From the NCBI GenBank assembly GCA_019745975.1, contig JAIESQ010000052.1, forward strand, positions 62,001 to 126,000: a stretch of DNA of 64,000 nucleotides, given 5' to 3'. The notes under the pieces were generated by a model. It did not search any database. It was given only the letters and a program-made list of their open reading frames with translations, and had not been told where the DNA came from. The translations under genes and the position numbers were made by a program. Shown here piece after piece: positions 1 through 64,000 of the stretch. The stretch comes from Pirellulales bacterium. Its GTDB lineage: Bacteria > Planctomycetota > Planctomycetia > Pirellulales > JAEUIK01. The first letter of the stretch is position 1, and each line of letters starts with the position of its first letter.

Positions 1-537
1 GGCGGCGTCGAGGTCGTCGTTAACGATGCGATATCGGTAGCGGTGGGCGAACGCCATTTCGCACTTGGCCCCGGCTAGGCGCCGCTCGATGGATTGCTCC
101 GACTCGGTGCCGCGACGCCGCAGGCGCCGCTCCAGTTCGTTGATCGAGCCCGGCTCCACAAAGATTGTCAGCGCATCGGGATAACGCTCGAGCACGGCTA
201 GCGTCCCCTGCACGTCAATCTCTAAGACTACCGACTTTCCGGCCGCCAGACTAGGGGCCACCTGCGACCACAGGGTGCCATACCAATGGCCCCCCTCGTA
301 AACTTCGAAACACTCGAGAAAGTCCCCCTGCTCGCGCCGCCGGGCGAACTCCGCCAGGCTCAAGAAGTGGTAGTCGACGCCGTTGCGCTCGCCGGTCCGC
401 GGCGCACGCGTGGTGGCCGAAACACTCAACTCGAACCGCTCGGGAAAGCGCGACAACACCTCGCGCACCAGCGTGCTCTTGCCTGACCCCGAAGGTCCGG
501 AGATCACGATTAAACGGCCTGGCGCGGTTTCGCTCAT
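1..537 (-). CDS. gmk: guanylate kinase (C-terminus beyond window)
   Basis: This gene converts GMP (or dGMP) and ATP to GDP and ADP in the cytoplasm. It is missing from the ORF track because it has no stop codon inside the window. Read on the minus strand from the ATG at 537, the protein begins MSETAPGRLIVISGPSGSG and has the P-loop GPSGSGKS at residues 14-21. The guanylate kinase signature region (TTRAPRTGE, then GVDYHF) follows, then an EIDVQG strand. About 179 codons are present, so only the last 20-30 residues are cut off. It starts 9 bp after the yicC stop, and the yicC-gmk pairing is common in bacteria, so the two are probably cotranscribed. Confidence 0.95.
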   Translation of the reverse strand, partial: MSETAPGRLIVISGPSGSGKSTLVREVLSRFPERFELSVSATTRAPRTGERNGVDYHFLSLAEFARRREQGDFLECFEVYEGGHWYGTLWSQVAPSLAAGKSVVLEIDVQGTLAVLERYPDALTIFVEPGSINELERRLRRRGTESEQSIERRLAGAKCEMAFAHRYRYRIVNDDLDAA

Positions 538-546
538 GCGTGCCGG

Positions 547-1431
547 CTATTCCACGTTTTGGATCATCTCGCGAATCCGTTCGATGGCGGTTTTGATCTC
601 GATCACATGGCGGGCGATCTCGACGTCGTTGGCCTTCGAACCGATGGTGTTCGTCTCGCGGTGCATTTCCTGAATCACGAATTCGAGCTTGCGCCCCGAG
701 CTCTCGGACAGGTCGAGCGCCGCTTCGAACTGTTCGAGGTGACTGCGCAAACGCACGATCTCTTCCGAAATGTCGCTGCGCTCGGCGAACAGGCTCACCT
801 CACGCAACAGGTCCGTGGCGTCGAGCGTTAGGGAGTAATCGGCCAGGAGCTTGCGCAACCGTTCTTCGAGTCGATTGCGGTAGCCTTCGACGACCAGCGG
901 CGCGCGCCCCGCAATCGCTTCGAGCGATAGAGCAATCTGCCGGGAGTTTGCCCGCAGATCGGCGGCCATGGCGGCTCCCTCCGTTCGCCGCATCTCCGCC
1001 AGACGACCAATTGCATCCTCGACCGTGCGGGCGATCAGCGGCCATTCGTCGGCCAGTTCTCGCTCGTCGGGCACGTGCTCGTCGACCACGCCCGGCAACA
1101 CCAGCAACCGCTCAAGCGTCACCGCTTCGTTGATATGCCACTCGGCGTGCAACCGCTCGAGCTGTTCGCGATATGCCGCCAGCGCCACGGTGTTGAGTTG
1201 ATAGTCTTCGGCACGCTGCCCGCGGTCGATCCGCAAGTTGACTTGGATCGTGCCGCGTTTGACGTGCTGGCGCACCAGGGCCTCGATGTCGGGCTCCAAG
1301 GCGGCGTACGTCTCCCCGGCGCGCACCGAGAGCTTGAAGAACCTGCTATTGATCGTGCGCACTTCGACGGCGATCGCCAGACCGGCTTCTTGCCGGTGCG
1401 CCTCGCCGTAGCCCGTCATGCTCAGCAACAC
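547..1431 (-). CDS. yicC: YicC/YloC family endoribonuclease
   Basis: The 294-residue protein has the family N-terminus (MLLSMTGYGEA, compare the usual MIRSMTGFG) and the conserved C-terminus with GSKANDVEI and VEIKTAIERIREQ-like residues. YicC-family proteins are reported as endoribonucleases involved in RNA turnover in the cytoplasm. The start is a GTG at 1431. It is preferred over the ATG at 1419 because it gives the usual four residues before the MTG motif. It lies between secG (23 bp upstream) and gmk (9 bp downstream), all on the minus strand, suggesting one operon. Confidence 0.9.
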   Translation of the reverse strand: MLLSMTGYGEAHRQEAGLAIAVEVRTINSRFFKLSVRAGETYAALEPDIEALVRQHVKRGTIQVNLRIDRGQRAEDYQLNTVALAAYREQLERLHAEWHINEAVTLERLLVLPGVVDEHVPDERELADEWPLIARTVEDAIGRLAEMRRTEGAAMAADLRANSRQIALSLEAIAGRAPLVVEGYRNRLEERLRKLLADYSLTLDATDLLREVSLFAERSDISEEIVRLRSHLEQFEAALDLSESSGRKLEFVIQEMHRETNTIGSKANDVEIARHVIEIKTAIERIREMIQNVE

Positions 1432-1454
1432 GCGCGGTTCTCGATCGTGAGGCC

Positions 1455-1898
1455 TTAAGGATTGGCTGGTGCCGGCGCGCTTGGAGCGGCGGGTGCCGGA
1501 GTGCTGGCCGGGGCCCCCGACGAGGCCGGCGCCTCCGCCGCAGGACTATCAGACGTCGCCGGCGCGGCAGGGGTGCCGCCAGCGGGACCGGGCTGGGCGG
1601 GCTGTCCGCCGGTCGGTCCACTCGGCTGGGTCTGTGTTGTCGTGCCCCCGGCCTGTTGCAACGCGTTGTCGCTGCCAGTCAGCAGCTTGTCGGCAGCCAT
1701 GCAGAGCAGAATCCAGGCGGCGGCGACGCCGATCGTGATCCGGGTAAACAAGTCACCCGCCTTCGTACCGAAAGCGCTTTGACCTCCCATGCCGCCAAAC
1801 GCGCCGGCCAACCCCCCCCCGCGACCACGCTGGATCAGCACCAGCATAATCAGGAAGACCGCCACCACGAAAATCAACACCCACATGACTGCAATCAT
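1455..1898 (-). CDS. secG: preprotein translocase subunit SecG
   Basis: SecG is the small membrane subunit of the SecYEG protein-export channel. Starting at the ATG at 1898 (internal to the longer ORF), the protein has a first membrane segment IAVMWVLIFVVAVFLIMLVL, the conserved family loop with QRGRGGGLAGAFGG and FGTKAGDLFTR, then a second membrane segment. A GGGAG ribosome site lies 9 nt before this ATG, which decides the start. The tail (roughly the last 65 residues) is rich in Ala, Pro, Gly and Thr and is far longer than in classical SecG. This kind of extension is common in planctomycete versions. It sits between tpiA and yicC. Confidence 0.9.
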   Translation of the reverse strand: MIAVMWVLIFVVAVFLIMLVLIQRGRGGGLAGAFGGMGGQSAFGTKAGDLFTRITIGVAAAWILLCMAADKLLTGSDNALQQAGGTTTQTQPSGPTGGQPAQPGPAGGTPAAPATSDSPAAEAPASSGAPASTPAPAAPSAPAPANP

Positions 1899-1962
1899 GT
1901 TCGGGAACTCCCGTCTGCGACTCGCGCGGCTAGCGTCCACGAGGCGCCGCCGGCCCACCGTT

Positions 1963-2733
1963 TCAGGCGGTCGCGGCAATTATCCCCAAGAAATCGGCCG
2001 CCTTCAGGCTAGCGCCACCGACTAAGGCTCCGTCGATATTCGGCTGGGCGAACAACTGCCCGGCATTCTCCGGCTTGACGCTGCCGCCGTAGAGAATCCG
2101 CGCTTCGCTCGCGACGGCCGCATTGTAGCGGTCGGCCACCTGCTTGCGAAGGTCGGCATGCACCTCCCCCGCCTGGTCGGGTGTGGCAACACGACCAGTG
2201 CCAATGGCCCAAACCGGTTCGTATGCCAGCACCACCCGTGCGAACTCGCCCTCCGATAACTCCGCCAGGGACTCGGCGAATTGGCTCCGGATGACCTCTT
2301 GGGTGCGACCGGTCTCGCGCTCGGCCAAGGTCTCTCCGACGCAGACAATCGGCGTCAGGGTGTGCCCGTTCCGCTCCGCCGCGAGTGCCGCACGGACCTT
2401 CGCGAGCACGCTGCCGTTGGTCTCGCCGAGCAACTGCCGGCGCTCGCTATGCCCAATGATCACCCACTGGCAGCCGACGTCGAGCAGCATCGCGGCGCTC
2501 ACTTCTCCGGTAAACGCTCCTGAAGCCTCGTGGTACAGGTCTTGGGCTCCCAGGCCGATGGCCGACCCGCGAAGCGTGCTACCGACGGCCTCCAGATAGA
2601 CAAACGGTGGGCACAGCACCACGTCGACGCCGGCACGCCCCGCGCAGCCAGCCACCACGTCGAGGGCCAGCGCTGTCCCCGTGGTGCGATCGAGGTTCAT
2701 CTTCCAGTTGCCGGCGATCAATGGTCGGCGCAT
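1963..2733 (-). CDS. tpiA: triosephosphate isomerase
   Basis: This glycolytic enzyme interconverts dihydroxyacetone phosphate and glyceraldehyde 3-phosphate. The 256-residue protein shows every signature: IAGNWKMN at the N-terminus with the catalytic Lys, IIGHSERR with the catalytic His, AYEPVWAIGTG with the catalytic Glu and mobile loop, and YGGSVKPEN near the C-terminus. The ORF track starts at 2781, but the ATG at 2733 has a GGGAG site 7 nt upstream and gives the standard N-terminus. It is followed by secG after 64 bp on the same strand, a neighbour pair seen in many bacteria. Confidence 0.96.
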   Translation of the reverse strand: MRRPLIAGNWKMNLDRTTGTALALDVVAGCAGRAGVDVVLCPPFVYLEAVGSTLRGSAIGLGAQDLYHEASGAFTGEVSAAMLLDVGCQWVIIGHSERRQLLGETNGSVLAKVRAALAAERNGHTLTPIVCVGETLAERETGRTQEVIRSQFAESLAELSEGEFARVVLAYEPVWAIGTGRVATPDQAGEVHADLRKQVADRYNAAVASEARILYGGSVKPENAGQLFAQPNIDGALVGGASLKAADFLGIIAATA

Positions 2734-2837
2734 CAGGCGTCTCCCAACGGTAAGGGGCCATGTCCGTGCCAAGCGGCGCACGATTACGACGGCCAGTAAC
2801 TAGCAACCAACCGATCGCTCCAATCGGCGGGCGATCC

Positions 2838-3878
2838 TCAGGTCGCCATGGCCGTGGCGGCACTTGCGATGGTCTTGCCCAACAGTTCGGCCAATGCGCG
2901 AATTTGGGTGGCGACAGCAGCGTATTGTTGTGGCAAAAGCGCCTGCGGCCCGTCCGAAAGCGCTTCTTCCGGACAATTGTGCACTTCGATATGCACGCCG
3001 TCGGCGCCGGCCGCCACGCCTGCGAGAGCACAAGCAGGGACCAGGTCGGGCCGCCCGGTGGCATGGCTGGGGTCGACGATGATCGGCAAATGCGACAAGC
3101 TCTTGGCAAGTGGCACAGCCGCGACGTCGAACAAGTTGCGCGTGTCGGTGTCGAAACTTCGCACGCCGCGCTCGCAGAGCACCACCTGCGAGTTTCCCTG
3201 CGACATGATGTACTCGGCGCTCATCAGCAGGTCTTTGACCGTGGCGCTCATACCTCGCTTCAAGAGCACTGGCTTGCTGACGCGCCCCACTTCGGTGAGC
3301 AGCGAGAAGTTCTGCATGTTGCGAGCGCCGATCTGTAGCATGTCCGCGTATTCGGCAACTAGTTCGACATAGCGCGGGTCCATCACTTCAGTAACGACCG
3401 GCATGCCGTGCCGGTCGCCGACGTCGCGGAGGATTTTCAGGCCCGCTTCGCCGAGCCCCTGAAAGGCATATGGACTGGTACGTGGCTTGAACGCGCCGCC
3501 GCGCAGCAGATTGGCGCCCGCCTTGCGTACCTCGCCGGCGATTGCATCGAGGCGTTCGTGGCTCTCGATCGCGCACGGCCCGGCAATCATGCCCAAATGC
3601 CCGCCGCCAATCTTCACGCCGGCGACATCCACCACGCTGGGCTCACCGTGCGCTTCGCGGCTGGCAAGCTTAAAGGGGGGCAAGATCGGAATGACGTTTG
3701 CCACGCCAGGGATTGCTCCCAGCGGTGCCGATTGAAGTTGAGACTCGTCGCCGATGACGCCTATGATCGTGCGATACGTCCCGCGGCTCAGATGGGCTTG
3801 TAGCCCCAGCGCCTCGACGCGCTCGATGACATGGCGGATTTGCTCGTCGTTGACGCCCGGCTGGAGAACGATAATCAC
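2838..3878 (-). CDS. aroF: 3-deoxy-7-phosphoheptulonate synthase (DAHP synthase)
   Basis: This enzyme joins phosphoenolpyruvate and erythrose 4-phosphate, the first step of the shikimate pathway. The protein has an N-terminal ferredoxin-like domain (about residues 1-70, as in the Thermotoga type) and then the KDO8P/DAHP synthase barrel with [27 protein letters not shown] and DPSHATGR. The track starts at a TTG at 3893. I prefer the GTG at 3878 (MIIVLQPGV), which matches the usual start of this family, though no strong ribosome site is visible. It lies just downstream of pheA on the same strand, so early and late aromatic synthesis genes are adjacent. Confidence 0.9.
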
Positions 3879-4015
3879 GTCAAAACTCAACAAAAAAGCA
3901 GCTTGGGCCAGCGCGATTGGCCGCGACCAGCCTGGGCAAACAGCGGCACGCCCGACCGACGTTACGCGCCAACGCCGTTTGGGGGCTTGAGTTTAGCACG
4001 CTCAGGTGCGGTCAG

Positions 4016-5137
4016 CTACCCGATCGGCGTGCTGCGCGGGTATGATCCCAGCACTTCGAATCGCAGCGTCTTGCGCTCCAGCAGTGCCAGGGCCTTGGTC
4101 ACCCGCGTGTCGTGCTCGTGCCCTTCGCATTCGACGAAGAAGAGGTAGCCCCCTTCGGGTCGGGCGATCGGAAACGACTCGATCCAGGTCAGATTGAGCT
4201 TATAGCGCTTGAACACACTCATCGCGTCGGCCAATGAGCCCGGGCGATGGGGAATCTCGAACATCAGCGACGTCTTATCGCGGCCCGTGCGGTCGGCCGA
4301 GCGCTCGCCGATCACAGCAAACCGGGTCAGATTGTCTGGTTGGTCTTCGATGTTGGCGACCAGCACGTCGAGGCCGTAGTGCCTGGCCGCTTGGCTGCTG
4401 GCAATGGCAGCCGCGCCCGTCTTCTCTTGGGCCAGTTGCGCGGCGGTCGTCGTGCTGGCGACTTCGACGGTGCGGACAGCCGGCATATGCTTGGCCAACC
4501 AGTTCCTGCATTGACTGAGGGCCTGCGGCTTGCTGTAAACCTCGCTCACTTCACCGCGCGCGCAACGGGCTAGCAAATTGTGATGTATCCGCAGTTGGAC
4601 TTCGCCGCAAATCCGCGCTGGCAATCGCGCGAACATGTCGAGCGTGTCGGCGATGCGGCCATCGGTGGAGTTTTCCAGCGGCACCAGCCCGAACTGCGCG
4701 TGGCCCCGATTGACTTCCTCGAACACCGCCGAGATGGTGCCAACCGGAATCAGCTCGACACATTCGCCAAAACGTTGTTGGGCCGCCAAATGAGTGTAGC
4801 TGTACTCCGGGCCGAGGAACGCCACGCGCAGTTTCGTTTCCAACGCCCTCGAACCGCTGATGAGCTCGCGGAATAGCGCTCGGATGCAGTCAGGCGACAA
4901 GGGCCCGGTGTTGGCTTCGATGGCCCTGAGAATCACATCTTCCTCGCGTCCGGGGGCATAGGCCGGCTGCCCATTGGCGTCCTTGAGCTTGCCGATTTCT
5001 GCCGCAAGGCGGGCGCGCTGGTTGGCCAGCCGGACGATCTCCCGATCGAGCCGGTCGATCTGCCCGCGCAGAGCGGCCAGACTCATTGGGCGCGGCGCGG
5101 ATTTATGCCCTTTCGCGGAGGGCTTTTCCCTGGCCAT
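4016..5137 (-). CDS. pheA: bifunctional chorismate mutase/prephenate dehydratase
   Basis: The P-protein converts chorismate to prephenate and then to phenylpyruvate in phenylalanine synthesis. Domains in order: a basic N-terminal tail, an AroQ-type chorismate mutase helix domain (about 18-95, LAALRGQIDRLDREIV), a prephenate dehydratase domain (about 100-285, beginning VAFLGPEYSYTHLA and ending with the catalytic TRF motif in LTRFAVIGE), and an ACT regulatory domain (about 295-370, with RPGSLADAMSVF and IESFP). The ACT domain indicates feedback control by phenylalanine, as known for the family. The start is the ATG at 5137. It heads the minus-strand run toward the DAHP synthase gene. Confidence 0.95.
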   Translation of the reverse strand: MAREKPSAKGHKSAPRPMSLAALRGQIDRLDREIVRLANQRARLAAEIGKLKDANGQPAYAPGREEDVILRAIEANTGPLSPDCIRALFRELISGSRALETKLRVAFLGPEYSYTHLAAQQRFGECVELIPVGTISAVFEEVNRGHAQFGLVPLENSTDGRIADTLDMFARLPARICGEVQLRIHHNLLARCARGEVSEVYSKPQALSQCRNWLAKHMPAVRTVEVASTTTAAQLAQEKTGAAAIASSQAARHYGLDVLVANIEDQPDNLTRFAVIGERSADRTGRDKTSLMFEIPHRPGSLADAMSVFKRYKLNLTWIESFPIARPEGGYLFFVECEGHEHDTRVTKALALLERKTLRFEVLGSYPRSTPIG

Positions 5138-5693
5138 TCGGCGGAGTTCCCCAACACGCGACCGGCCTCAAGGCCAGACAGCGTAACGACCTACGACGGT
5201 GCGAATGCGCTTAGAAGCCGAGACCCCTTGTACTTGTGTGCATTGGGGGTGTCAAGCATCGCACGACAGCCACAATCCGTGCGTTTCGCAGGGCCAATTC
5301 CACAATCGTACTTCCGAATTTCTGGCCGCGCGAGTCGGCCGCTTCGAGACAATTTGGGGCCGTCGGATCGTCTGCCAAATTGGCAGCGGACAAGCGTCAA
5401 TCAACTGGCTCGACCGCGCTTCTGGCAGCCCCTCCCGAGGCGGATTCACGCCGTTCCTTGGCCCAACCTCGAAGGCGCTTCGCTCTAAATGCGGTTGTTT
5501 CAACCATTTGTTATAGTGACTCGCGGCGGTGCTTTACGGCACAACCTTTGCTTCCACTTCGCTGCAATCCAGGCCGCGAAGCCGATCCGCAGGCGCGGAC
5601 GGCGAAGACACGCGGCACGCGCTCCCGGCAGCGCTGAGATACACTTCCCGCGAGATCTAGCCGCACGCGAGCACGGAGAAAAAGGAGCGTTTC
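5138..5693. other. intergenic region between pheA and dnaK
   Basis: No convincing gene is present. The small ORFs listed here have no recognisable features. A short perfect inverted repeat, GGTTG-TTT-CAACC, lies at 5493-5505, followed by a TATAGT hexamer at 5512-5517 that could be a -10 element for dnaK, but I see no good -35 partner at 17 bp. I saw no CIRCE element (TTAGCACTC/GAGTGCTAA), so HrcA control of dnaK is not supported. The dnaK ribosome site AAGGAG lies 7 nt before its ATG. As pheA and dnaK diverge, both promoters must lie here. Confidence 0.5.
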
Positions 5694-7604
5694 ATGGCTC
5701 AAGGCGAAAAAATCATTGGCATCGACCTGGGTACCACCAACTCGGTCGTCGCCGTTATGGAAGGCAAAGAGGCCAAGGTCATTCCCAATGCGGAAGGCAA
5801 CCGCCTCACGCCGAGCGTAGTCGCGTTTACCGACAAGGGTGACGTGTTGGTCGGCGAACCCGCGCGCCGCCAGGCGGTCACCAATCCTACTCGTACGATC
5901 TACTCGATTAAGCGCTTCATGGGCCGCCGCCACAACGAGGTGGAAGGCGAAGAGAAGATGGTCCCCTACCAGGTCGTGGGCGGGCCGAACGACTACGTCA
6001 AAGTGCGCGTGGGCGATAAAGAGTTCACCCCTCCCGAAATCTCGGCGCTGATTCTCCGCAAGCTCAAGGAAGCTGCCGAGGCCTACCTGGGTCACAAGGT
6101 GAACAAGGCCGTGATCACGGTGCCGGCCTACTTCAACGACGCGCAGCGGCAAGCCACGAAGGACGCCGGCGAAATCGCCGGCCTCGAAGTCTCCCGCATC
6201 ATCAATGAGCCGACCGCCGCGGCCTTGGCCTACGGGCTCGACCGCAAGGAGCACGAGAAGATCGCCGTTTTCGACTTGGGCGGTGGTACGTTCGACGTTT
6301 CCGTGCTCGAAGTGGCCGATGGCGTGTTTCGCGTCATCAGCACCAACGGCGACACGCACCTGGGTGGCGACGACTTCGACGAAGTGCTTATCAACTTCGT
6401 CGCTGACGAGTTCAAGCGCGAGCAAGGGATCGATCTGCGCAAAGACACCATGGCCCTGCAGCGCTTGCAGGAAGCCTGCGAGAAGGCCAAGAAAGAGCTG
6501 AGTTCCGCCGCCTCGACCGACATCAACCTGCCGTTCATCACGGCCGACGCCAGCGGGCCCAAGCACTTGCAGATCACCATAACCCGCGCCAAGTTCGAGC
6601 AATTGGTCGATCACCTGATTGAGCGCTGCCGCGGGCCGGTGCTGCAAGCGCTCAAGGATGCCAAGTTTACGCCGAAGGATATCGACGAGGTGGTGCTCGT
6701 CGGCGGTTCGACCCGCATTCCCAAGGTGCAAGAGCTCGTCAAAAAGCTCTTCGAGAAAGAGCCGCACAAGGGCGTGAACCCCGATGAAGTCGTGGCCGTC
6801 GGCGCCGCCATTCAAGGTGGCGTGCTCGCCGGCGAAGTGAAAGACGTGCTCTTGTTGGACGTCACGCCGCTGTCGCTGGGCATCGAAACCCTCGGCGGCA
6901 TCTTCACCAAGCTCGTCGAGCGCAACACCACGATCCCCACCGAGCGGAAGCAGGTCTTCAGCACCGCCGAAGACAATCAAACCGCGGTCACGGTCCGCGT
7001 CTTCCAGGGCGAACGCGAGATGGCGGCCGACAACCGCCTCCTGGGCCAGTTCAATCTCGAAGGCATCGGCGCCGCGCCGCGCGGCATGCCGCAAATCGAA
7101 GTCAAGTTCGACATCGACCAGAACGGCATTTTGAATGTCTCGGCCAAGGACCTCGGCACCGGCAAGCAGCAAACCGTCCGCATCGAGCAGTCGAGCGGCC
7201 TGTCTGACACCGAGATCGAACGGATGCGCAAGGACGCCGAGTCGCATGCGGCCGAAGACAAGAAACGCCGCGAGCTAGCCGAACAGCGCAACGAAATCGA
7301 GTCGCGCGCCTTCCAAATGGAAAAGCTCCTCAAGGAAAACGAAGCGAAGCTAGGCGCCGCAGACAAACAGGCGACCGAGGCGGCGATCTCCCGTGCTCGC
7401 GAAACCGCCAAAGGCGACGACATCGAGAAGCTCAAGTCGGCCAATCACGAGCTCGATCAGGCCAATCAGGCGCTCAGCCGCGCCCTGTATCAGGGGGGTG
7501 GCGCAGGCGCCACGGGCCCGCAGGCGGCCGGTGGCGGCAATGGCGCAGGGGGCACCAAGCCCGACGACGTCATCGACGCCGAGTTTGAGGTCAAAGACTC
7601 GTAA
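5694..7604 (+). CDS. dnaK: molecular chaperone DnaK (Hsp70)
   Basis: DnaK is the ATP-driven Hsp70 chaperone of the cytoplasm. The 636-residue protein has the ATPase domain signatures [18 protein letters not shown] at the N-terminus, [15 protein letters not shown] and [13 protein letters not shown], then the substrate-binding beta domain ([11 protein letters not shown]) and the helical lid. It ends with a Gly-rich linker and an acidic [12 protein letters not shown] tail, as usual. An AAGGAG site lies 7 nt upstream of the ATG. Unlike the common layout, grpE and dnaJ are not adjacent. clpB follows after about 190 bp, so the two disaggregation partners are neighbours. Confidence 0.98.
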
Positions 7605-7668
7605 TCGGTGCAAGAGCCGTAGGATACGCACCCCGTGCGTACCAGTCGCAGCGATGCGTTTCGTTTCC

Positions 7669-7753
7669 GTTAGCCGCGGAGCTTGGCTCCGCGCGCTAGC
7701 TCGTCCGATCGGAATCGAAGCCGCTAGCGCGCGGGATAAATCCCGCGGCTAAC
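7669..7753. repeat. REP-like inverted pair between dnaK and clpB
   Basis: Two copies of a palindromic unit lie head to head. The first (7669-7700) runs GTTAGCCGCGGAGC...GCGCGCTAGC on the plus strand. The second (7723-7753) is its reverse complement in outline, GCTAGCGCGCGGG...CCGCGGCTAAC. Each has its own internal hairpin (GGAGC/GCTCC or CGGGAT/ATCCCG). The same unit occurs near 61.66 kb and 62.70 kb, with a half copy near 59.82 kb. The arrangement resembles the bacterial REP/BIME class. It lies between two plus-strand genes and could stop or shape the dnaK transcript. Confidence 0.75.
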
Positions 7754-7791
7754 AGAATCGGCCCCGCCAACCGAACCACGGTCAATGCATC

Positions 7792-10440
7792 ATGGCATTT
7801 CGTCCCGACAAACTTACGATCAAAGCTCAAGAAGCCGTTCAGCAGGCTCAAGAGATCGCGGCCAATCACGGCAATCCGCAGATCGACCCGCTCCATTTGC
7901 TGGCCGGGTTGTTGGCCGAAACCGACGGTATCGTGCGCCCCTTGCTCGACAAGATCGGCGTCAATCGCTCGCAGCTCGACAAGATCGTCAATGCCGAGCT
8001 AGACCATTTTCCCAAAGTCTCGGGGGGCACCACGCCGCAGGTCAGCCAGACGCTCATGAGCGTGCTTGAAGCCGCGCAGCGCGAAGCCGACACGATGAAG
8101 GACGACTACGTCTCGACTGAGCACTTGCTGCTGGCGCTGACGAAGGTCGAATCGAAGGCCAAGAATGTCCTCAAGCTCAACGCTGTGGGCGAGCCGGAAG
8201 TCCTCAAGGCCCTGCAAACCGTGCGCGGCGCCAGCCGCGTGCAGGATCAGAACCCCGAGGAGAAATTCCAGGCCCTCGAAAAGTATGGCATCGACCTGGT
8301 GAAGCGCGCCAACCAGGGCAAGCTCGATCCGGTTATCGGCCGCGATCAGGAGATTCGTCGCGTCGTGCAGGTGCTTTCGCGGCGCACCAAGAACAATCCC
8401 GTGCTGATCGGCGAACCGGGCGTCGGCAAAACGGCCATCGCCGAAGGGCTCGCCCTTCGCATCGTGCAGGGCGACGTTCCCCAGAGCCTCAAAAACAAGC
8501 GCGTCGTCGCCCTCGACATGGGCGCGCTCGTGGCTGGCACCAAGTTCCGCGGCGAATTCGAGGAGCGTCTCAAGGCGGTGCTCCGCGAGATCGAAGCCGC
8601 TGGCGGCAGCGTTATTCTGTTCATCGACGAATTGCACACAGTGGTCGGGGCCGGCCGCGCCGAAGGAGGCAGCGACGCCGCCAATTTGCTCAAGCCGGCC
8701 CTGGCGCGCGGCGAGCTGCGCTGCATTGGCGCGACGACCTTGGATGAGTATCGCAAGCACATCGAGAAAGACCCCGCCCTCGAGCGGCGCTTTCAGCCGA
8801 TCTTGATCGGTGAGCCGGCGGTTGACGACACGATCGCCATCTTGCGCGGACTCAAGGAGCGCTATCAGCTCCACCACAACGTCAAGATCAAGGACTCGGC
8901 CCTGGTTGCGGCCGCCAAGCTGGCCGATCGCTACATCACCGACCGCTTTCTGCCCGACAAAGCGATCGACCTGGTCGATGAAGCGATGAGTCGGCTGGCG
9001 ATGGAGCGCGACAGCGTCCCCTCGGAAATCGACGTGATCGATCGCCGGATCACGCAATTGGAGCTCGCCCATCGGCAGTTGGCCGAGGAAAGCGAAGAGC
9101 ACGCCGTCGAGCGCCGAGAGGAGATCGAAGCCGAGTTGGCCGACCTCAAGCGCCAAAGCGCCAGCCTGCACGAGCAGTGGGAAGCCGAAAAGCTGGCCGG
9201 CGGCGGCGTCCGCGAGCTGCGTGCCCGGCTCGACGCCATCGAGCGCGAGTACAACCATCTCAACACCGGCATCATCGAAAAGCGCACCAGCGGTCAGTGG
9301 ATCGGCGAAGACGAGTATCAAAAGCTGCTCAACCTGCAAAAGGAGCGCAATGAGCTCACCGCGCGCCTCGAACAGTCAGGGGGCAAGGAATCGCCCGATG
9401 TCAAGCGGCTCTTGCCGCAAGAAGTCGGCCCAGAGGAAATCGCCGACGTCGTCAGTGCCTGGACCGGTATTCCGGTCTCTCGAATGATGGAGACCGAACG
9501 CGCCAAGCTACTGGTGCTCGAAGAGCGTCTGCACCAGCGCGTCGTCGGGCAGGACGAAGCCGTTACGGCGGTCGCCAATGCCGTGCGCCGCGCTCGTAGC
9601 GGCCTGCAAGACCCCAACCGCCCGATTGGCTCGTTCATCTTCTTGGGCCCCACAGGCGTCGGCAAAACCGAGCTCTGTAAGGCGCTGGCCGAGGTGATGT
9701 TCGACGACGAGAACGCCCTCATCCGGCTCGACATGAGCGAGTTCATGGAGCGCCACACCGTCAGCCGCCTGATCGGCGCCCCGCCAGGCTACGTCGGCTA
9801 CGAAGAGGGGGGCCGCCTGACCGAAGCGGTCCGCCGCAAGCCCTACTGCGTGGTGCTCTTGGATGAAATCGAGAAAGCCCACCGCGACGTCTTCAATATC
9901 CTGTTGCAAGTGCTCGACGACGGCCGCCTGACCGACAATCTCGGCCACACCGTCGACTTCACGAACACCATTATCGTGATGACGTCGAATATCGGCAGCC
10001 AGGCCATCCAGGAAATCTCGCGCGAAGGTGGCGCAGACGAGGAAATCCGCAGCGCCGCCGTCGAGGCCCTGCAGGGTAAGTTCCTGCCCGAGTTTCTCAA
10101 CCGCGTCGACGAGGTCATCGTCTTCCATCCGCTCAAGCGCGAGCAGATTCGCCACATCGTGCAGATCCAGATCGGCCGGCTCAAGCATCAGCTCTCGGGC
10201 GTGGGGCTCGATCTGGAAATCAGCGACGCGGCCATTAATGAGATCGCGGCCCGAGGCTACGACCCAACCTATGGGGCTCGGCCGCTGAAGCGCGTCATCC
10301 AGCAGCAGGTGCAGAACCCGCTGGCCACGGAGATACTGCGCGGTGAGTTCCCAGAAGGGGCCTGTGTGCGGATCGACTTCCGCGATGGCGAGTTCGTCTT
10401 CGAGCGCGCCGAGCGCGAGGCGACCGCCGCGGCGCGATAA
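7792..10440 (+). CDS. clpB: ATP-dependent disaggregase ClpB
   Basis: ClpB is the hexameric AAA+ disaggregase that works with DnaK to rescue aggregated proteins. The 882-residue length is typical. Domains in order: N-terminal Clp repeat domain (about 1-150), first AAA+ module with Walker A GEPGVGKT and [12 protein letters not shown], the coiled-coil M domain (about 400-530, with heptad-like charged sequence), second AAA+ module with [17 protein letters not shown] and TSNIGS, and the C-terminal D2-small domain ([11 protein letters not shown]). The M domain is what separates ClpB from ClpA and ClpC. It follows dnaK with a REP-like pair in between. Confidence 0.98.
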
Positions 10441-10503
10441 GCGAGGCTGTGGCGTAGGCGGCCGGTTGCCACGCTTTATTCCACAAGCGAGGCTCGCGGG
10501 CTG

Positions 10504-10692
10504 CTACTTCGTCTTAATCCCTAGATCGTCGATGACGGCCACCGCTCCCGGCGTCAACCGGCGGAGCTTCTCGGCAATGTGCTGTTTCTCCGATGTGGTG
10601 GCCTTCTTGATCCGGCGCTTGAACAGCTCGAACTTCTTGCGACGATGCCGCCGGCGCTTGATTTCTTTGTGACGTTCGCTGATTCCACCCAA
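10504..10692 (-). CDS. small basic protein, DUF6800-like
   Basis: The track gives an 89-residue ORF from a GTG at 10773. I prefer the TTG at 10692: it follows a GGGAG ribosome site by 8 nt and gives a 62-residue protein beginning MGGISERHKEIKRRRHR. The protein is very basic in its first half and ends LTPGAVAVIDDLGIKTK. It resembles a short planctomycete protein family that I remember as DUF6800. The function is unknown, and the basic helix could bind nucleic acid or the ribosome. It converges on clpB with 63 bp between stops. Confidence 0.65.
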   Translation of the reverse strand: MGGISERHKEIKRRRHRRKKFELFKRRIKKATTSEKQHIAEKLRRLTPGAVAVIDDLGIKTK

Positions 10693-10839
10693 AGTTCTGA
10701 CTCCCGCTGGCTGATGGTCTGGAAGTGTCGTTAAGCGGCCACTCGCGGCCCGACTCGACAGGCAACGGTCCACTAACGAACTGCCTTTGGTACCCGCAGC
10801 CGGCGCTCACGTCAACCGCTGGCCGCAGCCGCAAGCACG

Positions 10840-12012
10840 CTATTTCTTCTCGGGCAAAGTGACCGGCTTGTACTCGTGATTCCCTTTGCGCAACACGGTC
10901 GCCTCGAGAATCTTGTCGGGTTCGGTCGGGCGGCCCGGGTTGGTCGTGTGTTGCAGGTTGGCGACAACGTCGAAACCTTCGATCACTCGCCCAAACACCG
11001 TGTGCTGGCCGTTCAAGTGGGGCGTGGGACGCAACGTGATGAAGAACTGAGACCCGCCTGTGTCGCGCCCCGCGTGAGCCATGCTCAGGCTGCCCAGAAA
11101 GTGATTGCGATGATTCTCGGCATAGCACTCGCAGGCGATGTTATAGCCCGGCCCGCCTGTGCCATCGCCCTTGGGATCCCCTCCTTGGGCCATAAAGCCG
11201 GGGATCACGCGATGAAACGTCAGTCCGTTATAGAAGCCCTTTTCCACCAGGCTGATGAAGTTGGCAACCGTGTTGGGGGCCTCGTTTTCGAACAACTCAA
11301 GCGTGACATCCCCCTTGGTCGTCTTCAAGAGCACACGCGGCAGGTTGTCGGCCTGGGCTTCGGCCTTGCGGGCGGCCTCTTCTTTCTTCCAAAGTTCACG
11401 ATACGGCGCAATCTCGGCGCGAATGTTCTTCCCCGACTCGGTTAGGGTGCCCGCTTCTTCCGATCGCTTGAAGTACTTATCGGCGTTGTCGTAGTCGGCC
11501 AGCGCGAAGTAAGCGATTCCCGCCCAGTCGTTCACGCGTCCGTCGGGATAGTTGTGATCGCTGAGCAGCGACGCCAGTCGGGCCGCCTGCTCGTAGCGAT
11601 CCTTTCGCAGCGCCACCGAAGCCATCGAGACCACGTAGTTGGTCACGTCGGGATAGTCGTTGGGTGCGGCCTTGTACACCACTTCCGCGGGGGCCAATAG
11701 CGAGGGCTCGAGGTCATCCCCCTTCTTAACAATTGCTTTAGCTTCCTCGTCGATCTTCGCGCGGTCTTCCGGCTTGACAATTTGATATTGCCGCTGAAGC
11801 TCGCGCATTCGCTTCATCATGTCCTTCCACTCGGCGATTCCCTTCTCAAATTCCTTTAGTGCCTTGGCGACCTCGGGAGGCAACGGTTTCTTGGCTTCCC
11901 CGGCGTCGGTAGCCGGAGTCGTTGCAGGCGCCTTCTCCTGCGCTGTCGCCGCCCCTGCGACGCCCAGCGCGGCCACGAATGTTGCGAGTAAGAGCAGAGA
12001 CCATTTCGGCAT
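10840..12012 (-). CDS. secreted cyclophilin-type peptidyl-prolyl isomerase
   Basis: The C-terminal part (about residues 225-390) is a cyclophilin: [23 protein letters not shown]-type start, [15 protein letters not shown] with the catalytic Arg, [17 protein letters not shown] and [10 protein letters not shown]. Cyclophilins catalyse cis-trans isomerisation of proline bonds. The start is the ATG at 12012 ([12 protein letters not shown]), with AGGA 7 nt upstream. It gives a signal peptide ending near TAQEK, so the enzyme should be exported. Between signal and catalytic domain lies a helical, charged region of about 190 residues with TPR-like segments ([11 protein letters not shown] and [19 protein letters not shown]). 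Internal insertions like this are seen in other planctomycete cyclophilins. Confidence 0.9.
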
Positions 12013-12125
12013 CGAACAATCCTGTTTCTGACTAGGAAGAAAGGGTTTGAGGCGCAGGCGCTGAACCTTTAACATCTTCTCGCCAGCGGGTTGTCGCGGC
12101 AAGGCCTCTCGCCTAGTTTACCCCA

Positions 12126-12809
12126 ATGCCTCGTCGCCCTGGCCATCAGCCCGATGACAGCGCTCGCCGACATCCGCCTGGTCGGCCGCGCAAACCTGCC
12201 GAACAACTCCCCAAGCCGCCGCGCAAAGCCATCGTCGGGTTACGGATCATCGGCGGACGCTTCCGAGGCCGGCGACTTACTTACCATGGAGCACCTGATA
12301 CGCGTCCCATGAAGGACCGTGTACGCGAGGCGGTCTTCAACCTCATCTGGCCTGCCGCCGAAGGGGCCGTGGCCATTGACTTGTTCGCTGGCACCGGTGC
12401 CTTGGGCCTCGAAGCGCTCAGCCGCGGCGCGGTCGCGGCCTGGTTGATCGAGGCCCATCGTGCGGCTGCTAGCGCCATTCGCAAGAACGTAGAGACACTC
12501 GGAGTCACCGATTGCACCCGAGTCGTCGTGGCCGACACGTTTGCCTGGGTGCGGAGCGCCTTGACCGGTGAACTCGCAAATCGCAGGGAGCCCTGGTTGG
12601 TCTTTTGTTGCCCACCTTACGAGTACTACGTTTCTCGCGACCAGCAGTTGTTGCAAATGCTTGAGGAAATCGCCGCCGTGGCCCCACCGGCAAGCACCAT
12701 TGTCGTCGAATGCGATCGTCGATTTGATACCAACCGGTTGCCCGCGACACTGAGCTGGGATATCCGCCAATATCCGCCGGCCGTGATCGCGATCGGTCGG
12801 AAGCAATAG
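12126..12809 (+). CDS. rsmD: 16S rRNA (guanine966-N2)-methyltransferase RsmD-like
   Basis: RsmD methylates guanine 966 of 16S rRNA using S-adenosylmethionine. The core begins LRIIGGRFRGRRL and has the family signature TRPMKDRVREAVFN, the SAM site DLFAGTGALGLEALSRGA and the acidic IEAHRAA strand. The usual catalytic [DNS]PP[YF] motif reads CPPYEYY here, so the first residue is Cys. That is odd and may affect activity. An N-terminal basic, Pro-rich extension of about 35 residues precedes the core, and the true start could be internal. It diverges from the cyclophilin gene. Confidence 0.85.
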   Translation: MPRRPGHQPDDSARRHPPGRPRKPAEQLPKPPRKAIVGLRIIGGRFRGRRLTYHGAPDTRPMKDRVREAVFNLIWPAAEGAVAIDLFAGTGALGLEALSRGAVAAWLIEAHRAAASAIRKNVETLGVTDCTRVVVADTFAWVRSALTGELANRREPWLVFCCPPYEYYVSRDQQLLQMLEEIAAVAPPASTIVVECDRRFDTNRLPATLSWDIRQYPPAVIAIGRKQ

Positions 12810-12858
12810 CAATGCCCTGGCACAACCCGATCAGCAGGATCGAAAGGAGAATCTCCCG

Positions 12859-13245
12859 GTGGATGTTCGCAACCTTGCCGATGTCCCGGCGTTTATCACG
12901 GCCGACGGCTCGGAGATTCGCGAGCTGTTGGCTTATCGCAACTCCGCCATCCGTCAGCAAAGCCTGGCCGAAGCGCGCCTCGCCCCAGGTAGGGCGACGA
13001 CACCGCATTACCACCCCCGCGCCGAGGAAATCTATTACATCCTCGAAGGCATGGGCCTCATGCAAGTCGGCGTTGAACTCTGCGAGGTGAGCCCGGGCGA
13101 TGCCATCGCCATCCCGTCCGGCATGGCACATCAGATCGCCAACACCGGTACCGGCCTGCTCCGGTTCCTCTGCTGCTGCGCGCCTGGCTACGAGCACTCC
13201 GACACCGTGCTGCTAGAGACCATCGCCAACACTGCCGCTGAGTGA
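12859..13245 (+). CDS. cupin domain protein
   Basis: The 128-residue protein is a single cupin barrel. The first metal motif is HYHPRAEEIYYILEG (two His and one Glu) and the second is GDAIAIPSGMAHQIANTG (final His). All four expected metal ligands are present, so it should bind a metal ion. Substrate cannot be predicted; many such proteins are small dioxygenases, isomerases or sugar-binding proteins. The start is a GTG at 12859, with AAAGGAGA 9 nt upstream. It begins about 50 bp after rsmD and may be cotranscribed with it. Confidence 0.8.
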   Translation: MDVRNLADVPAFITADGSEIRELLAYRNSAIRQQSLAEARLAPGRATTPHYHPRAEEIYYILEGMGLMQVGVELCEVSPGDAIAIPSGMAHQIANTGTGLLRFLCCCAPGYEHSDTVLLETIANTAAE

Positions 13246-13524
13246 CCGGGTAGCTAGCCAGGGTGCATTCAGCCTCCACAGCAGCCATTCTGCCTATCCT
13301 TTGCAGTTCGCCATGCGGCCCTAGGTTTTCACGGCTTCTTCGTGCCTCGGGTTGAACGGTCGCGGATCGCGCAACCGATACCATCGTTACAGGGCGAACT
13401 GCCTTTGCCAGCATTTCGCCTCGTACGCGCTGTGCCGCGAGTGGCCGGCGTGAAACCGTCGACCAGGGCGTTCCACATTCGCGCGGGCAGCATGGCGCGT
13501 TCGTGAGGCGGAGATCGAATCGCG

Positions 13525-16203
13525 ATGAGCAACCGTGCGCGGCCAGTCTGGCCGTATGTTTGCGTTCTGATCGCGCTCTTCACGCTGAGCCTCATGGCGC
13601 CCGAGCGCTGGGAAGAGGCCAGCCGCAATGCGCGGCTCAGTACGCACGAACCGGCAACCGATACCCGTGCTGAGCAGGTTCGCTTGCGCGCCTCCAGCGA
13701 CGTGCCAGCGGATCAAGACCAGCCAAGTTTGGACTACGGCGCGCTCCTGAAATATCCTCCTCAAATCGATGCGCCAGCCGACCTCGTCTGGTCACTCGAT
13801 GGTCCCGAGACGTGTGATTGGGTGTCGCGACCCGTGACGGGAGATCGGGCAGGCGTTTCCCAGTCGCCGCCCGATGCCGCCATCTGCTCGACGCCCGAGA
13901 GCAGTCGCCCGTTGGACCAGGCTGGCCAGGTCGCCAATCCGCCTGTAGACGAGGAAGAACCGCGACTTGAAATCACGGTTCGCGAGGTAGGGGAATCGAC
14001 GCCGGCCGATTCGACCACGGAGACGGACGACCTGTCCGCAGATGCCGCGCCACCACCGAGCCCGGCGCCAAATTCAATTGCTACCGAGACCGAGCCTGCC
14101 AGCGATCTTGTCGCGCCCTCGTTGCAAACCAGACCGCCGGTCGCGAGCGGTCAGGCGGAAAGCCCAAATTGGACACTTCCGCACGATCTGCTCGAGCAAC
14201 TCGAATCGCTTCGTTCGGAGCCAGAAGCCGGCGCCTGGGCAACCAGCACGTTGAGCGTTCTCGACGAGATTACCGCCGCGGGCGGGCCGCGCGTCGCCGG
14301 CGACGGTCAACTCGAACGAGTGCACGAGTTAGCCGTTCAAGCCATCGCCATGGCCGATCGCGTCACGGAGCGCTACGTCAGTCGTCGTTTGCGTGTCGCC
14401 GGGTATGGACTTGGCCGTCGATTGGCGATCTGGCATGCGCTAGCCGAAGCGGCCGACGCGATGCACTCGAATGCAGAGCCTGCGGTTGCCTCCGACAGTT
14501 CCCAGCGCAACGATCGGCTCACATCCTGCGTCGACGACGTCGACAAGCTCACCGATACGGCTCCCGCTGGCGCAGGCTGGCACAAGTACTTGCTGATCGA
14601 TCAGGTTCGCCAGCTCGCCGGACGCCGGGGCGCGTGCGGCGACGACGCGGCCCGCGATCTTGCGCGCGACGTCTTGCGTCGGCTCGACCCCCAGCGCATG
14701 ACGCAGCGACAGCGGCGCTTTGTCGAGCGCGAGCCGGTTGTCGCCCTGGCCGCCGAGTTGCGCAACTGGGCCGCCGCCGACATCGACCTCGATCGCATTC
14801 AAGCGAATCTCGAAGAGTACGAACTGACGGGCCGGCCGAGCGCGGGGCGCCAAGTCCTGGCCGACACCCAGTTGCTCTCCTACTCGGCCGAGCCGGCCGC
14901 GCTAAAACTCGCCAGGGCCGTCGAAGCGAACTACCGCGTCCCCAACCTGCGCATGACTATCAGCGACGATCTCCTGCAAAAGATGATGCCCAAGCAGGAT
15001 CCGAGGCATCAGTATATTCGCAATGTCATCCTGGGCATGGAAGCTCACGGCCAGACGACCACCACCTCGAACATCAGGATCGCCTTCGCGCCCGATCCCA
15101 GCCGCCTGCGATTCGTCATGCACGTCACCGGCATGATCCACGCGCGGGCGACCTCGGAAAAGGGCTTGATCAAGGTGCACAGTCGCGCCGAATCCGACTA
15201 CGTCGTGCTCAAGAACTTCGAGTTCACGCTCGACGGATTGCAGGCCGAGCCCGCCCAGGCCGACGCTCACACCCGCGCCCGCTTGCGCGGTGTCGACACG
15301 CCGCTCGAGCCGGTCCCGCTGTTGGGATCGGTCCTCGAGGGCTACGTGCGCGATCGCTACCGCAGCAGCAAACGCGCGGCCGAGCGCGAGCTGCGGCGCC
15401 AGATCATGGCAAAAGTGATCGAACAGGTTGAAAAAGAAACCGACCATCAAATTGTCGACGCCAACGACCGGCTCAAAAAGAACCTCCTTGACCCCTTGCG
15501 AGCCCTCGACCTGGAACCGGCCGTAGCCACTATGCAGACGACCGAAGATCGGATGACGATCCGCCTGCGGCTGGCTGGCGACGATCAACTGGCAGCCAAC
15601 ACACCCCGTCCGCGTGCGCCGGCCGACAGTCTGGCCAGCATTCAGATGCACGAGTCGGCCCTGAACAACATCATCGCGCGACTCGAACTCGACGGCCGCG
15701 AGTTCAGCCAGCTCGAGCTGCACCGTTGGGTAGGTGCCAAGCTCAATCGCCCGCTCGAACAGGCCGACGACAACTTGCGCGACGACGTCTTCCTCAAGTT
15801 CGCCGATCGCGACGCCGTGCGAGCCCGCGCTCTCGAGGGGCGCGTCGAGCTCACGCTCTCGATGGACGAGTTGCGAGCCGAGGGGAGCCGTTACCGCAAC
15901 TTCGTGGTCCGCGTGTACTATCGCCCGGACGAAAACAGCACCAGCGGCGAATTAGTGCGCGATGGCGTCGTGCAATTGATCGGCCAGGGGCTCGGCCCCA
16001 AGGCGCAGATCGCTTTGCGCGGGGTGTTTTCCAAAACCTTCTCGAAAGAGCGCCGCTTCCGGCTGCTCCCCCCAAAATTCACCAAGGACGAGCAGCTCGC
16101 CGATGTCGGGATCACCCAGATGGTGATTCAGGACGGCTGGTTCGGGATGGGGATCGGTACGATTCCCCGCGAGGCGGCCAAATCACGCCACGCGCGGCGC
16201 TAA
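13525..16203 (+). CDS. large membrane-anchored protein of unknown function
   Basis: I do not recognise this 892-residue protein. It has one N-terminal hydrophobic segment (about residues 9-26, VWPYVCVLIALFTLSLMA), so it is likely anchored with the rest outside the cytoplasm. Residues 30-225 are low-complexity, rich in Pro, Ser, Thr and Asp. The remainder is predicted soluble, with a helical middle and a long C-terminal part (about 470-880) of alternating strands and charged helices, including a very basic helical stretch (SSKRAAERELRRQIM) near 615-630. No Cys or His cluster suggests an enzyme. Proteins of this style are usual in planctomycetes. Confidence 0.7.
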   Translation: MSNRARPVWPYVCVLIALFTLSLMAPERWEEASRNARLSTHEPATDTRAEQVRLRASSDVPADQDQPSLDYGALLKYPPQIDAPADLVWSLDGPETCDWVSRPVTGDRAGVSQSPPDAAICSTPESSRPLDQAGQVANPPVDEEEPRLEITVREVGESTPADSTTETDDLSADAAPPPSPAPNSIATETEPASDLVAPSLQTRPPVASGQAESPNWTLPHDLLEQLESLRSEPEAGAWATSTLSVLDEITAAGGPRVAGDGQLERVHELAVQAIAMADRVTERYVSRRLRVAGYGLGRRLAIWHALAEAADAMHSNAEPAVASDSSQRNDRLTSCVDDVDKLTDTAPAGAGWHKYLLIDQVRQLAGRRGACGDDAARDLARDVLRRLDPQRMTQRQRRFVEREPVVALAAELRNWAAADIDLDRIQANLEEYELTGRPSAGRQVLADTQLLSYSAEPAALKLARAVEANYRVPNLRMTISDDLLQKMMPKQDPRHQYIRNVILGMEAHGQTTTTSNIRIAFAPDPSRLRFVMHVTGMIHARATSEKGLIKVHSRAESDYVVLKNFEFTLDGLQAEPAQADAHTRARLRGVDTPLEPVPLLGSVLEGYVRDRYRSSKRAAERELRRQIMAKVIEQVEKETDHQIVDANDRLKKNLLDPLRALDLEPAVATMQTTEDRMTIRLRLAGDDQLAANTPRPRAPADSLASIQMHESALNNIIARLELDGREFSQLELHRWVGAKLNRPLEQADDNLRDDVFLKFADRDAVRARALEGRVELTLSMDELRAEGSRYRNFVVRVYYRPDENSTSGELVRDGVVQLIGQGLGPKAQIALRGVFSKTFSKERRFRLLPPKFTKDEQLADVGITQMVIQDGWFGMGIGTIPREAAKSRHARR

Positions 16204-16254
16204 CACTCACCCCGCCCATCCCGCGCGGCCTCGCCGGACATTGTCGCAGCGCTG

Positions 16255-17160
16255 CTACTTTCTGCGCTTCGACGCCGGTTCGGTGCCGCTGGCACGCCGC
16301 ACCGCGCTGCGCTCGGCTGCCGGCTTTGGCTCGGGTGCATCTTCGCCATTGGGCGCGGGGGGCGCTCCGGCCAGGGCGTTGCCACGAGATTGAAACTCGT
16401 TGAACGTCACTTGCTTGAAGGTCGCCATTTCGTCGGCCGTTTGCTCAATGGCCTGCCGGTCCTCGCCCAATAGTCGCCAGGCAACTTCGTGGCGGCTGAG
16501 CAGCACCACCTCGCGATTTCCACCCGTCTGCTGGTGCACGCTGATCGTTAACTGCACTTCGACCGGCATCTCACCCCGCGCGCTCAGTTGGCGGTTGACT
16601 TCCAGTCGGGCAAACGGCGGCGGCGAGCCGGGGTTCACCATCGTGTTGAGCTGCGCGTACCAGTCAGAAAACTCGATGTACTGTCGCAGGGCCGCAGGGC
16701 TCTTGATCCTCTCCGTCTTCAGGCGATACGACATCAAAGGGCTGGTCATCACCAGCTTCCCATCGGGCGGCGCGGGGTCGAGCGTGAACTGCGGCTTGGC
16801 CATGAACTTCAACAACGGATCGACGTGATCGGCCGCACGCTGTCGCAGAGCTGCATTGAACTCGGCGACCTGTTTCGTGTCGACAACACACCGCAGCTTG
16901 GTCTCGGGATCGAGCAATAGAAAGCGATGCCTGGCCGGGTCGAAAACGGTCGTGAGGCCAGGCTGGTCGAGGTAGTCGTACACGACACCCGCGCGAAACA
17001 GCGTGCGGTTCGTGCTGCGTGGCTCCGCTTCGTCTCCCAGATAGATTTCGCTGACGATGCGAAAATCGTCAGCCGTCGCCGACACACCTGCCGCTGCGCA
17101 CAGCGCGAGCGCGCCGAGCAACCGAATCCCCCGCGACGCCCAACTACGTGACGACCGCAT
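16255..17160 (-). CDS. secreted protein of unknown function
   Basis: The 301-residue protein starts at the ATG at 17160, which has an AGGAG site 8 nt upstream; the track's earlier start adds nine residues without support. A signal peptide is clear (IRLLGALALCAAAGVSATA). The mature part opens FRIVSEIYLGDEAEP and contains the phrase FDPARHRFLLLDP, which suggests a beta-rich lipoprotein-carrier-like fold, but I cannot assign a family. The last 45 residues are basic and Pro/Ala-rich. It converges with the large anchored protein upstream (51 bp apart). The 289 bp to the next gene hold nothing that I recognise. Confidence 0.65.
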   Translation of the reverse strand: MRSSRSWASRGIRLLGALALCAAAGVSATADDFRIVSEIYLGDEAEPRSTNRTLFRAGVVYDYLDQPGLTTVFDPARHRFLLLDPETKLRCVVDTKQVAEFNAALRQRAADHVDPLLKFMAKPQFTLDPAPPDGKLVMTSPLMSYRLKTERIKSPAALRQYIEFSDWYAQLNTMVNPGSPPPFARLEVNRQLSARGEMPVEVQLTISVHQQTGGNREVVLLSRHEVAWRLLGEDRQAIEQTADEMATFKQVTFNEFQSRGNALAGAPPAPNGEDAPEPKPAAERSAVRRASGTEPASKRRK

Positions 17161-17449
17161 GTTCGCGACTCCTGTTCGTGCAGGCATTGCTGGCGCGCCC
17201 TAACTCCGATTCCGGGGCCGCTAGCGGGGCGGCAGAATATCGGCGTCCCGCCCGGCTGTAAAGCCGAGTCGCGCAGAGCCGTGCTCGTCCAGGGGCGCTC
17301 AGCGGCCGAGCCTTGCGAAAACGACGCAGGGCCCTTATGGATAGACGGTGCACCCTTGACGTCGAGCTCGTAACATCAGCGGCTCGGCCGCACGAGACTG
17401 CTAGCGCCGCCAGCACTCGAACTCATTTGTCTAAGGCAAGGGGATTTTG

Positions 17450-19090
17450 ATGAAGCTTGTCATCGTCGGCGGCGTGGCAGGGGGCGCTTCCGCCGCGGCC
17501 CGGGCTCGTCGCCTGTCTGAAGATTCCCAGATCGTCCTCTTCGAGCGCGGGCCCGATGTCTCGTTCGCCAACTGCGGACTGCCCTACCACATCGGCGGCG
17601 CCATCGCCGATCGCGCCAAGCTCTTGGTCGTCAGTGTCGAGCAGTTGCGCACCCGGCTCCGGCTCGACGTTCGAAACCGCTCGTCGGTCGAGCGCATTGA
17701 CCGGGCCGCCAAAACCGTCCACGTCCGCGAAGTCGACACCGGCCGCGAGTACGACGAAGCCTACGACAAGCTGATCCTTGCCCCCGGCGCCGCGCCCTTG
17801 CAGCCTCCGATCTCCGGCATCGACTTGCCAGGCGTGCTAACGCTCCGCAATTTGCAAGACATGGACCGCATCAAGGCCGCGGTCGACTCCGGCGTGAAAC
17901 AAGCCGTGATCGTCGGGGCCGGCTTCATTGGCCTGGAGCTCGTCGAGAACTTCGTCGAGCGCGGCGTGCAGACGACTGTCGTCGAGTTGCAAGACCAGGT
18001 GCTGCCGCCGCTCGATAAAGAGATGACCGCGACGATCGTCGAGGCGCTCATTTCGCGCGGTGTCACGCTCATCCTGCAAGACTCGGCCGAGTCGTTCACG
18101 CAATCTACTGATGGGCTGATGGTGCGCTTGAAATCGGGTCGCGAGCTGCCCGCCGGCCTGGTCGTGCTCGGCGTTGGCGTGCGGCCCGAGAACCAACTGG
18201 CCGTCGAGGCCGGGCTCGAAGTCGGCCCGCGCGGTGGCATCCGCGTCAACGAGCACCTGCGGACCAGCGACCCCGAGATCTTCGCGGTCGGCGACGTGAT
18301 CGAAACTCGCGACGCCGTCAGCGGCGCGCCGGTGCAAGTGCCGCTGGCCGGGCCCGCCAACCGACAGGGGCGGATCGCCGCCGACAACGTCTTCGGCCAC
18401 CCGAGCAAGTTCCGCGGCACGCAAGGGACCGCCATCGTGGGCCTGTTCAATCGCGCCGCCGCGCTTACCGGCGCCACGGAGAAGGCGCTCCGCGCTCGCA
18501 ACCAGGCTTATCGCACCGTGACGATCCACCCGGCCAATCACGCCGGCTACTATCCCGGCGCCGAAGGGATGACCCTCAAGGTGCTCTTCTCGCCCGACGA
18601 TGGGCGAATTCTGGGCGCTCAGGCGGTCGGCGGCGCCGGCGTCGACAAGCGCATTGACGTGCTCGCCGTCGCGATTCAGGCCGGGCTGACCGTCTTTGAT
18701 CTCGAAGAAGTCGAGCTGGCCTACGCCCCGCAGTTCGGCTCGGCCAAAGACCCGGTGAACATGGCCGGCTTCGTCGCTTCCGGTCTGCTGCGCGGCGATC
18801 ATCCGCAGATCGACGTGCCGGCGCTAGCCACGCTCGGCGAAAGCGAGCGCACGCTCGTCGACGTTCGCACCCCCAAGGAATTCGCGGCCGGGCACATCCC
18901 CGGCGCCACGAACATTCCGGTCGACGAACTACGCGAGCGCTTGGGCGAAGTCCCTCGCGACCGCGAAGTGATCGCCTACTGCCAGGTCGGCATGCGCGGC
19001 TACCTGGCGACTCGCGTCTTGAAACAGGCAGGCTACCACGTCCGCAACCTCAGCGGCGGCTATAAGTCGTACCGGATGCTTAATCCGTAG
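17450..19090 (+). CDS. CoA-disulfide reductase-like flavoenzyme with rhodanese domain
   Basis: The 546-residue protein is an FAD/NAD(P)H pyridine nucleotide-disulfide oxidoreductase with a C-terminal rhodanese domain. The FAD fingerprint VIVGGVAGGASAAARAR opens the protein and SFANCGLPYHIGG carries the redox Cys (about residue 42). The NAD site is VIVGAGFIGLELVENF and the second FAD motif ends IFAVGDVIE. The rhodanese domain (about 460-546) has VDVRTPKEFAAGHIPGA and the active-site Cys about residue 511 in AYCQVGMRG. Such fusions reduce CoA disulfide, persulfides or polysulfide. The ATG at 17450 is used rather than the TTG just before it. Confidence 0.9.
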   Translation: MKLVIVGGVAGGASAAARARRLSEDSQIVLFERGPDVSFANCGLPYHIGGAIADRAKLLVVSVEQLRTRLRLDVRNRSSVERIDRAAKTVHVREVDTGREYDEAYDKLILAPGAAPLQPPISGIDLPGVLTLRNLQDMDRIKAAVDSGVKQAVIVGAGFIGLELVENFVERGVQTTVVELQDQVLPPLDKEMTATIVEALISRGVTLILQDSAESFTQSTDGLMVRLKSGRELPAGLVVLGVGVRPENQLAVEAGLEVGPRGGIRVNEHLRTSDPEIFAVGDVIETRDAVSGAPVQVPLAGPANRQGRIAADNVFGHPSKFRGTQGTAIVGLFNRAAALTGATEKALRARNQAYRTVTIHPANHAGYYPGAEGMTLKVLFSPDDGRILGAQAVGGAGVDKRIDVLAVAIQAGLTVFDLEEVELAYAPQFGSAKDPVNMAGFVASGLLRGDHPQIDVPALATLGESERTLVDVRTPKEFAAGHIPGATNIPVDELRERLGEVPRDREVIAYCQVGMRGYLATRVLKQAGYHVRNLSGGYKSYRMLNP

Positions 19091-19105
19091 CGAACAGCCG
19101 CAAAG

Positions 19106-19438
19106 TTACGATTCACCGGCGACATCTGCCGCCATCACGGGCGGTTGACCGGGGCCGCGAACACACAGAACCCGGACCTCTTTCTGCACTACAACGTAGA
19201 GCAGCCGGTAGATTCGACCACGCGACGTACGGAAAAACCGCTGGCGCACGTCTCGTTTGAGTGCTTCAATGTCCGGCGCCATCCCGTGGATGAATGGCGA
19301 GTCGGCGAGACTTTTGGCCGCCTGCAGAAACGCGACGTACCAGCGCGCCGCGCCAACTGGCGATCTGGCGCGGATCCAGTCGAAGATCGCGTCGGCATCC
19401 CGCCAGGCCGACGCCAGAATCTTGACGCGAAAGCTCAT
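19106..19438 (-). CDS. ParE/RelE-superfamily toxin
   Basis: The 110-residue protein fits the ParE/RelE toxin family. It has the N-terminal strand and helix pattern FRVKILASAWRDADAIFDWI, the SPVGAARWYVAFLQAAKSLADSP helices and the C-terminal RIYRLLYVVVQKEVRVLCVRG strands. These toxins poison gyrase (ParE) or cleave mRNA on the ribosome (RelE). The sequence does not decide which. The start ATG overlaps the antitoxin stop by 4 nt (ATGA), giving coupled translation with antitoxin first. It converges on the CoA-disulfide reductase gene with 15 bp between stops. Confidence 0.8.
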   Translation of the reverse strand: MSFRVKILASAWRDADAIFDWIRARSPVGAARWYVAFLQAAKSLADSPFIHGMAPDIEALKRDVRQRFFRTSRGRIYRLLYVVVQKEVRVLCVRGPGQPPVMAADVAGES

Positions 19439-19692
19439 GACGCCGACGGCAGGCCATGTCGCTTGCGAAACTCGCGATCGAATTCCTCCAGCGGAACGCC
19501 CTTGTCGCCGGCGTCCATGTCGGCTAGCGCCTGGCGAACGGCTTCGACATCATCTGAAATGCACTCGCCACTCGGATTGTCGGATCGCCATAAATCAAGT
19601 GCTTCCTCGGGTGATAGACCGTTGCCCTGCGAAAGGCATCCAGATAGATAATCGCGAAACCGCTCTAGGTCTGTCGTCGGATCGACTGCCAT
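19435..19692 (-). CDS. antitoxin partner of the ParE/RelE-type toxin
   Basis: An 85-residue acidic protein starts at the ATG at 19692, which has GGAG 7 nt upstream. It ends in a 4-nt overlap with the toxin gene. The sequence has the helical motif EALDLWRSDNP and then SDDVEAVRQALADMDAGDKGVPLEEFDREFRKRHG, a pattern typical of antitoxins paired with this toxin class, where the C-terminal segment wraps the toxin. I see no obvious ribbon-helix-helix DNA-binding start, so autoregulation is uncertain. The call rests mostly on position and size. Confidence 0.7.
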   Translation of the reverse strand: MAVDPTTDLERFRDYLSGCLSQGNGLSPEEALDLWRSDNPSGECISDDVEAVRQALADMDAGDKGVPLEEFDREFRKRHGLPSAS

Positions 19693-19790
19693 CACAATGC
19701 TCCAGATTGAGTCTCCCGACAATTATACCCAATCATTGCCTGCAATTTGTGACCACGCTAAATCTCAGTTGCCAGGTGGTCCGAAGCTGA

Positions 19791-21089
19791 TTATTTCAAC
19801 CCGAACAGCTCGTCCCATTCAAACAGCACATACGGCTCCGCGGTCGCCGACTTGCCCGTCTTGGGCGACACCGCGATCCGCAGCTTGCGCTCCGCCGGCC
19901 AGGCAACCGCGCTGTACTGCGTGGTGTTCAGCGGCGAGCGGCGCCCCACCGCGTCGAGCAGCTTGCGCGCGGCTTCGAAGTCGATCTTCTCATCCCGCTT
20001 CCGGTGCGCGCGAATGCCGTCGGCCAATAGCCCATAGCGCTCGGCCGTGTTCCCCGTGGCCTGAGGCGAGTTCGCCACGAAGTGATTCGTGCAGACCAGA
20101 CAATTGCTTCGCGCGAGGTCCGGTTCGCGCAGCAGACTGCGCGCGGCGTCGGCCCAAGGCGCAAATTCAAGGGCGTATGCGCGCGTCGCTTGCCCTGGCG
20201 AGCTGGCTGGCACGACCAGATGAAAGATCAGCGCCAGCGTCACGCGATCTTTCAAGAAAGTCCGCAGAAATTCCGGGGCGTCATCCGGAGTCATCGCCTC
20301 GATCAACATCCGGCCGACCACCGCCGCCGGCGTCGGATGCTCGACCGCCAGCATCGAGCGATGCACTCCCCCGTCGTTGGCCGCCAGGTAGATGCCGTGC
20401 CGATTGAGCGCCGCCATGCCGGTCCCCAGCATGCCAAACCACATGGCGTCGAGCGTCGGCGACAGTTCTGGCTCCGTCGGCTCGACGGCGAATACGCAGT
20501 ACGTAGTCGAAGAGAACACCGGCGGATAGTCCCAGTTGCGCCCGACGAGCACCTGGCCATCGTCGGTCAGATCTCCCCACACCGAAAACTGACTGCAGCG
20601 CATCAATTCCAACACGTCGCACGTTTGCAGGGCCGACAGATCGGCTAGCGTAATCGCTTGACCCGTCGCTTTGAGCGTGCGATCGGCTTCCGCCGGCAGC
20701 GCTTGCTCGATGCCGTGCAGCATGCCGGCCAGCTCTTCGCGGAACCGGTCGGGCATCTCGAAGTGCTCGGCAGCTTTGCAGAAGTTCTGCCAGTTGATGC
20801 GCGGCTTGTCGGCCGCCGTGCGATCGGGGTCGACCAGCGCGCCGATTGTGTTCAGCTTGGCCGCCAGAAAGTCGACCGTCTCAAGGATTTCCCGCGCGCC
20901 CAGCACGCCATGCGCGACGCCGCGCTCCGCGTGCGAGCCGCGCAGCACCAGCACGGCCCGACCGTCGACCGACGCCCGCAAGCTCGCGCCATGCCGGGCG
21001 ACGACCGTGGTCTCGCCGCGAGCAAGCGATGCTGCACACACCGCGACGAAAAGCACAACGCCCGCGATCCAGCGAACGATTGATTGCAT
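19791..21089 (-). CDS. secreted C45-family (Ntn) hydrolase/acyltransferase
   Basis: The 432-residue protein has a signal peptide (about 1-24) and a C45 fold. These enzymes belong to the Ntn superfamily and mature by self-cleavage before a Cys that becomes the N-terminal nucleophile. The likely nucleophile is Cys165 in RCSQFSVWGDLTDDGQ, followed by LVGRNWDYPP, which is the usual continuation. Family members act on amide bonds (for example acyl-CoA:isopenicillin acyltransferase and acid ceramidase-like enzymes), and the substrate here is unknown. It lies 46 bp after the zinc dehydrogenase gene on the same strand and may share its operon. Confidence 0.8.
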   Translation of the reverse strand: MQSIVRWIAGVVLFVAVCAASLARGETTVVARHGASLRASVDGRAVLVLRGSHAERGVAHGVLGAREILETVDFLAAKLNTIGALVDPDRTAADKPRINWQNFCKAAEHFEMPDRFREELAGMLHGIEQALPAEADRTLKATGQAITLADLSALQTCDVLELMRCSQFSVWGDLTDDGQVLVGRNWDYPPVFSSTTYCVFAVEPTEPELSPTLDAMWFGMLGTGMAALNRHGIYLAANDGGVHRSMLAVEHPTPAAVVGRMLIEAMTPDDAPEFLRTFLKDRVTLALIFHLVVPASSPGQATRAYALEFAPWADAARSLLREPDLARSNCLVCTNHFVANSPQATGNTAERYGLLADGIRAHRKRDEKIDFEAARKLLDAVGRRSPLNTTQYSAVAWPAERKLRIAVSPKTGKSATAEPYVLFEWDELFGLK

Positions 21090-21135
21090 GCTGAGACTCG
21101 CCTAGATCGAATTGTGTTCGCGATACCCGAGCAGC

Positions 21136-22212
21136 TTAGTTGCGCACACCCACCCGCAAGTGCCGCGGATTGCGCGCCGCCGCGAAGGCCTGGGCCACCT
21201 CTTTCAACGGATACCACGGGCCGACCAGCTCCTGCAACGGAAATCGCCCGTGGGCCTGTTTGAGGAACTCGACAGCGACCAGCAGATCCTTGGGGGCGTA
21301 GTTATGGACGCCGCGGAGCGTCAGATTCCGCCGCACGATTTGCTCCAAAGAAATCGCGACCGGCGGACCTGGAAAAACGGCGCCCACCAGCACCAATGTG
21401 CCGCCGATGCACAGCACAGGCCACGCCGTCTCGAACGCCGCGGCCGCGCCGGAAAGCTCGAGCACCACGTCGAGCCCTGGGCCGGCGGAGGCCGCGGCGG
21501 CCGTGGCAACTAGCTCGTCAGGCGCGATCGCGTGCGTCGCCCCGCAGCGCAGCGCCTGCTCGCGTCGCTCAGTGTTCGGCTCCACTGCGATCACCACCGC
21601 CGCGCCACGCAACTGCGCCATCGCGCAGGCGGTCAACCCGAGCATGCCAGCCCCCAGGATGCCGACCGTGCGGCCCGCGATCGGCCCCGCCGCTGCCAGC
21701 GCGGCCGCCACCGTGGCCGTGGCGCAATTGGCTGGGCAGACAACTTCCAGCGGCAGCTCCTCAGGCAATTTCACGAGGGCCGTGCCTGGAGCCAGCAAAC
21801 AGTATTCGGCCAGCCCTCCCGTCAGTTCGCGCCGCGCAACGAATTGCTCGTGACCATACTTCACGCCGTGCAGGCATTTCTGCGGCAGCTCGCGCTGGCA
21901 ATAAAAGCAGTCGCCGCAACTCGCCACGATCGCCCAGGTCACGCGGTCGCCAACGCCAAGCTCCGCGCCCGCCAGGTCGTGCCGCGGCGCGCTCGCTCCC
22001 AACTCGACAATCTCGCCGACGATCTCATGCCCCAAAACGCTGGGGGCCGGCGAGTTGCGGCGCCCGCTGACCGTGTGCAAATCGCTGCCGCAGAGTGTGC
22101 AGCCGAGCACGCGCACGAGCACTTCGCCGCCGATGGGTGCCGGCACTGCGACATTGCGCAGTTCGAGCGGTTGCGACGGCTCGTGAAAGATCGCGGCCAG
22201 CGAGCTGTTCAT
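21136..22212 (-). CDS. zinc-dependent medium-chain dehydrogenase
   Basis: The 358-residue enzyme is an MDR alcohol dehydrogenase. The catalytic zinc region is LGCTLCGSDLHTVSGRR followed by LGHEIVGEI, the structural zinc is held by the four Cys of CGDCFYCQRELPQKC, and the NAD fold has GILGAGMLGLTACAMA. The start at 22212 has AAGG 7 nt upstream and falls 10 bp after the DUF5690 stop. The GSDLHT-SGRR pattern recalls the dehydrogenases annotated near phosphonate catabolism genes (TIGR03366), from memory. No phosphonate hydrolase or lyase lies in this window, so that role is only a suggestion. Confidence 0.85.
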   Translation of the reverse strand: MNSSLAAIFHEPSQPLELRNVAVPAPIGGEVLVRVLGCTLCGSDLHTVSGRRNSPAPSVLGHEIVGEIVELGASAPRHDLAGAELGVGDRVTWAIVASCGDCFYCQRELPQKCLHGVKYGHEQFVARRELTGGLAEYCLLAPGTALVKLPEELPLEVVCPANCATATVAAALAAAGPIAGRTVGILGAGMLGLTACAMAQLRGAAVVIAVEPNTERREQALRCGATHAIAPDELVATAAAASAGPGLDVVLELSGAAAAFETAWPVLCIGGTLVLVGAVFPGPPVAISLEQIVRRNLTLRGVHNYAPKDLLVAVEFLKQAHGRFPLQELVGPWYPLKEVAQAFAAARNPRHLRVGVRN

Positions 22213-22222
22213 AGCGCAGCCT

Positions 22223-23587
22223 TCATGGCGCGGTGCCGGGTGCTGCGTCGCTAGCCAGCTCAAGGTCGGCTGCCGCCGGGCTCCGCTGCGCGAAATAACG
22301 CCAGGTGATGCCGACGCTCACCAGCGTCGTCGCGGCCGCCAACCAGCAAATCGAGTCGAAAAAACCCAGCAACTCGCCGCCGGACGACGCTGCCGCCACC
22401 GCGGCGCCACTGCCCGCCGAAATGATCCAGTTCCGCGCGATCATCACGGCCACGTATCCCAAGTAGCCCGTAGCGTCGGCCACCTGAATCAAGAAGCCCA
22501 GGTTGCCGCGCTGGCGCGTCATGGCCAGCAGGCGCTCGAAGATCGTCGTGTGTACCGCCACATAGGGCAGGTAGATCCCCAGCCCGATCAACACCATGAA
22601 GGCAAACCCACCCAGCGCCCCCGACTGCCGGGCGACCAGCGCCCCCACGAACAAGCACGCTCCCAGCCCAGAGATCGCCAACGAGCTGAAAAACGCGCTG
22701 CGATTGTCGCGCACCAACACCAACGAGCCGTTGATAGCCATTACGCCCAGCGCCACGATGATTTCTGAGCGGCTGTAGATCGTTTCATCGACGGCCACGC
22801 CCAACCCGCGCCACAGTTCTGGAGCGAAGTCGGCCCGCAAACTGCGGACGATCGTGATCGTCAGATACATCAGCACGATTGCCCCGAGCCCCAACCAGTA
22901 CCGCTGCAGCAACGACCAGCGCTCAGCTTTCGACAAAGTCGTGCGCGCCGAGCGCGCCACGACGTCGGCCGCCGACGGAGCGGGTATCCGCGACAGCATC
23001 GCGACACCCACTGCTAGTGGACCAGCGAACAGCAGTCCGGCCGCGGCGGGCATCCAATCTTCGGCGATGCCGCGTTCAAGAAGCCAGGCGCCGACCGACT
23101 TCGCGACGCCGTCGGCCAGCACGAAGCTCGCGCACAAGCCGGCGTTCAAGGCCTCGGTCAAGCGCCGCCCTTCGAGAAAGCCGATCACCAGCCCAAACAC
23201 CATCCCCAGCGGCAACCCATTGAGGAACAAATAAAAGGCGTTCCAAGGCCGCGGCGCCAGACCAAACCCAACGAGCGCCACTTCGGCCAGGCCGATCAGC
23301 ACAAGTATGCCAATCGCGCGGCGCTGCGGCGGCATCTCAGCAATGACCTTGATGCCCCAGAACTTCGAGATCGTGTAGCCCAGCACCTGCGAGGTGACCA
23401 GCACCACCTTGAAGGTCTGTCCCCACAGCAGTTCACCGTCGTCGAAACTGGCGGCCGTGAACGGCTTGCGAAAGCCGTACATGCAGAAGTAGGTGCCAAA
23501 GGCCGCCACCAACGACCACACCGTCCAGAACGCGCGGTGGCGCGGTGAGTCTTCACCAGCAGACGATAACGAGTGCGATACCGGCAT
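22223..23587 (-). CDS. DUF5690-family membrane transporter-like protein
   Basis: The 454-residue protein has about 12 hydrophobic segments and looks like a major facilitator-type transporter. The start FWTVWSLVAAFGTYFCMYGF followed by RKPFTAASF matches what I remember of the DUF5690 family. The substrate is unknown. It is the first gene of a minus-strand run: stop 10 bp before the zinc dehydrogenase start, then the C45 hydrolase. In planctomycetes this pair can appear near phosphonate genes (memory, not checked). The upstream 168 bp hold no gene. Confidence 0.75.
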   Translation of the reverse strand: MPVSHSLSSAGEDSPRHRAFWTVWSLVAAFGTYFCMYGFRKPFTAASFDDGELLWGQTFKVVLVTSQVLGYTISKFWGIKVIAEMPPQRRAIGILVLIGLAEVALVGFGLAPRPWNAFYLFLNGLPLGMVFGLVIGFLEGRRLTEALNAGLCASFVLADGVAKSVGAWLLERGIAEDWMPAAAGLLFAGPLAVGVAMLSRIPAPSAADVVARSARTTLSKAERWSLLQRYWLGLGAIVLMYLTITIVRSLRADFAPELWRGLGVAVDETIYSRSEIIVALGVMAINGSLVLVRDNRSAFFSSLAISGLGACLFVGALVARQSGALGGFAFMVLIGLGIYLPYVAVHTTIFERLLAMTRQRGNLGFLIQVADATGYLGYVAVMIARNWIISAGSGAAVAAASSGGELLGFFDSICWLAAATTLVSVGITWRYFAQRSPAAADLELASDAAPGTAP

Positions 23588-23755
23588 GAGAATTCGACCG
23601 CCAGTGCGACGTGCATGGAGCAGCGATCAGCGCCTGTAGGCTATAAAGCAAAGCCTATCGCGGGCGCCGAATCTCAGGGCACCAGTATAGTGACCACCGG
23701 GCGGATGGAAATCGCGTGCCGCGGCGATGGCACATCCATCGCATTTGAGCGGCCG

Positions 23756-25396
23756 CTACTGGCTCGCCGGCGCTGCCCCCGCCGACTTCGTTTCGCGGCT
23801 GGTATGGTTCGCCTCGGCTTCTTCTTCCTCGGCGACCACCGCGACCCCAGCCGCATCGTTCTCCAGCGGCGGCAAGCCAAACGTCGCCGGCTCGTCCTCA
23901 AGATGGATCACGTCCATCTCCGTCGCGTCGACATCTTGCCGCAGCAGCAGGTAGATGCCCGTCGTGGCCGTCCAGAAGTAGCTGAAGCCAAACCCCAAAA
24001 GCAGCACTTGTACGGCCGCCAGCCAGAAGCTCAGCACCGCGACGCCAGCGCGGAAAACCCCGCTAGTCGCCTCACCTGCCGGGCCGATCTCAAGCCCGGA
24101 CTTCGCAGCCGAAGTCGGCTCGTTCGGGACAGTCGAAACTGTCGTCGCCATCGGCACGGCCGCCGCAGTAGAAGCCGGCTCGTTCGGGACAGTCGAAACT
24201 GTCGTCGCCATCGGCACGGCCGCCGCAGTAGAAGCCGCGTCAGGCGACACCACGACTGCGGTCTTGGCGTCTGCAAACCGCGCAACGCCGACGATCCCCT
24301 GCGGCAACTGCGCGGCGATCCGGGCCGTCGACGCCCGCCCAGCCGACCAACTTGCGCACCACAAGCTGAGATACACAATCGCCCCCGCAAACACCGTGAT
24401 CAGCAAGCCCGCCAGCACGCCGAGTCCGCCGGCGATCGCGGCATACCACAGATAGTGCAGTGGCCGCTGATAGACATAAGCGTACGTGCGGCTCAAGGCG
24501 TCGAAGCTGTCGCTTCCTTCGACGCTGATCGTCGCCCACATCAGCGGCCAACCGACCGCCAGCCCCAGCAAGAGAATGCCCATCACGAGGGCTAGCACGA
24601 GAAACAACGGCCACGCGACGCCCAGCACGAGCACTCCGACATCGAATCGCAGCAGCCAGCCGAGTGCGAATATCGGAATCGCTAGCACCAGCACGCCGAC
24701 TAGCGGCATCAACGGCGCCCAGAAATACGAGCCCCAATGCGACCAGGCGTGGCGCCTGGCCGGGCCGAACGTGGCCCGCTCGTCGCGCGCCAGCCGCACG
24801 CCTGCCATCCGCGTAATCACGCCGCCGGCGTAACCCCAGACGGCCAGGCCCCAAATGCCGGCGGTCAACATGAAGGTAAAACCCGAGATCGTCAGCCCCG
24901 GCTTGAACAGTAGCACAAAGGGTGTCGACAGCCGAGTGAACGGGCCGAAGTACGCGTTGATCGACGCCTGTGCTGCGAAGGGTTGCCCTTGCACCGGAGT
25001 GTCAGTGACCGGCACCAGTTCAGTTTGCATGGTTGTGGTCGATGCGCCGTCGGCAGTTGTCACGTTCACCGGGACCTGTCGAACGTAGATTTCACCCGAA
25101 GCGGTTGCCAAGGGAGTCGCAGCATCCGCCTGCCAAGGAAGCGTGCTGTATGCCGCGGTCAGTTGTTGCACGTGAGGATCGCTGGCTCCGGAAAATACTT
25201 TGGCCAGCCCCCACCAGCCCGTGACCATCGCCAGCACCGCCGCCGAAGCTACGACCATCTGCCGGGCATCGAGCGCCAGCCGGAACGACTTCAGCAGGAT
25301 CATCCAACGGTAGCGCTGAATCCAACTGCTGAGTCCGGGCCCCGCCGGTACGACCGGCGCAGGCGAAACCGTATGACTTGAGGCGGTCGCGTCCAT
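23756..25396 (-). CDS. multi-pass membrane protein with a 20-residue tandem repeat
   Basis: I do not recognise a family in this 546-residue protein. It has roughly seven to eight membrane segments: one near residues 47-67, a group between 165 and 355, and one near 455-485. The region between 100 and 160 is probably an external loop. A soluble linker at about 385-425 contains two perfect copies of ASTAAAVPMATTVSTVPNEP, encoded by an exact 60-bp tandem duplication. The C-terminus (about 490-546) is acidic with a run of Glu. Repeated segments such as RYAYVYQRP-like and FALGWLLRFDV suggest a YIP1 or glycerophosphoryl-type membrane protein, without certainty. Confidence 0.65.
   Translation of the reverse strand: MDATASSHTVSPAPVVPAGPGLSSWIQRYRWMILLKSFRLALDARQMVVASAAVLAMVTGWWGLAKVFSGASDPHVQQLTAAYSTLPWQADAATPLATASGEIYVRQVPVNVTTADGASTTTMQTELVPVTDTPVQGQPFAAQASINAYFGPFTRLSTPFVLLFKPGLTISGFTFMLTAGIWGLAVWGYAGGVITRMAGVRLARDERATFGPARRHAWSHWGSYFWAPLMPLVGVLVLAIPIFALGWLLRFDVGVLVLGVAWPLFLVLALVMGILLLGLAVGWPLMWATISVEGSDSFDALSRTYAYVYQRPLHYLWYAAIAGGLGVLAGLLITVFAGAIVYLSLWCASWSAGRASTARIAAQLPQGIVGVARFADAKTAVVVSPDAASTAAAVPMATTVSTVPNEPASTAAAVPMATTVSTVPNEPTSAAKSGLEIGPAGEATSGVFRAGVAVLSFWLAAVQVLLLGFGFSYFWTATTGIYLLLRQDVDATEMDVIHLEDEPATFGLPPLENDAAGVAVVAEEEEAEANHTSRETKSAGAAPASQ
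24116..24237. repeat. 60-bp exact tandem duplication
   Basis: Bases 24116-24175 are repeated without a single change at 24176-24235, with two further matching bases. The period is 60 bp, so the reading frame of the membrane protein is kept and 20 residues are duplicated. Each unit contains GACAGTCGAAACTGTC, an inverted repeat that could promote slippage. Exact identity implies a recent event. Confidence 0.95.
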
Positions 25397-25509
25397 GACG
25401 TCCTCTCCCTAAATCGGGCAGCCAGTGCGTCGCCGCTTCAAGTGCGGCAGCTTCCTGGGTCGGCGAAATTATAGGCCCCGCCGGCGATTCTCTCCTAGAG
25501 CGGTTGCCT

Positions 25510-25579
25510 AAGGGGACTGGCTCCGAGCCAAAGAGACTCGGACGTCACTACGACGCCGCTGCGAGGTGCCTGTCCCCTT
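25510..25579. repeat. GGGGACTGG/CCTGTCCCC inverted repeat
   Basis: An imperfect palindrome lies upstream of the penicillin acylase gene. The outer arms are AAGGGGAC (25510-25517) and GTCCCCTT (25572-25579). They extend inward as GGGGACTGGCTCCGAG against GAGGTGCCTGTCCCC. The same outer motif (GGGGACTGG...CCTGTCC) forms part of a longer inverted repeat at 55.45-55.57 kb. This looks like a dispersed planctomycete repeat rather than a gene-specific operator. The rest of the 297-bp gap to the membrane protein gene has nothing that I recognise. Confidence 0.65.
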
Positions 25580-25693
25580 GTCGTCCACGTGCCGGCGTGT
25601 CCGCGCTAGTTTGACATCAGGCGCGCCCGGTGTGACCATGACGCCAAACACCCGCCTGTTGGCATATTCGGCGAACTCGTCAGGAGAATATCC

Positions 25694-27826
25694 ATGTCGC
25701 TCCGCCTGCTGCACAACTCTTGGCTGCCAACGGTAATCGTTGCGTTGTGCTCGGCGACGGCCGCGTCCGCCGCGACGATCGCCGACTACGCTCCCCCGCC
25801 GGCCGGGTCGGTCAAAATCACCCGCGACAAATTCGGCGTGCCGCACATCATTGCCGCCGACGATGCGAGCTTGTTCTATGGGGTGGGCTACGCGCAGGCC
25901 GAAGATCAACTCGAGAACATCGCGGAGAACTATCTGCGCGCCGCTGGCCGCAGCGCCGAATTCGAGGGGCCCGGCTCGCTCAAGCAAGACCACCTGATCC
26001 GCGCGCTGCGTGTGCCCCAGCGCGCCGAAGAACAATACAAACGCCTGAGCGACGAGCTGCGCACCCAGCTCGACGCTTACGCCGCCGGCCTGAATGCCTA
26101 TCTCAAGGAGCATCGCTCAAAACTGCCTGAGTGGATCGAACCACCCCGCCCACAGGACGTGTTGTCCTTCTACAACTATGTGGAAGTGCAGTTCTGTATT
26201 TCCGACTGCCAGCGCGATTTGAGCAAGGCGGGCGTCAAGGTGGCGGCCTTCACCGACTGGCCCGACCGCCACGAGCTGGCCTACGGTTCGAATCAGTTTG
26301 CCGTGTCGCCGCGCCGCTCCGCGACCGGCACAGCGCAGCTTTCGATGGACCCGCATTTGCCGCTCTCGAGCTTTTATCGCTGGTACGAGATGCACCTGGT
26401 GAGCCCGTCGGTCAATGTCATGGGGTGCTGCTTCTTCGGCTCCCCCTACATCAGCATGGGGCGCACTGCGACAACCGCCTGGTGCATGACGGTCAACGCG
26501 CCCGATCTGGCTGACGTGTTCGCCTTCAACATTCAGGCCGACGATCCCACGAAGTATCAGGACGTCGATGGCTGGAAGAAGTTCGACGACGCGCAAGAGA
26601 CCTATAAAGTACTGCGCGGCGACAAGCTCGAAGAAGTGCGACTGCCCGTGCGCCAAACCGTCCTTGGCCCTGTGATGGCCGAGGCCGACGGTCGGGCGTA
26701 CGTTTACGCCTTTCCCTGGCACGACAACGCCAACCGCGCCACGCAGATCATGAGCATGGCCCGCGCGACCAACGTCGACGAGTTCCGCAAATCGCTCGAA
26801 CCACTCGGCCTGGTGATGTTCAACGTCGTGTACGCCGACGCCGCGGGCGACATCTTTTACGTCTCCAACGGCCGCATCCCGCGCCGCGACCAGCGCATCG
26901 ACAGCCACGCGATTCGCCCCGGCCACGAAGCCTGGGCCCGCTGGCAGGGATTTCATCCGCTGGCCGAGCTGCCGCAAGTGCTCAATCCCCCCTGTGGATT
27001 CTTGATGAACACCAACAGCGGGCCACACAACGTCTGCCCCGACGTCGCCCCACAGCCCTCGAGCTTCGCTCCCTATATCTTTGGGCAAGAAGCGAACAGC
27101 CGCTCGATTCGCTTGCGGTCGCTATTGTCGGCCGACGAAGAAATCTCCTGGGACGAGATGCACACCTATGCCACCGACACGCGCAGCGAAACGCTTGATG
27201 CCTGGGTCCCAAAACTCGTCGAGCGCATCGAGCAGCAAGCAGAAAAGTCCACGCAGCAAGCCGAGCGCTTGCGCGAGATCGCTGCCGTGCTGAAAGCCTG
27301 GGACCGCCGCACCGAGCTCGACAGCCGCGGCGGCGTGTTGTTCATGGTCATTTTTGCCAATGGCGCTTTCCCCGGCGCGTTCGACAAAGATGATCTTGGC
27401 GACGCGACGCAGATTGTCCTCAAGGCGGCCGACGCGGTCGCCAACAAATTCGGCCAGCTCGACGCCCCCTGGAGCGCGTACAGCCGCATCCGCCGCGGCG
27501 ACCGCGACCTGGCCATCGCTGGCAACGGCTGGCGTGATCCCCGCCTGGGCATGCTCACCACGTTGCGCCCCACCTACGGCGTTGTCGACGACGGCAAACG
27601 GTTCGCCACCGGCGGCACCAGCTACGCCATGGTCGTCGACTTCAGTTGCGGCGGTCGTTCGATCAGTTGCCTGCCGTTTGGCGTCAGCGACCGTGAGGAC
27701 TCCAAGCACTTCGCCGATCAACTGCCGCTGTATGCCAAGAAGCAATACAAGCCCGCCTGGTTCACACACGATGAAATCAAGGCGAACACGGAATCGGAAG
27801 TTGTATTGAAGGCAAAAGCCAAGTAG
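25694..27826 (+). CDS. penicillin acylase (S45) family amidase, exported
   Basis: The 710-residue protein is an Ntn hydrolase of the penicillin amidase family. These precursors are exported and cut themselves into two chains to free an N-terminal Ser. A signal peptide is present (about 1-26, ending ASA). The alpha chain opens VKITRDKFGVPHIIAADDAS, a family hallmark, and the nucleophile is Ser199 in the motif YGSNQFAV, followed by SMDPHLPL. This motif is closer to aculeacin acylase/PvdQ-type members than to penicillin G acylase, which have GSNAW-like sequences. Natural substrates may be acyl-homoserine lactones or N-acyl peptides. A hairpin repeat follows its stop. Confidence 0.9.
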   Translation: MSLRLLHNSWLPTVIVALCSATAASAATIADYAPPPAGSVKITRDKFGVPHIIAADDASLFYGVGYAQAEDQLENIAENYLRAAGRSAEFEGPGSLKQDHLIRALRVPQRAEEQYKRLSDELRTQLDAYAAGLNAYLKEHRSKLPEWIEPPRPQDVLSFYNYVEVQFCISDCQRDLSKAGVKVAAFTDWPDRHELAYGSNQFAVSPRRSATGTAQLSMDPHLPLSSFYRWYEMHLVSPSVNVMGCCFFGSPYISMGRTATTAWCMTVNAPDLADVFAFNIQADDPTKYQDVDGWKKFDDAQETYKVLRGDKLEEVRLPVRQTVLGPVMAEADGRAYVYAFPWHDNANRATQIMSMARATNVDEFRKSLEPLGLVMFNVVYADAAGDIFYVSNGRIPRRDQRIDSHAIRPGHEAWARWQGFHPLAELPQVLNPPCGFLMNTNSGPHNVCPDVAPQPSSFAPYIFGQEANSRSIRLRSLLSADEEISWDEMHTYATDTRSETLDAWVPKLVERIEQQAEKSTQQAERLREIAAVLKAWDRRTELDSRGGVLFMVIFANGAFPGAFDKDDLGDATQIVLKAADAVANKFGQLDAPWSAYSRIRRGDRDLAIAGNGWRDPRLGMLTTLRPTYGVVDDGKRFATGGTSYAMVVDFSCGGRSISCLPFGVSDREDSKHFADQLPLYAKKQYKPAWFTHDEIKANTESEVVLKAKAK

Positions 27827-27844
27827 TTCAAGGGGCTCAATCGG

Positions 27845-27873
27845 GTGCCACTGCTGGCTTGTCCAGCAGTGCC
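27845..27873. terminator. hairpin repeat after the acylase gene
   Basis: GTGCCACTGCTGG, a short loop, then CCAGCAGTGCC forms a near-perfect hairpin 19 bp after the acylase stop. A related copy, ACTGCTGG-CCTGT-CCAGCAGT, lies after the DUF1801 gene at 59734-59754. No T-run follows, so it may end transcripts only with help, or be a mobile REP-like unit that sits at gene ends. Confidence 0.5.
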
Positions 27874-27917
27874 TCTTGTGTTCTCGTCAGTTTTTGCACA
27901 TCCGCGAACGGACGCGC

Positions 27918-29567
27918 ATGACCGCCGACTCAACAAGCTTCGACTACGCCGCTGCCTGCCAGGCTGCCGATGCTTGGGCCGCCATCCCGCCGCGCTACAA
28001 TCTCGGCGCGGCGCTCACCCGTGGCAATGTCGAAGCCGGCCGCGGCGATCGCGTCGCCCTCAATTGGGAAAACTCGGCCAGCGAGCGCCGGCAATACACC
28101 TACGCGCAGCTTGACGAGCTGAGCACCCGCTTTGCCAGCGCCCTGGCAACGCTCGGCGTTTCGCCCGGCGACCGCGTCCTGTTGCGGCTCCCCAACCTCC
28201 CCGAGTACTACATCGCGGCGCTCGGCGTGGCCAAGCTCGGCGGCGTCTTCATCCCCACCAGCACCCAGTTCCACACCTCCGAAGTCGCCTATCGTTTGCA
28301 AGACGCCGGCGTCGTCGTCGCCGTCACCACCACCGGCCTGGCCGCCGAGATCGAAGCCTCGCGCGATCAGGCGCCCGCACTGCGCCACGTGATTGCTTAC
28401 CAGTACGCCGGCGCGCCGCTCTCCTCTGGACAGCTCGATTTCTGGCAGATCGTCGATTCTGGTGACGCCACCTTCCCCTCGGCCGATACCGCCAACGACG
28501 ATCTGGCCTTCATCGCCTACACCTCGGGCACGACCGGCGATCCCAAAGGCGTCGTCCACTATCAGCGCTATCCGATCTCCTACGAATCGTTGATCCGGCA
28601 CTGGCACGACTATCGCGACGACGACATCGTCACCTGCCCCGCCGAGTTGGGCTGGCTGCTGCCTGTCGCCTCGACCTTTCTGTACGCCATGCGCTGCGGC
28701 ATTTCGATCGTGCTCTACCATTCGCTCGACGGGCGGTTTCATCCGCCCGCCTGGTTCGAGCTTGTAGAGCGCTATGGCGTGACGAACTTTGTCGGCACGC
28801 CGACCATGTATCGCATGCTGATCGCCGACCGCGAATTCTCCCAGGCAAAGCTCGGCTCACTGCGGCATGGCACCAGCGCCGGCGAGCCCTTGCCCCCCGA
28901 CACGCTGCTGGCCATCCGCGACACGCTCGGCATCACCCCCCTCGATGGCATTGGTATGAGCGAGTGCATGGTCTACTGCTTCAACGCCGCAGGGGATGAA
29001 GTCGTGCCAGGCAGTTGCGGCCGCCCCGCTCCCGGCTGCGATGTGCGGCTCATGAACGATCAATTGCAGGAGGTTGCGATCGGCGAAGAAGGCGTGCTCT
29101 GCGTGCGCCGCAGCTCGCACCCCGGCATGATGCAGGAGTATTGGCACAAGTCTGACCGCACCGCCGAAGTCTTCGACGGCGACTGGTACATCTCTGGCGA
29201 TGTGCTCTCGCGCGATGAATCCGACCGCTTCTGGTTCAAGGGGCGCAACGACGATGTGATCAAGGCGTCCGGCTATCGCATCTCGCCGTTCGAGGTCGAA
29301 AGCTGCCTGGTCGAACATCCGGCCGTGCTCGAAGCGGCCGCCGTCTCCAGCCCCGACAGCGTGCGCGGCTTCGTCGTCAAGGCCTTTATCGTGCTGCGCG
29401 CCGGGCAGAGTGCTTCGCCGGATTTGGCAGCCGACATCCAGCTCTGGGCCCGCCAGCGCATGGCCGGCTACAAATACCCGCGCAAGGTCGAGTTCGTCGC
29501 CGAGTTGCCCAAAACCACCAGCGGTAAGATCAAGCGCCGGCTGCTCCGCGAAGGAGAAGCCGGCTGA
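27918..29567 (+). CDS. acyl-CoA synthetase (AMP-forming)
   Basis: The 549-residue enzyme belongs to the ANL superfamily and makes acyl-CoA from a carboxylic acid, ATP and CoA by way of an acyl-adenylate. The P-loop-like motif YTSGTTGDPKGVVHY, the GMSEC motif, GDVLSRDESDRFWFKGRNDDVIKASGYRI and the terminal catalytic Lys in TTSGKIKRRLLR are all present. The layout resembles medium-chain or benzoate/acetate-type ligases rather than long-chain ones, and the exact acid is not predictable. The start ATG at 27918 is preferred over the upstream ORF start. No strong ribosome site is visible. Confidence 0.9.
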   Translation: MTADSTSFDYAAACQAADAWAAIPPRYNLGAALTRGNVEAGRGDRVALNWENSASERRQYTYAQLDELSTRFASALATLGVSPGDRVLLRLPNLPEYYIAALGVAKLGGVFIPTSTQFHTSEVAYRLQDAGVVVAVTTTGLAAEIEASRDQAPALRHVIAYQYAGAPLSSGQLDFWQIVDSGDATFPSADTANDDLAFIAYTSGTTGDPKGVVHYQRYPISYESLIRHWHDYRDDDIVTCPAELGWLLPVASTFLYAMRCGISIVLYHSLDGRFHPPAWFELVERYGVTNFVGTPTMYRMLIADREFSQAKLGSLRHGTSAGEPLPPDTLLAIRDTLGITPLDGIGMSECMVYCFNAAGDEVVPGSCGRPAPGCDVRLMNDQLQEVAIGEEGVLCVRRSSHPGMMQEYWHKSDRTAEVFDGDWYISGDVLSRDESDRFWFKGRNDDVIKASGYRISPFEVESCLVEHPAVLEAAAVSSPDSVRGFVVKAFIVLRAGQSASPDLAADIQLWARQRMAGYKYPRKVEFVAELPKTTSGKIKRRLLREGEAG

Positions 29568-29924
29568 GCTCCGCGGCGGCATCTCTCCTGCTCTGCTTGT
29601 TTCTCCACGTCTCACTCACCTGTGGGGCGCTGCCTGGGAAGATTTCCGGCACACGGAGCCGGGGGCGATCGCACGCCGTGCGCCGCAATCCCTTTTGAGA
29701 ACTCCATTTAATGCGCCGTGCCGGCGCGCCGCGCGGAGCACGCGCCGCTTGCCCGTGGTTGGCGAACCACTTATCTTACAGAAGACTTCCCGCCTGCAAC
29801 TTTCGGCGGCAAGCTCGACCCGATCAACAATTCCGAATGTGTCACCAGCCGGATTGCTGATCGGTGCCTCGCCCCGGATTTTGCCTCCCGCCAAGAACCT
29901 CATTCTCTCGTAGAACCAGGTGCC
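29568..29924. other. intergenic region before the first PQQ-like propeller gene
   Basis: These 357 bp separate the acyl-CoA synthetase from the propeller gene. The track's ORF start at 29718 would add 69 residues without similarity to a signal peptide, so I treat this as non-coding. I see no clear promoter or hairpin apart from scattered GC-rich inverted bits. Confidence 0.4.
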
Positions 29925-32204
29925 ATGATCTCGAACTTTCGCGCCAGGTTGTTGAAGCCGGTTGCCTTGACACTCCTCTTTCTGCTGACCGCCGCGTCGC
30001 TGCTCGTCGTGCCTGCCGCCGCCACGGCCGCGGATGATGCCAAACCGGTTCCGCCTGCCGCGGACCCCATGGATTGGCCGAGCTGGCGCGGCCCCGAGCA
30101 GAACGGCATCTCGCGCGAGACCGGCTTGCCCGAGTCGCTCGATGCCGAAGACCCCACGGTCTTCCGCTGGAAGAACCCCGAGGCCGCCACGATTTCGACC
30201 CCGATCGTCATGCGCGGCAAGCTTTATACCTTGGCGCGCGTCGCGCCTGGCACTCCCCGTGAGCAAGAAGCCGTGCTCTGCCTCGACGCGGCCACTGGCA
30301 GCAAGTTGTGGGAGAATCGCTTCAACGTCTACTTGAGTGACGTGCCGGCCGAGCGAGTTGCCTGGTCGAGCTGTGTCGGCGATCCGGCCACGGGACGCGT
30401 CTATGCGATGGGTGTGTGCGGTTACTTCCAATGCCTCGACGGCGAGACGGGGCGCACGATCTGGTCGCACTCGCTGACCGAGGAGTTCGGCCTGCTGCAC
30501 ACCTACGGCGGGCGCACGAACATCCCCGTGCTGTTCGAAGACCTGGTGATCGCCAGCGGCGTATTGATCAACTGGGACGAGCTCGCCCGGCCCGCCCACC
30601 GTTTTGTCGCCATGAACAAAGACACGGGCGAAGTCGTCTGGCTCTCGGGCACTCGGCCGCTGCCGGAGGACACAACTTATAGCACACCCTTCTTGGGCGT
30701 GATCGGCGGGCAGGCGCAAATGGTCTTTGGCTCGAGCGACGGCGCTGTACACGGCTTCCAGCCGCGGACCGGCAAGGAAATCTGGAAGAACGTTCTCTCG
30801 CCGCGCGGCACGAATGTCTCCCCCTTGGTCGACGGCGACACCGTCTACATCGGTCAGAGCGAGGAGAATATCGGCGAAGCCACGATGGGAGCGGTGCTCG
30901 CGTTTAATGCCAATCAGGCCGGCGACATCTCCGGCAAGAACCTCTGGATTAACAAGGAGGTGATGGTCGGCAAGAGCTCGCCTCTGCTGCTCGACGGCCG
31001 GCTGTACGGCGTCGACGATTCCGCGGCGCTGTATATCTTTGACCCGCAGTCCGGCAAACAGCTCGGCCGCAAGCAGAAATTCGGCACGATTATGAAGGCC
31101 AGCCTCACGGCCGGCGACGGCAAAATCTATCTCACGTCGGCCACCACCTGGTCGGTCTTGAAGCCCGATGAACGCGGTGTGAAAAAGCTCGCCCAAGGGC
31201 GCTTCGCCGAGCAGGAAGATTGCCAGGGATCGCCAGTGATTTCGCACGGGCGAGTGTACGTGCCGACGACAAACGCGCTCTATTGCTTCGGCCTGGCCGA
31301 CGCCAAGCCGGCAGTCACGCCGCGCCCGACGTTGCCGCAGGAAACACCGGCGGCCGACGATCCCAAGCCTGCTTGGGTGCAAGTCGTGCCGGCCGAAGTC
31401 TTGCTCAAGCCAGGCGACGAGCAGCAGTTTGCCGCTCGCCTGTTCAACAGCCGCGGGCAACCGGTCAAAGAAGTGCCGGCGACGTTCGAGGTCAAAGGAG
31501 GCGGTGCCGTCGACTCCGCCGGCAAACTGACGACCTCCGGCGTCGCGGCGCATACGGCGCTCTATGTCACGGCAAAAGTCGGCGAATTGTCTGGCGTGGC
31601 CCGCGTGCGCGTCGTCCCCGATTTGCCGTGGAAGTTCGACTTCGCCGACAAGCAAGTGCCAATCACCTGGATCGGTGCCCGGCATCGCAACATCGTCCGC
31701 GAGGTCGAGGGCCGTCCGCTGATGGTTAAGGTGACCACGATTCCCAAGGGGACGCGCAGCAGCAGTTGGATGGGGCAGCCGAGCCTGCACGATTACACGG
31801 TCGAGGCCGACGTCCGCGGCAACATTCGCGACGGCAAGATGCCCGACATCGGCCTGATCGCCCAGCGCTACACGCTCGACATGATGGGGGCCAAGCAACA
31901 GTTGCAGATTCGTAGCTGGACGAGCGAGCTGAAACGGATGAGCGTGACGGTGCCCTTTAGCTGGAAGCCCGACACCTGGTACACGATCAAGCTGCGCGCG
32001 TCGAACGAAGCAGGCAAAGCGGTGCTGCAGGGCAAGGTCTGGCCCGCCGGCTCGACCGAACCGAGCGAGTGGCTGATCACGGCGATCGACGAAACGCCCA
32101 ACACGGTCGGCAGCCCCGGCTTGTTTGGCAACGCGACGAACGCGGAGATCTTTGTCAGCCGCGTGAGCGTGACGCCCAACGAGCAGTCGGTATCGCAGAA
32201 GTAA
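29925..32204 (+). CDS. exported PQQ-like beta-propeller protein with Ig-like and LamG-like C-terminus
   Basis: The ATG at 29925 gives a 759-residue protein with a signal peptide (about 1-36, ending near TAAADD). The propeller (about 45-460) opens WPSWRGPEQNGISRETGLP, the standard planctomycete start, and repeats blade motifs such as VLCLDAATGSKLWE, FQCLDGETGRTIW and FVAMNKDTGEVVW. A Big-2/Ig-like domain follows (about 480-570, LLKPGDEQQFAARLFNSRGQ). The last part (about 575-755) looks like a LamG or 3-keto-disaccharide hydrolase-type jelly roll (YTVEADVRGN, WYTIKLRA). These are probably periplasmic binding or assembly functions, not PQQ enzymes. A second propeller gene follows 73 bp later. 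Confidence 0.85.
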   Translation: MISNFRARLLKPVALTLLFLLTAASLLVVPAAATAADDAKPVPPAADPMDWPSWRGPEQNGISRETGLPESLDAEDPTVFRWKNPEAATISTPIVMRGKLYTLARVAPGTPREQEAVLCLDAATGSKLWENRFNVYLSDVPAERVAWSSCVGDPATGRVYAMGVCGYFQCLDGETGRTIWSHSLTEEFGLLHTYGGRTNIPVLFEDLVIASGVLINWDELARPAHRFVAMNKDTGEVVWLSGTRPLPEDTTYSTPFLGVIGGQAQMVFGSSDGAVHGFQPRTGKEIWKNVLSPRGTNVSPLVDGDTVYIGQSEENIGEATMGAVLAFNANQAGDISGKNLWINKEVMVGKSSPLLLDGRLYGVDDSAALYIFDPQSGKQLGRKQKFGTIMKASLTAGDGKIYLTSATTWSVLKPDERGVKKLAQGRFAEQEDCQGSPVISHGRVYVPTTNALYCFGLADAKPAVTPRPTLPQETPAADDPKPAWVQVVPAEVLLKPGDEQQFAARLFNSRGQPVKEVPATFEVKGGGAVDSAGKLTTSGVAAHTALYVTAKVGELSGVARVRVVPDLPWKFDFADKQVPITWIGARHRNIVREVEGRPLMVKVTTIPKGTRSSSWMGQPSLHDYTVEADVRGNIRDGKMPDIGLIAQRYTLDMMGAKQQLQIRSWTSELKRMSVTVPFSWKPDTWYTIKLRASNEAGKAVLQGKVWPAGSTEPSEWLITAIDETPNTVGSPGLFGNATNAEIFVSRVSVTPNEQSVSQK

Positions 32205-32277
32205 TCGCGACCAAGTGCCGCCAGCGCGAAGTCCGAGTCGCATTTTTCACCGATTCTTCCAGGATTGAGTTGATTCC

Positions 32278-34218
32278 ATGAAGCTGCAAACGCGTGGTGG
32301 GGCGCTATTGGTTAGTTGGGGTGCCATCGGCCTGTTGCTGGCGGCAATGTCGGCGTGCGGCCAGTCGAAGCCAACGGCTACTTCCCAGGCGACGACTTCC
32401 GAGTCGACGATGACGAGTGAAACCTCGTCCGAAGCAACCGCGCCTGCGGCGCCTGTCGAGGCCGCAGCCACCGACCAGGAGGCAACGGAATCGGCCACCG
32501 AAACCGCAACGCCTGCCGCACCTGCCGCGCCCGAACCGACAGCTCCCGCGCCTACCGAAGTCGCCGCCGCTGACTCGAGCACGACAACACCCTCGCCCGC
32601 TGCCTCGCCGACCGAAGTGCTCGGCCGCGTCGGCGCCGGACCCAGCGACTGGAACCAGTGGGGTGGTTCCGCCAGCCGCAACAACACGCCCGAAGGAAAG
32701 AACATCCCCACCGAGTGGGAAGTCGGCGAGTTTGACGACAAGGGTGAGTGGATCAAAGGGTCTGGCAAGAACATCAAGTGGGCCGCGCGGCTCGGTTCGC
32801 AGAGCTACGGCAACCCCGTGATCGCCAACGGACACGCTTACGTCGGCACGAACAACGGCGCCACCTGGCTCGCGCGCTATCCGGTTGCGGTCGACTTGGG
32901 CTGCCTGCTCTGCTTCGACGAGAAGGATGGTCGCTTCCTCTGGCAGCACTCGAGCGAAAAGCTGCCGCAAGGGCGTGTCAACGACTGGCCCTTCCAAGGC
33001 ATCTGCTGCGCCCCGCTAGTCGAAGGCAACCGGCTCTGGTTCGTCACCAGCCGCGGCGAAGTCCGTTGCCTCGACACCGAGGGCTTTCACGACGACGAAA
33101 ACGACGGGCCGTACACCGGGGAAGCCAACAACAACAAAGACGAGGCCGACGTCGTCTGGGTCTTCAACATGATGGAGAAGCTCGGCACCCATCAGCACAA
33201 CATGTGCAGTTGCTCGGTGGCCGCCGTCGGAGATTTGCTGTTCATCAACACGTCGAACGGCGTGGACGAAAGCCATACGAATTTGCCGGCCCCCAACGCA
33301 CCGAGCTTCGTCTGCATGAACAAGAACACGGGCGAAGTCCTCTGGACCGACAATTCACCGGGGCAGAACATTCTGCACGGGCAGTGGTCGAGCCCGTCCT
33401 ACGCGATTCTGGGGGGCGTGCCGCAAGTGCTGTTTGCCGCCGGCGACGGCTGGCTCTACAGCTTCCGAGGCGAGCGCACGGCTGACAGTAAAGCCGAGCT
33501 GCTTTGGAAGTTCGACGCCAATCCCAAGGAATCGACGTGGGCGCTGGGGACCAAGGCCACGCGTAACGAGATCATCGGCACACCCGTCGTTTACGAAGGG
33601 CTCGTCTATGTGGCCGTCGGCGAAGATCCCGAGCACGGCGAGGGGGACGGTCACCTCTGGTGTATCGATCCCACCAAGCGCGGTGATGTCAGCCAGACGC
33701 AGATCTTTAGCCTGAAAGATCCCAACACGCCGCTGCCACCGCGCCGCGAGCAGAACCTCGACATCGACAACGGCGAAGTCGCCCGCGACAACCCGGACTC
33801 GGCCGCCATCTGGCATTTCTCCAAGTATGACAGCAACGGCAACGGCAAATTCGAATTCGAAGAAACAATGCACCGCACGATTGGTACCTGCGCGATCAAG
33901 GATGGGCTCTTGTTTCTGGCCGACTTCAGCGGGCTGTTCCATTGCCTTGACGCCAAGACGGGCAAGCCGCACTGGGCGCACGACATGCTCGCCGCCTCGT
34001 GGGGTTCGCCCTTGATCGTCGACGGCAAGGTCTATACCGGCGACGAAGATGGCGATGTCACAATCGTCGAGCTCTCGCCAAAGCTCAACGTCATCGCCGA
34101 GATCAACATGGGTAACTCGGTTTACAGTACACCTGTGGTCGCCAGCAACATCTTGTACATTGGTAACCGCACCCATTTGTTCGCAATCGAAAACACGGAA
34201 GCGAAGGCGGCCGAGTGA
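32278..34218 (+). CDS. PQQ-like beta-propeller lipoprotein
   Basis: The 646-residue protein has a lipoprotein signal ending AAMSAC at about residue 27, then a Thr/Ala/Pro-rich linker to about residue 120. The propeller opens WNQWGGSASRNNTPEGKN, a planctomycete hallmark, and contains blade motifs VCMNKNTGEVLW and HCLDAKTGKPHW. Between blades, KYDSNGNGKFEFEET matches the calcium loop of an EF-hand (DxNxNGxxxxxE). This may bind calcium. There is no sign of a PQQ-dehydrogenase active site. The next gene starts inside its stop codon (TGATG), so translation is likely coupled. Confidence 0.85.
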   Translation: MKLQTRGGALLVSWGAIGLLLAAMSACGQSKPTATSQATTSESTMTSETSSEATAPAAPVEAAATDQEATESATETATPAAPAAPEPTAPAPTEVAAADSSTTTPSPAASPTEVLGRVGAGPSDWNQWGGSASRNNTPEGKNIPTEWEVGEFDDKGEWIKGSGKNIKWAARLGSQSYGNPVIANGHAYVGTNNGATWLARYPVAVDLGCLLCFDEKDGRFLWQHSSEKLPQGRVNDWPFQGICCAPLVEGNRLWFVTSRGEVRCLDTEGFHDDENDGPYTGEANNNKDEADVVWVFNMMEKLGTHQHNMCSCSVAAVGDLLFINTSNGVDESHTNLPAPNAPSFVCMNKNTGEVLWTDNSPGQNILHGQWSSPSYAILGGVPQVLFAAGDGWLYSFRGERTADSKAELLWKFDANPKESTWALGTKATRNEIIGTPVVYEGLVYVAVGEDPEHGEGDGHLWCIDPTKRGDVSQTQIFSLKDPNTPLPPRREQNLDIDNGEVARDNPDSAAIWHFSKYDSNGNGKFEFEETMHRTIGTCAIKDGLLFLADFSGLFHCLDAKTGKPHWAHDMLAASWGSPLIVDGKVYTGDEDGDVTIVELSPKLNVIAEINMGNSVYSTPVVASNILYIGNRTHLFAIENTEAKAAE

Positions 34219-34631
34219 TGACGGAGCAATCGGAAGCGCACAAGCGCGTGCTGGATGTCGGCAATTGCGTCCCCGATCATGCGGCCATTCGCCGGCTGCT
34301 CGAAGGCACGTTTGCCGCCGAAGTCGTGCAAACGCACGACCTCGCAGGCACGTTGGCCGAGCTGCGCGCGGGGTCATTCGACCTGGTGCTGGTGAATCGC
34401 AAGCTCGATCAGGACTATACCGACGGGATGGAAATCATCCGCCGCATGAAAGCCGATCCCCAATTGGCCGCGGTGCCGGTAATGCTGATCACGAACTACC
34501 CCGAGCACCAGCAGGCGGCCGTTGAAGCGGGCGCCTTGCTCGGCTTCGGCAAGCTCGAGTTGGCCAGTCCTTTGACACGCGCCCGGCTGGCGGCGGCACT
34601 AGGGCTGGCGGTTGAGCCGGCGTCGCCGTAG
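34218..34631 (+). CDS. degenerate response-regulator receiver domain protein
   Basis: The 137-residue protein has the receiver fold outline: the VLDVGNC strand, FDLVLVNRKLD at the phosphoacceptor strand, MEIIRRMKADPQLAAVPVMLITN and then the conserved Lys region FGKLEL. The Asp that would be phosphorylated is Asn (about residue 60). The N-terminal acidic pair is Gly-Asn. Thr (LITN) and Lys are kept. It therefore probably cannot be phosphorylated normally and would act as a constitutive or protein-binding pseudo-receiver. It starts within the stop codon of the propeller lipoprotein gene (TGATG). Confidence 0.75.
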   Translation: MTEQSEAHKRVLDVGNCVPDHAAIRRLLEGTFAAEVVQTHDLAGTLAELRAGSFDLVLVNRKLDQDYTDGMEIIRRMKADPQLAAVPVMLITNYPEHQQAAVEAGALLGFGKLELASPLTRARLAAALGLAVEPASP

Positions 34632-34691
34632 GCGAGACCGTGGCCCGGCCATCCGAGCGCTGCCAACCAACGACTGGAAGCTTATTCGTGG

Positions 34692-34735
34692 CACGGCCAT
34701 CCTGGCCGTGATTCGTCATGGGCTGGAAGCCCATG
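34692..34735. repeat. double-hairpin intergenic repeat
   Basis: Two tandem perfect palindromes, CACGGCCATCCTGGCCGTG and CATGGGCTGGAAGCCCATG, are separated by six bases. They resemble REP-type units. They lie 60 bp after the receiver gene and could stabilise or end its mRNA. Confidence 0.6.
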
Positions 34736-34979
34736 CCACGACGAACTTCGTGCCCGCAAACTCTGCGCAGCTTGCGCCAACTTCAGGTAATCGCTGCGCT
34801 GGAAGCACGCGCTGCTAGCAATTTCAAGCTGGCAGCCTTGGGCGTCGATGCAAGTCTGGGGTGATTGGGCCGACGCCCAAGTTGCCGTACCGCGCGATCG
34901 GCTGGTCCACAGGCTGCAACCTGGTCGCGGAGCGGTAACCTAGCCTTCGAGCGGTGTAGCGGCGCGGGGGGCGTCTCCC

Positions 34980-34985
34980 TATAAT
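34980..34985 (+). promoter_or_regulatory. possible -10 element (TATAAT)
   Basis: An exact TATAAT hexamer lies in otherwise GC-rich DNA about 90 bp upstream of the lipoprotein ATG at 35076. No TTGACA-like box is found 16-18 bp upstream, so the promoter call is weak. Confidence 0.3.
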
Positions 34986-35075
34986 CCCGCCCCCTCCGCG
35001 CCGGGAGAATCAAGCGCGGCGCGGGAGTCGGTGTCGGCAGGGCGCGGCAGCCACCAGAGCATGGGAAAGCGGCGG

Positions 35076-35495
35076 ATGAACAGGATCACACGCGCTAGCC
35101 TGGTGTGCCTCGTGCTTGGCGGCGCGGTAGGCTGCGCGGGACGCACCGAGAATCAGCGACAAGTCTTCGGCCTTCCCCAGCTCTTCGCCGGGCCATCGCA
35201 GATTCAGCGCGAACGCGCGACGCAATTCGATCCCTACCCCGATCAAGACATGGGGCCCGAAGTCGTCGGCGGCCGACCACTCGACTACAACCGCCAGATT
35301 CCCGAGGTCGAGCGCTCGCGCTTTGTCGGTCGCTCGGCTCAGCCCGTCTCCCAAGAGATGAAACGCTGGCGGCCCAATAATATGCGCGTCGTGCCGCGCA
35401 TGCCGGCGACTCCGCCTGGCGCCGTGGTCGTGCCGCCGCCGGCCCCTGGTGGTGCCATGGCCCCCGGTGGCGCCATCGGCCCGACCGGCTTCTAG
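35076..35495 (+). CDS. small lipoprotein of unknown function
   Basis: The 139-residue protein starts MNRITRASLVCLVLGGAVGC; the GAVGC lipobox puts the lipidated Cys at about residue 20. The mature part is hydrophilic, with Gln, Arg and Pro, and ends in a Pro/Gly/Ala/Val-rich tail (PPGAVVVPPPAPGG). No family is recognised. The track's earlier start adds 15 residues before the signal, which would disrupt it. It may also start at the ATG at 35061 (MGKRRMNR). Confidence 0.65.
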   Translation: MNRITRASLVCLVLGGAVGCAGRTENQRQVFGLPQLFAGPSQIQRERATQFDPYPDQDMGPEVVGGRPLDYNRQIPEVERSRFVGRSAQPVSQEMKRWRPNNMRVVPRMPATPPGAVVVPPPAPGGAMAPGGAIGPTGF

Positions 35496-35705
35496 CCCCA
35501 TACGTTGCCTTTTGGCGACATCCGCGGCTGCGATGCATCCCAGCACGCGGTCCCGCCATCGACCGTATCCATTCGGCGATGACCTGCTGACGTCTAACCA
35601 ACTCCATGTGGGCTAACGCCATCGAGCGATACCGACAGGGATGGTCGCAACATCGCCACAGCAGTATGTCGGATGCGGCACCCCGGTTGCGTGCTAGATA
35701 CACGT

Positions 35706-36884
35706 ATGCAGACTAAGTCGCCGCCGCCGCCCGGCACGCCAACCAAACCGACCCATCGCCTGCTGGAACTCGACGCCTTGCGCGGTCTGGCCGCGGTGGC
35801 GGTGATGCTATTTCATTACACGTACGGATACGACCGGTACATCGCCGCGCGCGATGACTTGCCATTTCATGTGCTGTACGGCGACCGCGGCGTGTACCTG
35901 TTCTTCGTCTTGAGCGGCTTCGTGATTTCGTGGACGCTGGCACGCACGCGCCACGCCTCCGACTTTAGCGTGGGGCGGTTCTCGCGTTTGTACCCGGCCT
36001 TTTGGGCGGCGGTTCCGCTCACGTACTTCATCGTTTCGGCCAGCAACTTGACACAGTTGCAAGTCTCGCCGCGCGACGCCCTGATAAACCTGACAATGGT
36101 CCCCAACATGCTGGGTGCGGCCTCGGTCGACGGTGCCTACTGGTCGCTGCAAGTCGAGCTGTGCTTTTACGTCGCGGTGCTTTCGCTCTGGCTCTCTGGC
36201 GCGTGGCGCCGGCCGCTGGCGGTGCTCGCTACGTGGCTCGCAGTAGCCGCCGTCTGGGGGCTGGCGCTCCACCTGAACTTATTGCCCGAGGGGCGCGCCG
36301 GCTCGCTGCTGACAAAACTGGCGACCGCCGCCAACTTGAAATTCATCTCGCTGTTCGGAATCGGCATCTGCTTCTATCTGTGGCGCGAACGCGGCCGCTC
36401 GAGCCCGGCGATCTGGACCATGCTGGCTGCCTGCCTGGCCCTTGAGTGCCTGCTCAAAGGCTGGCAGGAATGTCTGATCACTTCCGGCATGGCGATCGGC
36501 TTCTACGCGGTGGTCAACGGCTGGCTGCCGTTGCTCTCGGCCCGACCGCTCGTATTCTTGGGCGGGCTGTCGTACACGTTCTATCTCGTGCATCAGAACA
36601 TCGGCTACGTGATCATCGCGCGGTGCGCGGCCGCGGACTTGAACGTCTGGGCCGGCATCGCCCTGGCGGCCACCGCATCGCTGCTCTTGGCCACGACCAT
36701 CAGCTACGGAGTGGAGCGCCCGGCGATGTCGTGGATTCGCACCCGGTACCGCAACAGCAAGCTGTTCGTCACCACCGAAACGCTGCTGAGCGCCATTGCC
36801 GCCGCCGCCGCGACCGGCGACAAACCGAACCCGCCCAGCGGCACCAGAACGCCCGCCGCCACGGGCACGAGCAGCACGTTGTAG
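35706..36884 (+). CDS. acyltransferase family 3 membrane protein
   Basis: The 392-residue protein is of the acyltransferase 3 (OafA-like) family, which move acyl groups onto surface sugars. It begins with the family motif RLLELDALRGLAAVAVMLFHY, has GVYLFFVLSGFVISWTLAR and ends its conserved part with YTFYLVHQNIGY and then ISYGVERPAMSW. About ten membrane segments are visible. The conserved domain ends near residue 345 (RTRYR). About 45 further residues of low complexity run antisense into the 3' end of the copper ATPase gene, overlapping it by 181 bp. The tail is therefore probably a lost-stop extension. Confidence 0.85.
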   Translation: MQTKSPPPPGTPTKPTHRLLELDALRGLAAVAVMLFHYTYGYDRYIAARDDLPFHVLYGDRGVYLFFVLSGFVISWTLARTRHASDFSVGRFSRLYPAFWAAVPLTYFIVSASNLTQLQVSPRDALINLTMVPNMLGAASVDGAYWSLQVELCFYVAVLSLWLSGAWRRPLAVLATWLAVAAVWGLALHLNLLPEGRAGSLLTKLATAANLKFISLFGIGICFYLWRERGRSSPAIWTMLAACLALECLLKGWQECLITSGMAIGFYAVVNGWLPLLSARPLVFLGGLSYTFYLVHQNIGYVIIARCAAADLNVWAGIALAATASLLLATTISYGVERPAMSWIRTRYRNSKLFVTTETLLSAIAAAAATGDKPNPPSGTRTPAATGTSSTL

Positions 36885-39379
36885 ACGAGCGCCCAACCCA
36901 AGTTCTGATAGATCGTGCGCAGCGTCGCCCGGGCCAATCGCACAGTTTGCGCCACCTGCCGCAAGTCGGAACGCACCAGCACGACGTCGGCGGCCTCGAT
37001 CGCCACGTCGGCGCCCGAACCGATGGCGATCCCCAAATCGGCGGCGGCCAGAGCCGGGGCGTCGTTGATGCCGTCGCCCACCATGGCCACGACCTGGCCG
37101 GCGGCGCGCAGGCGGCGCACCTCGGCCTCTTTGTCGGCCGGCAGCACTTCGGCTGAAACGTCGTCGATGCCCACTTGCGCGGCGACCGCGCGCGCGGCGC
37201 GCTGATGATCGCCCGTCAACAACCGCACCTCGATCCCCAGCGACTTCAATTCGGCTACGGCCTGCCGGCTGCTGGGCAGGATCGTATCGGCCACGCCCAA
37301 CAGGCCCACGATCTGCTCTCCGCGGATGACGTAGAGCGCCGTTTGGCCGGCGCTCTGCAACTGCTCGGCAGCGCTGGCGAGCGAGGTGGCGTCGCCCCTC
37401 AGGGCGCGAACGAGGCGCTCGTTGCCGACGCCAACGTCCTGTCTGTCGAGCTGCGCCGAAACTCCTTCGCCTGGGCGCACGACGAGCTCGGTAACGGCAG
37501 GTAGCGGGAGTTTCCGCTCGCGCGCGGCGGCCACGATCGGCACGCCAAGCGGATGTTGGCTCAACTGTTCGATGCCCGCGGCAAGTGCCAACAACTCGTC
37601 TTCACTGACGCCCGGCGCGGGTTGGATCGCCAGCAGACTCGGCTTGCCGGCGGTGACGGTGCCGGTTTTGTCGAGCACCACCGTCGTCAAGCGGCCGGCG
37701 GTTTCCAGGGCTTGGGCATCCTTAATCAGAATGCCGTGCTCACCTCCCCAGCCGCTGGCCACTAGCACCGCGGTCGGAGTCGCCAGGCCCAGCGCGCAGG
37801 GGCACGCCACGACGAGCACTGCCACCGCCGAGCTGGCGGCCCGCCACCAATCGCCGGTCGCCGCGATCCAGGTTGCGAATGTCAGGCCGGCGATCACTAG
37901 AACCACAGGCACAAACCAGGCCACGACTTTGTCCGCGACGCGTTCGACCGCGGCCTTCGATTCTTGCGCGCGGCGCACCAGCTCGATCACTTGCGCCAGC
38001 GCTGTGTGTCCGGCCGTGTGTGTAACGCGCGCCGTCAAGGCCCCAGTGAGATTGACGGTGCCGGCGAGGATCGTGTCGCCGGTCGTTTTCTCGACGGGGA
38101 GCGACTCGCCGCTCAGCCAGGCTTCGTCGGCGGCTGACACGCCGGAAAGCACCTGGGCGTCAAGCGGCACCTTTTCGCCCGGCTTGACGATCAACGTTTC
38201 GCCCACTGCAACCGTTCTCACCAGTACGCGCTCGGGATGTTCACCGCGCACGACGGTCGCCGTCGGCGGCGTGAGATCGAGCAGCTTGCGAATCGCCGCC
38301 GACGCTCGCCCCTTAGCTTGCATCTCCAACAGTTTCCCCAGCGAGATGAACACCAGGATCATGCCGGCGTCCATAAACTCCATGCCGTGGCCAAAGGTGT
38401 GTGAACCGGCAGCGTGAGTGGCAAGCGCATGTCCGCTAGCCAGCGCCGATTGCACGAGCGTGGCGACACCGGCTGCATAGGCGGCCGTGGTCCCCAAGGC
38501 GACGAGCGTGTCCATGTTCGTCGAGCCATGCCGCAACCGCTGCCACGCCCCGACATAGAAGGGCCAGCCGACGTAAAGCTGCAGCGCCGTCGCCAGCACG
38601 AGCGCCAGCCAACCCGACGCCAACAAGGTGATGCCCGTCAGATGACCCACAACGAGCGGCGATAGTAGCAACGCACCAACGACAACGCGCGCCAGCCAGG
38701 CGTTGCGCTCGCGCGACAGCCGCCCGGTGAGCGACGAGCCGAGCGCGTCGAGATTGGCTGGCGACGCGTGGTAGCCGGCCGCTTCGACCGCCTGCTCCAT
38801 TTCGGCCACGCTGGCGCGCGACGAATCGAACACGACCGAGGCCTGCTCGGTGGCCAGATTCGCCCGGGCCCGCTCGACCCCCGGCACGCTCGTCAGGGCG
38901 TTCTCGACGCGCCCCACGCAACTGGCGCAGTGCATGCCGTCGATGTCCAACAACAGCTCGGAGCGATTGTCGCCAGCCCCAGTGGCGGTCGGGCCGCGAG
39001 GCGCACCGGTAACCTGACTGGCAGTGTCGTGCTGTGCACGCGGCGTCGAATCGAGTACCGGCAGGCTCGGTCCGCTGCGCGTGATCACCGGCAAGCTCGG
39101 ACCAGAATGCGTTGGCCCGCTTGACATGGCAATCGCTGGCGAATCTGTCACCGGTACCGACGCTGCGGGCACCCGATAGCCGGCGCGGGCGACCGCTTCA
39201 ACCAGCTCTGGGCGAACAGCATCGTCGGCTTGACCATCGGCCAACTCGACCTCGGCGCGTGCGCCGGCCAGATCGACTACGACGTGCTTCACCCCCGGCA
39301 CGGCTTCCAGCGCCGCGGTCACCGTGCGCACACAGTGCTGGCAGGTCATGCCTTCGATCGGAAGTTGAATCGTCGACAT
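36704..39379 (-). CDS. copA: copper-translocating P1B-type ATPase
   Basis: CopA exports Cu(I) across the inner membrane, using ATP. The ATG at 39379 is chosen because the protein then opens MSTIQLPIEGMTCQHC. Two heavy-metal domains carry GMTCQHC and GMHCASC, separated by a flexible linker of about 80 residues that is rich in Ser, Pro and Thr and has repeated SGPSLPV phrases. Then come eight membrane segments with the ion-binding CPC (VACPCALGLATP), the phosphorylation motif DKTGT, the HP motif (SQHPLG), GDGINDAPAL and a final MALSSVSVVTNSL, all intact. The C-terminus overlaps the convergent acyltransferase gene. Confidence 0.95.
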   Translation of the reverse strand: MSTIQLPIEGMTCQHCVRTVTAALEAVPGVKHVVVDLAGARAEVELADGQADDAVRPELVEAVARAGYRVPAASVPVTDSPAIAMSSGPTHSGPSLPVITRSGPSLPVLDSTPRAQHDTASQVTGAPRGPTATGAGDNRSELLLDIDGMHCASCVGRVENALTSVPGVERARANLATEQASVVFDSSRASVAEMEQAVEAAGYHASPANLDALGSSLTGRLSRERNAWLARVVVGALLLSPLVVGHLTGITLLASGWLALVLATALQLYVGWPFYVGAWQRLRHGSTNMDTLVALGTTAAYAAGVATLVQSALASGHALATHAAGSHTFGHGMEFMDAGMILVFISLGKLLEMQAKGRASAAIRKLLDLTPPTATVVRGEHPERVLVRTVAVGETLIVKPGEKVPLDAQVLSGVSAADEAWLSGESLPVEKTTGDTILAGTVNLTGALTARVTHTAGHTALAQVIELVRRAQESKAAVERVADKVVAWFVPVVLVIAGLTFATWIAATGDWWRAASSAVAVLVVACPCALGLATPTAVLVASGWGGEHGILIKDAQALETAGRLTTVVLDKTGTVTAGKPSLLAIQPAPGVSEDELLALAAGIEQLSQHPLGVPIVAAARERKLPLPAVTELVVRPGEGVSAQLDRQDVGVGNERLVRALRGDATSLASAAEQLQSAGQTALYVIRGEQIVGLLGVADTILPSSRQAVAELKSLGIEVRLLTGDHQRAARAVAAQVGIDDVSAEVLPADKEAEVRRLRAAGQVVAMVGDGINDAPALAAADLGIAIGSGADVAIEAADVVLVRSDLRQVAQTVRLARATLRTIYQNLGWALVYNVLLVPVAAGVLVPLGGFGLSPVAAAAAMALSSVSVVTNSLLLRYRVRIHDIAGRSTP

Positions 39380-39540
39380 GGCAACTGGGCCCCCAGGGCG
39401 ACAGCGGATACTTGCCAGATTATAGAACGCCCGGGAAGAGGTGCCGCCAGTCGATTGTGGATCCGGCTGCCCGTTTGCTCGGGGGTTAAAGGCTGCGACA
39501 ATAGCCACTCTCCCAGCCCACCTTCGGAGCCTGCCAGACC

Positions 39541-40806
39541 ATGCATGCGGAAGTGATCTCGATCGGCGACGAGCTGACCAGCGGTCAACGGCTCGACACG
39601 AACAGCCAGTGGCTCAGCGAGCGGCTCGGCGAATTGGGCGTGCGCGTGCTCTATCACACCACCGTGGCCGACGACCTCGAGGCCAACGTGCGGGTGTTTC
39701 GCCAGGCAGTCGAGCGGGCCGACATCATTGTGGCCTCGGGCGGATTGGGTCCCACGGCCGACGACCTGACGCGCGACGCCTTGGCCGCGGTGAGCGAACA
39801 GCCGCTCGAAATGCGCAGCGAAATCGTCGATCACGTCCGCTCCCTGTTCGCTCTACTTGGGCGCGACATGCCCGAGCGCAACACCGTGCAGGCGATGTTC
39901 CCGCGCGGCAGCCGCGTGATCCCCAACCCCCACGGCACCGCGCCAGGCATTGATCTCGAGGTGCCGCGCGCCGCGGGGCGACCCGCGCGCATCTTCGCGC
40001 TCCCGGGCGTGCCGGCCGAGTTGTTCGAGATGTGGCGGCAAACCGTCGAAAGTTCGATCGCCCAGTGGATTGGCATCCGCCGCGTCATCCGCCATCGCCG
40101 GCTCAAGTGCTTTGGCGCCGGCGAGAGCCACGTCGAACAGATGCTCCCCGACTTAATCCGCCGCGGCCGCGATCCGTCGGTCGGCATCACGGTCAGCGGC
40201 GCGGTGATCACCTTGCGCGTGACGGCCGCCGGCGACACACCCGAAGCTTGCTTCGCCGCGATGGAGCCAACAGTCGCCACGATCCGTGAATGTCTCGGCG
40301 AGCTCGTCTATGGCGAAGAAGAGGAAGAGCTCGAAGACGCCGTGCTGCGGTTGCTCAACGACCAGAACTTGTCGCTGGCCACAATCGAATGGGGCACCGG
40401 TGGCCAGGTCGCGGACTGGCTCAACAATGTGACAAGCACCGTGCCGCGCTTTGCCGGGGGGCTCGTGGTGACGCACTCAGCGGCCCTCGAAAACTTGCTC
40501 TCCGTCCCGGGTGATCTGATCAAGTCCGCGGGAAGCTGCAGCGGGAAGGTCGTTGAAGAAATGGCCGCACGCGGCCGCGAGCGCTTCGGCACCGACCTGG
40601 CACTGGCCACCAGCGACGTGCCGCAGTTGACGAAGATCGACGCCGACGGGCCGCGCGTCTTCTTTGCGCTGGCTTCCAGCCAAGGAGTCATCGTGCGCTC
40701 AACGCGCTACGCCGCGCATCCCTCGATTCTGCGCGTGCGCACCGCGCGCCAGGCACTCAATATGGTGCGGCTCGCGCTGTTGCGCGGACTGACGGTCGAA
40801 AGCTGA
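39541..40806 (+). CDS. CinA-like protein with degenerate C-terminal domain
   Basis: The 421-residue protein has the two-domain CinA layout. The N-terminal MoCF/COG1058 domain is well kept: EVISIGDELTSGQRLDTNSQWL and IVASGGLGPTADDLTRDAL. In other bacteria this domain hydrolyses ADP-ribose-type pyrophosphates. The C-terminal part (about 275-410) corresponds to PncC, the NMN deamidase, whose active-site motif is ESCTGG. Here that reads EWGTGG (Trp284), the catalytic Tyr motif YSN reads HSA, and the GIAGP loop is lost. The C-terminal domain is thus probably inactive. It diverges from copA with about 160 bp between the starts. Confidence 0.85.
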   Translation: MHAEVISIGDELTSGQRLDTNSQWLSERLGELGVRVLYHTTVADDLEANVRVFRQAVERADIIVASGGLGPTADDLTRDALAAVSEQPLEMRSEIVDHVRSLFALLGRDMPERNTVQAMFPRGSRVIPNPHGTAPGIDLEVPRAAGRPARIFALPGVPAELFEMWRQTVESSIAQWIGIRRVIRHRRLKCFGAGESHVEQMLPDLIRRGRDPSVGITVSGAVITLRVTAAGDTPEACFAAMEPTVATIRECLGELVYGEEEEELEDAVLRLLNDQNLSLATIEWGTGGQVADWLNNVTSTVPRFAGGLVVTHSAALENLLSVPGDLIKSAGSCSGKVVEEMAARGRERFGTDLALATSDVPQLTKIDADGPRVFFALASSQGVIVRSTRYAAHPSILRVRTARQALNMVRLALLRGLTVES

Positions 40807-40831
40807 CCGACGCCGCGCGAATCGCCAGCTG

Positions 40832-40999
40832 TTAACGTGGCTTGCGCTCGTCGCGATCAAGGGACGCATCGCTTCCGCCACCGGGGCGCTGCGAGGGACC
40901 GCGAATCGCGACGTGCTCAGCGTCGAACCGCCAGCGTTTGGCTGTGCGCTGGGCGGGCGACATATCCGCTGGCGCGGTGATCTTGCGTGGTTCGTCCAT
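40832..40999 (-). CDS. possible 55-residue hydrophilic protein
   Basis: The ATG at 40999 has AGGA 8 nt upstream and opens a protein MDEPRKITAPADMSPAQRTA that ends in a Gly/Asp/Arg-rich tail. It is very hydrophilic and basic, without a recognisable domain. The ribosome site and codon use are acceptable, but such short ORFs arise by chance in this GC-rich DNA, so I hold this weakly. It would converge with the CinA-like gene, ending 25 bp from its stop. The 260 bp between its start and the ketosynthase-like gene hold nothing clear. Confidence 0.35.
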   Translation of the reverse strand: MDEPRKITAPADMSPAQRTAKRWRFDAEHVAIRGPSQRPGGGSDASLDRDERKPR

Positions 41000-41259
41000 C
41001 CGTGGAGTCCTACAAGCGGCGGCTTGACTGCCAGCGATCGTTGTCCAGTGCCAACGGCTGGAGCATGGTAACGCTGGACCGGGCTTCGCCACAAGGCGGC
41101 TTCTGGCCGCTCGTTACCGATCAGATCGACCGCGCGGGCCAATTGTACGATCGCCCGACGCAGGCCAAGATAAGGCTTCGCGCGACAGGCCAAAGGCCGC
41201 GAACGAGAAGGCGTCTCAGCCGCGACGTGCGCTTACTACTCCAGAGATGATCCTGCTAT

Positions 41260-42531
41260 ATGGCGGCCCGAGACATTGTGATCACTGGCATCGGGGTCGT
41301 CACGCCGATCGGCATCGGTCGCGAAGCCTTCTGGAGCGCGCTCTTGGCCGGCCGCAGTGGGGTCGGCCCAATCACGAGCTTCGACCCACGAGGGCTGCAA
41401 GTTCGCATCGCCGGCGAAGTGCACGACTTCGATCCCAAGCAATACGTCAAGCCGCGCAAGAGCCTGAAAGTGATGTCGCGCGACTCCCAGTTCGCGGTGA
41501 CCGCGGCCGATCTGGCCTGGGACGACGCCGGCCTGGCCGCTGGCACGCTCGACCCGGAACGCATCGGGGCTGTGCTCGGCGCCGAGCGAATTCGCAATGA
41601 ATTCAGCGATATCGAAGCCGCCTATCGCGCCTGCGGCGTCGAGGGTCGCTTCGAACCAGGGCTCTGGCCGACCCGCGGTGCGCCCGAGGGATACCCGCTC
41701 ATGCTGCTCAAAAACCTTCCCAACATGCTGGGGAGTTTCATTTCGATCCTCAAGGACGCCCGCGGCCCCAACAACACCATTTGCCAGGCCGAAGCAGGGA
41801 GTTTGCTGGCGATCGGAGAAGCGGCCGCCTGCCTCCAACGTGGCGCTGCCGACGCGATGATTGCCGGCGGCGCCACCTCGCGCATGCATCCGATCGATTG
41901 GGTCCGGGCCGAACTGATGGATGAACTATCGCACGAAGTCGACAACCCGACGTCGGCCTCGCGGCCTTTCGACGCCCGCCGCAGCGGCCAGGTGCGCGGC
42001 GAAGGGGGAGCGCTGTTCGTCCTCGAAACGCGCGAGCATGCCGCGGCGCGCGGCGCGCGAATTCTGGGGCACGTGCTAAGTTGGGCGTCGTCGGCAGCAA
42101 TACCCGCTGGCAGCGCGGCCGCGCTGCCGGCCGCCATTGAGCGCACGATCCTCGCAGCGCTTAAGAGTGCAAGGCTCGATTCATCGCAGCTTGCGTTTGT
42201 CAGCGCGCACGGCCTGAGTACACGCAAGCACGATGCGATCGAGGCCCTAGCCCTGCGCGCCGCGATCGGCGCACGACCGGTCGTCGCCTTCAAGAGCTAC
42301 TTTGGCAACCTGCTGGCGGCAGGCGGGGCGGTCGAGTTAGCTGCGGCCATCCTGGCTATCAACGAAGGATTGCTCCCCCCCACGCTCAACTACGAAGTGC
42401 CCGATCCAAGCTGCCCGATTGAAGTCGTGCACGGCGAGCCGTTGCGCCACGGTGGCGCTGCGGCACTGGCATTGAACTTCACCGCGGCGGGCCAGGTGGC
42501 GGCAGTCGTCGTGGCTCCAGCGCAGTCCTGA
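41260..42531 (+). CDS. ketosynthase-fold protein lacking the catalytic Cys
   Basis: The 423-residue protein aligns along its length with FabF-type beta-ketoacyl synthases (VITGIGVVTPIGIGREAFW at the start). A gapless match to the FabF nucleophile region reads NNTICQAEAGSLLAIGEAA against the FabF sequence around TACTSG. The catalytic Cys position is Glu178. The first active-site His is present (AHGLST, His317) and the Lys (FKSYFG, Lys345), but the second His is Asn350 in FKSYFGNLLAAGGA. It cannot condense in the usual way. It may be a chain-length factor-like partner or a decarboxylase. The 16-bp gap to queD separates convergent genes. Confidence 0.8.
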   Translation: MAARDIVITGIGVVTPIGIGREAFWSALLAGRSGVGPITSFDPRGLQVRIAGEVHDFDPKQYVKPRKSLKVMSRDSQFAVTAADLAWDDAGLAAGTLDPERIGAVLGAERIRNEFSDIEAAYRACGVEGRFEPGLWPTRGAPEGYPLMLLKNLPNMLGSFISILKDARGPNNTICQAEAGSLLAIGEAAACLQRGAADAMIAGGATSRMHPIDWVRAELMDELSHEVDNPTSASRPFDARRSGQVRGEGGALFVLETREHAAARGARILGHVLSWASSAAIPAGSAAALPAAIERTILAALKSARLDSSQLAFVSAHGLSTRKHDAIEALALRAAIGARPVVAFKSYFGNLLAAGGAVELAAAILAINEGLLPPTLNYEVPDPSCPIEVVHGEPLRHGGAAALALNFTAAGQVAAVVVAPAQS

Positions 42532-42546
42532 CAACCCCAAATCGAC

Positions 42547-43038
42547 TCATTCGTCGACGAGCTCGCAGACGCCCACCTGCCCTTCGCACTCGTCGACCGC
42601 GATCCGCACGCGCTGCGGACGAAGGCTATAGCGCGTCTGCAAATCGTCCAGTAAGCGACGGCCGATGTGCCTGGCCAACAGCTCGGCCGTGGTGTTGGCC
42701 ACCGGCAACAGCACGCAATCGCCGCGAGGAAATACCCAGCGGCGATCTTCGAAGCGAGCTTCCACCTCACGCTCGTCGGCACGCACGTGAATCTGTGGGT
42801 GCTCGGTCGGCAGCAGCATGTGGTGATCGAGCTCAAGCACAATCTCGCGCAACAAATCGCGCAGGGCAATGAAGTCGACGACGTAGTGATTCTCGTCCAA
42901 CGGGCCGGCGACCTCCGCCGTCACCCGATAGTTGTGCCCGTGCAGCCGCTCGCACGTGCCGCCGGCGAAGGTAATAAAATGCCCGGCGCTAAAGACCAGA
43001 TAGTCTTTGGTGAGGCGAACCCAGTAAGACTCGGACAC
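42547..43038 (-). CDS. queD: 6-carboxytetrahydropterin synthase-like protein
   Basis: The 163-residue protein belongs to the PTPS/QueD family, which act on dihydroneopterin triphosphate in queuosine or pterin synthesis. The zinc His ligands are seen in FSAGHF and HGHNY, and the catalytic Cys in CERLHGH. DFIALRDLLREIVLELDHHMLL carries the conserved Asp-His pair. The Glu near the C-terminus (VRIAVDECEG) is also kept. QueD and PTPS cannot be told apart with certainty by reading alone. It is downstream of the citG-like gene on the minus strand (18 bp), so the two may be cotranscribed. Confidence 0.85.
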   Translation of the reverse strand: MSESYWVRLTKDYLVFSAGHFITFAGGTCERLHGHNYRVTAEVAGPLDENHYVVDFIALRDLLREIVLELDHHMLLPTEHPQIHVRADEREVEARFEDRRWVFPRGDCVLLPVANTTAELLARHIGRRLLDDLQTRYSLRPQRVRIAVDECEGQVGVCELVDE

Positions 43039-43056
43039 GAGGCGATTCCCAGGCGG

Positions 43057-43920
43057 CTAGAACTTCAGCGGCATTTCGATTATGCCGTCCCGCAAGGCCG
43101 CGAACAAACCGGCCGCCAGCAGGTCGGCGGTCGTTCCGGGATTACGGCGATGCCCGTCCGATCGCAGCCAGAAATCGAGCTCGGCGACGATTTCTTCGTG
43201 AGCATCTTCGCCCGGCGGGCCGGCCGCCAGCGCCGCGCGCGCTAGCGCCGACGCCTGCTCGGCGATTGCCAAGCCACATTTGCGGGCGATCAAGCTGTCG
43301 GGAAACTCAGCGAGCAGCCGCAATTGAGCGGTTCGCACGGCCTGCACCAGTCCACGCCCTTGGTTCATTTCGCCGGCCAGCCAGGGCACGACCATGCTGA
43401 GGACTTCGGCGAAGTTGTTCGCGTACTGGCGCGCAACCAGGTCGCGATCCGCTGCCAGCCGCATTGCAGCTAGCAGATCGGCCGGCGGATCATCGGCCAC
43501 ATCGGCCTGATCGACGCGCCCCAGCCCGCCCGCCTGGGCCAGTCGTATCGCTTCGTAGACGCATCGCGCATCGGTCGCGTCGAGCTCGGCGAGCACACGA
43601 ACGACGCCTGTCGCCAACGGCGCCTCGCGCGGCACTTTGGCCAATGGCGCCATGAGCATCAGCGTGCCGAGATTCGTATTCGTGGCGACCGCCAGGCGCG
43701 TGCTGGCCACGGCAGTGAGAATCGTTTCACCGACCCTTCGCGCCGGAGCCGCCTCAATGATCGGTGCGATGAGCCCGGCGGCCGCCGCGAAATGATAGAA
43801 GGTGACGTTCTCGAAATCGGCCCCCCGATGGACGTTGCCCGGCTTGGGGATGCTCACCTCCAAGAGACACGCTAGCGAGGCGCATTGGCCGAGTGTCAAA
43901 GAATGTCGTTGCACGATCAC
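43057..43920 (-). CDS. triphosphoribosyl-dephospho-CoA synthase family protein
   Basis: The 287-residue protein matches the CitG/MdcB family, which make the prosthetic-group precursor of citrate lyase and malonate decarboxylase from dephospho-CoA and ATP. The signature is LACLLEVSIPKPGNVHRG, and the middle contains NTNLGTLMLMAPLA. The start is the GTG at 43920, which overlaps the stop of the preceding gene (GTGA), a strong sign of coupling. The track's much longer start is antisense to nothing useful and rich in Arg. No citrate lyase gene is near. In planctomycetes and archaea, such CitG homologues often stand alone and their role is unclear. Confidence 0.85.
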   Translation of the reverse strand: MIVQRHSLTLGQCASLACLLEVSIPKPGNVHRGADFENVTFYHFAAAAGLIAPIIEAAPARRVGETILTAVASTRLAVATNTNLGTLMLMAPLAKVPREAPLATGVVRVLAELDATDARCVYEAIRLAQAGGLGRVDQADVADDPPADLLAAMRLAADRDLVARQYANNFAEVLSMVVPWLAGEMNQGRGLVQAVRTAQLRLLAEFPDSLIARKCGLAIAEQASALARAALAAGPPGEDAHEEIVAELDFWLRSDGHRRNPGTTADLLAAGLFAALRDGIIEMPLKF

Positions 43921-44237
43921 GAACCTGGGGTGTCGCCGTCGGCGGTTGCTTCGCCGTTGTCGCCTCCGCTGGGGCCAGTATGTCGATCGCGCGATTCGAT
44001 TCCTAGTGCCTCGGGCCACTCGGCCAAGTCGCCTTCCGCCACTAGCGGCAGTCCGTCGAGCAATCGCTGCAGTTCGGCCACCAGCACCAGAAGCATCACC
44101 ATCGTTAGCGCTGGATAAACGGCACATCCGAGCACGTCCGACTCGAGCGCGGCGCAGAGTACGCTAAGCGTCGTACCTAGCGCGAACAGGGGTCGCAGTC
44201 GCTTCGTCCCGCTTGGCAGCACTGGCAGCGAGTTCAC
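43917..44237 (-). CDS. small membrane protein of unknown function
   Basis: The 106-residue protein starts at a GTG at 44237 with GGAG 7 nt upstream. It has hydrophobic stretches at about residues 15-32 and 40-57 (PALTMVMLLVLVAELQRLL), then an acidic C-terminal half ending GDTPGS. The stop overlaps the start of the citG-like gene. No family is recognised, and the coupling is the best evidence that it is real. Confidence 0.6.
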   Translation of the reverse strand: MNSLPVLPSGTKRLRPLFALGTTLSVLCAALESDVLGCAVYPALTMVMLLVLVAELQRLLDGLPLVAEGDLAEWPEALGIESRDRHTGPSGGDNGEATADGDTPGS

Positions 44238-44463
44238 GGCGCGTCTCCTTCGCGGCTAATAACCGCGGGGGACGGCAACGGCGCAACCGGGCTTGACGAG
44301 CCGCGGAGCCAAACTCCCCACTCTGTCCCGGCTTCACGTCTCGATGCAACTCAGTAGCACAATGGAGTTAAAAACGGTCGGCGTTGCGTCGCTGCGGCCG
44401 CGACCTAGAATTAGGAAGTTGTCCTGCCGCGATACGTACCTGGCCCGCGATGGTGATCGGCCC

Positions 44464-46698
44464 GTGAACGATGTCCCCTATCTCCCCGAGCACTTCATCA
44501 ACCGCGAGTTGAGCTGGCTGGAGTTCAACGCGCGCGTGCTCGAAGAGGCCGAGGACACGAATAACCCGTTGTTGGAGCGGGTCAAGTTTCTCAACATCTT
44601 CAGCTCGAACCTCGACGAGTTCTTCATGGTTCGCGTGGCGGGGTTGCGCGAACAGGCCTTCGGCGATGGCGCTCCGCAAGATTACGCGGCCGATGGGCTG
44701 AGTCCGTTGACGCAGCTCAAGCTGATCCACAAGCGTACGCAGGAGCTCGTCGCCGCGCAATATCGCTGCTGGAACGAGTCGGTCCGGCCGCAATTGGCCG
44801 CCGAACGGATCCAGATCGTCTCCCACGACGAGCTCAACGACCGCCAACGCGACGCGCTCGATCGCTTCTTTCGGGATCGCGCCTTTCCGATCCTCACGCC
44901 CATGGCCGTCGATCCCAGCCATCCCAACCCGCGCTACCACAATCGCGGCTTGTACCTGGCCGCCATGCTGGAGCGCCGTCGCGGGTTGGGGCCGCGCCAC
45001 TTGTTCGCCGTGGTGCAATTGCCGCAGGTGCTGCCGCGGCTCGTGCCGCTCGAACAAGGGGACGTGTGCACCTTCATCATGCTTGAAGACGCGGTCGCCG
45101 CGCGGCTCCCCGAGTTGTTCGGCGGCTTCGACGTGCTCAGCTCGACGACTTTCCGCATCACCCGCGACAGCGACATCGAGCTCTTGGATCAAGAATCGGA
45201 CGACATGCTGCGGCTGGTCGAAGAGCGCATCCGCGCCCGCGAGCGCTCACAAGCCGTACGGCTCGAAGTGGCCGCCGGCGGGAACGAAGAGCTCACGCAA
45301 ATGCTCGTCGAAGCCGAAGAGCTGCGGGCCGATGAATCGCCCGAGGGCTATGCCGAGGTGTTCCGCATTCCTGGTCCGCTCGATCTGACGGCGCTGGCGG
45401 CCCTGGCCGACATCCCGGGCCGCGACGAACTGCGGAATCCGACGTTTACACCAGTGCCATCGATCGAAGCGGGCGACCGCAACGAGCCGATCTTCAGCCG
45501 ACTCACGCAGCGCGATTTGCTGTTGCACCATCCCTTCGACAGTTTCGACACCGTCGTCGAGTTCGTCCGACAAGCGGCCCATGATCCGAACGTGCTGGCA
45601 ATCAAACAAACGCTCTACCGCACCAGCGGCGATTCACCGATCGTGCGGGCGCTCATGCAGGCCGCTGAGAACGGCAAGCACGTCACGGCGCTGGTCGAGC
45701 TCAAGGCGCGCTTCGACGAAGCCGCGAACGTCAGTTGGGCCCGGCAGCTCGAGCGCAGCGGCGTGCACGTCGTGTTCGGGTTCTTGGACCTGAAAACTCA
45801 CTGCAAAGTGTCGCTGATCGTTCGGCAGGAAGGGGACCAGCTCCGCCGCTACGTGCACCTGGGTACCGGAAACTACAATCCCCAGACGGCGCTCTTGTAC
45901 ACCGATCTCGCGCTATTGACCTCCAACGAAGACGTCACCGCCGATTGCTCGGCGCTGTTCAACTTGTTGACCGGCTATTCGCAGGGGCACACCTGGCGCA
46001 AGCTTGTCGTCGCTCCCAGCGACCTGCACCGCCGCACCGTCGAGTTAATCAACGAACAGGCCGAGGCGGCGCGCCGCGGGCAGCCCTCGCGGGTTTTCGC
46101 CAAACTCAACTCGCTGGTCGACCACCGCGTGATCGAAGCGTTGTACCGCGCCAGCGCCGCCGGCGTGCCGATCGATCTCGTGGCCCGCGGCATCTGTTGC
46201 CTGCGCCCCGGCTTGCCGGGCATTTCGGAAAACATCCGCGTGCGAAGCGTCGTCGATCGCTTCCTGGAGCATAGCCGGATTTACGTATTCGGCCCCGACG
46301 ACGATGCCCAGGTCTGGCTATCGAGCGCCGACTGGATGCCGCGCAATTTCTATCGTCGCGTCGAAGTGATGTTTCCGATCGAGTCCGCAACGCTCAAGGA
46401 GCGGATCCTGCGCGAGATCGTGCCTGCGTATCTGCGCGACAACGTCAAGTCGCGCGTCTTGCGCTCCGACGGCACGTATGCGCGTGTCGAGCCTGCGCCC
46501 GCTGAACCTGCCTATCGCGTACAAGATGAACTATTGCGGCTCAGGCGGCCGGCTCCGACGGCCCTGCACGCCGTGGCCGCGGGCGTCGCCAACGGCGCGG
46601 TCGACAGCCAACTCCTGGTCACCACACCCTCGATCAACGGCAACGGCGCCGCCGATGCCACCGCGATCGCCGAAGGCAACGTCGCCGCGCCGCTCTAG
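44464..46698 (+). CDS. ppk1: polyphosphate kinase 1
   Basis: PPK1 builds polyphosphate from ATP. The protein matches the family throughout: FINRELSWLEFNARVLEEA, FSSNLDEFFMVRVAGL, TLYRTSGDSPIV, YVHLGTGNYNPQTALLYTDLALLT (with the autophosphorylated His) and RGICCLRPGLPG. The start is not certain. The GTG at 44464 gives the compact N-terminus MNDVPYLPEHFINRELSW usual for the family; an ATG at 44362 and the track start at 44293 add a basic, unconserved extension. The C-terminal 70 residues are a variable Ala/Asn-rich tail. It diverges from the small membrane protein gene. Confidence 0.95.
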   Translation: MNDVPYLPEHFINRELSWLEFNARVLEEAEDTNNPLLERVKFLNIFSSNLDEFFMVRVAGLREQAFGDGAPQDYAADGLSPLTQLKLIHKRTQELVAAQYRCWNESVRPQLAAERIQIVSHDELNDRQRDALDRFFRDRAFPILTPMAVDPSHPNPRYHNRGLYLAAMLERRRGLGPRHLFAVVQLPQVLPRLVPLEQGDVCTFIMLEDAVAARLPELFGGFDVLSSTTFRITRDSDIELLDQESDDMLRLVEERIRARERSQAVRLEVAAGGNEELTQMLVEAEELRADESPEGYAEVFRIPGPLDLTALAALADIPGRDELRNPTFTPVPSIEAGDRNEPIFSRLTQRDLLLHHPFDSFDTVVEFVRQAAHDPNVLAIKQTLYRTSGDSPIVRALMQAAENGKHVTALVELKARFDEAANVSWARQLERSGVHVVFGFLDLKTHCKVSLIVRQEGDQLRRYVHLGTGNYNPQTALLYTDLALLTSNEDVTADCSALFNLLTGYSQGHTWRKLVVAPSDLHRRTVELINEQAEAARRGQPSRVFAKLNSLVDHRVIEALYRASAAGVPIDLVARGICCLRPGLPGISENIRVRSVVDRFLEHSRIYVFGPDDDAQVWLSSADWMPRNFYRRVEVMFPIESATLKERILREIVPAYLRDNVKSRVLRSDGTYARVEPAPAEPAYRVQDELLRLRRPAPTALHAVAAGVANGAVDSQLLVTTPSINGNGAADATAIAEGNVAAPL

Positions 46699-46748
46699 GG
46701 CACCCAGATCCGCACTGCAAAAGCTTCCTCGCTGGCAGGAACCGATCG

Positions 46749-47186
46749 ATGGGGAGATTGCTGGCCCGATCGTTCGCGGGCGTCGTGGTGGCGCCGCTGG
46801 TGCTGGCGGTTGCTTATCACGAGTTTCTTGGTCAGCGCAGCGACTACCTCGGCCACTATCTGGCTGGCTGCGGCGGCACGCTACTGTTGATCGCGTGCTT
46901 CTTGGCGGTCTTGCCCGACGTGTTCTATACGCGATTCGCGCCTCTGGCGATCGTAGTCTTGGCTGTCGTCGCGATTGCCATCGGCGGCGTGTTCGAGTCG
47001 ACGATTTACCGTATCGCGAAGTTCGACGAAGTCGATTTCTGCAATCAAAGCCTGGGGGCGGTGCTGGCCGCGCTCGGCCTGCTGCTCGCGGCGGGGCGGA
47101 CGAAACCGCCGCTGGCGTTGTCATGCGGACATTGGTGCGTTGCTCTAGCGCTATTGGCTGCGGGGTACCACTATGCATTTCTCTGA
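46749..47186 (+). CDS. membrane protein of unknown function
   Basis: The 145-residue protein has four hydrophobic segments (about 10-28, 42-57, 63-83 and 103-118) and a further terminal one. I recognise no family. Between the third and fourth segments is GGVFESTIYRIAKFDEVDFCNQSLG. It follows ppk1 by 50 bp, and its last 14 bp overlap the next gene, so the three are probably one transcript. Pairing with the following membrane protein suggests a two-part complex. Confidence 0.6.
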   Translation: MGRLLARSFAGVVVAPLVLAVAYHEFLGQRSDYLGHYLAGCGGTLLLIACFLAVLPDVFYTRFAPLAIVVLAVVAIAIGGVFESTIYRIAKFDEVDFCNQSLGAVLAALGLLLAAGRTKPPLALSCGHWCVALALLAAGYHYAFL

Positions 47187-47589
47187 TCCGCGCTGGTTGG
47201 AACGCGCCGCGGCTGTGTCGCTGCTATTGGTCGGCGCGGCGCTCGTCGCCGGCAATCTCTGGTTCACAGCCGCCCGCTCCACGATTCCGCTGGCCCTCGA
47301 TGGACGTGTCGCTGCTCGCGAGGTGCGCCACGAAAAGCACCCTGGCAAGGATGATGTCTGCCTGTTGCACTTCGAGGATGGTCGCACCTTGCACGTCGAC
47401 ACGGCCGTGTTCGCCGCAGTCGACGTTGGCCAGTGGCTTTACAAGACCGCCTGGCAGCATTCGCTCGATCGACATGGAGCGAACGTTCCGCTTGACTGGT
47501 CGGCCGATGCGCGGGGGATGTGGCCTACCATGGGCGTGGCACTTGTGACGCTACTGGGCGTTGCCCTGTGGAACCTTGCGCGGCGCTAG
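47173..47589 (+). CDS. small membrane protein of unknown function
   Basis: The 138-residue protein overlaps the preceding gene by 14 bp in another frame. One hydrophobic segment is near residues 13-31 (AAAVSLLLVGAALVAGNLWF) and another near the C-terminus (GVALVTLLGVALWNLA). The middle part (DVCLLHFEDGRTLHVDTAVFAAV) looks like a small external beta domain between two membrane anchors. No family is recognised. The 205 bp that follow hold no gene that I can support. Confidence 0.6.
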   Translation: MHFSDPRWLERAAAVSLLLVGAALVAGNLWFTAARSTIPLALDGRVAAREVRHEKHPGKDDVCLLHFEDGRTLHVDTAVFAAVDVGQWLYKTAWQHSLDRHGANVPLDWSADARGMWPTMGVALVTLLGVALWNLARR

Positions 47590-47794
47590 TTGCCGTGTCG
47601 ATGGACTGTCGATTTCACGCGGCTTGCGGTGCCCTAGCGATTTCTTGTTCGGCCTTTCTGTCGGAAGTCGACACCGCGAGTCCGCCCCGCCTTGCAGCCA
47701 TGGCCGTCAGGGAAGAAACTAGACGTGTACGCCTCCCCGCCGTATCAGGCACGCAGTTCGCGAGCCGATCAAACCGGTCGCCGCACAAGACCCT

Positions 47795-50434
47795 ATGCCA
47801 TCCGGAGTTAATTCGTCGCGACGACGCCCCTCGGGTGGCGAATCCAAAGGAACTTCTCGCGCCGCGCCCGATGCCCGCTCGCTAGCTTGGCCCGAGATGC
47901 TGATCCGTGGTGCGATCATCGCCGCCGTCGGGCTCTTGGCAATCTGGCCGGCCTTGCCAGGGGGCTTTGTCTGGGACGACGTGCTGATTCCCCAAGGCCG
48001 CTACGTCAAAGCCGATGACGGCCTCGTTAAGTTCTGGACGACCGGTAAGCAGGCCGACTATTGGCCCGTCGCTTACTCAACGCATTGGTTCGAGTATCGC
48101 GCATTCGGCGCGCGGCCGATCGGCTATCGCTGCGTCAACGTCGCGCTGCACATTGGCAATGCCCTGCTGCTGTGGCGCGCGCTAACCATGCTGCGCGTGC
48201 CCGGCGCCTGGTGGGCGGCGCTTCTGTTCGTGGCACATCCCGTAACGGTCGAAGCAGTCGCCTGGATCCTGCAGCGCAAGACATTGCTCTCAACCGCATT
48301 CGGCCTGGGCACGTTCATTTCCTACCTGCATTTTCGCGCGTCACCCGACGGCTGGCCCAAATGGAGTTGGTATGCCGCAGCCCTGGTGCTGTTCGCGCTG
48401 GGCATGCTGACCAAGACCGCCATCGTGATGCTACCGCTGGCGATGCCGGCGAGTGTCTGGTTGCTCGAGCGCCGCGTAACCTGGGGCGATTTGTGGCTGC
48501 TCGTGCCGCTGCTGGTGATCGCCGTGGCTCTGGGTTGCGTGGGCCTGTATTTTCAGGAAACGAAGGCGATCGGCGTCGATGTCGTTCGCGACGACTCGCT
48601 GGTGTCGCGCGTCGCGTTGTTCGGTCGCTCATTCTGGTTTTACGTTTCCAAGGCGCTGTGCCCCGTCAATCTCACGTTCATCTACCCGCGCTGGCCGCTG
48701 GGAATCCAGGGTCCACAGACCTTCGTGCCGCTGCTGGCCTTGATCGCCGTGACTGGCGGGCTGATCTATGCGACCGTCCAACGCTGGAGCACGGCGCCGT
48801 TGGCCGCCCTGGCATGGTACGGGCTGAACCTGGTGCCCGTTTCGGGGCTGGCGAACATCTACTTCATGCGCTATTCGCTGGTAGCCGATCACTGGCAGTA
48901 TCTGTCGCTGCCGGCGCTCATTGCTCTGGTGGTCGTTAGCACGATCGCGCTCGTCGAGCGAATCAAACTGCCGACGCGCTGGCTGCCGGCTGCCGCGCTG
49001 AGCGCCGTCGCATTCGTACTGACAGCCCTATCCTGGAATCAGGCACACATCTATGCCGGCGACGACAACAGGCTGCTGTGGCGCGACACGATCGCCAAGA
49101 ATCCCGACGCTTGGATCGCCCTGAACAACCTCGGCACGTTGTTCAATCACGATGGGGAAACCGCCGCCAACGAGGCCCGCCGCGCCGCGGCGCAAGGACG
49201 CCGCGTCTTGGCCGATCAATCGCAGCGCGCCGCGCAACAGAGCTTCGACGACGCCGTCGGCTGCTTCCGTCGCGCCCTGGTGCTGTACCCGAAGTATTCC
49301 GACGCCGAACAGAATTGGGGGATGAATCTCCTGGTGCAAGGGCAACACGCCGAGGCCATGCGCCATTTTCAAAGCGCCCTCGACATGAGCCCGCCCAAAA
49401 CTGCCGAACACGCCAAGGCACACGTCTACGTGGGCCTGGTACTGCGGGCGATCGGACGGGCCAACGAGGCGCTTCCGCACTTTCAGGCCGCGGTCACCGA
49501 TCTGCCTCATTACGTGCAGGCCAACGAAGAGCTGGGGCGCGCCTTGCTCGAAGCGGGCCGGCCGCGCGAAGCGGAAGCTCCTCTAAAGGCAGCACTCTCC
49601 GTCAATCCGCATTTGCCGCTGACCGCCGCTCGACTCGGCGAGGTCTACGTCGCGCTCGGTCGCCACGACGAAGCCATTGGCGCCTTCGATCATGCCTTGC
49701 AAGTCAACCCAGGGCTCCCAGACGTGCACACGAACCTGGCGATTCTGCTGGCGATGCGGCGCGCCTTTGAGCCTGCCATTGCGCACTACCGGCAGGCGAT
49801 TCAGCACGAGCCGACCCATGTTCGCGCCCACCTCGGATTGGGCGTTGCCCTGGCCGAGATCGGACGCTATGACGAGGCAATCGCAGAATATGAGAAGGTT
49901 CTGGAGCTCTCGCCCGAAGCTGCCGACGCACGCACCAACTTGGCCAACGCGCTACTGATGACTGGCCGCCGCGAGGACGCGCTGGTGCAGTATCAAGAGA
50001 CCCTGCTGCGGCACTCCGATTTCCTGCCGGCCAGGGTGAACTACGCCTCCGCGCTGGCCGAATCTCGGCAATGGGGCGAGGCCATCGCGCAGTTCAAGAT
50101 TGTGCTCAAGCAAGATCCGAACCATCAGGACGCCGCCCTGCAACTCGCCTGGCTACTGGCCACGTCGCCCGACGACGACGCCCGCGACCCGGCCGAAGCG
50201 CTGCGGCTGGCCGATGCGCTGTGCCGCGCGACCGTCTCGCCCGACCCCCGGCAGCTCGACGTGCTGGCCGCCGCGCAGGCCGCTTCCGGCCGCTACGATG
50301 AAGCGATCCAAAATGTCGACCAGGCGATCGCACGGTTGCAGGCCGCAGGTCAGAAAGACGTCAAGGTGTATCTCGAACGTCGTCAGCTCTACGAAGCCAA
50401 GCAACCGTTTCGACTCCCAAAGGACAAATCATGA
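47795..50434 (+). CDS. TMTC-like membrane protein with TPR repeats
   Basis: The 879-residue protein joins a polytopic membrane half (about 35-410, roughly ten segments) to a C-terminal TPR half (about 430-860). The membrane part recalls eukaryotic TMTC O-mannosyltransferases and other GT-C enzymes: GGFVWDDVLI with the acidic pair, HPVTVEAVAWILQRKTLLS and YSLVADHWQYLSLPALIAL. The repeats include LGEVYVALGRHDEAIGAFDHALQVNP-like and LGVALAEIGRYDEAIAEYEKVLELSP-like units. A sugar transferase acting outside the membrane is plausible, but no donor is shown. The next gene overlaps by ATGA, so translation is coupled. Confidence 0.8.
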   Translation: MPSGVNSSRRRPSGGESKGTSRAAPDARSLAWPEMLIRGAIIAAVGLLAIWPALPGGFVWDDVLIPQGRYVKADDGLVKFWTTGKQADYWPVAYSTHWFEYRAFGARPIGYRCVNVALHIGNALLLWRALTMLRVPGAWWAALLFVAHPVTVEAVAWILQRKTLLSTAFGLGTFISYLHFRASPDGWPKWSWYAAALVLFALGMLTKTAIVMLPLAMPASVWLLERRVTWGDLWLLVPLLVIAVALGCVGLYFQETKAIGVDVVRDDSLVSRVALFGRSFWFYVSKALCPVNLTFIYPRWPLGIQGPQTFVPLLALIAVTGGLIYATVQRWSTAPLAALAWYGLNLVPVSGLANIYFMRYSLVADHWQYLSLPALIALVVVSTIALVERIKLPTRWLPAAALSAVAFVLTALSWNQAHIYAGDDNRLLWRDTIAKNPDAWIALNNLGTLFNHDGETAANEARRAAAQGRRVLADQSQRAAQQSFDDAVGCFRRALVLYPKYSDAEQNWGMNLLVQGQHAEAMRHFQSALDMSPPKTAEHAKAHVYVGLVLRAIGRANEALPHFQAAVTDLPHYVQANEELGRALLEAGRPREAEAPLKAALSVNPHLPLTAARLGEVYVALGRHDEAIGAFDHALQVNPGLPDVHTNLAILLAMRRAFEPAIAHYRQAIQHEPTHVRAHLGLGVALAEIGRYDEAIAEYEKVLELSPEAADARTNLANALLMTGRREDALVQYQETLLRHSDFLPARVNYASALAESRQWGEAIAQFKIVLKQDPNHQDAALQLAWLLATSPDDDARDPAEALRLADALCRATVSPDPRQLDVLAAAQAASGRYDEAIQNVDQAIARLQAAGQKDVKVYLERRQLYEAKQPFRLPKDKS

Positions 50435-51351
50435 CGGATCGGGAACGTTGGACGATTTATCCGCTGCTGGCGCTCTCGCTTGGTATGCAGGTGCGCGACA
50501 AGGTCTTTCCGGTCACCACCTTGCGTGCCCAATCGATACATTGTCGCTCGCTGGTTGTCGACGCCGCGAATGGCAAGCCGCGAATCACCGCCAGCTCCGA
50601 CGGCATCCTGCGCGTGTTGGGCGACGACGACAAGCCCAAGATCCTCTTGGGTTCGGACCAAAACAAAGCTGGGATTGTGCAAGTCTGCGGTACCAGCGGC
50701 CAGGTGCGGACCGCGCTGGGGGTCGACGAAGCGCAGAGCGTCGGCACCGTCTCCACGTTCGGCTCCGATGGCCATCCGCGCGTTGTGATCGCCGCAGTCG
50801 ACAATAGCGGGATGATCTCGACTGCCGGTCCAGGAGACCGCAGACTCGTCGAGTTGGGAATCGGCAAACCGTGGGCCGGCCTCACGACTCCCCAAGCCGC
50901 CAACCAGGCGAACGACGACCAGCCCCCCGCCGCCGAAACCGTCGCACAACCCCTCGGTGGGCAACTCGTCTTGCTGGCGCCAGACGGCAAACCGCAGTGG
51001 CTCTTGACGCACGACGAGCGCGGTTCGGGTCGGGCGTTGGCCTTCGACAGCGAGGGCCGCTTGCACCTGGTGCTAACGGCAACGCTCAACGTAATTCATG
51101 GTCCGCCCGGTCGCACTCAGACGCCGTCGCCGCCGGCGGACCAAACACCTCCGCCGTTCCCTACTGATCCGGGTCCTGCCACTTCACCCGCACCGGATGG
51201 CGCGCCGTCGCCGGCAGATGCACCACGGTCAGACGCCGGTTCAACCGTGGATGCCACCGAGCACGAAACTGCCGGGCCCGGGACTGCCGAACCCGCGCCG
51301 CTCCAACCGCGGCCCGAATCGCCGACGCCGACCCCGCCGGAGGGCCCTTAG
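50431..51351 (+). CDS. membrane-anchored protein with Pro-rich tail
   Basis: The 306-residue protein begins MTDRERWTIYPLLALSLGMQ, a short hydrophobic anchor, then has a repetitive beta-rich region (about 30-220) with repeated DxxGxPRVxI phrases (ANGKPRITASSDGILRVLG and SDGHPRVVIAAVDNSG), which suggests a beta-helix or propeller-like domain. The last 80 residues are Pro, Thr and Ala-rich. Its ATG overlaps the stop of the TPR protein (ATGA), so the two likely work together. No family is recognised. Confidence 0.65.
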   Translation: MTDRERWTIYPLLALSLGMQVRDKVFPVTTLRAQSIHCRSLVVDAANGKPRITASSDGILRVLGDDDKPKILLGSDQNKAGIVQVCGTSGQVRTALGVDEAQSVGTVSTFGSDGHPRVVIAAVDNSGMISTAGPGDRRLVELGIGKPWAGLTTPQAANQANDDQPPAAETVAQPLGGQLVLLAPDGKPQWLLTHDERGSGRALAFDSEGRLHLVLTATLNVIHGPPGRTQTPSPPADQTPPPFPTDPGPATSPAPDGAPSPADAPRSDAGSTVDATEHETAGPGTAEPAPLQPRPESPTPTPPEGP

Positions 51352-51492
51352 TTTGCCAGCGATCCGCAACGGTTCCGTGTCCCGGTTTGACAGCCTGACG
51401 ATGGCGGTTGAGAATTCGGCACATCCACGAGCAACACGGTTTCGGCGGCGGTTTCTGCGACATCACGAGCCCATTGGCGAAAGGACGAGCCC

Positions 51493-52125
51493 ATGTCCCA
51501 ACCCATGATGACACCGCCAACGCCTCCGCCCACCCCGCCGCGGCGCATCTGGCCGTGGTTGCTGGGTGCCGGTTGCGGCGTGGCCCTCTTACTGTGCTGC
51601 GGGTTTGTAGGGTTCTTTGGCTATATGGGGGCCAAGGTCGCCCAAGGGATGAGCCAGGACCCGACGAAAGTGCGCGAAGTGGCGAAATCGATCGTCGAGA
51701 TCGACCTGCCCCCCGAGTTTGCGCCGCAGATGTCGATGGATCTCCCCGTTCCGACCATGCATATGACCTTCGCGGTGTTCGGCAATGGCCCCAACATGGT
51801 GATGCTGGGCAAGATGCGCGGAGCGGCCTTCGCCAAGGGCGATGCTGAGATGATGGCACGCCAAATGGAACAGAGCATCCAGGCGCGTTCGAGCGGACGC
51901 GAGACGCTCGAGGCCGAAAACTCCGAAGAGCGCGAGTTCACCATCCGCGATAAGCCGGTCAAGTTCACGATCACCGAAGGGACCGGCGCCAATTCCAGCA
52001 AAAAACTCGTCGAGGCCATGGGGGCCTTTCCTGCCGACGGTGGCTTCATCATCATCGTCATTCAGGTCGATGCCGAGCAGTACAGCAAAGAGCGCGTGGT
52101 CGAAGTGATCGAGTCGATCCGCTGA
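51493..52125 (+). CDS. single-pass membrane protein, paralogue of the next gene
   Basis: The 210-residue protein has a Pro-rich N-terminus, one membrane segment (about 19-45, PWLLGAGCGVALLLCCGFVGFFG) and an extracytoplasmic domain. The domain opens IVEIDLPPEFAPQMSMD and closes FIIIVIQVDAEQYSKERVVEVIESI. The next gene has the same order (IELPDEFRPECSSEM ... ILFALQAKKSELSRDEIEAIVRSI), so the two are distant paralogues. The function is unknown. Separation from the preceding gene is about 140 bp. Confidence 0.65.
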   Translation: MSQPMMTPPTPPPTPPRRIWPWLLGAGCGVALLLCCGFVGFFGYMGAKVAQGMSQDPTKVREVAKSIVEIDLPPEFAPQMSMDLPVPTMHMTFAVFGNGPNMVMLGKMRGAAFAKGDAEMMARQMEQSIQARSSGRETLEAENSEEREFTIRDKPVKFTITEGTGANSSKKLVEAMGAFPADGGFIIIVIQVDAEQYSKERVVEVIESIR

Positions 52126-52223
52126 CGAATCCAGGGGCGAAAGGTGCGAGGTTGCGTCAATCTCTGTTGCGCTGTCCTATCGCTATCGATAACGTGGTCA
52201 TCAGGCAATAAGCAGTCGAGAGC

Positions 52224-53090
52224 ATGAAGATCGAGGAGTTTCCGCCCGACCAACACGAGCAACCGATCGCCGATGCGCCCCAGCCTCACGCTCAGCCAGC
52301 CCCGGTCAATCGCCGTTGGCGGCGCGGACTGGCGCGTTTGTTCTTCGCGCTGGCCATGCTCGTGCTCTCGGCAGCCGCTGTGGTCGGCGTCGTTGGCGTG
52401 ATCGCCAACTCGAATCAGGAGCGCGCCTATAGCACCAACGCGGATGTTGCGCGCCAACGCATGGGCGAAACCATCTCCATCGAGCTACCCGACGAATTCC
52501 GGCCCGAGTGCAGCTCGGAAATGCATGGGCTGCTTGGCCTCGAGCGCACGTCGATCTGGTCAATGTACGAGTGGCAGGGGTCCGACAGCTTCGTGCTCGC
52601 CGCCCGCTCGACCAAAGATGTCACGAAGGCGCCGCTTGCCGATCCGCCGCGCGATTCCGATTCGGTCGACTTGCTCCATTTTGTGCAAGACCTGCTGTTC
52701 AATCGCGGGCGCATCTTCGAGCCACTCCGCTTCGGCGAACCAGAGCAGCTCGACGACCGCAATCCGGACGGCTCGCTCACCGAGCCTCGCAATTCCACGG
52801 AGCTGCTAAATCCGCAGGAGGCCGACCGCAAGTTGCGCAAAGATCGCGCCAAGTTCGAGGAAGTCGAAACGATCGAATTGCTTGGCCAAAAAGTCAAAGT
52901 CTGGGTCGCCTCCGGCACCGGCGCCGTCAACGACGAGCCCTATTGGCAAGTTTTGGCCGGCATCCCCACGCCGGACGGCAGCATCCTTTTTGCCCTGCAG
53001 GCCAAAAAGTCGGAACTGTCGCGCGACGAGATCGAGGCCATCGTGCGCTCGATCCGCGAGCCCACATCGGCATCGGCCAACTCAGGCTGA
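52224..53090 (+). CDS. single-pass membrane protein, paralogue of the previous gene
   Basis: The 288-residue protein has a cytoplasmic tail, a membrane segment at about 36-58 (LFFALAMLVLSAAAVVGVVG) and an external domain. This starts ISIELPDEFRPECSSEMHG and ends with ALQAKKSELSRDEIEAIVRSIREP, the same frame as the protein before it. An insert in the middle carries many charged residues. The family is unknown to me. It converges with the ceramidase-like gene, 30 bp apart. Confidence 0.65.
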   Translation: MKIEEFPPDQHEQPIADAPQPHAQPAPVNRRWRRGLARLFFALAMLVLSAAAVVGVVGVIANSNQERAYSTNADVARQRMGETISIELPDEFRPECSSEMHGLLGLERTSIWSMYEWQGSDSFVLAARSTKDVTKAPLADPPRDSDSVDLLHFVQDLLFNRGRIFEPLRFGEPEQLDDRNPDGSLTEPRNSTELLNPQEADRKLRKDRAKFEEVETIELLGQKVKVWVASGTGAVNDEPYWQVLAGIPTPDGSILFALQAKKSELSRDEIEAIVRSIREPTSASANSG

Positions 53091-53120
53091 ACGGGATTGC
53101 GGCGCGTGCCGAGACGCTGT

Positions 53121-54524
53121 CTATCTCGGCTGCGACGGCGCGAGCAGCTCGCCGAGGGCCGCCTTGATGAGTGCTTCGGATTCCGGCCGCACGCGCGAGG
53201 CCGTCGGTTCGTAGCCCCCTTCAGCAAACGACTTTTCCAGGCACAGATAGCCCGGGCCACCGTCGGCATAGCCCGCCACGCACACAAAGCTCGCTGGCGC
53301 GAGTTGCTGCGCGCGCAACTGATACTCAACGAATGGCTCGCCCGGCAGGTGTACAATCCGCACGTCGTTGAGCTCGAGCAAGGAGAGCTCCAGCGGCTGC
53401 GCTGCCCGCCGCCGATAGCTGGCGTTGAGCGCCGCGCCCAGGCGCGCGGCCGCCGGCGCGTCGACATTCGCCAGCGTCGCACGCGCGTACTGCTCGGCGA
53501 ACGAGCCGTCGTCGCGCAGCGGTAGTGTCAGGCCCAGCCGCCGCCAACTCACTCGATTAAGTGGCTGACTTTCACTAGCTGAGATCGCCGCCTGGAAACC
53601 AACTAGCAAGCGGGCGGTCAGTTCGCGGCGCGCCAGTGGGCTGCCGTCGTTGTATTTGCCAGCCGTGACGTTGCCACCGCAACCGGTGAAGTAAATCTGG
53701 AACACTCCTTCCTCGCGCTGGAGCGCTTCGCGCGCCAGCCCGGGCGGGTCGCTGCAGGCCCGGCCGTCGCCGTAGTAGCTTTGCGGATGCGTAGCGTAGT
53801 AGTGCAGCCGTACCAGCGGCTTATTGCCCGCCAGCAACGAGACCGTCCGCACGTCGGGATCGATCAGGCCTTCGGGCAATTCGTGCAGCTCGGGATCTTG
53901 CGTCGAGCTGTAACGCACACGAATCGAGCCGTCGGGCATCAAGATGCGGCGCGTCGAAGCAACCCGCTCAACGCAGGCCTTGCCGGTGGCGATACGATCG
54001 AACGGCTGCAAATTGTTGGCGGCCTCGCGCGCGGCGGCCGCGAGCCTGTCGATCGCCTCGTGGAACGACGCCACATCAACGAGCGGCACCGATTTGCCCG
54101 TGGCATCAAGTAGCTTTTGCGCTTCCTCGTCGACAATCGGCGCGTTGTGCTGGTGCAGACATTGGACGGCGACAAACTCGGCTTGCGTCCTGGTCGCGGC
54201 AGCCAACTGCTGGCGTACCCAGGTGTGGCTGCCGCTGAGCACTTCGCACCAGTCGAGCGCGCACAACACATAGCGGCGCTGGCCAGCTTCGAGCACCAGC
54301 CCCTTGCCCAGCAGCGGATCGTCGATCCCTTCCAGCGGCTTGACCGCGCCGGCACACAGAGGGCTGCCGAGCTTGGGCGTAATGTCGACGACAAAAGTAC
54401 CGAGCCGGAACGACTCGCCGTGCACTCGATCGCCGAGCAAGCCGATCGCCAGGAACACGCAACTTCGAAGCAGCCCGCGGTATAGGCTATCGCAACGCGC
54501 CGGCATCCACGACATCGATCGCAT
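53121..54524 (-). CDS. neutral ceramidase-like secreted protein
   Basis: The 467-residue protein has a signal peptide (LLRSCVFLAIGLLGDRVHGES) and the fold seen in neutral/alkaline ceramidase N-terminal domains: VDITPKLGSPLCAG, then QCLHQHNAP in place of the THTHSGP-type zinc motif, then THPQSYYGDG and FTGCGGNVTAGKYNDGSP. Ceramidases split ceramide into sphingosine and fatty acid. Bacterial family members vary widely, and the activity here is not shown. The ATG at 54524 has GGAG 7 nt upstream and lies two bases after the stop of the methyltransferase gene, so the pair is coupled. Confidence 0.75.
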   Translation of the reverse strand: MRSMSWMPARCDSLYRGLLRSCVFLAIGLLGDRVHGESFRLGTFVVDITPKLGSPLCAGAVKPLEGIDDPLLGKGLVLEAGQRRYVLCALDWCEVLSGSHTWVRQQLAAATRTQAEFVAVQCLHQHNAPIVDEEAQKLLDATGKSVPLVDVASFHEAIDRLAAAAREAANNLQPFDRIATGKACVERVASTRRILMPDGSIRVRYSSTQDPELHELPEGLIDPDVRTVSLLAGNKPLVRLHYYATHPQSYYGDGRACSDPPGLAREALQREEGVFQIYFTGCGGNVTAGKYNDGSPLARRELTARLLVGFQAAISASESQPLNRVSWRRLGLTLPLRDDGSFAEQYARATLANVDAPAAARLGAALNASYRRRAAQPLELSLLELNDVRIVHLPGEPFVEYQLRAQQLAPASFVCVAGYADGGPGYLCLEKSFAEGGYEPTASRVRPESEALIKAALGELLAPSQPR

Positions 54525-54526
54525 CC

Positions 54527-55390
54527 TCAATCTCCTCGATCACTCGGTAACCAGAGCGGCTTCTCCAGGCGACTCGGCTCGACGCTAACGTTGTTCGCGC
54601 CGTTGTCATGCGGATGATCAACAGCACGCGACTCGCGCCGCGCCTTGATCCGCACATACGGCGGCACGTAGCACGCCCGATGGGCAAACGTACCGGGCTC
54701 GGCGGCGGCGTCAGCGTGAAACGGCTCGACCAGATCCTCGATCACAAAGCCTGCGTGGCAAAGCTCGCCGACCAACTGTTGCCAGCGATGCAGAAACTCG
54801 TGTGTGCCGGCTTCGCGGACGCGGCTCTGCTCGACGGCCGGTAGCGCCCCTTCGCGATAATACCGCTCGCTCATCTGATACACGCCGTGCATGCCTGGTT
54901 CCAGCGACGCCTGTAAGCTGGCCGGCTGCTTGTGCTGACTGATATAGATGCCGCCGGGCACGGTGACCCGTGCGACTTCGCGATACACCGTCGCCACGTC
55001 CGGCACGTAACAGGTGCTGACCGGCTGATAGACGACATCAAACGCCGCGACCGGCAACATCGACAGGTCGTCCATCGACGCTTCGACCGTTTCGAGCGTC
55101 AGTCGGCGTTCGGCCGCCACTTGCCGATCGAGCGCGAGCATGGCCGGGCTCAAGTCAACGACCGTGACACGAGCTCCCGCCGCCGCGAACAGCGGGCCCT
55201 GGCGCCCGCCGCCCGATGCAAGGCAGAGAACTGCTCTGCCGGCGACGCTCCCCCCCAGCCAGCCGCGCGAATCGAGCGCGGCGAGCGGAGCCGAAAACTC
55301 TTCATCACGCGCGGGGCGCGTGAACGCCTGACCGCGATCGACCATTGCGTCCCAAACGCGGCGATTCACTTCTCGGGCATCGGTCGTCAT
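54527..55390 (-). CDS. class I SAM-dependent methyltransferase
   Basis: The 287-residue protein has the Rossmann methyltransferase motifs: VLCLASGGGRQGPLFAAAGA (motif I), VTVVDLSPAMLALDRQ, FDVVYQPVSTCYV and then VTVPGGIYISQHK (motif III region). The substrate is unknown. The start is taken as the ATG at 55390 (MTTDAREVNRRVWDAM), though no good ribosome site is visible. An upstream ATG at 55423 is possible. The following ceramidase-like gene starts two bases past its stop, so they are probably cotranscribed. Confidence 0.75.
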   Translation of the reverse strand: MTTDAREVNRRVWDAMVDRGQAFTRPARDEEFSAPLAALDSRGWLGGSVAGRAVLCLASGGGRQGPLFAAAGARVTVVDLSPAMLALDRQVAAERRLTLETVEASMDDLSMLPVAAFDVVYQPVSTCYVPDVATVYREVARVTVPGGIYISQHKQPASLQASLEPGMHGVYQMSERYYREGALPAVEQSRVREAGTHEFLHRWQQLVGELCHAGFVIEDLVEPFHADAAAEPGTFAHRACYVPPYVRIKARRESRAVDHPHDNGANNVSVEPSRLEKPLWLPSDRGD

Positions 55391-55446
55391 AGCCGTGCCG
55401 TTATCGGCCGCCAACCCGGCCATAGTCAAGCGCTGGCCACGCACGT

Positions 55447-55565
55447 CAGGGGAACTGCAAAGTCGGGGACTGGTACATTTTTCGGCTCGCCAACGTCAGT
55501 TCTCGGCATCTCACGTCGGCCGAAAACATGTACCTGTCCTCCTCGCATTTTGACTTTGCAGTTCT
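55447..55565. repeat. 119-bp inverted repeat upstream of the DinB gene
   Basis: The arms are long and nearly matching. AACTGCAAAGTC (55451-55462) matches GACTTTGCAGTT (55550-55561) perfectly. Inside these, GGACTGGTACAT pairs with ATGTACCTGTCC, and TTTTTCGGC with GCCGAAAAC. The outer element GGGGACTGG...CCTGTCC is shared with the shorter palindrome at 25.51 kb. No protein is encoded. It lies between the divergent methyltransferase and DinB genes. It looks like a non-autonomous repeat (MITE or large REP). Confidence 0.8.
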
Positions 55566-55701
55566 CCTCCCACGCACGCGCCCACGAATGGCGTCGCGCC
55601 GCGCGACGCGGTATGATCCGGTACTTCGCCAGGCGAGGTCCGACCCGCCCAACGCGGCGCCGGCGATCGCACCCGCCAATCTTGCATCAGGAGACTCGTT
55701 C

Positions 55702-56193
55702 ATGGACAGTCGCGCGGCCCTCAAGCTGGGCATCAACGGCGCCGGCAACATCACCGAACAGTATCTGGCCGACTTAACCGATGCCGATTTGCTCGTCCGC
55801 CCCGTGCCAGGCACCAATCACATTGCCTGGCAACTCGGTCATCTGATCCAGGCCGAGAACTGGATGCTCAACTTGCTCCGCCCCGGTTCGATGCCCGAAC
55901 TCCCCGCCGGCTTCGCCAAGCAGCACTCGAAAGAGACCGCCGCCAGCGACGATCCCAAGGCCTTCCTCACCAAGGCCGAGTACCTGAAGCTCATGAAAGA
56001 ACAGCGAGCTGGCACCCTCAAGTATCTTGATTCACTTGCCGATGCCGACCTCGACCAGTCCGCGCACGAGAAGCTCCAGCATTTTCTGCCGACGGTTGGC
56101 GCGGTGCTGGCCATGCAGGGCACGCACTGGATGATGCACGCCGGCCAGTGGGCCGTGGTGCGCCGTAAGCTCGGACGGGCTCCGCTGTTCTAG
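55702..56193 (+). CDS. DinB-family protein
   Basis: The 163-residue four-helix protein fits the DinB/YfiT metal-dependent family. His residues that would bind metal appear in NHIAWQLGHLIQAE and in the closing GTHWMMHAGQWAVVRRKLGR. The start ATG at 55702 has AGGAG 8 nt upstream; the track's longer start lies inside the inverted repeat region and is not credible. Some DinB relatives are bacillithiol or mycothiol-dependent transferases, but the substrate here is unknown. It heads a plus-strand run with the Moco-domain gene 13 bp later. Confidence 0.75.
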   Translation: MDSRAALKLGINGAGNITEQYLADLTDADLLVRPVPGTNHIAWQLGHLIQAENWMLNLLRPGSMPELPAGFAKQHSKETAASDDPKAFLTKAEYLKLMKEQRAGTLKYLDSLADADLDQSAHEKLQHFLPTVGAVLAMQGTHWMMHAGQWAVVRRKLGRAPLF

Positions 56194-56206
56194 GATCCAG
56201 TGAACC

Positions 56207-56698
56207 ATGACGACGAGCGACACGCTGTTGATCATCGACGGCGCGGTTGAGCGGCCACTGCGGCTCTCGCTAGCCGATCTGTCGGCGCTCCCCGGACAGG
56301 TGCCTGATGTCAGCCAACTGGTCTCCGGCCGCCAGGGGAGCGCCGTCACGTTGGCGGCGCTATTAACTGCGGCCGGCCTGCGGCCCGGCGCCGCCTGGTT
56401 AACGCTGCACGCCTCGGCCGACGACTTCCATGCCAGCGTGCCGCTCGATTCGGTGCGCGAGCAAGGCCTGGTCGTATATCGATTGGGCGATCAACCGCTG
56501 CCAGCGAAGGCGGGCGGGCCCGTGCGGTTCCTGATCCCCGACGTGGCCGCTTGCCACACGCATGATGTCGACGAGTGCGCGAACGTCAAGTTCGTCGATC
56601 GCATTGAGTTATCGGCCACCCGCGGCTTCGACAATCGCCCCGAGGACGAGCGCGCGCATGCGGCCTTGCACCACCGCGCGGAGCAAAAAGAAAGCTAG
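56207..56698 (+). CDS. small molybdopterin-dependent oxidoreductase-like protein
   Basis: The 163-residue protein resembles a cut-down sulfite oxidase/MsrP molybdopterin domain: LSLADLSALPGQ, ASADDFHASVPLD, PVRFLIPDVAACHTHDVDECANVKFVDRIEL. The conserved Cys that binds molybdenum in full-length members is not in the usual SRxxGNxR-type context; the only Cys residues are in ACHTHDVDEC. It may bind cofactor differently, or be inactive. There is no signal peptide. It sits between DinB and a Gfo/Idh gene with gaps of 13 and 4 bp, so it is part of one operon. Confidence 0.7.
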   Translation: MTTSDTLLIIDGAVERPLRLSLADLSALPGQVPDVSQLVSGRQGSAVTLAALLTAAGLRPGAAWLTLHASADDFHASVPLDSVREQGLVVYRLGDQPLPAKAGGPVRFLIPDVAACHTHDVDECANVKFVDRIELSATRGFDNRPEDERAHAALHHRAEQKES

Positions 56699-56702
56699 CC
56701 CA

Positions 56703-57722
56703 ATGCCCGACGTTGTCCGGATCGGCATTCTCGGCGCCGCGCGGATCGTCCCCGAAGCGCTCCTCAAGCCGGCCAAACAACTCGCCGGCACGGTCGAAGT
56801 GGCGGCCGTCGCCGCTCGCGATCGCGCTCGGGCCGAAGCCTTTGCCGCCAAGCACGGCATCGGCCGCGTCGCTGGCTCGTACGCCGAGCTCTTGGCCGAT
56901 CCCCAGCTCGACGCCATCTACATTCCGCTCCCCAACAGCCTGCACGCGGAGTGGAGCATTCGCGCGTTGGAATCAGGCAAGCACGTGCTTTGCGAGAAGC
57001 CGATCGCGTCGAATGCCGCCGAGGCCGAGCAGATGGCCGCGGCCGCCGCCCGCACCGGCAAGCTCTTGGTCGAAGCGATGCACTGGCGCTACCATCCACT
57101 GGCCGCCCGCATCCGCGAGATCATCGACAGCGGCGTGCTCGGCCCAATCAAGCGAATCGATACCTGGGCCTGCGTGCCGATCCTTGGTCGCCGCGATATC
57201 CGCTATCAGTACGAACTGGGCGGGGGCGCGCTGATGGACCTGGGTTGCTACGCGATCAGCGTGCTGCGGTTCGCCGCCGCCGCCGAACCGCAGGTGACTG
57301 CCGCCGACGTGCGACTGGCCACCCCCAACGTCGATCGCTGGCTGCAAGCCGATTTGCAGTTCGCCGATGGCCGCGCGGGACGCATCACCTGCTCGATGTG
57401 GTCGACCGACTTCCTGCGCGGCGAGCTGGTCGTCAAAGGCGCGGCGGGCACGCTCCGCGTCGGCAATCCCTACGCGCCGCATCTCATGCACAACATCGTC
57501 ATCAAGACGGCCGCCGGCAAGCAGAGCGAAAAGCTGCGCGGGCTGCCGACCACCTACTTCTATCAATTGCAGGCCTTCGCCGCGGCCGTGCGCGGCGGCC
57601 CGGCCCCTTTGACCGGCCCCGACGAGGCGCTGGCCACCATGCGGGTGATCGACGCCTGCTACCAGGCCGCCGGCCTGCCGGTGCGCGGAGCGACCGCTGC
57701 ATGCGCCAGCCTCAGATCCTAG
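56703..57722 (+). CDS. Gfo/Idh/MocA family oxidoreductase
   Basis: The 339-residue protein is a cytoplasmic NAD(P)-dependent oxidoreductase. The Rossmann start is VRIGILGAARI, followed by IYIPLPNSLHAEW and VLCEKPIASNAAEAEQ (the conserved EKP). The substrate site includes EAMHWRYHPLA and GGGALMDLGCYAISVL, with the catalytic-type Asp and Tyr. The family acts on sugars and cyclitols; the GGGALMDLGCYAI form recalls glucose-fructose oxidoreductase-like and trans-dihydrobenzenediol-type members. The ATG at 56703 is four bases after the Moco protein stop. Confidence 0.88.
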   Translation: MPDVVRIGILGAARIVPEALLKPAKQLAGTVEVAAVAARDRARAEAFAAKHGIGRVAGSYAELLADPQLDAIYIPLPNSLHAEWSIRALESGKHVLCEKPIASNAAEAEQMAAAAARTGKLLVEAMHWRYHPLAARIREIIDSGVLGPIKRIDTWACVPILGRRDIRYQYELGGGALMDLGCYAISVLRFAAAAEPQVTAADVRLATPNVDRWLQADLQFADGRAGRITCSMWSTDFLRGELVVKGAAGTLRVGNPYAPHLMHNIVIKTAAGKQSEKLRGLPTTYFYQLQAFAAAVRGGPAPLTGPDEALATMRVIDACYQAAGLPVRGATAACASLRS

Positions 57723-57732
57723 AGACAGCTCA

Positions 57733-59115
57733 ATGCGATGCACCGCTCAGAATGTCCGTGCGATAACGTGCCTATTGGTAGCGGCGGTCTTGGCCATTCC
57801 CTCAACTGCCGCCGAGCAAGCGCGCCAGCCCAACATCGTCGTCATTCTCATCGACGACACCGGCTATTCCGACATCGGCGTGCAGGGGGGCACCGATATT
57901 CCCACGCCCAACATCGATTCGATCGCCCAGGCTGGCACGCGCTGCACCAACGGCTATGTCTCCTGCCCCTACTGCTCGCCTACCCGTGCTGGCCTGATCA
58001 CCGGCCGGTATCAACAGCGCTTCGGACACGAATTCAACGAAGGCGTGGGCCGGCTGCCGTTCGGGCTGCCGGTGACCGAAACCACGATGGCCGATCGACT
58101 GCGCACGCTCGGCTACGCCACGGCGGCGATCGGCAAATGGCACCTGGGGCGCGACTCACAGTTCCGCGCGCGGCGCCGCGGCTTCGATGAGTTCTACGGC
58201 ACGCTCGGCAACACGCCGTTCCTGCATCCGCAGCTCGTCGATTCGCGCATCGATGGCCAGCCGCGCCGCGTCGAGGACCCCAACTTCTACACCACCGACG
58301 CCTACGCAGCCCGGGCGGTGGAATTCATCAACGGCCATGCCGACAAGCCGTTCTTCTTGTACCTGCCATTCAACGCCTGTCACGGACCAACGCAAACCCT
58401 GGAAAAATACACGGCGCGGTTCCCCAACATCGCCGACATGCCCCGCCGGCAGTACGCCGCCGTCCTCTCGGCGCTCGACGACGCAGTCGGCGCCGTGCTG
58501 AGCACCTTGCGCGACAAACAGCTTGAAGAACAAACGCTCGTCTTCTTTCTCAGCGACAATGGCGGCCCGATGGACAAAATGGGCCCCAATGGTTCGAACA
58601 ACCGTCCGCTCAAGGGCCAGAAGGGGGACACCTGGGAGGGGGCGATTCGCGTCCCGTTCTTTGTGCAATGGAAAGGGGTGATTCCGCCCGGCAAGGTCTA
58701 CGCCGAGCCCGTGATCTCGCTCGACATTCTGCCCACTGCGATCGCGGCAGCCGGCGGCCAGCCCGAGCCCGATTGGAAGCTCGATGGCGTCGATCTCCTG
58801 CCGTACCTGACCGGCAAGCAAACTGGACCGCCGCACGCGGCGCTCTTCTGGCGATTCGGTACGCAATGGGCGGTGCGGATGGGGAACTGGAAGCTCGTGC
58901 AGGGCTACGACTACGCAATCGCGCAGCCCGATCCGCGGCCAAGCATGACCAAAGTGACGCAGCCGCTGTTGTTCGACCTGGCCGCCGACATCGGCGAAGC
59001 GCACGACCTGGCGGCCCAGCAGCCCGAGAAAGTGAAGGAATTGCGCACCGCCTGGGAAGCCTGGAATCGTGAGAACGTCGAGCCCGCCTGGTCGCCACAA
59101 CCGCGCCGGCGGTAG
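57733..59115 (+). CDS. S1-family sulfatase, exported
   Basis: The 460-residue protein is a type I sulfatase, removing sulfate esters from sugars or polysaccharides. A signal peptide is present (about 1-27). Metal-binding Asp residues appear in ILIDDTGYSDIG (Asp41 and Asp42). The formylglycine motif is Cys81 in CSPTRAGLITGRY, followed by the conserved GKWHLG and SDNGGP. It needs an FGE-type maturase encoded elsewhere. Sulfatases are greatly expanded in planctomycetes. It follows the Gfo/Idh gene by 10 bp, so sugar oxidation and desulfation may be linked. Confidence 0.93.
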   Translation: MRCTAQNVRAITCLLVAAVLAIPSTAAEQARQPNIVVILIDDTGYSDIGVQGGTDIPTPNIDSIAQAGTRCTNGYVSCPYCSPTRAGLITGRYQQRFGHEFNEGVGRLPFGLPVTETTMADRLRTLGYATAAIGKWHLGRDSQFRARRRGFDEFYGTLGNTPFLHPQLVDSRIDGQPRRVEDPNFYTTDAYAARAVEFINGHADKPFFLYLPFNACHGPTQTLEKYTARFPNIADMPRRQYAAVLSALDDAVGAVLSTLRDKQLEEQTLVFFLSDNGGPMDKMGPNGSNNRPLKGQKGDTWEGAIRVPFFVQWKGVIPPGKVYAEPVISLDILPTAIAAAGGQPEPDWKLDGVDLLPYLTGKQTGPPHAALFWRFGTQWAVRMGNWKLVQGYDYAIAQPDPRPSMTKVTQPLLFDLAADIGEAHDLAAQQPEKVKELRTAWEAWNRENVEPAWSPQPRRR

Positions 59116-59134
59116 CAGCCGTTGAACTGCTGTA

Positions 59135-59155
59135 GCCGGCCTCCGTGAGGCCGGT
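59135..59155. terminator. hairpin after the sulfatase gene
   Basis: GCCGGCCTC-CGT-GAGGCCGGT forms a strong hairpin 20 bp after the sulfatase stop. There is no T-run, so its effect on transcription is not certain. It may instead be a small REP-like unit. Confidence 0.45.
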
Positions 59156-59183
59156 AACCGGCCGCAAATTCCGGGGTCGCAGC

Positions 59184-59663
59184 ATGAAACCAAAGTCCGC
59201 CACGCTCCAAACGGTCGACGACTACATCGCAACCTTTCCGCGCGGCGTGCGAGCGAATCTCCGCAAGATTCGCGCGACGATTCGCAAGGCGGCGCCCAAC
59301 GCCGAAGAGCGCATCTCGTATCGCATGCCGGGCTACTTTCAACGCGGCGTGTTGATCTACTTCGCCGGCCACGAGCAGCACATTGGGCTATACCCAGCGC
59401 CGCGCGGAGTGCCGCAGTTTGCCGCCGAGCTGTCGGCCTACGAAGGCGGCAAGGGGACGATCCGCTTGCCGCTCGATCGGCCAATCCCCCTCGACCTGAT
59501 TCGCCGCATCGTGAAGTTCCGCGTCGCCGAGAACCTGGCCAAAGCCGCCGCGAAGTCCAAGAAGGCTGCCAAGACGAAGCCAGCGGCGAAGCGCCCCGCG
59601 CCGGCGAAGCGCGCGGAGCCCGCCAAACGCCGCTCAACGTCAAAGCCCACGCGCAAGAGCTAG
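59184..59663 (+). CDS. DUF1801-family protein with a Lys/Ala/Pro-rich tail
   Basis: The 159-residue protein has a DUF1801 (YdhG-like) domain over residues 1-115: VDDYIATFPRGVRANLRKIRATI, APNAEERISYRMPGYF, IGLYPAPRGV and GTIRLPLDRPIP. The fold is known but the function is not. The remaining 45 residues are a basic Lys/Ala/Pro tail similar to histone H1-type C-termini, which suggests nucleic-acid binding. The ATG at 59184 is chosen because it starts the domain properly; the track start lies inside the hairpin region before it. Confidence 0.75.
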   Translation: MKPKSATLQTVDDYIATFPRGVRANLRKIRATIRKAAPNAEERISYRMPGYFQRGVLIYFAGHEQHIGLYPAPRGVPQFAAELSAYEGGKGTIRLPLDRPIPLDLIRRIVKFRVAENLAKAAAKSKKAAKTKPAAKRPAPAKRAEPAKRRSTSKPTRKS

Positions 59664-60229
59664 TTGGGCGTCAAGCGATCGGCGCTGCCATCGCGCTGGC
59701 GGATCGCCCCGTTTTTATTCCCGCTCGGGTGCTACTGCTGGCCTGTCCAGCAGTCCCGGCCCCGCGAGCAATCGGTTCACCACCACCACATTACGGCATG
59801 ACTGAGGACCAGAGGAGCTAGCGCGCGGAGCGAACTGCGCGGCGAACGATCGCGATACAGTCCCCTACCCGGACGCAAAATGTCGACCCGGACGCAAACC
59901 GGACGATCACCCGGACGCAAACTGCGAGATGTTACACCCGCCCCAACTTGTGCCCTCTAATCGAGTTCGGGTGCAATGGCAACACACCCGGACGCACCCG
60001 GACGCAAAATTACGGAACATATTATTCTGGGGGACCCCCAGGTGGCGAGAAGGCGTCGACGCGTGCAGCTCACCGCCGACGCCGCGCGATTGCCACTAGC
60101 GTGATCGGTCGCCGATGGCGCAGCACAACGTGTTATAGTAAGCCCGCAGATCGCTTGCAGCCGTCTCGCCGCAGGAACACTCGCCTTGGACAATCATTGA
60201 CGAGCTCACTACTTGGGAAGGCCCTCGCT
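59664..60229. other. repeat-rich intergenic region
   Basis: No gene is supported in this 566-bp stretch. It holds a copy of the ACTGCTGG...CCAGCAGT hairpin (59734-59754), a half copy of the REP-like unit (GCTAGCGCGCGGAGC, 59817-59831), five ACCCGGACGC repeats and the palindrome CTGGGGGACCCCCAG (60027-60041). A TATAGT hexamer at 60134-60139, about 90 bp before the next ATG, could be a -10 box. Repeats are thus concentrated between the two genes. Confidence 0.6.
59867..60008. repeat. cluster of ACCCGGACGCAAA repeats
   Basis: Copies start at 59867, 59886, 59909, 59986 (first ten bases only) and 59996. All are in the same direction. A partial copy, ACCGGACG, starts at 59898. Spacings are 19, 23, 77 and 10 bp, so this is not a regular tandem array. 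The pattern fits a group of protein-binding sites or a decayed repeat element. No coding potential is evident. Confidence 0.85.
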
Positions 60230-61555
60230 ATGCGCGCACACAAACCACGCTCGCCAGTTCGCGCCACGCGTCGCCAGTTCTTGCGCACATCGGCTGCCAC
60301 GCTCGCCGCCGGTACGCTGAGTGGCTCGCTCGGCGGTTCACTCATGCCAGCTCGGCGCGCCCGCGCTCGCGATCTGGGGCCGAACGACCGCATCCGTGTC
60401 GGCGCGATCGGTGTCGGTGGGCGTGCGTCGCTATTACTCGATCAACTTCCAGAGGCCGGCGAAATCGTCGCGCTCTCCGACTGTAACCTCCCTCGCGCCG
60501 AGGCCTTCAAAGCCAAACGCAACGGCGCCTGGCCCATTTATCAGGACTATCGCCAACTGCTCGACCGCCAGGACATCGACGCCGTGATCGTGGCGACCGG
60601 CGATTTCCAGCGCGTGATCCCCTGCATTCATGCCTGCCAGGCCGGCAAGGATGTTTACGCCGAAAAGCCGCTCACCCTCTATATCCGCGAAGGTCGCGCG
60701 CTGGTCGACGCCGTCCGCAAGCACAAGCGCATTCTGCAAGTCGGCTCGCAGCAGCGCTCGATGGCCATGAATCGCGTCGCCTGCGAGCTGGTGCGGACCG
60801 GTGGCCTGGGCAAAGTGCTCGAAGTCCGCGCGATCAACTACACCGGGCCCCAGGATTCTCCCAATCCCTATCCGGATGGTCAGCCCGTCCCCGAGGGCTT
60901 GGACTGGAACGTCTGGCTCAACCAGGCGGCCGATCGCCTGTTCCACCCCGACTGGATGCCCTGGATGCGGTGGCGCGATTTCTCAGGCGGCGAAATGACC
61001 AACTGGGGCGCGCACGGCATCGATCAGATCCAGTGGGCCTTGGGCGCCGATGGCACCGGCCCCGTGGAAATGCACCCGCTCTCCGGCGGCCCCAACGGCG
61101 AAGTCGCCATGAAGTACGCCACAGGCGTGCCGGTCAACTTCGTGATTCAGCCCGGTCGTGGGCCGATGGGCGGGGCGATCTTCGTTTGCGAAAAGGGGAA
61201 GCTCGAGATCAACCGCAACAAGTTCACCTCGAACCCGCCGGAGATTGCGGCCGAGTTGAACAAGCTGGTCGACGCCGCCGAAGAGGAGCGCAAATGGAGC
61301 GACGAGCTGGCGCTCTGGCAGGCGCGCTGGCACATGCAAAACTGGCTCGATTGCATCCGCAGCCGCGAGCTGCCCGTGGCCGACGTCGAGATCGGTCACC
61401 GCTCGGTTTCGATCTGCCACCTGGCGAACATCACCCGCGCGATCGGCCGGCCGCTGAAGTGGGACCCTGCCCGCGAGCAGTTCGCCGGCGACGACGAGGC
61501 GAACGCCCTGGTCGACCGCCCGCGACGTCAGGGTTTTGAATTGCCGACGGGGTGA
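60230..61555 (+). CDS. Gfo/Idh/MocA oxidoreductase with Tat signal
   Basis: The 441-residue protein has a twin-arginine signal (TRRQFLRTSAATLAAG) and is likely folded with NAD(P) before export. The Rossmann motif reads IRVGAIGVGGRASL, with AVIVATGDFQRVIPC and VYAEKPLTLYIREGR (EKP). The second domain has WNVWLNQAADRLFHPDWMPWMRWRDFSGGEMTNWGAH, a hallmark of the planctomycete exported group. These enzymes act on sugars. The ATG at 60230 has GGAAGG 8 nt upstream. Confidence 0.9.
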   Translation: MRAHKPRSPVRATRRQFLRTSAATLAAGTLSGSLGGSLMPARRARARDLGPNDRIRVGAIGVGGRASLLLDQLPEAGEIVALSDCNLPRAEAFKAKRNGAWPIYQDYRQLLDRQDIDAVIVATGDFQRVIPCIHACQAGKDVYAEKPLTLYIREGRALVDAVRKHKRILQVGSQQRSMAMNRVACELVRTGGLGKVLEVRAINYTGPQDSPNPYPDGQPVPEGLDWNVWLNQAADRLFHPDWMPWMRWRDFSGGEMTNWGAHGIDQIQWALGADGTGPVEMHPLSGGPNGEVAMKYATGVPVNFVIQPGRGPMGGAIFVCEKGKLEINRNKFTSNPPEIAAELNKLVDAAEEERKWSDELALWQARWHMQNWLDCIRSRELPVADVEIGHRSVSICHLANITRAIGRPLKWDPAREQFAGDDEANALVDRPRRQGFELPTG

Positions 61556-61571
61556 GGAACTTAGAATTCAC

Positions 61572-61598
61572 CGCGAAGTTCGCGAAGAACGCGAAGTA
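61572..61598. repeat. CGCGAAG triplet repeat
   Basis: Three CGCGAAG units with a 9-bp period (61572, 61581 and 61590) lie just after the oxidoreductase gene. A sequence of this form recurs in other planctomycete intergenic regions, from memory. No function is known. Confidence 0.5.
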
Positions 61599-61654
61599 AG
61601 GCAGGATGTACTCGATCGACCACAACGCCACTACGGCACGACGAATCATTTCCT

Positions 61655-61697
61655 GTTAGCCGCGGAGCTTGCTCCGCGCGCTAGCTCGCGCGACGTG
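61655..61697 (+). repeat. REP-like unit, left of IS110 transposase
   Basis: GTTAGCCGCGGAGC...GCGCGCTAGC, extended by TCGCGCGACGTG, lies 65 bp beyond the transposase frame end. It is in the same direction as the copy at 62696 and differs from that copy at only a few positions. The unit also occurs as an inverted pair between dnaK and clpB. Confidence 0.8.
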
Positions 61698-61761
61698 ACA
61701 AGGTCCAAGACCAGCAACACTGGTGGCGCCGCAGCCGACGGGTGAGCGACTGTGTTTGTTT

Positions 61762-62690
61762 TCAAGTGAGTGCGGCGATATTTTGCCAGGGTTTTCTTTC
61801 GCGCATCATGGCGTTGAGGATCGTCAGGAGTTTGCGCATGCAAGCGACGAGGGCGACCTTGGGCTTTTTGCCGGCTGACGGAGTCGTTCATAGTGCGCCT
61901 GGATCGCCGGGTTGCAGCGGGTGGCCGTGAGTGTGGCCATGTAGAGCGCGCGGCGCACCACGGCGCGTCCGCCCCAGACCATGCGCTGACCGCGGTGCGT
62001 GCCGCTGTCGCGATTGAGTGGCGCGACGCCCACGAGCATGGCGATCTGCTGGCGCGAGCATGAGCCCAACTCCGATAGATCGGCCAAGAGCGTGCGCGCG
62101 GTTTGATCTCCGACGCCTGGCACGGTCTTGAGCAGATCAACTTTTTCTTGCCATAACGGAGCCGCTCTGATGAGCGTGTCCAGTTCTTCGTCGATGGCTC
62201 GCAGTCGTTTTTCGAGGAAGGTCAGGACGGCCTGCACGTCAAAGCGAACTTTTCGGCTCTGTGCTTGCTTCAAGCGGTTCGATTCCATCGTTCGCATGCC
62301 GATCAATTGCGCGCGGCGTGCCAGCACTTCCCGCAGTTTTTGCTCATCTTCGCTCGGCAACGGCCTCGGCTCCGGTCGCACGGCCACGGCAAAGCGGGCG
62401 AGCACTGCCGCATCGATGCGATCGGTTTTGGCGAGCTGGCCCACGGCCTTGGCGAAATCGCGCACCTGCCGCGGAGTCACGACCACCACGGGCAGCTTGG
62501 CCGCCGCCAAGGCCGCCACCAGCAAGCGTTCGTAGCCGCCGGTGGCTTCCAGAACGACACGCTCGACGCGCACCGTCGCCAAGGATTCAACCAACGCTTG
62601 CTGGCCCTCGGCGGAGTTCTCGAAGCGCGTGGCCTGGCCGGCGTTCCAGCAATGGACATCCAGCCAGTCTTTCGAGACATCGATTCCCAC
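61762..62690 (-). mobile_element. IS110-family insertion sequence (frameshifted transposase)
   Basis: The region holds an IS110-type transposase flanked by two direct copies of the REP-like unit. IS110 elements usually lack terminal inverted repeats and target-site duplications, and I see none. Element ends therefore cannot be placed by eye; only the coding part, including the out-of-frame end, is given. IS110 elements carry a bridge RNA in a non-coding end of about 100-200 bp. Here the REP copy begins 5 bp from the transposase start, so that region seems missing or very short on that side. Confidence 0.75.
61824..62690 (-). CDS. IS110-family transposase, frameshifted at the C-terminus
   Basis: The 288-residue reading has the DEDD catalytic region (MGIDVSKDWLDV, VVLEATGGYERLL and KTDRIDAAVLARF) and the transposase_20 region with TVPGVGDQTARTLLADL and RDSGTHRGQR, which holds the conserved Ser. 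The start is the GTG at 62690. After residue 274 the frame breaks: the usual ending (PKVALVACMRKLLTILNAMM) is present, but in the -1 frame, ending at 61762. The switch falls at a run of five A residues (61865-61869, read as GCA AAA AGC). This is either a one-base loss or a slippage site. Confidence 0.9.
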   Translation of the reverse strand: MGIDVSKDWLDVHCWNAGQATRFENSAEGQQALVESLATVRVERVVLEATGGYERLLVAALAAAKLPVVVVTPRQVRDFAKAVGQLAKTDRIDAAVLARFAVAVRPEPRPLPSEDEQKLREVLARRAQLIGMRTMESNRLKQAQSRKVRFDVQAVLTFLEKRLRAIDEELDTLIRAAPLWQEKVDLLKTVPGVGDQTARTLLADLSELGSCSRQQIAMLVGVAPLNRDSGTHRGQRMVWGGRAVVRRALYMATLTATRCNPAIQAHYERLRQPAKSPRSPSSLACANS

Positions 62691-62695
62691 TTTCT

Positions 62696-62739
62696 GTTAG
62701 CCGCAAAGCTTGCTCTGCGCGCTAGCTCGCGCGACGTGG
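62696..62739 (+). repeat. REP-like unit, right of IS110 transposase
   Basis: GTTAGCCGCAAAGC...GCGCGCTAGC, extended by TCGCGCGACGTGG, starts 5 bp upstream of the transposase start and supplies an in-frame stop before it. It matches the left copy except for a few changes, which weaken its inner hairpin. Confidence 0.8.
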
Positions 62740-62765
62740 CGCGTGGAGTGGCATTGCCTCGCCCC

Positions 62766-62954
62766 TCAGCCTGCCAACAGCGTCACCAGCACTGTCAGTG
62801 TCATGCCCAGAAAGCCCATCAGTACGATCGCGAGCAGTAACGACATCACCGTGAACCAGGTGAATGAGTCTTCCTTCCGCATGCGTGTTTCTTCGGCGGC
62901 CGTGAAATACGGCTTCGACAAAGTGCGGTGCACCGCGGACGAAATGGTAGCCAT
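62766..62954 (-). CDS. 62-residue membrane protein
   Basis: The ATG at 62954 has GGAGG 7 nt upstream and opens MATISSAVHRTLSKPYFTAA. The C-terminal half is one membrane segment (SLLLAIVLMGFLGMTLTVLV). The first half is polar with a basic N-terminus. No family is recognised. The strong ribosome site and the clean membrane segment support a real gene. Its stop is 75 bp from the transposase start. Confidence 0.6.
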   Translation of the reverse strand: MATISSAVHRTLSKPYFTAAEETRMRKEDSFTWFTVMSLLLAIVLMGFLGMTLTVLVTLLAG

Positions 62955-63641
62955 GGCGCTTCCTCCCCAGTTGGCAATCCACCGCCGGCCTGGCAAACGG
63001 TGCCCGCCTGCTGGCAATTACCTAGGGCGCGCCGTCGCAAACCAAGTGCCCCCGGCAATGAGCCAGAACTCTACTGCGCTACAACGTCGCGTGGCGGTTG
63101 ACGTTGCAGATTGGCCGCCAGGGGGCTCGACAGATTGTCGCAGCCGGCTCAGTCGCCGATGCGCGCGCGAGGTCGCACGTATCTGTGACGCCCTGGCACA
63201 CCCAAATCGGTCGAAGAACTCGCGCGGCGGCGCTTCAACAAGCCGCAGCCATCGCCTGCGCGCAAAAAGAAAGGCCGCCTGGGCGGCCCTGTCCCCTCGG
63301 CCCCGTAAGTTGCGAGTCGCACATTCCCCAAAGGCAGGATGCGTGTCACCTTGCAAGGGCAACCACCGCAACGTACTCGGCGAAGCTCGCTCCCCGCTCA
63401 CGGGGCCGCCGCACCATCGGACCTCAACACCCGGTCGTTTAACCTCTGCTGTGAGAAGTTTCTGCCCGCTCGCGGCTGACCGGGGCCGTCGAGCCGGCAA
63501 CCTGGCTTCCCTGCTTCGGCCCTTACCTGACTCCCTCCACCTTTACTACGCGGCGCAGGGCAATTCGGTTTTCGACAATAATCGGGATAATCACCAACGC
63601 CGGGGATTGGCACCACGGTGAACGCTGAATGGACCGGATAT
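62955..63641. other. gene-poor region with a possible minus-strand RNA
   Basis: The ORFs listed in this 687-bp stretch on both strands are Arg/Pro-rich and have no recognisable features. A terminator-like hairpin on the minus strand lies at 63264-63288. The 330 bases upstream of it on that strand could be an RNA gene, but I recognise no family. The plus-strand gene that follows starts at about 63642. Confidence 0.4.
63264..63288 (-). terminator. minus-strand intrinsic terminator
   Basis: Read on the minus strand, a perfect GGCCGCC-CA-GGCGGCC hairpin (63273-63288) is followed by TTTCTTTTT (complement of 63264-63272). This is the classic form of an intrinsic terminator. No minus-strand gene ends immediately upstream, so it probably ends an unannotated transcript that starts between 63290 and 63640. 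Confidence 0.65.
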
Positions 63642-64000
63642 ATGAACAGCATGCAACCATCTGCTACCGAAACAACGGCTTCGACGAACTCACCTCCGGC
63701 CCTCGCGCCGCAACGCCCTCGGCTTTGGCCCGGCGCCATTCTTGTCGCGCTATTCTGGAGCGTCTTTGTCGGCGTGCGCGTGTTCGATGCGCCGATTTCG
63801 ACTGGCTTCATGTCGATCATGGGCGCTTCGATGCTGCTGACGCTCGCTTTCACGATCTGGTGGCTCGCCAACGGCACGGTGCGCTGGGCTGATCGCCTCT
63901 GGGGACTGGCGGCGATGATCGCGGGCTGCGTCGCGGCCGCGCTCTTGTGCGACCGATCGGTGGGAGTAGTCGGGCTGATTTTCTTGGGCTTGCCGCTGGC
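63642..64000 (+). CDS. N-terminus of a multi-pass membrane protein (cut by window end)
   Basis: No stop codon falls inside the window, so this is not in the ORF track. The frame from the ATG at 63642 reads MNSMQPSATETTASTNSPP, then three to four membrane segments (LWPGAILVALFWSVFVGVRV, MGASMLLTLAFTIWWLANG, LAAMIAGCVAAALLCD). The opening LWPG followed by several short membrane segments is familiar from planctomycete proteins that carry a PQQ-like propeller after the membrane part, but only about 119 residues are visible, so that is a guess. The alternative start is the ATG at 63651. Confidence 0.6.
   Translation, partial: MNSMQPSATETTASTNSPPALAPQRPRLWPGAILVALFWSVFVGVRVFDAPISTGFMSIMGASMLLTLAFTIWWLANGTVRWADRLWGLAAMIAGCVAAALLCDRSVGVVGLIFLGLPL

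Follow-up and report, generated by a model that had tools for sequence, protein, structure and literature searches.

A cysteine-less ketosynthase-fold protein of Pirellulales as a candidate docking partner of a Cys-bearing ketosynthase

Introduction

Pairs of a ketosynthase (KS) and a chain-length factor (CLF) are known from polyketide synthesis. In the actinobacterial type II polyketide synthases, a Cys-less paralogue is found in tandem with a Cys-bearing KS and an acyl carrier protein (ACP), and in KSQ loading domains the Cys of the KS fold is replaced by Gln. Among planctomycetes, Rattray et al. 2009 described two FabF paralogues of Rhodopirellula baltica, RB4527 (Glu163, His298, Lys328 and Asn333) and RB3714 (Asp163), and argued that such paralogues are incapable of normal elongation (PMC2649909). 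No partner, pair operon or docking role was proposed for them in that paper. The rhizobial AcpXL-FabZXL-FabF2XL-FabF1XL cluster combines a dedicated ACP and a dehydratase with two adjacent FabF genes and serves the very long chain fatty acids of lipid A (PMC11901934). The structure of AcpP with FabF shows Lys65, Arg68 and Lys69 of FabF touching the carrier protein, and most of the ACP contacts come from the monomer that is not linked to or served by that ACP; the GFGG loop with Phe400 controls the entry of substrate and contributes to the oxyanion hole (PMC7138838).

Here we analyse a gene of the KS fold in a 64,000-nucleotide stretch of a Pirellulales genome (the window; all feature coordinates refer to it). 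The encoded protein has the residues reported for RB4527, with Glu at the Cys site, Asn at the second His and the His and Lys kept, and RB3714 shares the acidic replacement.

Results

A complete ketosynthase fold without the FabF signature

The ATG at 41260 opens a single intact frame in translation.

41260..42531, plus strand: KS-beta-like gene (group 1), ketosynthase fold without the catalytic Cys, 423 aa

Both Pfam domains of the KS fold are present, PF00109 (ketoacyl-synt) with 136.3 bits and PF02801 (Ketoacyl-synt_C) with 68.5 bits, each above the gathering score of 20.8, and they jointly cover residues 4-379. Because the AlphaFold2 model is confident along the entire chain (mean pLDDT 93.5, pTM 0.93, alignment of 33 sequences) and its best matches among solved structures are those of FabF (TM about 0.9), the protein is not truncated, as the original prediction had held. 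The nearest solved relatives are FabF-type ketosynthases with about 30-37% identity. FabF (beta-ketoacyl-ACP synthase II, KAS II) has the same fold, length and general alignment but differs in possessing the Cys, the second His and the GFGG gate, all three of which are replaced in the window protein (Glu178, Asn350 and FTAAGQ). The NCBIfam FabF equivalog TIGR03150 scores 291.6 bits, which falls under its cut-off of 493.75. Among solved structures, PDB entry 9s5h contains two different ketosynthase chains.

Active-site residues

Residues were mapped with E. coli MG1655 FabF and solved FabF structures as the reference, using the FabF literature numbering. In these alignments, which are gapless near the sites, Cys163 corresponds to Glu178, His303 to His317, Lys335 to Lys345 and His340 to Asn350, and the assignment originally made for these four positions is thereby borne out. 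The neighbouring Cys175, which might have been thought to shift into the nucleophile position, cannot be placed there because the nucleophile region (GPNNTICQAEAGS vs GPSISIATACTSG) aligns gap-free. The features below are given with their counts among 153 Cys-less homologues, which were compared with 83 Cys-bearing rows.

41791..41793, plus strand: Glu178 codon, replacing the FabF nucleophile Cys163 (E 88, D 59, S 3, N 2, G 1)
42208..42210, plus strand: His317 codon (FabF His303), kept (retained in 128/153, lost in 25/153)
42292..42294, plus strand: Lys345 codon (FabF Lys335), kept (retained in 146/153)
42307..42309, plus strand: Asn350 codon, replacing FabF His340 (N 89, H 40, others 24)
42478..42495, plus strand: FTAAGQ (residues 407-412), where FabF has its gating and oxyanion loop FGFGG(Q/T) (GFGG in 0/153 Cys-less proteins and in 83/83 Cys-bearing rows)

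Glu or Asp occupies the nucleophile site in 147 of the 153 Cys-less homologues, so that Glu178 is not a chance replacement. The second-His position is far more variable, with 11 different residues across the Cys-less proteins and a residue other than His in 113 of the 153. The buried Glu359, equivalent to FabF Glu349, is kept in 146/153. In addition to the changes predicted at the outset, Phe400 is lost together with the GFGG loop, as is Thr305 (Leu319 here), and Phe202 of FabF is not conserved within the Cys-less group. In three loci (L286 8214-9614, L287 8595-9968 and L289 8420-9718), the Cys-less members are even without the Lys345 equivalent and carry Thr or Leu.

A single Cys-less clade across the planctomycetes

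In a tree of 158 sequences, inferred by quick tree searches and with support given as SH-aLRT only, all planctomycete Cys-less proteins form one clade (SH-aLRT 100), within which group 1, including the window protein, is also supported at 100. The sister of this clade is a Cys-bearing group that includes the upstream genes of family f37, described below. In the Cys-less clade, the deep branches consist of members found in tandem with a Cys-bearing ketosynthase, termed KS-alpha; groups 1 and 2 both arise inside the clade. We define this clade, of the kind reported for R. baltica, by Glu or Asp at the Cys site, retained equivalents of FabF Lys335 and Glu349, loss of GFGG and common descent, and the window protein shows every one of these features (E178, K345, E359 and FTAAGQ).

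The counts of residue changes do not represent independent events, since most of them trace to shared ancestry. At the nucleophile site, E and D have been exchanged at least 22 times on the tree. The Glu-His-Lys-Asn set is invariant in 22/22 group 2 proteins, and Glu-His-Lys-Asn-Glu is conserved across orthologues of ~50% identity. A linkage of E or D at 178 with N or H at 350, as packing compensation might produce, was suggested by the raw counts (E-N 66, D-H 30) and was dropped, being unsupported by independent tree pairs (sign test, median p = 1).

Across 58 genomes of the window's order, whole-genome searches recover group 1 orthologues in 53, with about 43-55% identity, and the second Cys-less group, group 2, in nearly all. 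With Glu or Asp at the nucleophile site throughout most of the clade and Asn at the second His in 89/153, the window protein is not a lone variant, a point that the original prediction had left to be checked. The genomes of the order also hold two Cys-bearing ketosynthases, the housekeeping FabF and KS-alpha; in the window's genome (G000), the window gene lies on contig C200, group 2 on C128, FabF on C146 and KS-alpha on C73. Identity within group 1 is 50-54% and within group 2 58-63%, compared with 71-79% within KS-alpha, so that the Cys-less groups diverge faster.

Two side observations concern the same sequences. A C-terminal remnant (G000:C159:3349-3564, minus strand; L019 1495-1734) shares 87% identity with the group 2 protein of the same genome; the remainder of the gene is absent, and the fragment represents a decayed duplicate. 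Four sequences titled Candidatus Kuenenia stuttgartiensis (L109, L111, L112 and L121) carry group 1 genes close to the Pirellulales type, and that of L112 nests among the Pirellulales-type sequences in the tree; the titles are probably wrong.

Tandem operons and gene neighbourhoods

In seven other families of the phylum (f21, f23, f24, f25, f26, f48 and f62), a Cys-less gene lies directly upstream of the Cys-bearing KS-alpha, and the two genes often overlap or sit within about 130 bases of each other. The usual gene order is dehydratase-(FabG)-ACP-dehydratase-KSbeta-KSalpha, with two dehydratases and a dedicated ACP of ~130 aa, and the tandem is located inside such an operon in f21, f23, f24, f25, f26 and f48. 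The adjacent ketosynthases of f62 are separated by a wider gap, and an ACP is not seen beside them. A Cys-less gene accompanied by an ACP and dehydratases is also present in G148 (f58), where the contig end cuts the next ketosynthase. Family f37 includes three genomes (L252, L253 and L254) whose upstream tandem gene still has the Cys and both His, so that both members are Cys-His-His.

In the window's order, the group 1 gene is unlinked from KS-alpha. The earlier observation that the window holds no second ketosynthase is not contradicted; however, a candidate partner exists outside the window, because the genome carries a KS-alpha operon on contig C73. Read directly, this operon comprises a dehydratase (3531-4016), a 130-aa ACP (4147-4539), a second dehydratase (4560-5084) and KS-alpha (5241-6521). 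No ACP is near the window gene, and the KS-alpha on C73 has its own. Five of the 58 genomes hold KS-alpha without group 1 (G014, G021, G031, G038 and G056), and none of the 58 was found with KS-alpha but with neither Cys-less group. The KS-alpha of G055, whose initial absence had seemed to speak against pairing, is split at a contig end and was found at a lower threshold.

Within the order, six loci have group 2 close to FabF, and in f22 the two genes are neighbours. Of 90 group 1 loci, 15 (e.g. L054, L055, L060, L063, L066, L067 and L069) have a divergently transcribed fatty acid desaturase as their upstream neighbour, and in a few loci another desaturase precedes the group 1 gene. The window neighbours CinA, PTPS and CitG were considered as pathway partners and dropped, since other genomes do not repeat this arrangement next to group 1. 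The PTPS homologue is located beside a homologue of CitG-type triphosphoribosyl-dephospho-CoA synthase (42547-44127, minus strand). A conserved protein of ~370-550 aa occurs in the FabF/group 2 interval of the fab operon or just 5' of group 2 in ten loci (L071, L073, L075, L077, L078, L079, L083, L084, L086 and L087). Contigs C86 and C117 of the window's genome each contain a giant frame (6190 and 5041 aa) that includes ketosynthase domains and resembles a type I polyketide synthase, and many such genes are present in this genome.

In other orders, genes for an alpha/beta-hydrolase and a GH3-like ligase come after the tandem pair; the two proteins are distant relatives of the ornithine-lipid enzymes OlsI and OlsH (PMC12493201). 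A link to ornithine lipids was rejected, as these genes score 86-144 bits against an OlsH cut-off of 620. The window's genome has no OlsH match and no GH3-like ligases, and for both reasons no lipid product is claimed.

Complementary loss of the docking patch

The positions of FabF that contact the carrier protein correspond to a basic segment of the window protein.

41449..41481, plus strand: KPRKSLKVMSR (residues 64-74), basic segment where FabF has its ACP-docking residues Lys65/Arg68/Lys69 (from basic-residue counts)

FabF positions 65 and 68 are both basic in 17/19 tandem KS-beta, 111/112 group 1 and 22/22 group 2 proteins (150/153 Cys-less proteins overall) and in 9/9 FabF, compared with 2/48 KS-alpha proteins; the KS-alpha on C73 of the window's genome is among those that have lost the patch. 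The mean net charge over FabF 60-72 is +5.0 in tandem KS-beta, +4.6 in group 1, +3.8 in group 2 and -0.5 in KS-alpha. As one search pattern contained the docking motif, the loci L093-L171 are biased for these lysines, and the counts were repeated without them; among the remaining proteins, from the whole-genome searches, a basic residue occupies position 65 in 73/73 and position 68 in 70/73, and the result stands. In f37 (L252 and L254), the docking lysines are found in the upstream member only and the downstream KS-alpha is already without the patch; these pairs show the docking split ahead of any loss of the Cys. The f37 tandem is a possible evolutionary intermediate.

KS-alpha and the Cys-less proteins also have a segment in common.

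41596..41664, plus strand: insertion of ~13 aa shared with KS-alpha and absent from FabF, at approximately residues 113-135 (from segment lengths)

The segment corresponding to FabF 104-163 has 59 aa in FabF and a median of 72-73 aa in KS-alpha and in every Cys-less group.

Comparison with the described systems

Two Streptomyces CLFs (L192 and L193), fetched with their annotation, were aligned and placed in the tree. They have Gln at the Cys site, where the window protein has Glu178, together with Asp at the first His and Arg at the second. The CLFs fall with FabF and the polyketide KS across well supported branches, outside the Cys-less clade, which indicates that the planctomycete Cys loss is separate from that of the classical CLF. 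Homologues in the seven tandem families lie directly beside KS-alpha, as a CLF does beside its KS, whereas the window gene does not. CLF systems make polyketides, whereas the planctomycete operon resembles fatty-acid synthesis; the working of the two pairs would be similar if the heterodimer proposed below is real. The rhizobial AcpXL cluster is alike in gene content but has one dehydratase only, compared with two in the planctomycete operon. KSQ domains carry Gln with both His, whereas the window protein has Glu178 and Asn350, stands alone and has no acyltransferase or ACP in its chain.

Discussion

The Cys and the GFGG gate are lost from one member of the pair and the docking lysines from the other, a complementary pattern that suggests a KS-alpha/KS-beta heterodimer. 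A KS-alpha homodimer without the patch seems unable to dock its own ACP in the manner of FabF, and the Cys-less protein, judged from its residues, could dock an ACP but not condense. We therefore favour, with a probability of about 0.58, the reading that the window protein is a KS-beta, catalytically dead, that works as a heterodimer with a Cys-bearing KS-alpha and supplies its docking surface. KS-alpha would provide Cys-His-His and the GFGG gate and form the C-C bond, and KS-beta would provide a surface rich in lysine for docking of the ACP, whose arm would swing into the KS-alpha active site. Because the ~13-aa insertion before the nucleophile is common to both proteins and absent from FabF, KS-beta may wall one side of the KS-alpha acyl tunnel, as is probable, and may in this way influence chain length. 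The active site of KS-beta itself would be vacant, with the Glu or Asp probably forming a salt bridge to the buried Lys345 as a structural plug, Glu359 being kept. The operon can be read as a fatty-acid-type chain extension with reduction and dehydration.

The partner of the window protein in its own genome would most likely be G000:C73:5241-6521, possibly another ketosynthase. Since five genomes with KS-alpha have no group 1, group 2 (C128) may be the main partner of KS-alpha and is an equally good or better candidate than group 1. FabF is another possible partner, because group 2 lies near it in several genomes. It is a real if rather unlikely possibility that the window protein instead serves an enzyme other than KS-alpha, such as housekeeping FabF or a desaturase system for fatty acids, whether as a docking or structural partner, as an acyl-ACP binder or as a regulator. 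The lack of linkage to KS-alpha in the window's order, the desaturases next to some group 1 genes, the position of group 2 near FabF and the five genomes without group 1 are all compatible with such a role. However, FabF retains the docking lysines in 9/9 and does not evidently need a partner, whereas KS-alpha has lost its own, and every deep Cys-less branch is in tandem with KS-alpha except one at a contig end. Loss of all function in the window's genome, as a decaying paralogue, would fit the fast divergence, the absence of linkage to a pathway here and the loss of group 1 in five relatives; it is nevertheless very improbable given the intact frame, the confident fold, the near-invariant docking lysines and the Glu-His-Lys-Asn-Glu set conserved at ~50% identity.

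The retained acid deserves separate consideration, as its persistence through at least 22 E/D exchanges is more than simple drift of a dead site would predict. In KAS III the catalytic triad is Cys-His-Asn, with Asn at the second-His position. This precedent, the acid kept in 147/153 and the invariant Glu-His-Lys-Asn of group 2 would be in keeping with a homodimer of new chemistry, in which Glu or Asp, together with His317, the Lys and Asn350, serves as general base or nucleophile on an acyl-ACP, in neither condensation nor decarboxylation. Such an activity is improbable, as E and D swap freely and S, N or G also occur at the site, the first His is lost in 25/153, the second position accepts 11 residue types, and the GFGG oxyanion loop is gone from all Cys-less proteins. 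Among the three roles originally offered (decarboxylase, structural partner or new binding function), that of a structural partner gains from the tandems in seven families and the complementary loss, and that of a decarboxylase loses ground, with GFGG lost in 153/153, the second His kept in 40/153 and the first His lost in 25/153. A malonyl-ACP decarboxylase giving acetyl-ACP for priming, like KSQ domains or FabF Cys-to-Gln mutants, would agree with a polar residue in place of the Cys and with the kept His317 and Lys345, and a primer-making activity would suit an accessory ketosynthase. Decarboxylation by FabB and FabF is, however, held to require both His (PMC2649909), and the second is absent in 113/153, the window protein included; Thr305 and Phe202 are lost as well as the GFGG loop, and the genome has a FabH above its NCBIfam cut-off that would be available for ordinary priming. 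A decarboxylase role is thus unlikely on the residues, and its overall probability is very low.

The loss of the Cys has been known since 2009 from R. baltica, and a division of labour between catalysis and docking appears not to have been described previously; a literature search, with most subscription papers outside its coverage, found no paper on such a pair of a Cys-less protein and KS-alpha in planctomycetes. Sequence similarity alone would label this gene family as beta-ketoacyl-ACP synthase. If the KS-beta reading is true, the planctomycete phylum saw a separate origin of a Cys-less KS partner, within an operon like those of fatty-acid synthesis, and an intermediate stage would survive in f37, where both members have the Cys and the docking patch is upstream only. 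The pattern is a test case for how two paralogues can share out catalysis and carrier-protein docking. It also hints at what a gene family present in nearly every genome of the window's order may do.
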